Under the pieces are notes generated by a model. That model saw only the letters and a list, made by a program, of their open reading frames with translations, did no database searches and was not told where the DNA came from. A program made the position numbers and the translations under genes. From a virus, in IMG/VR virus record IMGVR_UViG_3300047358_000026, positions 1 to 31,342 of that record: a stretch of 31,342 nucleotides of DNA; one strand, written 5' to 3'. This document shows positions 1 through 31,342 of the stretch, piece by piece. Every line of letters starts with the position of its first letter. The first letter of the stretch is position 1.

Positions 1-1
1 A

Positions 2-184
2 GTGAAGGCTGGCGGTGTGAGCGCGTTGGCTCGGGCCATGCACACATATCCACAGCAGATTCAACATTGGCGGCGTAGTGGGGTACCATCTATACACGTG
101 GTTAAATTGTGCCAAGTGTCTGATGGCGAAGTGCAACCTTACGATTTGCGACCGGACATCTTTTTAGAAGGCTGGACGGTTTAA
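2..184 (+). CDS. YdaS/Cro-like HTH regulator, 5' truncated by window edge
   Basis: About 60 residues are visible. The stretch KAGGVSALARAM followed by QQIQHWRRSG and PSIHVVKLCQ is the helix-turn-helix pattern of the YdaS/Cro-like family of small phage DNA-binding proteins, in which residues near Q-IQHW contact operator DNA. Family members usually have a few residues before the KAGG motif (typically an acidic/hydrophobic helix), and the first in-frame GTG at position 2 has no room for a ribosome binding site, so the true start is probably upstream of the window. The end is a TAA at 182-184, followed by a terminator-like hairpin. Role inferred: repressor or early regulator; the DNA target is unknown. 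Confidence 0.7.
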   Translation: MKAGGVSALARAMHTYPQQIQHWRRSGVPSIHVVKLCQVSDGEVQPYDLRPDIFLEGWTV

Positions 185-190
185 GTTTGT

Positions 191-239
191 GGTCGGCCCT
201 CTTCCTCTCCTCCTCCCCTGTTGTGAGAGGGTCGGCCCT
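191..239. repeat. 10-bp direct repeat pair
   Basis: The decamer GGTCGGCCCT occurs at 191-200 and again at 230-239, 39 bases apart, flanking a pyrimidine-rich segment just after the regulator gene. The second copy forms one side of the terminator-like hairpin. It could be an operator pair or a by-product of a duplicated terminator. Confidence 0.5.
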
Positions 240-247
240 TTTTTTTT
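225..247 (+). terminator. Probable rho-independent terminator after the HTH gene
   Basis: A short hairpin with stem AGGG/CCCT around a TCGG tetraloop (227-238) is extended by weaker A-T and G-T pairs and is followed immediately by nine T residues (239-247). It sits about 40 bases after the stop of the regulator gene. The stem is short but the stable tetraloop and the T run make termination on the + strand plausible. Confidence 0.55.
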
Positions 248-528
248 GCTCCACTTCGGTGGCAGAGGCGCGAAAGCGTGCGGGTGGTTGACCCGTTGAG
301 CACAACGACCAAAGACAATTTGCTAGAAGCTGCGCGTCGTAGTGGGAACGCGGAACTGAACACTCGTTAATGGTGGCAAACCCTCTCCCCTATTTTTATA
401 TAGGCAGAGAGGTGGGGCAACGTATGGGCAGCGTGGAAGTGTCGAGTGAAAATACAGTCTAGCAATACAAACAGAGATTAGTAGGGGCCACCTAACCCCA
501 CTAAATGTCACGACGTGGGAGAGAGAAA
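248..528. other. Non-coding leader region with imperfect hairpins
   Basis: I found no convincing gene here. A GTG-started ORF at about 285-370 and leftward ORFs lack ribosome binding sites and recognisable content. Two structures are visible: an imperfect hairpin with arms CCTCTC (382-387) and GAGAGG (407-412) around an AT-rich TATTTTTATATA segment, and a hairpin at 479-503. The TATATA at 397-402 could be a weak -10 element, but its -35 partner at 374-379 is poor. It is the natural place for the promoter and control sites of the 529-3552 operon; none can be named firmly. Confidence 0.4.
479..503 (+). promoter_or_regulatory. Hairpin upstream of the first operon gene
   Basis: Arms TAGT-A-GGGG (479-487) and CCCC-ACTA (496-503) pair over eight base pairs with a single bulged A and an eight-base loop. 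It ends 14 bases before the ribosome binding site at 517-525, so it could be an operator, a translational control element or an mRNA-stabilising structure. Confidence 0.35.
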
Positions 529-846
529 ATGGATCGAATGGATCGCATCTTAGAAAGGTTGAGTGAACGTATAAATGAGTGGGAGGGGGCAAGTCGGGAA
601 GCGATTGAGGCAGAGACTAGTTTTAAGTCTTACGAGGCCGCCACTCAGAAGGCATTCATGGACGGCGGGGCAAGTGCTGCTAAGGCGCAGACAGAAACAA
701 GATCAACCGGAGAGTGGGCAAGCCACTACCGAGCAGTCGCGCAAGCCAGCTTAACCGCTGAGAAGTTGAAGAAGCAGATCATGCTCGGTCAGTTAATGTT
801 CGACGCAGAACGCACGAAGCAAGCCAACCAGCGGAGGATCGTCTGA
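529..846 (+). CDS. Hypothetical coiled-coil phage protein
   Basis: A 105-residue, charged, almost entirely helical protein. Its start MDRMDRILERLSERINEW has a heptad-like spacing of hydrophobic residues, and a second long helix covers the C-terminal half (EKLKKQIMLGQLMFDAER). I do not recognise a family. The ATG at 529 is chosen over the upstream in-frame ATG at 505 because GGGAGAGAG at 517-525 gives a good ribosome binding site at correct spacing for 529 only. It overlaps the next gene by one base (TGATG), so it heads the operon with the PP-loop protein and NinG. This suggests a role in phage DNA metabolism, but that is context only. Confidence 0.75.
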   Translation: MDRMDRILERLSERINEWEGASREAIEAETSFKSYEAATQKAFMDGGASAAKAQTETRSTGEWASHYRAVAQASLTAEKLKKQIMLGQLMFDAERTKQANQRRIV

Positions 847-1655
847 TGCTGACAGTGATTAGTTTAGGGGCGGGGGTGCAATCATCAGTCATGGCATTGA
901 TGGCGGCAAAGGGACAAATCACACCAATGCCTGACTGCGCGATTTTTGCTGACACGCAAGCGGAGCCAGACCACATCTACGAATGGCTAGATTGGTTGGA
1001 GACGCAGTTGCCATTCCCTATTTACAGGGTTACCGCTGGCAATCTTCGAGACGACCTGATCGCCAGTTCTGAAACCGGGGCTAGGGTGCCCAACCCTCCG
1101 CTGTTCGTGCAGTCGGCAAAAAGCGACGGTATGTTGTTTCGGCAATGCACATCTGATTACAAGATTCAGCCGATCTTTAAGAAGCTACGCGAATTGATTG
1201 GACTGAAGCCACGCCAAAGAGCGCCCAAAGAAGTCGCTGTCGAGCAGTGGATCGGCATTAGCCAAGATGAAATCCAACGCATGAAGATGGCTCCGCACAA
1301 ATGGATTGAGAACCGATGGCCTTTGCTTGAGAAGCGAATGAGCAGGCTGCATTGTTTGGAGTGGATGCGCGATAACGGATACAACGAACTGCCGCGAAAG
1401 AGCGCCTGCACCTTTTGTCCTTATCACGACAACGCGACGTGGCGCGACATGAAAGCAAACGATAAAAAGTCATGGACTGAAGCAGTAGTTGTAGACCATT
1501 TGATCCGAGACGGCATCAACAAAACAAGCGAGGGCAACAAGCTCTACTTGCATCGCAGCCGAGTGCCGCTGGACGAAGCTGATCTAAGCGATCCGGCAGA
1601 GGATCAAGAAACCTTTAGCTTCATGGATGAGTGTGAAGGGATGTGCGGAGTCTGA
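846..1655 (+). CDS. PAPS reductase-like PP-loop (adenine nucleotide alpha-hydrolase) protein
   Basis: A 269-residue cytoplasmic protein of the phosphoadenosine-phosphosulfate reductase/PP-loop ATPase superfamily. The N-terminal beta strand and loop, VISLGAGVQSSV at residues 4-15, is the modified PP-loop seen in phage members (GAGVQSS replacing the classic SGGKDS). Cysteines that could act in sulfur or metal chemistry lie at C101 (RQCTSDYK) and in a C188-x-x-C191 pair (ACTFCPYH). Family members activate substrates by adenylation or reduce sulfonucleotides; the phage members have no settled substrate and may modify nucleic acid or nucleotides. It is translationally coupled on both sides (TGATG at 844-848 and at 1653-1657). 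Confidence 0.85.
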   Translation: MLTVISLGAGVQSSVMALMAAKGQITPMPDCAIFADTQAEPDHIYEWLDWLETQLPFPIYRVTAGNLRDDLIASSETGARVPNPPLFVQSAKSDGMLFRQCTSDYKIQPIFKKLRELIGLKPRQRAPKEVAVEQWIGISQDEIQRMKMAPHKWIENRWPLLEKRMSRLHCLEWMRDNGYNELPRKSACTFCPYHDNATWRDMKANDKKSWTEAVVVDHLIRDGINKTSEGNKLYLHRSRVPLDEADLSDPAEDQETFSFMDECEGMCGV

Positions 1656-2077
1656 TGGCGAAGAAACAAACCAGTGCAACACTCCGCGCCAAGGCATTGA
1701 AGACCCTGCAAAAACTTGCAAGAATCAGTGCAGCCGATGACTCAGGGTTCGCGGCTTGCGTGTCGTGTGGCAAGATCCAACACTATAAAGAGCTAGACGG
1801 CGGCCACTTTATCCCCAAGGGTTCGTCATCGAGGTGGGCGCTGGAGGAACAGAATGTGCATCCTCAGTGCCGGGGCTGTAACGGGTTCGGCATGAAGCAC
1901 GGGAGCGCAGAGGCGCAATACACGATCTGGATGATTGATTGGTATGGCAAAGACGCAGTCGAGCACATGCTGGCAACGAAGAAAGACTCGGTAAAGTTTT
2001 ATGTTTCGGACTACCGCGAGATGATTTCAGACTGGGAAGAACAGATTAAAGCGCATGAGCGCAGGGTGTGCGGGTGA
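1655..2077 (+). CDS. ninG: NinG-like recombination protein
   Basis: A 140-residue protein matching the lambda NinG (Rap) family, which cuts Holliday and other branched DNA during phage recombination. The visible zinc-binding pattern is CVSC (C35, C38), GGHFIP (H51), NVHPQC (H69, C72) and RGCN (C75, N76), the expected HNH-like treble-clef arrangement; a charged C-terminal helix follows. The ATG at 1655 overlaps the upstream stop as TGATG and has GGAG at 1647-1650; the upstream GTG at 1643 is less likely. It sits next to the PP-loop protein and would act together with the Rad52-family annealing protein encoded at the right end of the window. Confidence 0.88.
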   Translation: MAKKQTSATLRAKALKTLQKLARISAADDSGFAACVSCGKIQHYKELDGGHFIPKGSSSRWALEEQNVHPQCRGCNGFGMKHGSAEAQYTIWMIDWYGKDAVEHMLATKKDSVKFYVSDYREMISDWEEQIKAHERRVCG

Positions 2078-2250
2078 GGTCGCCAAGGTCTGTGGCTGCT
2101 GACATGGTCAAGGCAATGGACGCTGCGATGAAAGAGGTGTGGGATGCGGAGCCGAAGCGAGAGAGAGACGACGGATTAAAACGGCAGGTTTTTGCACACG
2201 TCTCCAACAACTACGCGAGGCGTGGGGGATTACTCGATGGCCAAAAATAA
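2074..2250 (+). CDS. Small hypothetical protein
   Basis: A 58-residue basic protein containing a helix AADMVKAMDAAMKEVWDAE and a basic segment ending near YARRGGLLDGQK. The GTG at 2074 overlaps the NinG stop as GTGA and has AGGG at 2063-2066, so it is preferred to the GTG at 2068; an ATG at 2104 is the fallback start. I recognise no family. Its tight packing between ninG and the phosphoesterase gene, whose start lies within its last 14 bases, supports it as a real coupled gene. Confidence 0.6.
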   Translation: MRSPRSVAADMVKAMDAAMKEVWDAEPKRERDDGLKRQVFAHVSNNYARRGGLLDGQK

Positions 2251-3223
2251 GCTCCCGCAAGATAATGAAGTGTTTGCGACTGAGTTCTCGTCAATCGGCG
2301 CTCAGGGCATGGCGAGCCGGTACGAAGTAGGTATCAGGAACGTATTCCATCGACGGCGCAGGGCAGAAGAGGCGCTTGGTCGAAGCATCTCAGTCCCCGC
2401 TCATCTTTCGAGAGACAAAACACCACGACCGTCAGTGCGTCAAACGTTGAAGGTCGAGAAGGATATGACGATCCTTGTTGGATCGGACGCGCACTATGAA
2501 ATCAACACAGTCACCACCGCACACTTAGCCTTCGTTGAGTTGGCAAAACAGCTACAGCCTGACGTTATCGTCTTGAATGGCGATCTGTTGGACGGCGCAA
2601 GCATCAGCCGACACGCTCCGCTGGGGTGGGAGGAGAGGCCGACAGTGCAGGATGAGTTGAACGCTGTTCATCAACGGCTCGAAGAAATTGAAAAGGCTTC
2701 GCCCAGCTCCAAACGCTACTGGGTAATGGGCAACCACGACTCTCGTTTTGACATGAAGCTGGCCGACGCTTTGCCCATGTACAAAGGGGTGCCGGGGTTC
2801 ACGCTGCGCGAGCAATTCCCGGCGTGGAGATTCTCCATCAGTCTATGGATTGAGGGTGCGGAGCGGCCAATCATGATACGTCACAAGCCAATCGGCGCGG
2901 GCATCACCGGCGGACACAGAACCACGCTGATGAGCGGTGTCCACACGGTATCCGGGCATACGCATCACCAGGAAGCTAAGCCCTTTACCGACCTCACTGG
3001 GACTAGGCTTGGTATTCAATTGGGTACGATGGCCGAACCTAATCAAAACACGTTTTTGTACACAGAAGATGGCCCAAAGAATTGGAACAGCGGTTTTGCG
3101 GTGCTGTCGATCAAAAACAACTATTTATTGCAGCCTGAATTTGTAAGGATTCATGGCTATCATGCTGCCGGCGAATACGAGTGGCGTGGGGAAATCCACA
3201 AGGTGTCTGCGAATGATGCGTGA
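2237..3223 (+). CDS. HTH domain fused to calcineurin-like metallophosphoesterase
   Basis: A 328-residue protein. Residues about 10-45 form a basic helix-turn-helix-like segment (EFSSIGAQGMASRYEV then RNVFHRRRRAEE). Residues 78-end form a calcineurin-like phosphoesterase with the two-metal motifs in order: GSDAH (D84, H86), NGDLLD (D116), MGNHD (N166, H167), RHKP (H216) and SGHTHH (H241, H243). Such enzymes hydrolyse phosphomono- or diesters, and phage members with an N-terminal DNA-binding domain may act on nucleic acid. ATG 2237 with GGGGGA at 2224-2229 is preferred over ATG 2192, which would overlap the previous gene by 59 bases. Confidence 0.88.
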   Translation: MAKNKLPQDNEVFATEFSSIGAQGMASRYEVGIRNVFHRRRRAEEALGRSISVPAHLSRDKTPRPSVRQTLKVEKDMTILVGSDAHYEINTVTTAHLAFVELAKQLQPDVIVLNGDLLDGASISRHAPLGWEERPTVQDELNAVHQRLEEIEKASPSSKRYWVMGNHDSRFDMKLADALPMYKGVPGFTLREQFPAWRFSISLWIEGAERPIMIRHKPIGAGITGGHRTTLMSGVHTVSGHTHHQEAKPFTDLTGTRLGIQLGTMAEPNQNTFLYTEDGPKNWNSGFAVLSIKNNYLLQPEFVRIHGYHAAGEYEWRGEIHKVSANDA

Positions 3224-3401
3224 AATACCAGCCGTTGATTTTATCATGGCTAATCAGCTCAATTTCTTGTCGGGTAGGGTGGTCAGCCTGTTGACCGAGT
3301 ACGCCAGAACGAAAGACATCAAGCTGTTGGAGCAAGCGTGCGGGGATTTGGCAACGCTAACAGCAAGGGAAAGATTTATCGAGGAGAGGTTTGATGCCTA
3401 A
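3213..3401 (+). CDS. Small hypothetical protein
   Basis: A 62-residue protein beginning MMREIPAVDF and ending ARERFIEERFDA, mostly helical and charged, with no signal peptide or clear membrane segment. Its start lies inside the end of the phosphoesterase gene (11-base overlap) and AAGGTG at 3200-3205 is a suitable ribosome binding site; the adjacent ATG at 3216 is an equal alternative. I do not recognise a family. It overlaps the following small gene by eight bases and therefore belongs to the same transcript. Confidence 0.65.
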   Translation: MMREIPAVDFIMANQLNFLSGRVVSLLTEYARTKDIKLLEQACGDLATLTARERFIEERFDA

Positions 3402-3552
3402 CGTCACAATCGAGAATCTGAGCGATAATTGCCAAGTGACTGTCATAATTACTGAGCTGGTGGACATCGACGATCCCAACCCACCGGCAGAGAAGCCGGA
3501 GGATCAGGACAAAGAGAACGTGTGGCTGGTTAGCAAGCAGGGCGAAGGTTGA
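3394..3552 (+). CDS. Very small acidic hypothetical protein
   Basis: A 52-residue ORF: it starts MPNVTIENLSDNCQVTVI, has an acidic, proline-rich middle (DIDDPNPPAEKPEDQDKE) and ends KQGEG. GAGGAGAGG at 3381-3389 is an excellent ribosome binding site and the start overlaps the upstream gene by eight bases, both signs of a genuine coupled gene. Function unknown. Its last 23 bases overlap, on the opposite strand, the end of the lipoprotein gene, so this is the last gene of the rightward operon, which converges on the leftward one. Confidence 0.6.
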   Translation: MPNVTIENLSDNCQVTVIITELVDIDDPNPPAEKPEDQDKENVWLVSKQGEG

Positions 3553-3688
3553 GATAGTCCCCGTGGACACCATCGCAGACCGATTGGATGTAGATGGCTT
3601 CTTCGTGCAGCGCGTCCTGATAATCCTGCTCGGACACGCAAGAGATCAGAACAACCAGTAGCAGGGCGAGGGGGTATCGTAGTTTCAC
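3530..3688 (-). CDS. Small phage lipoprotein
   Basis: A 52-residue ORF with a classic lipoprotein signal: basic KLRYP, hydrophobic LALLLVVLI, then lipobox-like LISC with C16. The mature part carries two further cysteines and an aromatic C-terminus (SVCDGVHGDY, LNLRPAC). GTG start at 3688, overlapping the upstream stop as TAGTG, with GAGGAG placed eight bases before it. It is predicted to be exported and lipid-anchored. It resembles small cysteine-containing proteins found in many phages; whether it is an Rz1-like or superinfection-exclusion protein cannot be decided, and it lies far from the lysis cassette. Confidence 0.72.
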   Translation of the reverse strand: MKLRYPLALLLVVLISCVSEQDYQDALHEEAIYIQSVCDGVHGDYLNLRPAC

Positions 3689-3972
3689 TAGATCCACTCC
3701 TCATCCATTTCTACCAGCGACCAATGGCTCCGCGCCTGATATTTAGCCTTAAATATGCACTCGTCTAACATCTGAGCCATCGCCGCAAAATACTCCACAA
3801 AAACCGGCTGGTCGGGGGTGTAGTCAATTTCATTGGCCGCGCTAGCAAGTGACCAATCCGACGCGGCTCGCAAAAACCTGATAGCGGTTGGCATCTTTTC
3901 CGCTGATAGGATGACTTCGTCGCCTTTGGTTTCGCCTTCGATGCACACTAATTTGTATCCAGAATTAATCAT
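3688..3972 (-). CDS. Hypothetical acidic phage protein
   Basis: A 94-residue acidic protein (MINSGYKLVCIEGETKGD then LSAEKMPTAIRFLRAASD, ending EMDEEWI) with an N-terminal beta-rich part and two helical stretches. I recognise no family. The start is well defined: CGGGAG followed by a run of A residues before the ATG on the - strand. It is the middle gene of the leftward three-gene unit, separated from the upstream gene by 20 bases holding part of a GC-rich hairpin, and it overlaps the lipoprotein start by one base. Confidence 0.75.
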   Translation of the reverse strand: MINSGYKLVCIEGETKGDEVILSAEKMPTAIRFLRAASDWSLASAANEIDYTPDQPVFVEYFAAMAQMLDECIFKAKYQARSHWSLVEMDEEWI

Positions 3973-3984
3973 TTTTTTCTCCCG

Positions 3985-4000
3985 TGGGCCGCTTACGCGG
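3985..4000 (-). other. GC-rich hairpin spanning a stop codon
   Basis: GGCCGC (3985-3990) and GCGGCC (3995-4000) form a perfect six-base-pair stem with a four-base loop that contains part of the stop codon of the 73-aa gene. There is no adjacent T run on either strand, so it is more likely to affect RNA stability or translation of the next gene than to terminate. Confidence 0.4.
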
Positions 4001-4214
4001 CCTCTCCTATCGTGTATCCGTTGTGGCCTACTCGGCGGTACATGCCGCTGTAGTCGCCGTTGCCGTGAATTACGATGGCGTCAGCTCCGGTTTCTGTCTC
4101 TCGTATCCATGCAAGACGCCACTCGACTTCCCAGCCAGCAACGCTGCCGTACAACGCCATTGTGCCCAATACGAATCCCTTTGGGCCGGGCTGTAGTTTG
4201 ATGTCGTTGGTCAT
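3993..4214 (-). CDS. Small hypothetical protein, first gene of leftward operon
   Basis: A 73-residue protein, MTNDIKLQPGPKGFVLGT to a C-terminus HNGYTIGEAA, with alternating hydrophobic strands and glycine turns (DAIVIHGNGDYSGMY), suggesting a small beta-sheet fold. No family recognised. The start is firm: AGGAGATCGAC directly precedes the ATG on the - strand. A strong sigma70-type promoter lies 25 bases further upstream, so this gene is probably expressed early by host RNA polymerase. Confidence 0.75.
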   Translation of the reverse strand: MTNDIKLQPGPKGFVLGTMALYGSVAGWEVEWRLAWIRETETGADAIVIHGNGDYSGMYRRVGHNGYTIGEAA

Positions 4215-4238
4215 GTCGATCTCCTGTTGTGTGAAGCC

Positions 4239-4267
4239 ATATTAAAAAGAAAGTTTTCAAGTGTCAA
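4239..4267 (-). promoter_or_regulatory. Near-consensus sigma70 promoter for the leftward operon
   Basis: Read on the - strand: TTGACA (4267-4262), a 17-base AT-rich spacer, then TAATAT (4244-4239). The -35 is a perfect match, the -10 matches four of six and the spacing is ideal. Transcription would begin near 4232 and enter the 73-aa gene at 4214. It is the strongest promoter seen in the window. Confidence 0.8.
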
Positions 4268-4286
4268 GCGATATAACAAAAAAAAG

Positions 4287-4316
4287 TTAAATTAATTTCG
4301 CAGGGTGTTGTAGAAT
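4287..4316 (+). promoter_or_regulatory. Possible rightward promoter for the packaging genes
   Basis: TAGAAT at 4311-4316 is a good -10 match; the best -35 candidate, TTAAAT at 4287-4292 with an 18-base spacer, is weak. An AT-rich tract with an A run (4277-4285) lies just upstream and could act as an UP element. The position, between the divergent leftward operon and the first packaging gene, supports a promoter here, but the boxes are only moderate. Confidence 0.35.
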
Positions 4317-4357
4317 AGAGCTTGCAATCCGTTAATCATTCGTGGTATTTGGCGCGC

Positions 4358-4537
4358 ATGACAAAGACAAAAGACCTCAGAGGCAGTCTGACGAAAACTG
4401 ACCAGCAACGACATTTTCCTGAGCTATTCGGTGGTAAGGGCTCGCGTCCAAGAATCGCCGGAAGGCTGAACAACAACTCACCTGCCTATCAAGATGGGTG
4501 GGAGCGCATCTTTGGGGGGAAGCATGGCGAAGACTAG
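4358..4537 (+). CDS. Small hypothetical protein upstream of the terminase genes
   Basis: A 59-residue basic protein starting MTKTKDLRGSLTKTDQ and ending RIFGGKHGED, rich in Arg, Lys, Asn and Gly. ATG 4358 is used; a TTG at 4322 would add 12 residues and neither start has a strong ribosome binding site, which fits a first gene read from a short leader. It overlaps the next gene by 14 bases. Small basic proteins in this place in podoviruses have no agreed function; a DNA-binding or packaging accessory role is possible only by context. Confidence 0.6.
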   Translation: MTKTKDLRGSLTKTDQQRHFPELFGGKGSRPRIAGRLNNNSPAYQDGWERIFGGKHGED

Positions 4538-4814
4538 AGCGCAACTGAACAGAGCACTGCGTCAAGACGAGATGCGTAAGAAGATTGAGGCTAGTGGGTA
4601 CGAAGCGCATGTCCATGATTGTATTAGGAATTTGCTTGATCCGAAGCAGGAATTTAGCGCCGTTGAAGTACAGCGCATGAACTCCGCAGCTACATTGTCA
4701 CTGAAGATGATGGCCAAGTTCATTCCTGACCTGAAATCAACTGAGGTTACGGGAGAGGGTGGTGGCGACTTGGTAATTGCAGTGCAGAGAAAGCGATTCG
4801 ATGGCGACGATTGA
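4524..4814 (+). CDS. Probable terminase small subunit
   Basis: A 96-residue helical protein. The N-terminal part is basic (MAKTRAQLNRALRQDEMRKK), the middle is helical (FSAVEVQRMNSAATLSLKMM) and the C-terminus reads KFIPDLKSTEVTGEGGG and then a basic strand. This pattern of recruiting helices ending in a 'pDlKs-E-tGe' tail is common in small terminase/packaging proteins. It lies directly before, and overlaps by 14 bases, the large terminase gene, as terS does in most tailed phages. ATG 4524 with GGGGGGA at 4514-4520 is a strong start; the ATG at 4494 is rejected. The assignment rests mostly on position. Confidence 0.65.
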   Translation: MAKTRAQLNRALRQDEMRKKIEASGYEAHVHDCIRNLLDPKQEFSAVEVQRMNSAATLSLKMMAKFIPDLKSTEVTGEGGGDLVIAVQRKRFDGDD

Positions 4815-6264
4815 GTACGTAATGAAGCCGCAGGGGAGAGTGCTGGAGGAGTTTGCCGATTGTCGGTCACGCAACTCATTCATCATGGGGCCGTTGGGTT
4901 CTGGCAAGACAGTCCAAGTCATCCTCAAGTTTCTCGAGTTGATGTGCGAGCAGGCACCGGTGACGCAGAAGGCACACCCAAACCACGGGGTGAGGTTAAG
5001 CAGGATCATTGCTGCGCGGAACACCTATAGCGAGTTGTTCTCGACCACCATCAAGGATTGGTTGGAGGTGCATGGAGACTTGGGTGAGTTCAAGCAAGGC
5101 AACAAGGAACCGCCCACCCACAAGATTGAGTTCAAGTTGGAGGATGGAACGACGGTACGAAGTGAAGTCATCTTCATTGCGTTCGACAGACCTGATCACG
5201 TCAAGAAAGCACGAGGCATTCAGACAACTTGGGCATGGCTGAACGAAGCCAAGGAACACAGCAAGAGCGTGGTGGACATGCTCGACCTGCGATGTGGCCG
5301 GTATCCCTCAATGAAAGAGGGTGTGAGACCTACACATTACGGGATGATCGGTGACAGCAACGCACCAGACGAAGACCACTGGTATTACAAGCTGGCGGAA
5401 GAAGACCGGCCAGAGGGTTGGATGTTTCACCGGCAACCGGGTGGGGTGTATCGAGAGGGTGACGGCTGGTATCTGAACGAGAGCGCAGAGAACCTGCACA
5501 ACTTGCCTGAAGACTACTACGGTCGAGGCTTGCAGGGTAAGACAGATGATTGGATCAAGGTTAACTTGGCGAACGAGTACGGCTTTGTCTCAAGCGGCAA
5601 GCCAGTACATCCGCTGTACACTGACTCCATACACTGCACAGGCGATCAATATGAACCGAACAGCGATACACCCGTTGTGCTCGGCTTTGACTTCGGGCGG
5701 ACACCAGCGTGTGCCTTTGTGCAGCGTGATGCGCTTGGTCGGTGGGTGTGCTTCGATGAGTTCTGCATGACTGACAGCGGGGCGGTGGACTTCGCACCAA
5801 CACTGAAGCGGTACATCGACGCCAACTATCCCAAGTTCAAGTTCCGTGGGTGGGGTGATCCGTCTGGTGACAACAAGAACCAAGCCAATGCTGATACACC
5901 GTTCAAGATCATGCGTGCTGCTGGGATACCCTGCACTCCCACTCTCACGAATGACCCCGCGTTGCGTAGAGCGGCGCTCGAATTGCCGATGAAAGAGTTG
6001 TGCATGGATGGCAAGCCTAGGTTCCTGATCAGTCCCAAGGCAAAGATGATACGCAAGGGCTTGCAGGGCGGCTTCTCTTACCGTCGCATCCAAGTGTCGG
6101 GCGACAAATACACTGATGAGCCGGACAAGAACGAGTACAGCCACCCGGTAGAGGCGTTGGAGTACGCACTGCAAGGCGAGGGTGAGGGCCGTCAGGCGAT
6201 AAGCACACAGCACATTCATCGAGCACCACGAACAGCGAAGGTTCAGTTCAATGTCTTCGGGTAA
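4801..6264 (+). CDS. terL: Terminase large subunit (ATPase-nuclease)
   Basis: A 487-residue packaging motor. The N-terminal ATPase has a Walker A loop GPLGSGKT (residues 30-37) and a Walker B-like strand TTWAWLNEA (142-150) ending in the catalytic acid. The C-terminal RNase H-like nuclease shows GFDFGRT (D297), GDPSGD (D353) and HPVEALEYAL (E451) as the acid triad region. It pumps DNA into proheads through the portal and cuts the concatemer. Start ATG 4801 overlaps the small subunit; its ribosome binding site (GAGA at 4787) is weak, consistent with translational coupling. Length suits the T7-like to P22-like range. Confidence 0.95.
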   Translation: MATIEYVMKPQGRVLEEFADCRSRNSFIMGPLGSGKTVQVILKFLELMCEQAPVTQKAHPNHGVRLSRIIAARNTYSELFSTTIKDWLEVHGDLGEFKQGNKEPPTHKIEFKLEDGTTVRSEVIFIAFDRPDHVKKARGIQTTWAWLNEAKEHSKSVVDMLDLRCGRYPSMKEGVRPTHYGMIGDSNAPDEDHWYYKLAEEDRPEGWMFHRQPGGVYREGDGWYLNESAENLHNLPEDYYGRGLQGKTDDWIKVNLANEYGFVSSGKPVHPLYTDSIHCTGDQYEPNSDTPVVLGFDFGRTPACAFVQRDALGRWVCFDEFCMTDSGAVDFAPTLKRYIDANYPKFKFRGWGDPSGDNKNQANADTPFKIMRAAGIPCTPTLTNDPALRRAALELPMKELCMDGKPRFLISPKAKMIRKGLQGGFSYRRIQVSGDKYTDEPDKNEYSHPVEALEYALQGEGEGRQAISTQHIHRAPRTAKVQFNVFG

Positions 6265-6586
6265 CGTGTACGCGGTGTTCACAGCGGCACGACACCACTG
6301 GTGGTCACGGCTATTGCATCCGCTCTATCAGCATTGTTACTTGCTGAAGGCTGACGCAGGCCGGTGGATCGTGTATGGCAAGACATCAGAGGGGCTGGAT
6401 TTGATGACGCTGGATGAATTCAGCGCATCTGAAGGGAATGTGATCGTGGCCAAAGCCAAGGTGCGCGATAATCAGAGAAGTTTATTTATGCTCAACACCT
6501 GTGTCGGGCATATCAAGCAGGCGATTGGGATACGCAACCCGTTCATCCTTACGCCGTATCAATTGTACAAACACTTAACGAGGTGA
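6251..6586 (+). CDS. Conserved hypothetical; possible permuted papain/NlpC-like fold
   Basis: A 111-residue protein. The N-terminal part has aromatic and histidine clusters (ARHHWWSRLLHPLYQHCYLL) and the C-terminal part has a cysteine-centred helix followed by a fixed motif (NTCVGHIKQAIGI, then TPYQLYKHL). A His early and a Cys-helix late is the order expected in permuted NlpC/P60-type peptidase folds, and small phage proteins with a C-V-x-x-x-K-x-x-L/I-G-I helix and TPYQLY tail recur in podoviruses. Catalytic activity is not shown. It overlaps terL by 14 bases; GAAGG at 6237 gives the ribosome binding site. Confidence 0.7.
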   Translation: MSSGNVYAVFTAARHHWWSRLLHPLYQHCYLLKADAGRWIVYGKTSEGLDLMTLDEFSASEGNVIVAKAKVRDNQRSLFMLNTCVGHIKQAIGIRNPFILTPYQLYKHLTR

Positions 6587-6589
6587 TTT

Positions 6590-6874
6590 ATGGGCGCACT
6601 AAGACCAAAGAAGCCTGAGCCACAGGCGAGAGAGGTAGCACTGGCTGCACGTCAGGAGAAAGCGTTAGACGAAGAGATTGAGGAACAAGAGGGACGCTTA
6701 CGGGCACAACGACGTGGGCAACTAGGCACTCGTTCACTGTTGGCAGGGGCACCGGCAAGCCGTAAGGCTGCGGCTTCGGGCATGGGTAGAGGCAAGGCTA
6801 GCAAGGCATCTATGCCATCTGCAGCACAACGCGCAAGCATTCTGAGCGGCATCAACGTACGGGGCATCGCATGA
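6590..6874 (+). CDS. Hypothetical protein preceding the portal gene
   Basis: A 94-residue protein with a predicted coiled-coil (AREVALAARQEKALDEEIEEQEGRL starts near residue 14; only the pattern is of note) followed by a long Arg/Ala/Ser/Gly-rich, probably disordered tail (SRKAAASGMGRGKASKAS). GAGGTG directly before the ATG supports the start. It overlaps the portal gene as ATGA. The place between terminase and portal and the low-complexity basic tail suggest a minor structural or assembly protein, but no family is recognised. Confidence 0.7.
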   Translation: MGALRPKKPEPQAREVALAARQEKALDEEIEEQEGRLRAQRRGQLGTRSLLAGAPASRKAAASGMGRGKASKASMPSAAQRASILSGINVRGIA

Positions 6875-8457
6875 AGTCGCCCAAGTACCTTGGCTCCGTT
6901 AAGGACATGAAGCGCAGAGAGAAGCGGGCATTCGACACCGAGGGCATGTGGCACGATCAGATGTCCGACGTGTACGAATACTTCCTACCTCAGCGCAACC
7001 TGTTCGAGACGCAGAACACGGGTCAGAAGAAGATGGATCGCATATTCGATTCAACCTCCCTCACCGCCATTCAACAGGCTGCTAGCAAGTTGCAGGAAAA
7101 CATCGCACCGATCCAAGCGAGATGGGCTGCATTCCAACCCAGTAATGAGGTCTTGGAACTACTCGAGCAAGGTGACGTGGGTGTTACTGAGCAACAGGTG
7201 CGCGAGAACCTCGACAAGCAAGCAAGCATTGTCTTTGACTACATCAACAGGAGTAACTTTGGCACGCAGTTCTATGAGGCTGCACTAGATCTGTTGATCG
7301 GTACAGCAACGCTTCGCATCGACGAGACCGATGACGATATGAACCCCATCGTCTTCCACTGCATACCTCAAAAGGGTATCGCGTTTGAAGAAGGGCCATT
7401 CGGCAACATTGAGACGCACTGGCGTAGGTTCAGTGTGAAGGCTCGTTTGCTTGAGCGAATGTGGCGTGGCGTCGAAGTGTCCGAGACTGTACGCGCACTG
7501 ATCGAGAACTCACCCGATGCTGACCTCAAAGTGTGTGAGGGTGTGGTATTCGAGCCGAAAGCAAAGCGGTACTACGGTTGCTTATGGGTGAACGACGAGG
7601 ATAGGTTCTCATGGATCGAAGACTTCGGTGAAACATCGCCTTGGGTCACTGGCCGCTACACGAAGGTAGCCGGTGAGGTGCGTGGTCGCGGGCCTGCAAT
7701 GCAGTGTCTGCCCGATGTACGCAGTCTGAACAAGGCCAAAGAGTTTGTCTTGCAGAAGGCGGCTATCGACTTGGCTGGCATGTACACAGCAACCGATGAT
7801 GGTGTGACCAACCCGTACAACCTGACCATAGCCCCGGGCGTTGTCATCCCTGTTGGATCGAACAACACTAGCAACCCGTCGATCATGCGTCTGGACACAG
7901 GAACGAACCTCGGACTCGCACAGTTTGAGATCACGGAACTGCAGAACGCTATCAAGCTGGCGCTGTTCAACGACCTGCGCGACCCTGCTGGGCCTGTCCG
8001 TACTGCTACCGAGATCGCTATTGAGAGCCGAGAGCTAGCGAAGCGCATCGGTTCCGCGTTTGGACGGCTACAAACTGAGGTGTTGATACCTATCCTCAAG
8101 AGGGTGGTGTCGATCCTGACCCGTCGTGGTCTGATTATGCCGATTGAGTTGGACGGCAAGGACGTGGAAGTAAAGTTCACATCCCCCCTCGCCCGTGCTC
8201 AGGATGGTGAGGACTTGTTGTCACTCCAACAAGCGGTGCAGTTCGTCGCTGCTAACGCTGGGCCTGACCTGATTGCCACGTCATTCAAGATCGAGGACTT
8301 CGGAAGTTACGTTGCTGAGAAGACCGGCATGTCATCCGATTTAGTTCGTAGCGATACGGAGAAGCAACAGGCTATTGAAGCCGGAGCGCAGCAGGAAATG
8401 GCTCAACAACAGGCTCAGATGCCCCCACAACAGCCCCAGTTGCAGGCGGTTGAATGA
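6871..8457 (+). CDS. Head-to-tail connecting (portal) protein, T7 gp8-like
   Basis: A 528-residue protein matching the podovirus head-tail connector family. Typical features are the N-terminal helix with KRREKRAFDTEGMWHDQ, YEYFLPQRNLF, and DSTSLTAIQQAASKLQ, the core ending in VRTATEIAIESRELAKRIG, the QTEVLIPILKRVV stem region, and a C-terminal Gln-rich tail after residue 490. Twelve subunits would form the ring through which DNA passes, nucleating the prohead. Start ATG 6871 overlaps the previous stop (ATGA). The length is close to T7 gp8. Confidence 0.95.
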   Translation: MKSPKYLGSVKDMKRREKRAFDTEGMWHDQMSDVYEYFLPQRNLFETQNTGQKKMDRIFDSTSLTAIQQAASKLQENIAPIQARWAAFQPSNEVLELLEQGDVGVTEQQVRENLDKQASIVFDYINRSNFGTQFYEAALDLLIGTATLRIDETDDDMNPIVFHCIPQKGIAFEEGPFGNIETHWRRFSVKARLLERMWRGVEVSETVRALIENSPDADLKVCEGVVFEPKAKRYYGCLWVNDEDRFSWIEDFGETSPWVTGRYTKVAGEVRGRGPAMQCLPDVRSLNKAKEFVLQKAAIDLAGMYTATDDGVTNPYNLTIAPGVVIPVGSNNTSNPSIMRLDTGTNLGLAQFEITELQNAIKLALFNDLRDPAGPVRTATEIAIESRELAKRIGSAFGRLQTEVLIPILKRVVSILTRRGLIMPIELDGKDVEVKFTSPLARAQDGEDLLSLQQAVQFVAANAGPDLIATSFKIEDFGSYVAEKTGMSSDLVRSDTEKQQAIEAGAQQEMAQQQAQMPPQQPQLQAVE

Positions 8458-8729
8458 CTTGGCAAAGCATAGAGGGTAGCAATGAGGGCGCTCACAAGGC
8501 CGCTGCGGAGGCCAGAGAGCGTTTCTCTGAATTAACGAAGGCGTACAGCCGGTGCTTTGCTACTGAAGACGGGCAAAAGGTGGTGGAGGATCTGACTAGG
8601 AAGTTCCTGTTAGACAACTCCACTGACCTTGGGGCGCGGAACGTAGAGTACGAGGCTGCATATCACAACGGTGAGGCGGGGGTCATTAGGATGATCGTCC
8701 ACTACATCCAACAAGCGGAGAAAGTATGA
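8454..8729 (+). CDS. Bbp19-like small phage protein
   Basis: A 91-residue helical protein: EARERFSELTKAYSRCFATEDGQKV, then DLTRKFLLDN, and a last helix GVIRMIVHYIQQAEKV. The order 'F-x-x-x-FATEDGQKVL-x-DL... then a GE-x-x-V-x-x-I' is that of the Bbp19-like proteins (named after Bordetella phage BPP-1), found between portal and scaffold genes. Their exact role is unknown; a virion or head-assembly part is presumed. ATGA overlaps at both ends place it firmly in the head operon. Confidence 0.8.
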   Translation: MTWQSIEGSNEGAHKAAAEARERFSELTKAYSRCFATEDGQKVVEDLTRKFLLDNSTDLGARNVEYEAAYHNGEAGVIRMIVHYIQQAEKV

Positions 8730-9067
8730 GCGAAGTGGAAGAAGTCGAAGAACTGGAAGAAGTGAAGCCCAAGAAGCGGGCAGTCAAGAGCAAGATCGAG
8801 GTGGTCTGCGCTGAACCCGACTACCTGAAGAAGATCAAGTTTGATATGGGCTGGCTGCAGAAGGTCGGCACCCAGTACGGGATTGATAAGTTCGAGTACA
8901 TACACAAATTCAGGGCGTTTCGTTGCTATAAGTCTGGTCAACACGTTGATTGGATAGACGTAAACGATCTCGCACTGTTAAACGGTGAGCGGAGACTGGT
9001 ACAGATCCTTCTCAAGCACCAACCTGTAAGCCCCAAGCGGGCTGTAATAAACTATCCTTGGAGATAA
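8726..9067 (+). CDS. Hypothetical protein with acidic N-terminus
   Basis: A 113-residue protein. The first 22 residues are almost all Glu, Val and Lys (MSEVEEVEELEEVKPKKR) and probably unstructured; the rest looks globular, with AEPDYLKKIKFDMGWLQKV and HKFRAFRCYKSGQHVDWI. I recognise no family. It starts with an ATGA overlap on the Bbp19-like gene and ends two bases before the scaffold gene start, so it is cotranslated with head-assembly genes. A head-assembly accessory role is inferred only from this. Confidence 0.75.
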   Translation: MSEVEEVEELEEVKPKKRAVKSKIEVVCAEPDYLKKIKFDMGWLQKVGTQYGIDKFEYIHKFRAFRCYKSGQHVDWIDVNDLALLNGERRLVQILLKHQPVSPKRAVINYPWR

Positions 9068-9069
9068 GA

Positions 9070-9813
9070 ATGTCAGAGGCCGTTGAAAACGACACCCTTG
9101 AAAGCAATGAACCCACATCACTCGTTGATGCAGCAGAACCCACCCTCTCGGAAGGCGAATACTTCTTAACGGAAGGAATCAAGGGCGCTGGTGACACGCC
9201 TGAGTGGTACAAGGCTGAGAAGTACAAGTCCGTGGCTGACCAAGCCAAGGCATACACAGAATTAGAGAAGAAGTTTGGCGGCTTTACTGGCGCACCCAAG
9301 GATGGCTACGCAATGCCGGAGGGAGTGGAGCAAGGCGACGAACTAATGGACGCGCTCAAAGGCTTTGCCGAGAAGACCAACATGAATCAGTCCTCATTCA
9401 ATGAGGCATGGGAACTGTTAATCGCTCAGGGTGAGGCGGTTGAGGAAGTATCTGCCGAGATGGAGATGCAACGCCTAGGTGACAACGCTACCGACCGCGT
9501 GAAGACTGTTGAACAGTTCATGAAGAACAACCTCGACAACGAAACCTACGAAAAGGTGCGTTATGCGGTCAACAGTGCGGAGTCTATCGAACTGGTAGAG
9601 GCACTGATCGGCGCTACTGCACCGGCCAAGCTACCTATCGACGGGCACATCGAACCGGGTGGTATGACATGGGATGACATCGAGGCTGAAATGTTCAAGA
9701 AGCATGAGAACGGACAGCTACTGAGGTCGATTGACAGCAGCCATGAGGCCAAAATACAGCGGATGATGAAAGAATTTGGCGGTGATAAGCCATATTCGCA
9801 AACATTTGGCTAA
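9070..9813 (+). CDS. Capsid assembly scaffolding protein (T7 gp9-like)
   Basis: A 247-residue very acidic, helical protein. It has a disordered acidic start (MSEAVENDTLESNEPTSL), a conserved-looking middle, EKKFGGFTGAPKDGYAMPEG, typical of phage scaffold/head proteins, and a basic-acidic C-terminal helix (DSSHEAKIQRMMKEFGG) that would bind the coat protein. It lies directly before the capsid gene as expected. ATG 9070 with GGAG at 9059 is chosen; the ATG at 9058 lies inside the previous gene and would add four residues. It is expected to leave the prohead during maturation. Confidence 0.85.
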   Translation: MSEAVENDTLESNEPTSLVDAAEPTLSEGEYFLTEGIKGAGDTPEWYKAEKYKSVADQAKAYTELEKKFGGFTGAPKDGYAMPEGVEQGDELMDALKGFAEKTNMNQSSFNEAWELLIAQGEAVEEVSAEMEMQRLGDNATDRVKTVEQFMKNNLDNETYEKVRYAVNSAESIELVEALIGATAPAKLPIDGHIEPGGMTWDDIEAEMFKKHENGQLLRSIDSSHEAKIQRMMKEFGGDKPYSQTFG

Positions 9814-9821
9814 ATTTATTA

Positions 9822-9850
9822 TTGACAAACCGAAAAATGTGGTATCTTAC
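9822..9850 (+). promoter_or_regulatory. Candidate promoter for the capsid transcript
   Basis: A perfect -35 TTGACA (9822-9827) is followed either by TGG-TATCTT (extended -10, 9843-9848, 15-base spacer) or by TCTTAC (9845-9850, 17-base spacer). It lies in the only sizeable gap of the head operon, nine bases after the scaffold stop, and would boost transcription of the most abundant virion protein. Confidence 0.6.
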
Positions 9851-9873
9851 ACCCGTCGGATACCCCATTTGGG

Positions 9874-9912
9874 CCTGACAGATTTAGGTTAAAGACTGAC
9901 CGATCTGTCGGG
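9874..9912 (+). promoter_or_regulatory. Stem-loop in the capsid mRNA leader
   Basis: CCTGACAGAT (9874-9883) pairs with ATCTGTCGGG (9903-9912) over ten base pairs including one G-T pair, with a 19-base loop. A smaller GAGGC/GCCTC hairpin follows at 9938-9953. No T run follows, so these are more likely RNA-processing or mRNA-stabilising elements than terminators. Confidence 0.5.
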
Positions 9913-9988
9913 TACTCAGTTTAAGACCTTAGAGTGAGAGGCAATAACGCCTCGTTAAATTAATTTTGACAACTTTGAGGACTGAGCA

Positions 9989-10822
9989 ATGTCAAAGAAT
10001 CTTTCCGCTGTTGCGGTAACCGAGTTTGACAGTATGGTCAAACATGCCTACCAAGGCATGGGCCTGCTGAAAGGCGGTGTTACTGTTCGTAATAATGTAG
10101 TAGGTGATACCTACAAATTCCGTCGCATGGGTAAAGGACTTGCCAACCAGAAGTCTACTTCTGATCTGGTAACGCCAATGGACGTGTCTCACGAGTTCAA
10201 GACTGCTACGCTGGCTAACTGGAACGCTCCCGAGTACACGGACATCTTCGATGCCGCTGAAGTTAACTTCGATGAGAAGCAAGAGCTTGCAAACACTATT
10301 GCAGGTGCCTTGGGCCGTCGTTGTGACCAGTTGGTTATCGACGCTATGGACGCATCTACCCCTCTCACCACTGCTGTAGTTGCTGGCGGTACTAACCTAA
10401 CGATGGCTAAGGTCATTGATGCACAGGTAGAACTGCGCGATCAGGGCGTACCGAACACTGAGTTGTTCGCAGCTATCGAAGCTGGCGGTCTGGGTGGTTT
10501 GTTGAACGATGAGAAAGCTACAAACGCTGACTACCAGAACATCAAGGCTTTGGTGTCTGGTGAGATCAACACGCTTGTAGGCTTCCAGTTCATCATCCTA
10601 GAGACTCGCACCGAGGGTGGTTTGACTGAAGCGGCTAACGTCGTGGATTCATGGTTCTTCCAACGTCCTGCTATTGGCCTTGCCATCGGTATCGACATGA
10701 AGACCGAAGTCAACTGGATTGCTGAACGTACTGCTTGGTTAACCAACGGTATGCTGAAAGCTGGCTCTGTCGTACGCGACGAGGGTGGTCTGGTTAAAGT
10801 TCAATACGACAAGACTGCTTAA
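9989..10822 (+). CDS. Major capsid protein
   Basis: A 277-residue protein of the podovirus capsid type (HK97 fold, similar to the 'phage capsid protein' family common in marine podoviruses). Recognisable parts are the N-terminal AVTEFDSMVKHAYQGMG, the E-loop region GDTYKFRRMGKG, the AALANWNAPEYTDIFD-like segment near residue 75, the spine-helix region KQELANTIAGALGRR and the C-terminal strand AGSVVRDEGGLVKVQYD. No N-terminal delta domain is seen, which fits the separate scaffold gene. The ribosome binding site is TTGAGGA at 9974-9980, and codon choice appears biased to frequent codons, as expected for high expression. Confidence 0.93.
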   Translation: MSKNLSAVAVTEFDSMVKHAYQGMGLLKGGVTVRNNVVGDTYKFRRMGKGLANQKSTSDLVTPMDVSHEFKTATLANWNAPEYTDIFDAAEVNFDEKQELANTIAGALGRRCDQLVIDAMDASTPLTTAVVAGGTNLTMAKVIDAQVELRDQGVPNTELFAAIEAGGLGGLLNDEKATNADYQNIKALVSGEINTLVGFQFIILETRTEGGLTEAANVVDSWFFQRPAIGLAIGIDMKTEVNWIAERTAWLTNGMLKAGSVVRDEGGLVKVQYDKTA

Positions 10823-10835
10823 AGGAGGGTCTCTC

Positions 10836-11093
10836 ATGGCTTTTGATTACGACAAACTTTCTCGCATTGGCGGGATGGGCGATGCTCAGAAGGTATACGC
10901 ATATGCGTCTTCTGACTCTATCGCCACGGTTACTGGCGCGAATTACTTCTTGCCAGCAATCAACGAGTTGCAGGTCAACGACGTTATCTTCGTAAGTGAT
11001 AGCGATGCTGCTGCGGTTACTGTCACGTTTGTGAAGAGTAATACCGGAACAGCGATTGACTGTGCATCTGGTACGGCGCTAGGCGACTCCTAG
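10836..11093 (+). CDS. Small protein after the capsid gene; possible decoration protein
   Basis: An 85-residue protein, MAFDYDKLSRIGGMGDA then beta-rich stretches (INELQVNDVIFVSDSDAAAV), without charged coiled-coil. It has one of the best ribosome binding sites in the window (AAAGGAGGGT at 10821-10830) and lies 13 bases after the capsid stop, before a strong terminator, so capsid and this protein form the end of one highly expressed unit. Proteins of this type directly after the capsid gene are common in marine podoviruses; head decoration is a reasonable guess, not shown. Confidence 0.75.
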   Translation: MAFDYDKLSRIGGMGDAQKVYAYASSDSIATVTGANYFLPAINELQVNDVIFVSDSDAAAVTVTFVKSNTGTAIDCASGTALGDS

Positions 11094-11100
11094 TTTGGGT

Positions 11101-11129
11101 GGGGGGTTTCGGCCCCCCGCTCTTTTTTT
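11101..11129 (+). terminator. Strong rho-independent terminator
   Basis: Six G (11101-11106), a TTTCGG loop and six C (11113-11118), followed by GCTC and seven T (11123-11129). It separates the capsid unit from the tail genes and would lower their transcription relative to the capsid by partial read-through. Confidence 0.92.
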
Positions 11130-11140
11130 GAGGGAAAGAT

Positions 11141-11698
11141 ATGGCGAGTAAGATCGACCTAGTAAGTAACGCGCTGATCCTCATTGGTGATTCGCCTATC
11201 AACACGCTAGACGGGAACACTCGTGCCCAGCAGGTTGGGTCTAACCTGTACGACAACATTGTAAAGTTTGAATTGACCAAACATCGGTGGGGGTTCGCTC
11301 GTAAGAAAGCGCAAATCTCACTAACGACCGATGTCCCTGCAGATCCCGAATGGCAGTCTATCTATCAGTTGCCAACCGACCTTCTGGTACTTATCAAGCT
11401 ATACCCCAGCACTGGCTATCAAGTGTATGGCGACAAGGTATACGCCAATGGTAAGTCCGCTCTGTACTGCGACTACATCTATGACGTACCTGAGAGTGAG
11501 TGGCCTATCTACTTCTCCAAGATGATCGAGTACGCATTAGCCAAGGACTTCGCTACGAGCGTCAGGGACAGTGCTACGGCAAGGGGAGAGATGGCTGCGG
11601 AATACCTGAATGCGTCCCGTATGGCGCGTTTCACGGACTCTCAGCAGCATCCACAGACGAGGATACAAAGTAATCCATTTACGAACGTTAGGTACTAA
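11141..11698 (+). CDS. Tail tubular protein A (T7 gp11-like adaptor)
   Basis: A 185-residue protein with the family's N-terminal pattern SNALILIGDSPINTLDGNT, the helix LYDNIVKFELTKHRWGFARKK, the strand-rich YQLPTDLLVLIKLYP and a C-terminal helix with YALAKDFATSVRDS. It forms the twelve-subunit ring that joins the portal to the tail nozzle and brings the fibre. AGGGAAAGAT before the ATG is the ribosome binding site. It is the first gene after the capsid terminator, so it depends on read-through or on an upstream promoter that I cannot see. Confidence 0.9.
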   Translation: MASKIDLVSNALILIGDSPINTLDGNTRAQQVGSNLYDNIVKFELTKHRWGFARKKAQISLTTDVPADPEWQSIYQLPTDLLVLIKLYPSTGYQVYGDKVYANGKSALYCDYIYDVPESEWPIYFSKMIEYALAKDFATSVRDSATARGEMAAEYLNASRMARFTDSQQHPQTRIQSNPFTNVRY

Positions 11699-11700
11699 TC

Positions 11701-14199
11701 GTGGCTAAGACGCGATTCATCCAATCTAGCTTTGTGAGTGGTGAGCTTAGTCCTTTATTGAAGGGTCGTATCGACCTTGCTCAGTATTATCAGGGTGTGC
11801 AGACCGCTAAGAACGTGGTCATTGTCCCTCAAGGTGGGATGAAGCGTCGGCCCGGTACTGAGTATGTGCAGACTGTCATCAACACCCTCTCTCGCAATAC
11901 TACGGTGCCTACGGTTCCCAATGGCGGGACGGCTGGCAACGTCAATGATGACAACGACAACACGACATCCGTTACGACGGTCGGTATATCCACGACAAAC
12001 CCGTATGTGGTTTGCAAGTTCGACCTAGGATCTGCAAAGGCCGTAGAGTTCTTCGACGTTAGAAACGTGTTTCTGTCTGCTGGCACGTCTGACGAGTTCA
12101 AGATTCAGTATTCAACCGATGATGTGACCTATGTTAACGCGGCTAGTGTCCCGTTGCTGGGTATATCCTCGCAGGACTTCCGATTGTTTATAGGCAAAAC
12201 GGCTAGATACTGGCGCTTGGCTAGGGTTGGAGCGGCGGATCTTACCACCGCTGTAATTACGGTAGGTACAGTTGCGCCGATTGAGCAGACTGCCACGGCA
12301 TCTAATTTCAAGATGCTGGATTTCAGCGTAGAGGATGCTCGGCACTACCTGTTAGTCGTGACTGAGAACAACATTCGCGTATTCCGCACACCAAACACTC
12401 ATGTAGCGGACATCAAGACCACTATCGCGTCCGCTGATGTACCCGAAGTACGCGCTACACAGGTCGAGAACGTGATGCTGTTGTTCCAAGAGAACACGAT
12501 ACCGAAGCGATTGATTAACTTGGGCGCTGACACCGAGTGGTTTATCGACGATATACCGTTTAGCAACGTGCCTCAGTTCGATTACAACGATGCTTCTAGC
12601 CCCACACCCGTTAGCGATGTGCAGGTTATGACGCTCACAGGCTTTGTTGCCGGTGATAAGTTTCAGATAGACATAGAGGGCGTAACGTCTAAGAACATCA
12701 CGTTTGCCGGTGACGCTACTGCGGATCAGCAATCGTCTACAGAATTCAACATCCAGCGCAATATCCAAGAAATGCCGGTGATGGGCGAGACGGGCGTTAG
12801 TGTTGCTCGTATAGCCCCAGACGGGTCTGGTAACTTTCGATACACCATTACGGTGGGTGGGGAGTCGGCAAAAGACTTTGAGCTGTACTCAGCATTTGCT
12901 TCTACTGGCACCGCAAGCAAGACTATCGCCTTTACGAAGACAACAAACGGTTCTCCACGCAAGGAGGACATCTGGTCGGCTACCCGAGGTTACCCCAAGA
13001 CAGCATGTTTCTATGAAGGACGGTTGGTTCTTGGCGGTACTCGGTCTAAGCCACAGTCTTTGTTCTTCTCCAAGTCTGGGTCGTTCTTCGACTTCGATAT
13101 TGATGACGGTGATGACGATGAGGCCATCTTTGTAACCATATCGTCTCGCAAACTGAACGACATTGTTGACGTGTTCCCCGGTCGTAACTTGCAGATATTC
13201 ACATCTGGTGCGGAGTTTGCTGTTACTAGCAGTCCTGTCACGCCATCGAGCGCGCAGGTTAAACCACAAACGTCACACGGTGCGCTAAACGTAGAGACTC
13301 AGGACGTAGACGGCTCCACCATCTTTGTGGATCGTAACGGTAAGTCGATTAGAGACTTCGTGTTTTCGTTCAATGAGGACGCATACGTTACACAAGACCT
13401 GTCTGTACTCGCCTCTCACCTAATTACACAGCCTGTAGACATGGCTCTGTTGAGTGGTACGCAGAGCGACGATGCTAACTGGGTGTTCTTTGTAAACAAT
13501 GACGGCAAGGGCGTGATCCTTAACACCCTCCGCGCTCAGGACATTACCGGGTTCACTCGATGGGAGAACACCGGCAGCATCAAGGGCGTGTGTGTTGTAG
13601 ACGAAGACCTGTACCTAATCACTGAGCGAACCGTTAACAGCGCGACTGTTAAGTTCTTGGAGCGTTGGAACTTCGATTACAAGATGGACGCATCAACCAA
13701 GATAGCCCCTACAAGCTCTCAGACTGTCCTTACAGGGCTGGATTATTTAGAGGGGCAGACGGTACAGATCGTTGCTGACGGCGTTGTACTGCAGCCTAGG
13801 GCGGTCTCATCGGGGTCTATAACCCTAGAGGCTAGCGAGACAGGCTATACAAGCGTTGAAGTGGGTCTAAACTTCCCAATCGAACTGAAGCCGATGCCGT
13901 TGAACACCAGTTTCGTCGGCAGTGGTCAAAACCAACTGCGGTTGAAGCGCATTGTAAGGATTAACAGCCGTGTATTCCAGACCTCTGGCGTGTACGTTAA
14001 CGGTAATGCGGTGCCGATCAGGGCATTCGGGCCTGCACCAGACACCCCATTGGATAACCCGCCAGACGTGTTAACGGGTATCATTGACGATATATACGGT
14101 ACAGACGGATGGACGAGAGAGGAGGTGCCGGTGTTTACGGTTCCTGACCCCACCCCGTTCCATATACAAATGATTGAATTTGAAGTGGAGAGTAGCTAA
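11701..14199 (+). CDS. Tail tubular protein B (T7 gp12-like nozzle) with an inserted domain
   Basis: An 832-residue nozzle protein. The N-terminus is diagnostic: SSFVSGELSPLLKGRIDLAQ, then NVVIVPQGGMKRRPGTEYV (to residue 56). The canonical sequence resumes at KMLDFSVEDARHYLLVVTE (204-222). Between them, residues about 60-198 look like an extra module with a discoidin/galactose-binding pattern (CKFDLGSAKAVEFFDVRNV, DEFKIQYSTDD, TARYWRLARVG). The later parts show the beta-propeller-like body. It starts with a GTG two bases after the previous stop. Six copies would make the tail tip; the insertion may bind a surface glycan. Confidence 0.9.
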   Translation: MAKTRFIQSSFVSGELSPLLKGRIDLAQYYQGVQTAKNVVIVPQGGMKRRPGTEYVQTVINTLSRNTTVPTVPNGGTAGNVNDDNDNTTSVTTVGISTTNPYVVCKFDLGSAKAVEFFDVRNVFLSAGTSDEFKIQYSTDDVTYVNAASVPLLGISSQDFRLFIGKTARYWRLARVGAADLTTAVITVGTVAPIEQTATASNFKMLDFSVEDARHYLLVVTENNIRVFRTPNTHVADIKTTIASADVPEVRATQVENVMLLFQENTIPKRLINLGADTEWFIDDIPFSNVPQFDYNDASSPTPVSDVQVMTLTGFVAGDKFQIDIEGVTSKNITFAGDATADQQSSTEFNIQRNIQEMPVMGETGVSVARIAPDGSGNFRYTITVGGESAKDFELYSAFASTGTASKTIAFTKTTNGSPRKEDIWSATRGYPKTACFYEGRLVLGGTRSKPQSLFFSKSGSFFDFDIDDGDDDEAIFVTISSRKLNDIVDVFPGRNLQIFTSGAEFAVTSSPVTPSSAQVKPQTSHGALNVETQDVDGSTIFVDRNGKSIRDFVFSFNEDAYVTQDLSVLASHLITQPVDMALLSGTQSDDANWVFFVNNDGKGVILNTLRAQDITGFTRWENTGSIKGVCVVDEDLYLITERTVNSATVKFLERWNFDYKMDASTKIAPTSSQTVLTGLDYLEGQTVQIVADGVVLQPRAVSSGSITLEASETGYTSVEVGLNFPIELKPMPLNTSFVGSGQNQLRLKRIVRINSRVFQTSGVYVNGNAVPIRAFGPAPDTPLDNPPDVLTGIIDDIYGTDGWTREEVPVFTVPDPTPFHIQMIEFEVESS

Positions 14200-14732
14200 T
14201 GCCTTTTCCAATAATTTTAGCGGCTATAAAGGGCGTTGCTGCCGCCGCTGTTGCAAACCCTCTCGCTGCCGCTGCTCTTGGTGCAACTGTAGTATCTGGC
14301 GGCTTTTCTGCTGCGGCTTCTCGTTCTGCTGGAAAGGCGCAAGAAAATGAGCTGCAACGCCAAGCCGAGCAAGAGCGTATTGCGGCAACAGGTCGTGAGC
14401 TACAGCGTCGTGAAGAACTAAACCGTATGCTTTCCGCGAGGTCTCTTGCTTTGTCTACGTCTGGGCTTGCTGGTGAGGGTACGCCTCAAAGTATTGCCCT
14501 CTCCGCTGCTGAAAAAATCGGTATGGGTGAGGGGATGGAGAGCCTAAGCGATCAACTAAGACAGGCCCAACTTAAACGTGCGGCTAAAAATGCGCGGTTA
14601 ACAGGCAACATACAGGCAGCGTCTACGCTGTTGGACACTGGCGCAAAGGCTCTTGGACTTATGAGTAGTCCTTCGCCGTCGTCTAAAGCGAAGCCTACGG
14701 GATACTTGCAGTTGAAACCGGGTGGTAGTTAA
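14199..14732 (+). CDS. Internal virion protein B-like (T7 gp14-type ejection protein)
   Basis: A 177-residue protein. Residues about 5-45 are hydrophobic and Ala/Gly-rich (AAIKGVAAAAVANPLAAAAL), resembling the membrane-inserting part of gp14, then a long charged helix (ENELQRQAEQERIAATGREL), a Met/Ser/Gly-rich middle, and helices to the C-terminus. It overlaps the nozzle stop as TAATG and is coupled to the next gene in the same way. Place and composition fit the ejection protein that forms a pore in the outer membrane; sequence identity to gp14 cannot be judged by eye. Confidence 0.8.
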   Translation: MPFPIILAAIKGVAAAAVANPLAAAALGATVVSGGFSAAASRSAGKAQENELQRQAEQERIAATGRELQRREELNRMLSARSLALSTSGLAGEGTPQSIALSAAEKIGMGEGMESLSDQLRQAQLKRAAKNARLTGNIQAASTLLDTGAKALGLMSSPSPSSKAKPTGYLQLKPGGS

Positions 14733-16342
14733 TGGCTAAAGAAATAAAATATTACGGCCAGCTACGTCCTACTGGGGTAGATGACTCTGCCGCCAAACGG
14801 CTGCAAGCGATAGCTGGTTTAGCCGATCAGGTACAAAGTATTGCTTATCAAGCCGGTGCTAAAAGAGCGCAAGAGATTGGTGCCGCTGAGGGCGCTATTG
14901 CTGGGCAACAAGCCGCCGAAACTGGAGAAGCCCCAGAGCGCCGTAAAGGATTCTTGTCCTCGCTATCTATTAAGGATCAGTCGTACAACCAAGCTATGGA
15001 GGGAGCGTTTCTAGCGTCCATGCAAGTGGATGTGCAAAACGATATCTCCCGTATTGCGGCAGAAAACCCAAACGACTCATCTGCTTTTGCTGTTAAGTCA
15101 CAAGCAGCAACGGCTCCTGTTCTATCGTCTATAACAGATGATGCTATGAGGGCGAGGGCAGCGCAGACTATAGACACCATACAGTCTGGCGCGTTAAGGC
15201 AAGTTGAAGCCGCAGAAATTGCTAAGGACAAGGATACTGCTGATCAGCGGTTTTCTAACGTAATCAACGTTTCTAGTGATGCGTTGGCCACTGCCGCCAA
15301 AGCAGGCGACTTGATAGGCGTCACTACCCAGCAGCAAAACATTATTGACGGCATGGCTGGTCGATTACAACTGGGGACGATATCGGAAGTACAGTATGAA
15401 GAAGGCGTTAGAAGCGTAGGGATTCTTGCTCAAAACTCCGCGTACCAAGGAACAATACGCGATCTAATGAACGATGGTGATTGGGTTGGTGCGCTGCGTT
15501 CTGTCGAGACATTGGCATCTAAGCCGTTGAAGGGTTACCGAAATGAGGAGCAGGATGCGCTCATCACCCTGTTAAGAAGTGATGTCAGTGAGCGGTTGGC
15601 GCTTGATAACCAAGCCGATTCTGAACAGCAGCAAGACCTCGCACTTTTGCAGGAAGCCAATGCTAGTGATTTGTTCCTTAACATTCTAAATGGAACCGCA
15701 GGCACGTCAGACATACAAAGAGCTATGGGTACGAGAGGTATATCTTTTAGCCAAGGTAAGTCTTTGCAGAGCACGATAACAACTAGGGGTCAGGGCGTTG
15801 ACGATATCCAGCTAATCATGGAGATTCAAGACAACCTAACCACTAACCCACAAAAAGTGCGGGAGCTAATCAAAGCTAACACTGGCACTCGATTGACTAC
15901 ATCTACGGCTGAAAAGTTCTACGGTATTGCGTCGGCAAACCTGACGGGTGAAAGCCCATTAAGCCGGGGTGAAGCTGTGCGTTTCCGCGACTATCTCAAG
16001 CGAATGACTGTGGTAACTGGCCCGTTAGCAGCCATTGATCCAGTACAACAAAATCTTTGGGCCGAGCTTGATGTTGTATATGCAGATCGAGTTCTTGCCG
16101 GCGAGCGTCCGGCTGAGGTTGCGGCTGACTTGGTAGAGGCCAAGGACTTAGCAATGTCATCAAAAGACATCGACTCTAGTATAGACAACCTAAAGACTGA
16201 AAGGAAAAAAAGAAGTAAAACTTCTAGCCCAATGAGCGATGATGAGTTTCTCGAAAAACATGCGGCGCTGCTTGCCGAGAAAGAAAAGGTAGCGGCGTAC
16301 AATGCCTTCCGAGACGATCTATCTCAGATCATGAAGCGATAA
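14732..16342 (+). CDS. Internal virion protein C-like (T7 gp15-type ejection protein)
   Basis: A 536-residue helical protein starting MAKEIKYYGQLRPTGVD, with repeated Ala/Gln-rich helices (AKRLQAIAGLADQVQSIAYQ) and no catalytic motif or membrane segment. The N-terminal pattern 'YyGQl-P-g-D-saakrlq-ia-lAd' is common in marine podovirus internal proteins. Located between gp14-like and gp16-like genes, it would form the periplasmic tunnel during DNA ejection. It starts by a TAATG overlap. The C-terminal region (SDDEFLEKHAALLAEKEKV) is a charged helix. Confidence 0.8.
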   Translation: MAKEIKYYGQLRPTGVDDSAAKRLQAIAGLADQVQSIAYQAGAKRAQEIGAAEGAIAGQQAAETGEAPERRKGFLSSLSIKDQSYNQAMEGAFLASMQVDVQNDISRIAAENPNDSSAFAVKSQAATAPVLSSITDDAMRARAAQTIDTIQSGALRQVEAAEIAKDKDTADQRFSNVINVSSDALATAAKAGDLIGVTTQQQNIIDGMAGRLQLGTISEVQYEEGVRSVGILAQNSAYQGTIRDLMNDGDWVGALRSVETLASKPLKGYRNEEQDALITLLRSDVSERLALDNQADSEQQQDLALLQEANASDLFLNILNGTAGTSDIQRAMGTRGISFSQGKSLQSTITTRGQGVDDIQLIMEIQDNLTTNPQKVRELIKANTGTRLTTSTAEKFYGIASANLTGESPLSRGEAVRFRDYLKRMTVVTGPLAAIDPVQQNLWAELDVVYADRVLAGERPAEVAADLVEAKDLAMSSKDIDSSIDNLKTERKKRSKTSSPMSDDEFLEKHAALLAEKEKVAAYNAFRDDLSQIMKR

Positions 16343-16351
16343 GGATTCCAC

Positions 16352-19300
16352 ATGGCTAAAAGCCCATTCGTCACAGCAATAGAAGCGGCTACCGGCAAAG
16401 AAGCAAAGCCGAAGTTTGAGCCTGACCTGACCGCTATATCAGAGAAGTATGGCGTTGATCGAGGTCTTGTTGGCGGCATCGCTAAGACTTTGGCGGGCGC
16501 GACTGTTGCTGCTGGTGGCATTACTGCAAGCGAAGAAGCGGAAGCTGGTGTATTGACTGCCATGCTCACTCCCAAGTTGCGCCAAAACCTAACCAAGATG
16601 GTACAGGGAGAGGATCTTACTAAGTCTGAAGAAAGAGCGGTACGCAAGTACATCAAGCAAGTAGAGGAGACCGATGACGCTTGGGGTGCTCGTGAGCGTA
16701 TGCGTATGGCTGACATTGAGACGCCAGATGTAGAGGTGCTAGATCGTCCGATCATTGACCCGCAAAGCATGGTGGGAAGCGTTGTTGTTCCCGTCATGGG
16801 TGACGCAAGTATAACCGGCGCTACGCTAAAAAATGTGGAGGGGGTTCCTTTAGACAAGGGCGTTCCCCTACATGGTGGCCCTAACTTTGGCCTTCAGGCT
16901 ATGTACGAGCAATCCAATTCAGCATGGGAGTCTATGTATAGCGCCGCTGCGACCAAGCAGGCTCACTTCCTGAGGGCGCAGCAAGAAAACCCTGAAGCAA
17001 ATGTGTTAGGCGTTTATACGGCTATGGGGCCGGAGTCCATGAAGTTTAATACAATGACTTCAGAGATCGCGCTGCGCCAGTTTCCTGCGCTAAAGATTCC
17101 TGCAAGAGACATTGAAGCGTTTGACAACGTCATGCGCGAGAAGTATCCAGACTTTGCCGGTGTTGAGTCGCCAGATGCTTTGGCGCAAGTCTTAAACAAA
17201 CTGCCGGTCACTAACAAGAAAGGCAAAAAGGTTTCTAGCGGCAACTTCCGCAAAGCCCTAATGACCGAAATGGGCAAGGGGAAGTGGAGCAACAAGGGCT
17301 TTCCCGTAATTGATGACATTGTCAGGGCTATAACTGAGCCAGACCTCGTGGGCGGTGAGCTAGGCGCAAGTGGTTTTTCCATATTTAAGTCTATGCCTGA
17401 AGCGGATCTAATAGAAACGGCTAGGACTACAACTTACGACACGGGTATTCCGGGCCAGTATTACGGCGGCTTGCAGAACAGTATCCCTGCTGCATTGATG
17501 TTTCCTAGATTGTGGGCGCGTACAGGCGAGGCTGTCACAAAGTCTGGAGATCCCCTTAATTTCAGCCAACAAGTAGGTAAGTTACGCACGAAGACCCAAG
17601 ACAGTTGGCACGAAGTTATCGACCAACAATGGGCTGACACGATCAGTCAATACTTAGACGACCAGTATGACAACATTAGAGTGCAGCGAGTTGCTAAAGG
17701 TACAGTTGCTGCCGGTACTGTTATCGCATCACCGTTTAGTTTTGCCGAAGACAACACTGAGCCTAGCTATCTAAACACTCGTCAAGAAGCAGACCTCACC
17801 CCCTCCCAAATAGCCTTGCAAGAGCTTAACGCAGAAATAGAGGATGAGCGTGGCAAAGAGACTGTAGCGCCCGAGACGGGCGATAGTCTTGGCTTTATCT
17901 TTGACCCAAAGCTGGGCCGCATGCGTCCTCGCACCGCACAGGACGAGAGCACACTAGCGCAGGCTATTGCTACCGATGTTGGTCGTGGAATCACGGAGAT
18001 ACCTGAACAAGCACTGTATGGCGCTGTAGACGCAGTGGGAGAGGCTGTACAGGCGTTTGGTGGTGAGGGGGACTTCCAGTTCACGGAAGAAGAATATCAG
18101 CCAGAGACCACTACCGGCGCTCTGGCGAGGGGCATTAGCCAGTTCATGGTTGGGTTTATCCCTGCGGTTAAGGGGTTGAAGTACGCGGGCGTTACTAGCG
18201 GTATCACTCGCTCACTAATTGCTGGCGCTGCTGCTGACGCTACGGTATTTGATCCTTATGCCGGTCGATTGGCTGATCTAGCTAACCAGTACCCAGACCT
18301 GCAAGGGCCGCTTACTGACTACCTTGCTACCGATATTAATGATTCCGAGGCAGAAGCTAGATTTAAGAACGCGCTAGAAGGTTTGGCGCTGGGCGGAATG
18401 GTTGAGGGCTTTGTAAAAGCTGCTCGTATGATTAAGGGTCGCCAGACAATCAAGGGTCTTGCTGACGATACAGGCCAGAAGCCAAGCGAGTTGATCGACG
18501 AAACGATTGATGATGCCAAGCTAGATGACGGTACTGGCGCTGAAAGCCGGGCGATGGTTGAGTTACGAACAAAGCAAGAAGAAGCGGAAGGCGAGTTCAT
18601 CCCATTCGAGGACTTGGCGGCTCAAGAGAATGTCGGCTTTGTTCTTCCTGAGTTTAAGTCGGGGCGAGGGGATGCCAAGCCAGAAGCTGCGGAAAACATC
18701 AACCTCAACAACCTGAGCACCACCGAGGAAGTAGATGCGCTAATTAACCGCGTAGCAGAAACCGATGCTCCTATTATCAATGAGGCAAGACGGCAGAAGG
18801 TTTTCAACGACGATCTGCCCAAGCTAGCCGATGACCTAGGCATGACGGTTGATGACCTACTATCCAGACCCAAAGGCGCGGCCTTCAATGCAGAGCAGAT
18901 TCTAGCTTCCCGCAAGATTTTGGTAGCGTCCGGTGAAAACCTAGTTCGCATGGCTAAGAAGGCCAATAGCGTCGATGGTACAGAGATGGATCTTGCTTTG
19001 ATGCGTCGGGCTATGACTCAGCACCGAGCTATTCAAGCGCAAGTGTCCGGCATGACAGCAGAAGCTGGTCGTGCGTTACAGCAGTTTCGCGTTGTTGCTG
19101 AGAGTTCACGCCTACAAGAGAAGGCTATCAAGGACATCCTTACTGCCAATGGCGGTGACGCCTTGAATCGTAAGATGGCACAAATGCTGTCTGATCTGGA
19201 CGATCCAGCTAAGGTTGGTAAGTTTGTAAGTAAGGCATCTGACGCAACCACGTTGGATAAGCTATACGAGGTCTGGATTAACGGCCTGCTTTCCTCTCCC

Positions 19301-21031
19301 GCTACTCATATTGTGAACATTGTTTCCAACATTATGACGGCTGGGTTCTCTGTATCAGAGCGCAAGGTAGCGTCACTAATCGGTGGCGGCAGAAATATAC
19401 CTAGGGGTGAGGCTGAAGCGCAGTTGGCTGGCATGGTTGCTGGCGCAAGAGATGGTATGCGTCTCGGGTGGAATGCACTCAAGACCGGGGAGCCAACCGA
19501 TCCGCTACAGAAGATGGAAGTCGAGAACCATAGAGCCATCACTGGTGATCAATTAGGGTTGTCAGGTACCGCTGGCCGCTTTGCTGATTATGCGGGTGAG
19601 GTTGTCCGGGTTCCCGGTAGACTATTGACTGCGGCTGATGAGTTCTTCAAGGCTGTTGGGTATCGAATGGAGCTGCATGCTCAAGCATATCGGCAGGCAT
19701 TTAACGAGGGCCTAGATGGTGACGCTGCCGCCGCTCGTGTCATGGAGATTATTGATAATCCTCCTGAAAACATCAAGATGGCGGCTACCGATGCGGCTAG
19801 ATACCAGACGTTTACTAACCGGCTGCCTGAAGCCAAAATGTCTTGGGTTGCTGAGGTTGGTCAGCTAGCTGAGAAGGCTAGACACGCTCCTGCATCTGGC
19901 CCATATGTACGGGTTATCGTGCCGTTTGTAAGAACACCTACAAACATTATGAGCTACCTGCTGGAGCGGACTCCTTTGGCCTACACATCTCAAGCGGTGA
20001 GAGATGACATTGCGGCTGGTGGTGCTCGTAGGGACTTAGCTTTGGGCAAGATTGTTACCGGCTCAATGGTTATGGCGGTGACTGCCGAGTTAGCGATGGC
20101 TGGACAAATTACTGGCGCTGGGCCAACACATCCCAAGATGCGAAACATTCTAAGAGAGACAGGCTGGCAGCCGTACTCGATAAAGGTTGGCGATACTTAC
20201 TACGCTTACAATCGACTAGACCCTATTGGCGGGTTACTAGGCTTGGCTGCGGATATGACCGAGATAATGGGTCAGACCACAGAGGCAGAAGCTAGTGAAG
20301 TGGCTTTGGCTGCGGTTCTATCTATCACCCAAAACATGGCAAGCAAGACGTATCTTAGTGGAGTGTTCGATTTCGTTGAAGCATTCTTTGGCGCCAGCAC
20401 TGATCCAGAGGCTAGCAACTGGAAGCTGAATAACTGGCTGAACCGATTGGGCGGGTCAATGGTTCCATCTTTCGTTGCCGCTATAGAGAGGCAAGTTAGC
20501 CCTGAGATCAGCGCAACCTACGACATGATAGACCGTATCAAGTCTAGGATTCCCGGCATGTCAGCAGGACTCCCACCCCGTAGAAATATCTTTGGGGAAG
20601 TCATTGTGCCTTCTGGTGGATTAGGGCCAGACATTATCTCACCCATCTACACTAATGAAACCAAGGACAATCCTGTTGCTGACGAAATGGTACGGCAGCA
20701 AGTGCCTATCGGAATGCCTAGACGCACAGTCAATGGTGTAGAATTAGATGCAGAGCAATACGATCAATACGTCCTGTATTACGCGGGAGAGGGCTTGGCC
20801 AAAGGTGTGCCTAAATTAAAGACTGCACTTGGCAACCTTATAAAGTCTCCGGGTTATCGGAATGCAACTGACGGGCCTGATGGTGGCAAGAGTCTTTTGA
20901 TCAGATCTATTTTCGCCAACTATAGATCCGCTGCACAGAAAAAACTGTTTCAAGAGAATGCGGAACTGAACCAAGCAAGAATCAATGTCTTGGAAGACAA
21001 GCAAAGAAAACTCACAGGTAGATCACTATGA
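16352..21031 (+). CDS. Large internal virion (ejection) protein, T7 gp16-like in place
   Basis: At 1,559 residues this is the largest gene of the window. Residues 1-50 include FEPDLTAISEKYGVDRGLV, resembling the first helix of a lysozyme-like domain but without the following catalytic Glu motif. Residues about 150-460 form an unrecognised domain (GVPLHGGPNFGLQAMYEQS). A helical middle follows, and near 1188-1208 is PFVRTPTNIMSYLLERTPLA, as in large polyvalent/ejection proteins (LPD38-like). A hydrophobic stretch is near 1230. RBS AAGGATT lies before ATG 16352. The protein would be injected with the DNA to build the trans-envelope channel. Confidence 0.85.
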   Translation: MAKSPFVTAIEAATGKEAKPKFEPDLTAISEKYGVDRGLVGGIAKTLAGATVAAGGITASEEAEAGVLTAMLTPKLRQNLTKMVQGEDLTKSEERAVRKYIKQVEETDDAWGARERMRMADIETPDVEVLDRPIIDPQSMVGSVVVPVMGDASITGATLKNVEGVPLDKGVPLHGGPNFGLQAMYEQSNSAWESMYSAAATKQAHFLRAQQENPEANVLGVYTAMGPESMKFNTMTSEIALRQFPALKIPARDIEAFDNVMREKYPDFAGVESPDALAQVLNKLPVTNKKGKKVSSGNFRKALMTEMGKGKWSNKGFPVIDDIVRAITEPDLVGGELGASGFSIFKSMPEADLIETARTTTYDTGIPGQYYGGLQNSIPAALMFPRLWARTGEAVTKSGDPLNFSQQVGKLRTKTQDSWHEVIDQQWADTISQYLDDQYDNIRVQRVAKGTVAAGTVIASPFSFAEDNTEPSYLNTRQEADLTPSQIALQELNAEIEDERGKETVAPETGDSLGFIFDPKLGRMRPRTAQDESTLAQAIATDVGRGITEIPEQALYGAVDAVGEAVQAFGGEGDFQFTEEEYQPETTTGALARGISQFMVGFIPAVKGLKYAGVTSGITRSLIAGAAADATVFDPYAGRLADLANQYPDLQGPLTDYLATDINDSEAEARFKNALEGLALGGMVEGFVKAARMIKGRQTIKGLADDTGQKPSELIDETIDDAKLDDGTGAESRAMVELRTKQEEAEGEFIPFEDLAAQENVGFVLPEFKSGRGDAKPEAAENINLNNLSTTEEVDALINRVAETDAPIINEARRQKVFNDDLPKLADDLGMTVDDLLSRPKGAAFNAEQILASRKILVASGENLVRMAKKANSVDGTEMDLALMRRAMTQHRAIQAQVSGMTAEAGRALQQFRVVAESSRLQEKAIKDILTANGGDALNRKMAQMLSDLDDPAKVGKFVSKASDATTLDKLYEVWINGLLSSPATHIVNIVSNIMTAGFSVSERKVASLIGGGRNIPRGEAEAQLAGMVAGARDGMRLGWNALKTGEPTDPLQKMEVENHRAITGDQLGLSGTAGRFADYAGEVVRVPGRLLTAADEFFKAVGYRMELHAQAYRQAFNEGLDGDAAAARVMEIIDNPPENIKMAATDAARYQTFTNRLPEAKMSWVAEVGQLAEKARHAPASGPYVRVIVPFVRTPTNIMSYLLERTPLAYTSQAVRDDIAAGGARRDLALGKIVTGSMVMAVTAELAMAGQITGAGPTHPKMRNILRETGWQPYSIKVGDTYYAYNRLDPIGGLLGLAADMTEIMGQTTEAEASEVALAAVLSITQNMASKTYLSGVFDFVEAFFGASTDPEASNWKLNNWLNRLGGSMVPSFVAAIERQVSPEISATYDMIDRIKSRIPGMSAGLPPRRNIFGEVIVPSGGLGPDIISPIYTNETKDNPVADEMVRQQVPIGMPRRTVNGVELDAEQYDQYVLYYAGEGLAKGVPKLKTALGNLIKSPGYRNATDGPDGGKSLLIRSIFANYRSAAQKKLFQENAELNQARINVLEDKQRKLTGRSL

Positions 21032-22107
21032 CGGTAACGAATACGACTGCTCGTAACCAATACACTGCTACAGCAGGGCAGACTGTCTTTGCGTACACGT
21101 TTGAGGTGTATGACAAGGATGACCTCGTTGTACTAAAGAACAGCACGACTCTATCAGAGGGTTCTAACTACACCGTGTCGGGTGTGGGGAATGACAACGG
21201 TGGAAATATCACGCTTGCTGTTGGCGCTACTGCCGGTGACGTTATCACCATCTATAGAGACATGGCGCTAAACCGTACCACCGACTACCAGAATAGCGGT
21301 GACTTTCTAGCTTCGGAGGTTAACGAAGACTTCGACCGATTGTGGTTGGCTATCCAGCAGAACGCTACAAGCGATTCTCGCTCTGTTAAAAAGCCGGTTA
21401 CTGATCTGAGTTCAATCAACATGGAGCTACCAGTAGCATCTGGGCGCTCTCACAGGCTTCTAGGCTTTGACTCTACGGGTGCTGTTGAAGCCGTTGATTA
21501 CCTGAAGGCTCAAGAAGTAACGATCCTGACTGAAGACACGTTCACGGGTGACGGCACTACAACAGCGTTCACCCTAAGCAGTGCGCCGGTAACAGGTAGA
21601 TTGCTGCAGATAACCATCGACGGAATTATGCAGGCCATTAGTTCGTACACGCTGTCTGGTCTAGTGGTTACATTCTCTGAGGCACCACCGTTCAACGCAG
21701 CTATCGAGGTGCGTAAGTTCATACGCAACTCCGACGTGATAGGTGACATCACAGCGGTTATTGCTGGTACAGGGTTGTCGGGCGGTGGTACTGGGGGAGA
21801 TGTGACGCTTAACCTAGCATCCGTACCTGTATCGGTGGGTATCACTACCACAGTTACAGCAGCGTCTATGACGGCTACGGTTAACACGCACGTTTACGTT
21901 AGTGCCGCTGGGCGAACTATCACACTCCCCGCCTCACCGACTATAGGTCAACGAGTCCTGATTACAGTGGGTAACTTCACTAATACGGTGGTAGGACGTA
22001 ACGGGTCGAAGATAATGAGCAGTGCGTCTGACTTCACAATGGATGCGGCGTATCTCTCCATACAATTCATATACACAGATGCAACTCAAGGGTGGGTAAT
22101 GTCATGA
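21028..22107 (+). CDS. Tail fibre protein with T7 gp17-like N-terminal adaptor
   Basis: A 359-residue protein. Residues 1-130 have the T7 tail-fibre N-terminal pattern (AGQTVFAYTFEVYDKDDLVV, DGGNITLAVGATAGDVITIY-like strand, RTTDYQNSGDFLASEVNEDF, DRLWLAIQQ), which docks the fibre at the adaptor-nozzle joint. A DGTTTAFTLSS-type beta domain and a GTGLSGGGTGGDVTLNL trimerisation motif follow; the C-terminus is beta-rich and short, with no obvious receptor-binding head. It therefore probably serves as a platform for the adhesins encoded next. Start overlaps the ejection gene (ATGA). Confidence 0.9.
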   Translation: MTVTNTTARNQYTATAGQTVFAYTFEVYDKDDLVVLKNSTTLSEGSNYTVSGVGNDNGGNITLAVGATAGDVITIYRDMALNRTTDYQNSGDFLASEVNEDFDRLWLAIQQNATSDSRSVKKPVTDLSSINMELPVASGRSHRLLGFDSTGAVEAVDYLKAQEVTILTEDTFTGDGTTTAFTLSSAPVTGRLLQITIDGIMQAISSYTLSGLVVTFSEAPPFNAAIEVRKFIRNSDVIGDITAVIAGTGLSGGGTGGDVTLNLASVPVSVGITTTVTAASMTATVNTHVYVSAAGRTITLPASPTIGQRVLITVGNFTNTVVGRNGSKIMSSASDFTMDAAYLSIQFIYTDATQGWVMS

Positions 22108-22937
22108 GCAACTTTACAGATTTTATTAGCGGTGGTGGTGGTGCGTCATTTCCTACGATATTTTTAAGCAAGTCGCAGACTTTTGTGCCTCCTCAAGATG
22201 GTAACGTAATGATTCACGTCATTGGCGCTGGAGGTAGTGGCAATAGCAGCAGTGCGAATACGTTTGGTGGAGGGGGCGCTGGGGGCTACTGTAGAAAAAA
22301 CTCTTTAGCCGTCACGACTTCTAGCTCTTTTACAGTAGTGGTTGGCGCTGGCGGGGCGCAAGTTTCGGGGGCTACCGCTGGCAATGCGGGAGGAAATAGC
22401 ACTGTTTCTGGAACTGGCTTATCAAGTACCTTAACAGCTAATGGTGGAGGCGGCGGCCTTGCTTCTGGAACACCAGCGGGGGGAACGGCCTCTAATGGCG
22501 ATGTCAATAATACTGGGGGTGCTGGTGGTAATGCTGCCAGCGCCAGAGCCGGTGGCGGCGCTGTAGGTATAACAGGCACAGGAAACACAGGTGGCGATCC
22601 CTCTAGCACAGGTAATATCGGTGTCTACGGTGGAGATTGCGACATTGTAGGAGATTTTTGGTCTTCAACATTAGGGCAGTTGGCAGGTGGAATTGGTGGT
22701 GTTGGTATAAGTTATAATTATGTGAGCGGTGCTATTGGTGATGCGCGTATAAATGGAGGGCCGTTAGCTGGTGGAGGATGTATGTATCAGGGGCAAAACC
22801 ATGAGACTAATGCTGTAACAGGGGGCCACGGCGGTATTGGCGGTGGCGGCGGCGGCGCTAATAATCCTACCAACAATACTTTTTGCAGATCTGGGCGTGG
22901 CGGCGAAGGCATAGTCATTTTTCAGTACATACCGTAA
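22104..22937 (+). CDS. Glycine-rich tail adhesin (first copy)
   Basis: A 277-residue protein, about a third Gly. Residues 1-40 start MSNFTDFISGGGGASF followed by a strand VPPQDGNVMIHVIGAGGSG, and after that lie glycine runs of the polyglycine II type (GGAGGNAASARAGGGAVG, GGHGGIGGGGGGANNP), ending RGGEGIVIFQY. The framing strands 'v-ViGaGG' and 'GgeGiVi--y' fit the glycine-rich phage domain, whose loops between Gly runs bind receptors in some tail adhesins. It overlaps the tail fibre stop as ATGA; the upstream ATG at 22092 is less likely. Cysteines within the Gly runs may be buried or paired. Confidence 0.8.
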   Translation: MSNFTDFISGGGGASFPTIFLSKSQTFVPPQDGNVMIHVIGAGGSGNSSSANTFGGGGAGGYCRKNSLAVTTSSSFTVVVGAGGAQVSGATAGNAGGNSTVSGTGLSSTLTANGGGGGLASGTPAGGTASNGDVNNTGGAGGNAASARAGGGAVGITGTGNTGGDPSSTGNIGVYGGDCDIVGDFWSSTLGQLAGGIGGVGISYNYVSGAIGDARINGGPLAGGGCMYQGQNHETNAVTGGHGGIGGGGGGANNPTNNTFCRSGRGGEGIVIFQYIP

Positions 22938-22947
22938 GGAGATTTAA

Positions 22948-23244
22948 GTGAAATACAATATTAAAGATGCTGACGGTAACGTTACAAATACCATCATTGC
23001 TGATGTTGACTTTGTTGAGGCTAACTTTGACCACTATGAAGTGTGGGTAGCCCCTACACCTGCGGAACCTACGGCGGAAGAAGCCGCAAGGATGTGGCGT
23101 AATGCAGAGCTAGAGGCTACAGACAAAGCAGCACAAACCCCAGACTGGCCTAACAGAGATAACATCTTAACATACCGTCAGGCACTACGGGATTGGCCTA
23201 GCACGTCAAGCTTCCCAAGCACTCGTCCAGAATTAGGAGCGTAA
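22948..23244 (+). CDS. Tail-fibre assembly/chaperone-like protein
   Basis: A 98-residue protein. The C-terminal half (RNAELEATDKAAQTPDWP, then LTYRQALRDWPS and FPSTRPEL) matches the phage tail assembly chaperone-type domain in which 'RnaeL--tD', 'YRqaLRdwP' and 'P-tRPel' are the hallmarks. The N-terminal half is a small beta domain. The GTG start has AAGGAG six bases before it. Its place between the glycine-rich adhesin and the spike suggests it helps fold or attach one of these. Confidence 0.8.
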   Translation: MKYNIKDADGNVTNTIIADVDFVEANFDHYEVWVAPTPAEPTAEEAARMWRNAELEATDKAAQTPDWPNRDNILTYRQALRDWPSTSSFPSTRPELGA

Positions 23245-23245
23245 T

Positions 23246-24688
23246 ATGGCTTTAACAAAAGCACACAACCGGCTTGTATCTGGATCAACGAAGAACGTCG
23301 TTGACTACGGTGCAACTGGTGACGGCAGTACGGATGACACCACTGCTATACAGGCATCTATTACGTCTACCTACGGCAACGAGGTAAGCACTGGTAATAC
23401 CCTGAACCTCCCTCGCGGTGTGTTTAAGACTAGTGCCACTGTAGAGGTCAACAACAGCGGTCAAACGTACAACGTAGACAACATCACTCTGAAGGGGGCG
23501 GGGCGGCAGAGCACTGTTATCGACACCGCTGCGGCTACATCAGGGCCGGGCATTGAGTTGGTTAAGGGTATTTTCAACCACGTTTCTGACCTGACGGTAC
23601 TGAACGCTACAACATCCGGTATCAACATAGAGTCTGTTGGCAACTCGTTTGCTTCCAACCGTAATAGCTTTGACAAGGTGCAAGTGAAGTCTAGCGGCAC
23701 TGACGGCTTTGCGTTTGAGCGATCCTACTTAGGCAAGGTATCGGGCTGCAACTCGGAGGAGAACACGCAAAACGGGTTCTATCATAACTTCGAGATCCAC
23801 ACGTCATGGACGCTGGACAACAACTACGGCAGGCTGAACGGCACGCCTGATCCCTCTGCGCCTACCTTCTACACCCACGCAGGGTTCAAGAGTGACTTTA
23901 ATGTTTACTCGTCCTACATCTCTAACGCGGCGGATGAGAACCGATACGGCTACCACATACTAGGCAACCGTGGCGTGTCGTTTGTTTCTAACGGTGCTGA
24001 GTTTAACGCTAGGGCAGGATTCTTTTTTGAGTCTGGGTCTAGCTATGAAGCTAACTGGGTTTCTGGTATAGGCAATGTTGGTAGCGGTAACAACAAGCAG
24101 AACAACGGGTTTGCAAACCACACTCACGTTAAAGCAGCCGACATTACTACAAACTTCGTTGTTCAGAAGCAGCCTGTATCCTTAGCTACTACTGTCGGTG
24201 GAACCTATGACTTCATCGCTACAGGACAGGGCGCTAAGTTAGTTCTCGAAGACCCGCTGATGCAGAACTCAGGGGCGAGGGCGTTTGATAGCGGCTTCAT
24301 CCAGACCAACTACACCGCCCCCAAGCTGATTTACAGCAAGGCGTTCTCTGCATCTGGGGCACAAACATTGACTGCGCTAGACAGTTCGCTGGGCACAAGC
24401 AATGACTTCTCAGGAGAGATACTTATTACTGCCTGTAACAGTGCATTTGGAACTACAGGCGCTATCGGCTCTGCTATCTACAAGCTATTAATTAGCAAGA
24501 CTGCCGTAGCCGGTGAGCAAGTTGTTGAGATTGCCAAGCTAGGATTGGTGGCAGGATCTGCTGCTAACCACCCCTCGTTTACATTTACTGTATCGTCAGG
24601 GAATCTTGTGGCTACGCCCGTTGGCTCTACTGCTGGCAACTTCTGGTTTGCGCTAGAGAAGGTCGGCGGCAACTTCATTTTTGAGTAA
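23246..24688 (+). CDS. Tail spike with pectate-lyase-type beta-helix
   Basis: A 480-residue protein. Residues 17-38 carry NVVDYGATGDGSTDDTTAIQ, the signature of the pectate lyase superfamily 3 / tailspike beta-helix. Successive rungs follow with regular Asn, Gly and Ser turns (ITLKGAGRQSTVIDTAA, VSDLTVLNATTSGINI, GYHILGNRGVSFVSNGA). From about residue 340 a separate beta domain, possibly trimerising or binding, is present. Such spikes bind and often cleave capsule or O-antigen polysaccharide; no catalytic residues can be named by eye. AGGAGCG before the ATG is the ribosome binding site. Confidence 0.85.
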   Translation: MALTKAHNRLVSGSTKNVVDYGATGDGSTDDTTAIQASITSTYGNEVSTGNTLNLPRGVFKTSATVEVNNSGQTYNVDNITLKGAGRQSTVIDTAAATSGPGIELVKGIFNHVSDLTVLNATTSGINIESVGNSFASNRNSFDKVQVKSSGTDGFAFERSYLGKVSGCNSEENTQNGFYHNFEIHTSWTLDNNYGRLNGTPDPSAPTFYTHAGFKSDFNVYSSYISNAADENRYGYHILGNRGVSFVSNGAEFNARAGFFFESGSSYEANWVSGIGNVGSGNNKQNNGFANHTHVKAADITTNFVVQKQPVSLATTVGGTYDFIATGQGAKLVLEDPLMQNSGARAFDSGFIQTNYTAPKLIYSKAFSASGAQTLTALDSSLGTSNDFSGEILITACNSAFGTTGAIGSAIYKLLISKTAVAGEQVVEIAKLGLVAGSAANHPSFTFTVSSGNLVATPVGSTAGNFWFALEKVGGNFIFE

Positions 24689-24697
24689 GAGGTAATC

Positions 24698-24952
24698 ATG
24701 TCTTTTGTACAAAACGATTTGCGCGCCATTGGTGGCTCTGCTGACGGAGCCGTCACATGGGAATACACCACTGATAGCACCCCGAGTGAGGTGGCTAACG
24801 AGGCTAACTACTTCGGTTCCGCATCTAGCTTGCTGTCGGTAGGTGACACGCTGTTCATCAAGTCAGGACAACCGCTCGGTATGAGCGCGGTTATAACGCA
24901 AAGCGACGGTGACCAAGTTCAACTTGGGTCTGTTGCAGAAATCACAATTTAG
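24698..24952 (+). CDS. Small structural-type hypothetical protein
   Basis: An 84-residue beta-rich protein: MSFVQNDLRAIGGSADGAV, an aromatic strand, ANEANYFGSASSLLSVGDT and a C-terminal SVAEITI strand. It is similar in style to the small post-capsid protein at 10836 (both have 'NYF' and a 'VGD/VND' strand), possibly a related domain reused in the adsorption module. No family named. It lies between the spike and the spike-base gene, ten bases after the spike stop, with AGAGG before the ATG. A spike-tip or fibre-associated role is inferred from place only. Confidence 0.7.
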   Translation: MSFVQNDLRAIGGSADGAVTWEYTTDSTPSEVANEANYFGSASSLLSVGDTLFIKSGQPLGMSAVITQSDGDQVQLGSVAEITI

Positions 24953-24963
24953 AGAGGTTCAAG

Positions 24964-25236
24964 ATGGGTAATCCATTCAGAGGTGTAGACGGTCAGTTAA
25001 ACGGTAGCGTCTACGACATGGTTCCGGTTACACCGGCAAACGGGTCAGACAACGTAGGCACTGGTAACATTGCTATTGGTCTATACATTACGGGTGAGGG
25101 TAACGTCTCGTTCCACACTAAAGACGGTGTGACTCGGACTGTGGCTGTACCTGATAATTTCTATCTGATCTGCTCGGTGAAGCGAGTCCTCAGTACAGGG
25201 ACTACTGCCACCGGCATCCATGCAATGGTGGTCTAA
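24964..25236 (+). CDS. Spike base-like protein (GTA RCAP_rcc01079 type)
   Basis: A 90-residue protein whose pattern is that of the spike base proteins first named in the Rhodobacter gene transfer agent: YDMVPVTPANGSDNVGTG, LYITGEGNVSFHTKDG, VPDNFYLICSVKRVLSTGTT and a final IHAMVV. These form a small beta domain at the foot of head or tail spikes. The start has GAGAGGTTCAAG before the ATG. It stops immediately before the second glycine-rich adhesin, suggesting that this protein anchors that adhesin to the virion. Confidence 0.78.
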   Translation: MGNPFRGVDGQLNGSVYDMVPVTPANGSDNVGTGNIAIGLYITGEGNVSFHTKDGVTRTVAVPDNFYLICSVKRVLSTGTTATGIHAMVV

Positions 25237-26151
25237 ATGCTAAGTGCTAACGTAAGCGCGTTCTCTATGCGTAAAGCTGTAGGTGCTGGGGGCGGCCCAG
25301 TTCCTTACGTCTTAGAGGTATACGCCATAGCTGGCGGTGGAGTGGGGGCTACTTGGTATTATGCTTCTGGCGGCGGTGCCGCTGGCCAATACTTAACAGG
25401 CACAGTAACGGAACCACCGGCGGGTTTGAATTACACCGTCTACATAGGCGGTGGCTCTTCAGCACAAAACTCAAACTATAATCAGGGTGCCACAGGAGGC
25501 GGTACTTATTTTTATCGCTCTTCTGGGGGTTCTACGCTTGAATTGTATGCATTCGGTGGTGGCGGCGGCGCCATTAATCAGCCCTCCTCGTCAGGCGCAG
25601 GCGGCGGCGGTGGTGGTGGCGGTAGGGGTAACTCAGCGTGGCCCGGGTTGGTGCATTCAAATGGTTACTATGGCGGTGATGGAAATTTAGGCGGCGCATA
25701 CAATGGCGGTGGCGGGGCTGGCACAGGCGGTGATGGCGTAGATGCTGGGAATGTGGAGCTAGTTGGCGCTGCTGGTGGGCCGGGGTATACATGGCTTGAC
25801 GGCGTGACCCGTGGTGGAGGTGGCGGTGGCGCTACCGGAAAAAGATCTAACGTCGAAGCTGGGAATAACGCTGGCGCTGGTGGTTCAGGCGGCGGCGGTA
25901 AGGGTGCATCGGTAACTTGGACTTATAAAGTTAACGGAACTAACGCAACGGTGAATACTGGATCTGGTGGAGGTGGTGGAGGTCGAACCCTTAACACTTA
26001 CAGCGTAGTGGGTATGCCGGGTAACGGCGCTTCAGGTGTAGCGATTGTTAGATACCAAGGAGGGCAACGGGGCACAGGCGGAACCATTACATCCTCTGGG
26101 GGTTACACCTACCATACGTTCACTTCTAGTGGCACGTTTACTACGGCATAG
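25237..26151 (+). CDS. Glycine-rich adhesin (second copy)
   Basis: A 304-residue protein starting MLSANVSAFSMRKAVGAGG with the strand YVLEVYAIAGGG, followed by strong glycine runs (GAGGGGGGGGRGN, GGGGGGATGKRSN, GSGGGGGGRTLNT) and the terminal signature ASGVAIVRYQGGQRGTG, GYTYHTFTSSGTFTT. The 'YTyhtFtssGtFt' ending is common in glycine-rich phage domains. The ATG abuts the preceding stop (TAAATG), so it is coupled to the spike base gene. It differs fully in the variable runs from the first adhesin, so the phage has two candidate receptor-binding glycine-rich proteins. Confidence 0.82.
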   Translation: MLSANVSAFSMRKAVGAGGGPVPYVLEVYAIAGGGVGATWYYASGGGAAGQYLTGTVTEPPAGLNYTVYIGGGSSAQNSNYNQGATGGGTYFYRSSGGSTLELYAFGGGGGAINQPSSSGAGGGGGGGGRGNSAWPGLVHSNGYYGGDGNLGGAYNGGGGAGTGGDGVDAGNVELVGAAGGPGYTWLDGVTRGGGGGGATGKRSNVEAGNNAGAGGSGGGGKGASVTWTYKVNGTNATVNTGSGGGGGGRTLNTYSVVGMPGNGASGVAIVRYQGGQRGTGGTITSSGGYTYHTFTSSGTFTTA

Positions 26152-26159
26152 GATAAGTC

Positions 26160-26525
26160 ATGGCGCATTTTGCAAAAGTAGTTGATGGTATTGTTGAGAA
26201 CGTGATTGTTGCCGAGCAAGAGTTTGTTGACACTCAGGAAGGGACTTGGGTGCAGACCTCTTACAATACTCGCGAGGGTGTTCATCTGGGTCAGGACTTA
26301 GAGCCTGATGGCGGCGTGGCTTTACGCAAAAACTACGCTGGTATTGGGTTTACATACGACCCAGTGCGTGACGCATTTATCCCTCCCAAGCCCTTTCCTA
26401 GCTGGGTATTGGATGAAGACACTTGCTGTTGGAATCCTCCTGTACCTTATCCAGATGACGAATCGAGCGATAGTATTTATGAGTGGGATGAAGATAACGG
26501 TCAATGGGTAGAAATAGGAGACTGA
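26160..26525 (+). CDS. Conserved marine-phage protein
   Basis: A 121-residue acidic protein. The sequence MAHFAKVVDGIVENVIVAEQ, FVDTQEGTWVQTSYNT, LRKNYAGIGFTYDPVRDAF, IPPKPFPSWVLDEDTCCWN and PYPDD closely follows a family I know from cyanophages and other marine phages, where it lies near tail-fibre genes. Function is not established; it may be a fibre-associated structural part. It follows the adhesin by eight bases. A C-terminal acid tail (DESSDSIYEWDEDNGQW) is present. Confidence 0.82.
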   Translation: MAHFAKVVDGIVENVIVAEQEFVDTQEGTWVQTSYNTREGVHLGQDLEPDGGVALRKNYAGIGFTYDPVRDAFIPPKPFPSWVLDEDTCCWNPPVPYPDDESSDSIYEWDEDNGQWVEIGD

Positions 26526-26526
26526 C

Positions 26527-26676
26527 ATGGAATACATAATACTGGCCTTTAACATAGTGACGGCTGCTATAGCTATAGCATCGGTCATCTGTGCAACCAC
26601 GACTGCACCACAAGATAAGCCGTGGGCAATCACGGCGTACAAGATCCTGAACAAGATCGCGTTCAACAATGAGTGA
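26527..26676 (+). CDS. Small single-pass membrane protein
   Basis: A 49-residue ORF. Residues 3-23 (YIILAFNIVTAAIAIASVICA) form one membrane segment, followed by TTTAPQDKPWAITAYKIL. Phage proteins with a short N-terminal membrane span and a 'T-tP-dd--w--aYk-id-lAlN' tail are widespread and may assist lysis. TAGGAGAC ahead of the ATG is a strong ribosome binding site and the end overlaps the next gene by eight bases. Confidence 0.72.
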   Translation: MEYIILAFNIVTAAIAIASVICATTTAPQDKPWAITAYKILNKIAFNNE

Positions 26677-26950
26677 GAGCTTGCTTGATAGGATCGGTGT
26701 GTCTGGTTACAACAAACCAAAGAGGACACCGAAGCATCCGACCAAGTCGCACGTCGTTGTGGCTAAAGAGGGTGATAAGGTCAAGACCATCCGTTACGGT
26801 CAGCAAGGTGTAAGCGGCTCCCCTCCCAGCAAGAGTGAGTCTGAATCGGCAAGAAACAGGCGTGCATCGTTCAAGGCGAGACACGCAAGGAACATCCGCA
26901 AGGGCAAAATGTCTGCGGCATTCTGGGCTAACAAGAGTAAATGGACATGA
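26669..26950 (+). CDS. Conserved basic marine-phage protein
   Basis: A 93-residue strongly basic protein: SLLDRIGVSGYNKPKRTPKH, KSHVVVAKEGDKVKTIRYGQ, QGVSGSPPSKSESESARNRR and ASFKARHARNIRKGKMSAA, ending WANKSKW. The order of these motifs is that of a family found in cyanophages and other marine phages near the terminase, tail or lysis genes; it is probably a nucleic-acid-binding protein, since it carries many Arg and Lys. The exact function is unknown. It starts inside the previous gene and overlaps the next start. Confidence 0.82.
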   Translation: MSESLLDRIGVSGYNKPKRTPKHPTKSHVVVAKEGDKVKTIRYGQQGVSGSPPSKSESESARNRRASFKARHARNIRKGKMSAAFWANKSKWT

Positions 26951-27099
26951 GAAAACCTAAGAAGGGTTTGTACTACAACATTATGAAGAAGCGTGAGCGT
27001 ATTGCTGGCGGGTCTGGCGAGCGTATGCGTAAGCCCGGCACTGCTGGGGCACCCACGGCGAAAGCGTTTAAGGACTCGGCTAAGACAGCGAGAAGTTAA
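26947..27099 (+). CDS. Small basic protein (DUF6321-like pattern)
   Basis: A 50-residue ORF: MRKPKKGLYYNIMKKRER, IAGGSGERMRKPGTAGAPTA, KAFKDSAKTARS. The 'KKGL-yNI-kKReRI--GSGE-MRKPG-kGaPta--Fk-aAktA' pattern is known from marine phages and resembles DUF6321. It may bind nucleic acid because it is very basic. ATG 26947 overlaps the previous stop as ATGA; ATG 26941 is an alternative with two more residues. It ends TAATG with the next gene. Confidence 0.78.
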   Translation: MRKPKKGLYYNIMKKRERIAGGSGERMRKPGTAGAPTAKAFKDSAKTARS

Positions 27100-27332
27100 T
27101 GGACATGAACACGGCCTTCGATGTAGTTCTTGGTGGGCTGATGCTACTGGCGGGTTTCTTTATGAAGATATTTTGGGACATGCTACAGGGTACGCGCAGG
27201 GAACTGTACGACATGGAGCGTAGATCGACCGAGACCTATGTACGCCGCGATGACTACCGGGTGGACATGGCTGAACTACGGGATATGTTCAATCGAATCA
27301 TGCTCAAGCTGGACGAGAAGGCAGACAAGTGA
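27099..27332 (+). CDS. Small membrane protein with C-terminal coiled coil (XhlA/holin-like)
   Basis: A 77-residue protein with an N-terminal hydrophobic helix (FDVVLGGLMLLAGFFMKIFW, residues 7-26) and a charged helical remainder that ends ELRDMFNRIMLKLDEK. Its layout, one membrane segment plus a coiled-coil, recalls the XhlA/haemolysin-type holin partner found next to holins in several phages. It starts TAATG and ends GTGA with the true holin gene, so both belong to the lysis cassette. Function inferred. Confidence 0.7.
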   Translation: MDMNTAFDVVLGGLMLLAGFFMKIFWDMLQGTRRELYDMERRSTETYVRRDDYRVDMAELRDMFNRIMLKLDEKADK

Positions 27333-27700
27333 GCTTCTTCAATGCCATAGGGCCGATCGCCGATCTGGGTAGAACGTGGATCGAAGGCAAGGTTGCCAAG
27401 ACTAAAGCAAAGGCTGAGGCTGAGGCTGCGGTAATGATCAACCAATCGAAGAGTGCGGCTGATTGGGAAACCGCTATGGCTAGGGCTAGCAATACTAGTT
27501 GGAAAGACGAGTGGATCACCATTCTGTTTTCCATCCCATTGGTTCTAGCATTCGTACCCTCGGCTGTACCGTATGTGCGTGAGGGCTTCGCAGTTCTAGC
27601 GACCATGCCGCAGTGGTACCAGTACGGGTTGTCCGTAATCATCGCTGCATCCTTCGGTGTGAGGGGCGCGATAGGAATAATGAACAAGGTCAAGAAGTGA
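27329..27700 (+). CDS. Holin
   Basis: A 123-residue protein. After a helical N-terminus (IEGKVAKTKAKAEAEAAVMI) there is a W-KDEW motif (residue 58-62) followed by two membrane segments (ITILFSIPLVLAFVPSAVPY and LSVIIAASFGVRGAIGIM) and a basic end. The 'W-dE-i-il---P-v--fiP' pattern is typical of a phage holin family. It would form membrane holes letting the endolysin reach the cell wall. GTG start by GTGA overlap, with GAAGG before it; stop overlaps the endolysin start (TGATG). Confidence 0.85.
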   Translation: MSFFNAIGPIADLGRTWIEGKVAKTKAKAEAEAAVMINQSKSAADWETAMARASNTSWKDEWITILFSIPLVLAFVPSAVPYVREGFAVLATMPQWYQYGLSVIIAASFGVRGAIGIMNKVKK

Positions 27701-28047
27701 TGGACTATCTCTACTTCAAGCGTGAAGACTTCGACTGCCAAGAGACCGGCGAGAATGAGATGGACTCGGAGTTTATACGCAGGGTCGATGAGCTACGCTC
27801 TGCTGTTGGTAGGCCGCTGTACATCACGTCTGGATACCGCTCTCCCCGTCATAGTTTAGAAGTGAAGAAGTCAAAGCCTGGCACTCATGCACAGGGTATT
27901 GCTTGTGACATCGCAGTAGCTAACGGCGTGGAACGTAGGCAGTTAGTGAAGCAGGCGTTTTACCTTGGATTCCGCGGCATAGGGATTCACAAGGCATTTC
28001 TACACGTTGATATGCGCGAGACAGAACCTGTGTTATGGGTTTACTAA
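27700..28047 (+). CDS. M15-type peptidase endolysin
   Basis: A 115-residue enzyme. The zinc peptidase M15 (D,D-carboxypeptidase/L-Ala-D-Glu) pattern is complete: SGYRSPRHS (44-52), GTHAQGIACDI with H63 and D70, and HKAFLHVDMR with the third ligand H102 and neighbouring D104. It would cut cross-links or peptide stems in peptidoglycan; no signal peptide is present, so it relies on the holin. ATG 27700 by TGATG overlap is chosen; the upstream ATG at 27613 lies inside the holin gene. Confidence 0.92.
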   Translation: MDYLYFKREDFDCQETGENEMDSEFIRRVDELRSAVGRPLYITSGYRSPRHSLEVKKSKPGTHAQGIACDIAVANGVERRQLVKQAFYLGFRGIGIHKAFLHVDMRETEPVLWVY

Positions 28048-28050
28048 GGA

Positions 28051-28503
28051 ATGGTTCTTGAGCTAGGGGCTATCATCAGTGGCCTTAACATGGCCGCCTC
28101 TGCTCTAAACAAAACGGCTCAAGCAACTCAAGACCTCAGCCAGATCAGTGGCTACCTATCCGCACTAGCCGAGGGTCAGCACGATCTACAAAGACTACAA
28201 AACACCAAGACACTCAGCGCAGCCGATGCTGTCAAAGCGCAGTTAGCGAAGAAGGAAGCTGACGATGCGTTGGCACAAGTGCGCGAGGCATTCCTTTATT
28301 CGGGCAACGGTCAGTTGTGGGACGATGCGATGAAGGCAATGGCCGAGGCTCGCAAGGCTAGGGCTGCTGAGATCCGCCAGTTGGAGTTGGCTAGAAAGCG
28401 CAGGAAGAAAGAGCTAACCCAGCTAGCCATTGTCATCGCTGTCTCTGTTGGCCTCATCCCCATCGCTATCATGCTCGCTATCTGGCTGATCTTCCAGATA
28501 TGA
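28051..28503 (+). CDS. C-terminally anchored coiled-coil membrane protein; marine-phage type, lysis-associated
   Basis: A 150-residue protein: a long, mostly helical part (LGAIISGLNMAASALNKTA, LSAADAVKAQLAKKEADD) and the motif YSGNGQLWDDAMKAMAEARK, a basic KRRKKE stop-transfer-like patch, and a C-terminal hydrophobic segment (LTQLAIVIAVSVGLIPIAIM, extending to residue 149). It resembles a conserved family in marine phages lying near lysis genes. With a coiled coil and terminal membrane span it might act like a spanin, but a periplasmic orientation cannot be proven. It starts three bases after the endolysin stop. Confidence 0.72.
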   Translation: MVLELGAIISGLNMAASALNKTAQATQDLSQISGYLSALAEGQHDLQRLQNTKTLSAADAVKAQLAKKEADDALAQVREAFLYSGNGQLWDDAMKAMAEARKARAAEIRQLELARKRRKKELTQLAIVIAVSVGLIPIAIMLAIWLIFQI

Positions 28504-28589
28504 AGCCGCTGTTAGGGAGTGTGGTTTGCGTGGCAGCTATGATCGCCGGTATCTTCGTGGCTGTCTGGTTCGCCTCGATATTGTTTTAG
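28500..28589 (+). CDS. Tiny membrane peptide, last gene of the late operon
   Basis: A 29-residue ORF with a single hydrophobic span (VCVAAMIAGIFVAVWFASIL). The ATG overlaps the preceding stop as ATGA, so it would be translated by coupling. Short single-span peptides are found at ends of lysis cassettes; it may be a pinholin-like or regulatory peptide. The sequence alone cannot tell. It overlaps by four bases, tail to tail, the HTH gene on the opposite strand. Confidence 0.5.
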   Translation: MKPLLGSVVCVAAMIAGIFVAVWFASILF

Positions 28590-28867
28590 GCTAGGTTCGT
28601 CGGCGCAGGCCACGATGTCCGCTTAACTAGCAGGTGAATCTTGTAGCGTGTCACCTTCAGTTCGTCCGCAATCCACCGAGTGGTCTTTTTTTGACGTTGC
28701 CATTCCCATATCTGCCGCTTGGTTGCCTCACTGAACGGGGCGCTGACGTTGGCTAACCTGTAATCGAGATACTCACGCTGCAGTCTTTCTTGCGCTTTGA
28801 TGGCTTTGTAAAACAAGTCTACCGGCTCGTCTTGAAGTTCGTGTGTCTCTCGTGGCACTTCTTGCAT
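28586..28867 (-). CDS. Small HTH protein
   Basis: A 93-residue charged protein. Residues 50-84 carry the DNA-binding part: TKRQIWEWQRQKKTT, then RWIADELKVTRYKIHLLVKR, a clear helix-turn-helix with the recognition helix at KVTRYKIH. The N-terminal half (VDLFYKAIKAQERLQREYLD) is helical. The ATG at 28867 overlaps the upstream gene by 49 bases; a TTG at 28816, just after the upstream stop, would begin at residue 18 and is a fair alternative. Being the last gene of the leftward operon, it may regulate replication or late genes. Confidence 0.7.
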   Translation of the reverse strand: MQEVPRETHELQDEPVDLFYKAIKAQERLQREYLDYRLANVSAPFSEATKRQIWEWQRQKKTTRWIADELKVTRYKIHLLVKRTSWPAPTNLA

Positions 28868-29010
28868 CGGCGCTGGCTACCCTTGGTCATCTCCGCTGTG
28901 GGGAATAGGTTCTTACAATTCAGGCAGACGTTCAAGTCGCGTGGCACATTCGATGGTAGCTGCTGAATCTCACCACCGTTGGCTAAGAATTCTTTGAGTG
29001 CGTCGTTCAT
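28819..29010 (-). CDS. Small zinc-ribbon-like protein
   Basis: A 63-residue protein with two CxxC pairs, CLNCKNLFP and RRCKKCHERH, spaced about 17 residues apart, typical of a zinc ribbon in nucleic-acid-binding proteins. The N-terminal part is a helix (NDALKEFLANGGEIQ). AAGGAAAACCG precedes the ATG and it overlaps the upstream stop as ATGA. Function unknown; a role with the replication proteins is suggested by the operon. Confidence 0.72.
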   Translation of the reverse strand: MNDALKEFLANGGEIQQLPSNVPRDLNVCLNCKNLFPTAEMTKGSQRRCKKCHERHTNFKTSR

Positions 29011-29468
29011 CGGTTTTCCTTTTGGACAATGGCAAAGCCTACGTTTCCTAGCTTAGATTTAATGGGGAACTGCGGGCCGAGCATGTCATCAACCCGGTCA
29101 ACCTCCTGTTTAATCCACGACGGGAGAGGGTCAGGACACGGCACTGGCTTACCGTTGTACTCCACGCCATGCTTGTGCTCGAGGTAGCGCGTAGCTATTT
29201 CTTCGCTCATGCTAGTTTTATTGGTCTTGCCCTCGCCTCCCTCCGTCTTGCTCGTCGATAGCTTGTTGAGCTTCTTGCGAATGTCGGCGGGTGATGGGAA
29301 CGTCGATTGCTCCTCAGTCAACTGACCTAGGGCTTCGGTCATCATCGTGACACTCTCCCGCGAAAACGCTTGGTAATGAACCTTCCCAAGCTCAGGCCAA
29401 TCTCTTTGCTTAAACGGGTGAAGGGCAAACCATTGCCCGTAGAGTGCTGTGAATTCGTGCTTATCCAT
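29007..29468 (-). CDS. Hypothetical replication-region protein
   Basis: A 153-residue protein. The first 70 residues (EFTALYGQWFALHPFKQRDW, YQAFSRESVTMMTEALGQL, then STFPSPADIRKKL) have the helical shape and 'FPs-aeI---l' ending seen in phage helicase-loader or replication-accessory proteins. A linker rich in Lys, Thr and Ser follows and a C-terminal part with PDPLPSWIKQEVDRVDD. The identification is weak. AAGGAAC before the ATG is the ribosome binding site. It sits between the SSB-tailed gene and the zinc protein, after a 145-base gap. Confidence 0.7.
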   Translation of the reverse strand: MDKHEFTALYGQWFALHPFKQRDWPELGKVHYQAFSRESVTMMTEALGQLTEEQSTFPSPADIRKKLNKLSTSKTEGGEGKTNKTSMSEEIATRYLEHKHGVEYNGKPVPCPDPLPSWIKQEVDRVDDMLGPQFPIKSKLGNVGFAIVQKENR

Positions 29469-29613
29469 ATTGTTCCTTGGTTAAGTGCGCCAGTCGATGG
29501 TGTTAATGTGTGAATCAATGCGGGCACAAGCACACCATCTAATTCTCGTATCCCTTACGGGAGGCTGACGCTGGCGCTCGCCTGCCCGGAAAGTTTCCCG
29601 CCACACAATATTT
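29469..29613 (-). other. Non-coding gap within the leftward operon
   Basis: The only sizeable gap in the leftward block. I see no ORF with a ribosome binding site, no clear promoter and no T-tailed hairpin. It contains GC-rich inverted stretches (around GGCGCTCGCCTGCC, 29573-29586) that could be an origin, processing or control region, but nothing specific can be supported. Confidence 0.35.
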
Positions 29614-29892
29614 TCAGAAAGGTATGTCCTCGTCCAGACTCTCGAATGGATTAGACTGCGCTGGCTGCGACGGTCGCGCTCGGTTCGGGTCTGGCTTCCA
29701 AGTATCTACCTCGGCGTACCACTTACCCGACTTAGCCTCCTTTACCTGCAAGTTGATCCATTCCTCCGACTGGCCTTGCAGCCAAGCCATGACTTCCTGC
29801 CGCTTTATGCTGAGTCCAAACTTAACGAAGTCGGGAGCCTTGTCGCTTGGTGGCTTCACATACAAGCCCTGCGCGAATACTTTATCTGTCAT
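29614..29892 (-). CDS. Small SSB-tailed protein (probable ssDNA-binding protein)
   Basis: A 92-residue protein. Its C-terminus ESLDEDIPF matches the acidic tip of bacterial SSB (DDDIPF), which recruits partner enzymes. A Pro/Arg/Gln/Ser-rich linker (DPNRARPSQPAQSNP) precedes it, and the body (VFAQGLYVKPPSDKAPDFVK, WINLQVKEAKSGKWYAEVDT) is a beta-rich fold of about 65 residues, shorter than a normal SSB OB domain. It is best seen as an ssDNA-binding protein used with the Rad52-like annealing protein. It overlaps the upstream stop as ATGA; GAGGTTTGT precedes the start. Confidence 0.78.
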   Translation of the reverse strand: MTDKVFAQGLYVKPPSDKAPDFVKFGLSIKRQEVMAWLQGQSEEWINLQVKEAKSGKWYAEVDTWKPDPNRARPSQPAQSNPFESLDEDIPF

Positions 29893-30278
29893 ACAAACCT
29901 CAAAATAATGGTGGTGAGTGCGGCGGTGCCTGCCGCGATGGATGCGATCATAATAATCGCTGTTGAGTCTAACTGTGTAAGTCCCTCAGAAGGGGGTAAT
30001 TCTGCGCTCTCAGGCGTTTCCTCCACAGTGGGAGGGGTTGGTAAAGGGTCAGAGAAAATCACGTCCTCGTGCCCCACAACCACAAATTTCTTCGGGTTGT
30101 GTTCTGATCGCACAAGCTGATTCCGCTGCACCATATTACTGAGGGTTTTCTTCACTTGGTCTTTCGACATCCGAACACTGCGTTCCCGCAAGCGCGAGTG
30201 GATGCCGTTATAGGCGAGTGGCCCGTGGGCCTTGACGATTAAATAGATCTCCTTCGAGAATCCATGTTTAGGTTTCAT
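29889..30278 (-). CDS. Winged-helix protein with C-terminal membrane anchor
   Basis: A 129-residue protein with an odd architecture. Residues 1-70 form a winged helix-turn-helix (SKEIYLIVKAHGPLAYNGIH, SRLRERSVRMSKDQVKKTL, NPKKFVVVGHE). Residues 72-103 are a Pro/Glu-rich linker. Residues 106-128 (TAIIMIASIAAGTAALTTII) are one hydrophobic span. The predicted topology is a cytoplasmic DNA-binding domain tied to the inner membrane. It lies between the annealing protein and the SSB-tailed protein in a tightly overlapping operon. A part in anchoring or segregating replicating DNA is possible; function unknown. Confidence 0.75.
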   Translation of the reverse strand: MKPKHGFSKEIYLIVKAHGPLAYNGIHSRLRERSVRMSKDQVKKTLSNMVQRNQLVRSEHNPKKFVVVGHEDVIFSDPLPTPPTVEETPESAELPPSEGLTQLDSTAIIMIASIAAGTAALTTIILRFV

Positions 30279-30886
30279 TGCTGGTTCTCCTTCACAGTTT
30301 TATTGATGTATCTTCGGGTCTGGCTACCAAGCAGTGACCACGTCGCAACGGTTCGTTCCTGATCGGTCACAAGGCTGGCCCAGATCTCTAGGATTTTTGC
30401 GTTGTTCTCGCTCTGTACTGCCTGCGCGAGTTCGTTTGCCAACAGCTTGTCGGCTTCGTTTGGTACGGTGGCCGGATCTTCTGACTGAACGTCAGCCATA
30501 ACGCCACGGCGCTTGTCGAATTGCTCGGGTGTCATGCGCGAGTCCGAGTACAGATACCGAGCGATACCGAAGGACACAGCGGCGCGTTTGAATGCGTCAC
30601 TGAACCCGCCTTTGTCGCCTTCGATTGAGGTCTCACCGGCACCGTCTGACTTGGCGATCCACTCCCCGTCTATTTTCACAGAGAGGGTGCAACAGTAGTT
30701 GCCACACACTTCCGAGAAATGTGTCTGCCAGTTCTCAGTACCGACAACTTCGTCCAAACGGTTCTGGACTTGGCGGGCATCAACGTAGGACAGCATCTTG
30801 CCGCCCGGCCCTTTACGTTCTTTCACTTCTCCCTTAGCCCACGGCCTACTGAGCGCGTGGTAAATTTCACTTGCAGTTGATTGCAT
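30275..30886 (-). CDS. Rad52/Rad22-family ssDNA annealing protein
   Basis: A 203-residue protein. The N-terminal portion, SYVDARQVQNRLDEVVG then NWQTHF, and the signature GDKGGFSDAFKRAAVSFG followed by IARYLY (residues 90-113) are those of phage Rad52/Rad22 single-strand annealing proteins, which form rings on ssDNA and anneal complementary strands. The C-terminal third is variable and acidic. It is encoded beside the SSB-tailed protein and on the other strand from NinG, giving a complete recombination set (annealing, ssDNA binding, branch cutting). The ATG at 30886 lies inside the preceding gene's end (20-base overlap). Confidence 0.9.
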   Translation of the reverse strand: MQSTASEIYHALSRPWAKGEVKERKGPGGKMLSYVDARQVQNRLDEVVGTENWQTHFSEVCGNYCCTLSVKIDGEWIAKSDGAGETSIEGDKGGFSDAFKRAAVSFGIARYLYSDSRMTPEQFDKRRGVMADVQSEDPATVPNEADKLLANELAQAVQSENNAKILEIWASLVTDQERTVATWSLLGSQTRRYINKTVKENQQ

Positions 30887-31118
30887 TCATCAGCTCCTTG
30901 ACCTTTTCTCTAATGAAGGTTTGTCGTTCAAAAGTGCCGTAAGGCATCTCACAGTTGCGGATCTCGTCAACGATCCGCGCACTATCAATTACTTTTTCGG
31001 CTGACTTAGTAAGTTCAGCCAGAGGGTCTGACCCAAACAGATGGGCTAGCGGCTTTGCCACCAACTCATCGTCCGGCCCAAGATCGTCCTCAAACATTTC
31101 TGATTTGACTCTGCTCAT
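30867..31118 (-). CDS. Small hypothetical protein in recombination operon
   Basis: An 83-residue protein from ATG 31118: MSRVKSEMFEDDLGPDDE, PLAHLFGSDPLAELTKSAEK, and a basic-acidic C-terminus (RQTFIREKVKELMNAINCK). Mostly helical; no family recognised. Upstream in-frame ATG starts up to 31274 were rejected because GGAGGTGCTGTA just before 31118 is a strong ribosome binding site and the stop of the previous gene lies there (TAATG). It overlaps the annealing-protein gene by 20 bases, so it is cotranslated with it. Confidence 0.72.
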   Translation of the reverse strand: MSRVKSEMFEDDLGPDDELVAKPLAHLFGSDPLAELTKSAEKVIDSARIVDEIRNCEMPYGTFERQTFIREKVKELMNAINCK

Positions 31119-31342
31119 TACAGCACCTCCGTCACGACACCGATCACTCGACGGCGTTCGATGATGAAGTATTGACCGGCTGGGTTGCCGTTCAGAACGT
31201 CGGCATCTTCCAGCCCACCCTGAACGTCGGACTCCTCGCCGTTGTGTGGGTGTTGCTTCACTTCGAGGTCGCACTCGTTGACAAGCAAGTCAACAAGCCG
31301 ATCCATCTCATCGCGGGTGTCAGCAATCAGGCCGGTGTCGAA
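31118..31342 (-). CDS. Hypothetical protein, 5' truncated by window edge
   Basis: At least 74 residues are open to the window edge, reading FDTGLIADTRDEMDRLVDLL, then NPAGQYFIIERRRVIGVVTE. The internal ATG at 31306 has no ribosome binding site, so the gene most likely begins outside the window. No family recognised; the last strand pair (YFIIERRRVIGVV) suggests a small beta domain. It is the upstream neighbour of the annealing operon and ends with a TAATG overlap. Confidence 0.6.
   Translation of the reverse strand, partial: FDTGLIADTRDEMDRLVDLLVNECDLEVKQHPHNGEESDVQGGLEDADVLNGNPAGQYFIIERRRVIGVVTEVL

Follow-up and report, generated by a model that had tools for sequence, protein, structure and literature searches.

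Gene and operon neighbors

The window, by which we mean the whole stretch of DNA analyzed (31,342 bases, IMG/VR virus record IMGVR_UViG_3300047358_000026), carries on its minus strand, at 29889–30278, a gene with an ATG start that encodes a protein of 129 amino acids consisting of a winged helix, a linker, and a predicted C-terminal membrane span. Its upstream operon partner (30275–30886, minus strand) encodes a Rad52-like single-strand annealing protein of 203 amino acids (PF04098, E 5e-17; phrog_1097, E 4e-35). Its downstream partner (29614–29892, minus strand) encodes an SSB-like protein of 92 amino acids, recognized by the tail LDEDIPF together with a match to phrog_378 (E 0.012). The next operon gene in the relatives that were read corresponds to 29007–29468 (minus strand) and encodes a 153-amino-acid protein of unassigned function, for which profile searches gave no family match at a useful E-value. 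On the minus strand, the span-protein gene shares a 4-nt ATGA overlap with the annealing-protein gene (30275–30278), a −4 spacing found likewise in most relatives, and another with the SSB-like gene (29889–29892). Overlaps of this kind at both gene ends are a usual sign of translational coupling and suggest that the gene is coupled to both neighbors. The original prediction, which had placed the gene between the Rad52-like and SSB-tailed genes, was borne out.

Forty-two distinct members of the family were found, all on contigs of metagenomic viruses and one of them truncated by the contig end; the sequences are distinct but should not be counted as independent events, and a portion came to light via neighboring genes. 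A search with the gene family itself gave 25 loci, all of which adjoin an annealing gene, and each tested record with the gene had a single copy. Profile search of bacterial genome contigs with the winged-helix alignment yielded no relatives, and three members used as queries gave no significant match among isolated phages, where the lone match at E 0.8 was regarded as chance. Nothing credible was found for the window protein among solved structures by sequence. There was no significant match in PHROGs (best E 0.15 for the window protein and 0.0011 for any relative tested) or in NCBIfam (best E 0.0033, with incoherent families), and PADLOC gave none for the window protein and at best E 0.0019 (15–16 bits) for its relatives. 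Judged by these searches, and winged-helix fold aside, the protein has no credible library match and represents a new family whose architecture is new, although devices of this kind are known.

Winged helix, linker, and C-terminal span

An AlphaFold2 model of the window protein, built with 19 relatives, contained a winged-helix domain at residues 1–68 (30075–30278, minus strand; pLDDT 87–95) with helices at residues 7–18, 23–32, and 39–51 and strands at 55–57 and 64–67, and the same winged helix was predicted for the divergent member L075. In a VIA-align fold search, the winged helix-turn-helix domains of MecI (Z 10.8) and BlaI (Z 10.7) ranked at the top, with an rmsd of 2.0 over 67–68 aligned residues, followed by linker histone, cullin WHB, Fur, and Z-DNA-binding domains with nearly tied scores; this near tie supports the fold, not any function. 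Weak profile matches converged on winged-helix families, namely, Penicillinase_R (12 of 19 members), TrmB, FUR, Z-alpha, and TBPIP. All winged-helix profile matches of the window protein were below the cut-off, and one relative (L062) was above that of the RNase R winged-helix model (23.7 vs. 21.4 bits). The N-terminal 70 residues of the 19 members counted contained 14–17 Lys/Arg and 4–7 Asp/Glu. The dN/dS of the winged helix, like the other dN/dS values below a pooled pairwise average over related sequences, was 0.11 for the ten closest sequences and 0.13 across all 19, and by this measure the domain is under purifying selection.

The winged helix is followed by a disordered Pro/Thr/acidic linker (residues 69–103; 29970–30074, minus strand), in which the pLDDT fell to about 40–45; residues 71–105 of the model were unstructured. 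The length of the linker differs among relatives, whose proteins exceed that of the window by as many as 43 residues in total, and its dN/dS in the ten closest sequences was about 1.0, an about neutral value without purifying selection, taken from a segment with few synonymous sites. Within the linker, the motif E-[KE]-T-P-E (residues 86–90; 30009–30023, minus strand) was conserved across the family, with KTPE exact in 27 of 34 members and E or D at the first position of the motif. This conserved KTPE motif may bind a partner.

The C-terminal tail (residues 104–129; 29892–29969, minus strand) contains a single predicted membrane span with its core at residues 108–126, the 19-residue stretch of peak hydropathy (mean 2.22). 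When the window protein was shuffled 100,000 times, this value was matched at the C-terminus in 86 cases and anywhere in 658. Stronger evidence than the shuffles came from the family: a C-terminal span with a mean of at least 1.6 was kept in all 41 complete distinct relatives, even at winged-helix identity down to about 30%, compared with 30 of 771 background ORFs from the same loci; homologues lacking the span, which the original prediction had named as evidence against itself, were therefore not found among these relatives. Charged and strongly polar residues are absent from the 18–23 residues of the span, which ends 3–7 residues before the C-terminus (in the window protein, ~20 uncharged hydrophobic residues that stop three residues short of it). 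The tail helix of the window protein (residues 106–128) was modeled with low pLDDT, and in L075 the tail formed one continuous 24-residue helix (residues 108–131; pLDDT about 72). The span is rich in Ala, Gly, Thr, and Ser, and approximate biological-scale insertion sums ranged from −2.0 to +3.7 across members. An amphipathic surface helix was not supported for the tail, because the hydrophobic moment is low (0.04–0.21) and charges are absent. The order of winged helix, linker, and span proposed in the original prediction, together with its coordinates for the span, agreed with both the AlphaFold2 model and the hydropathy.

The dN/dS of the tail was 0.125 in the ten closest sequences, and within this close group selection on the tail is, as estimated from codons, as strong as that on the folded domain. 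The higher value of 0.36 across all 19 sequences arose because whole tails were replaced. Constraint on the tail by an overlapping gene was rejected, since the overlap is just 4 nt and synonymous sites in the tail diverge at a normal level (dS about 0.33).

Changing partners and exchanged domains

An annealing-protein gene lay directly upstream in all 40 distinct members with visible upstream sequence; it was Rad52-like in six of them and ERF-like (PF04404, E 2e-20) in the other 34. A specific partnership with the Rad52-like protein was rejected, since ERF freely takes its place. Downstream, the SSB-like family of the window was present in 36 of 41 members and a different SSB-like protein ending in EDIPF (phrog_18154, E 5e-5) in the other five, and the SSB-like slot of L018 and L032 held a further, strongly divergent type ending in DDIPF. 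In the loci compared, the winged-helix/span gene is thus constant while two annealing and three SSB-like families vary around it. As a separate observation, the proteins of the SSB-like slot (29614–29892, minus strand, in the window, and those of L018, L032, L071, L085, L097, and L099) have at least three very different N-terminal types, all tipped with [DE]DIPF, and their SSB profile matches are weak (phrog_378, E 0.012; phrog_18154, E 5e-5).

The gene was absent from L043–L050, where the Rad52-like gene is joined straight to the SSB gene, and no copy was found elsewhere in the records of L045 and L049 (30.2 and 31.2 kb). The ERF gene of L081 and L096 abuts the SSB-like gene directly. In L067 and L092, the slot between the ERF and SSB-like genes is occupied by a winged-helix-like protein of 98 amino acids without a span (L067, 3924–4220), which matched Penicillinase_R (E 0.0017) and phrog_1123 (E 7e-9). 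As far as these gene orders indicate, the span-protein gene is accessory and dispensable.

Comparison of related loci showed the protein to be modular. Most of a 4.4-kb stretch is about 95% identical between L018 and L062, but the identity breaks off inside the winged-helix codons and resumes at the linker, so that in the proteins the winged helices are 43% identical and the linker motif region and span are identical; their upstream regions are also about 95% identical, except for one small ORF in L018 only. Similarly, the linker and span of L076 and L029 are 98% identical and the winged helices 41%. The reverse was found for L018 and L035, whose winged helices are 91% identical and whose linkers and spans are 32% identical, with both spans still hydrophobic. 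According to these alignments, exchange at one end of the protein does not depend on exchange at the other, and the winged helix alone can be swapped. Such natural exchange provides ready-made variants for probing specificity.

Proposed role, alternatives, and phage context

The best-supported explanation, which we advance tentatively, is that the protein is a tail-anchored adaptor that holds DNA at the inner membrane during phage replication or recombination. An early-type operon would yield the protein in translational coupling with the annealing and SSB-like proteins, the C-terminal span would be inserted into the inner membrane, leaving the N-terminus on the cytoplasmic side, and the basic winged helix, tethered by a flexible stretch of some 35 or more residues, would grip DNA, most likely that of the phage, and hold it at the membrane, where replication and recombination intermediates would be concentrated. 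From the architecture, its conservation, the selection acting on winged helix and span, and the position in the operon, all read from the sequences, we infer the membrane insertion, the topology, the binding of DNA, and the identity of this DNA as the phage's own. The presence of the DNA-binding repressors MecI and BlaI among the top structural matches favors a DNA tether, and the hydrophobicity of the span, kept although its sequence was replaced between L018 and L035, argues for a membrane tether. Because close relatives lack the gene, tethering would be an improvement of an existing process and not essential to it. The variation of the partner families makes a specific complex with either the annealing or the SSB-like protein unlikely, and the alternation of Rad52-like and ERF proteins upstream makes tethering of the annealing complex, which had also been proposed, less likely than tethering of DNA. 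Other results count against the adaptor: relatives with matching flanking genes do without it, the soluble winged helix in the slot of L067 and L092 suggests that anchoring is not always needed there, and the swap of the winged-helix cassette next to a directly upstream region that remains about 95% identical is not predicted by an adaptor for one fixed phage site. Winged helices can bind proteins as well, and the rank of cullin WHB domains, about level with the repressors in the fold searches, counts against a DNA-only reading.

Among known systems, the window protein would work most like p16.7 of phage phi29, as an analogue and not a homologue; both are small phage proteins that combine a membrane anchor with a nucleic-acid-binding part, anchoring and binding being predictions for the window protein. 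p16.7 has its membrane span at the N-terminus, followed by a C-terminal nucleic-acid-binding domain of a different DNA-binding fold, whereas the order is reversed in the window family, with the winged helix N-terminal and the span C-terminal in 41 of 41 members. Replication of phi29 is protein-primed, and neither a terminal protein nor a DNA polymerase was recognized among the window proteins examined. The integral membrane protein p16.7 interacts with the terminal protein and single-stranded DNA, and its proposed role is to recruit replicating DNA to the membrane (PMC4974454). Phage membrane proteins that organize DNA replication thus have precedents in p16.7 and p1 of phi29 (PMC4974454), and what is new here is the family and its architecture; the "new replication-centre anchor" of the original prediction is sensible as a hypothesis but claims more than the data show.

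The same features could belong to a factor of host takeover, counter-defense, or superinfection exclusion, in which a membrane-held winged helix, as the specificity part, captures a host protein, a defense component, or foreign DNA. The accessory presence of the gene and the exchange of the winged helix only, as between L018 and L062, are typical traits of an arms race, and membrane-anchored nucleic-acid-binding proteins of phage defense, AbiP and PdpSau, are known (PMC10127798). PdpSau, for example, is a prophage-borne resistance gene product of 278 amino acids with an N-terminal membrane helix and an OB-like fold (PMC10127798). In contrast, the phage of the window showed no integrase, the gene belongs to a replication/recombination operon, its slot is fixed between two DNA-metabolism genes in every member instead of lying amid scattered accessory genes, and PADLOC gave no match of worth; we consider this explanation possible but rather unlikely. 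A further, speculative, and somewhat more doubtful idea suggested by the exchanges is a modular membrane tether, in which a swapped winged-helix cassette is combined with a fixed KTPE linker and tail anchor, so that one docking device within the replication/recombination operon would be re-aimed at other DNA or host targets.

A membrane-tethered transcription regulator acting on phage or host promoters as a one-component system like ToxR and CadC would share the N-terminal cytoplasmic winged helix and the single span after it, although the topology is here a predicted one, and the winged helix is of the repressor type, with weak matches to Penicillinase_R, MarR, TrmB, and FUR. Regulators of the ToxR/CadC kind have a periplasmic sensor domain; the window family, however, has just 3–7 residues past the uncharged run and no such sensor, and no Pfam match to the OmpR-type winged helix (Trans_reg_C) was found among members, where a missing weak match is no exclusion. 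The likeness to MecI and BlaI extends to the fold (MecI, Z 10.8 over 68 aligned residues, rmsd 2.0), but the window protein scored 16.9 bits against Penicillinase_R (PF03965), under the Pfam gathering cut-off of 22.6, with 9% identity, and the C-terminal helical dimerization part of these repressors is replaced by the disordered linker and hydrophobic span. Moreover, the constancy of the upstream region of L018 and L062 despite the winged-helix swap makes the promoter of the operon itself unlikely as the sole target, and relatives have a separate YdaS/Cro-like repressor divergent to the operon. We therefore regard a tethered regulator as unlikely. Finally, the protein might be soluble, with the hydrophobic tail serving oligomerization, turnover, or chaperone recognition instead of membrane insertion. 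The predicted insertion of the Ala/Gly/Thr/Ser-rich span is marginal in some members, AlphaFold2 confidence is low for the tail helix of the window protein, and the two relatives with a soluble winged helix in the slot agree with this possibility, but an uncharged stretch of 18–23 residues with a low moment in 41 of 41 members and a hydrophobicity that survives replacement of the tail sequence make it quite improbable.

The relatives lie on contigs of up to 28–31 kb. Upstream of their operon they have the genes that the window carries at its left end, on the other strand, and the window record therefore looks nearly complete. The structural genes are of the T7-like podovirus type, and the portal is about 30% identical to the head-tail connectors of Methylophilales phage MEP301 and small Vibrio podoviruses; from these nearest isolates, the phage family is presumably marine. 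No DNA polymerase, helicase, or primase was matched among the window proteins scanned, a subset of the ORFs. To our knowledge, the layout of replication and recombination in phages without a recognized DNA polymerase of their own is poorly known beyond phi29 and the nucleus-forming jumbo phages, and a conserved, unnamed, single-copy, putatively tail-anchored winged-helix protein between an annealing protein and an SSB offers a small entry point that lends itself to testing.

The YdaS/Cro-like repressor (PF15943, E 6e-13) lies divergent to the operon, at 4131–4367 (minus strand) in L045 and in the control regions of L016 and L024; in the window, its place would be in the gap that separates the contig ends. 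A search of the divergent control region for operators and iterons gave scattered short repeats only and no obvious operator. The same region of relatives contains a block of several hundred bases that is conserved and seems to be non-coding, with the hairpin-like sequence AGTGGGGTTTGGTGACCCACTA (L024, 4160–4530; L030, 3600–3970; L017, 3080–3480; candidate window site, 1–500, plus strand), and Rfam gave no match at the gathering score for the window, L024, or L017. The window also encodes a PAPS-reductase-like protein (846–1655, plus strand; phrog_424, E 8e-48) adjoining an NinG/HNH-like gene; the PAPS-reductase-like protein was not among the ORFs listed at the corresponding place in L024, L034, L045, and L049. 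Near the lysis genes, a 150-amino-acid protein (28051–28503, plus strand; phrog_32327, function unassigned) has a strong C-terminal hydrophobic span. A protein of 63 amino acids (28819–29010, minus strand) combines a Cys4 zinc-finger-like part with an N-terminus that matches the RNA-polymerase-binding motif of SutA (PF20661, E 7e-6, just under the cut-off), and is possibly a modulator of host RNA polymerase.
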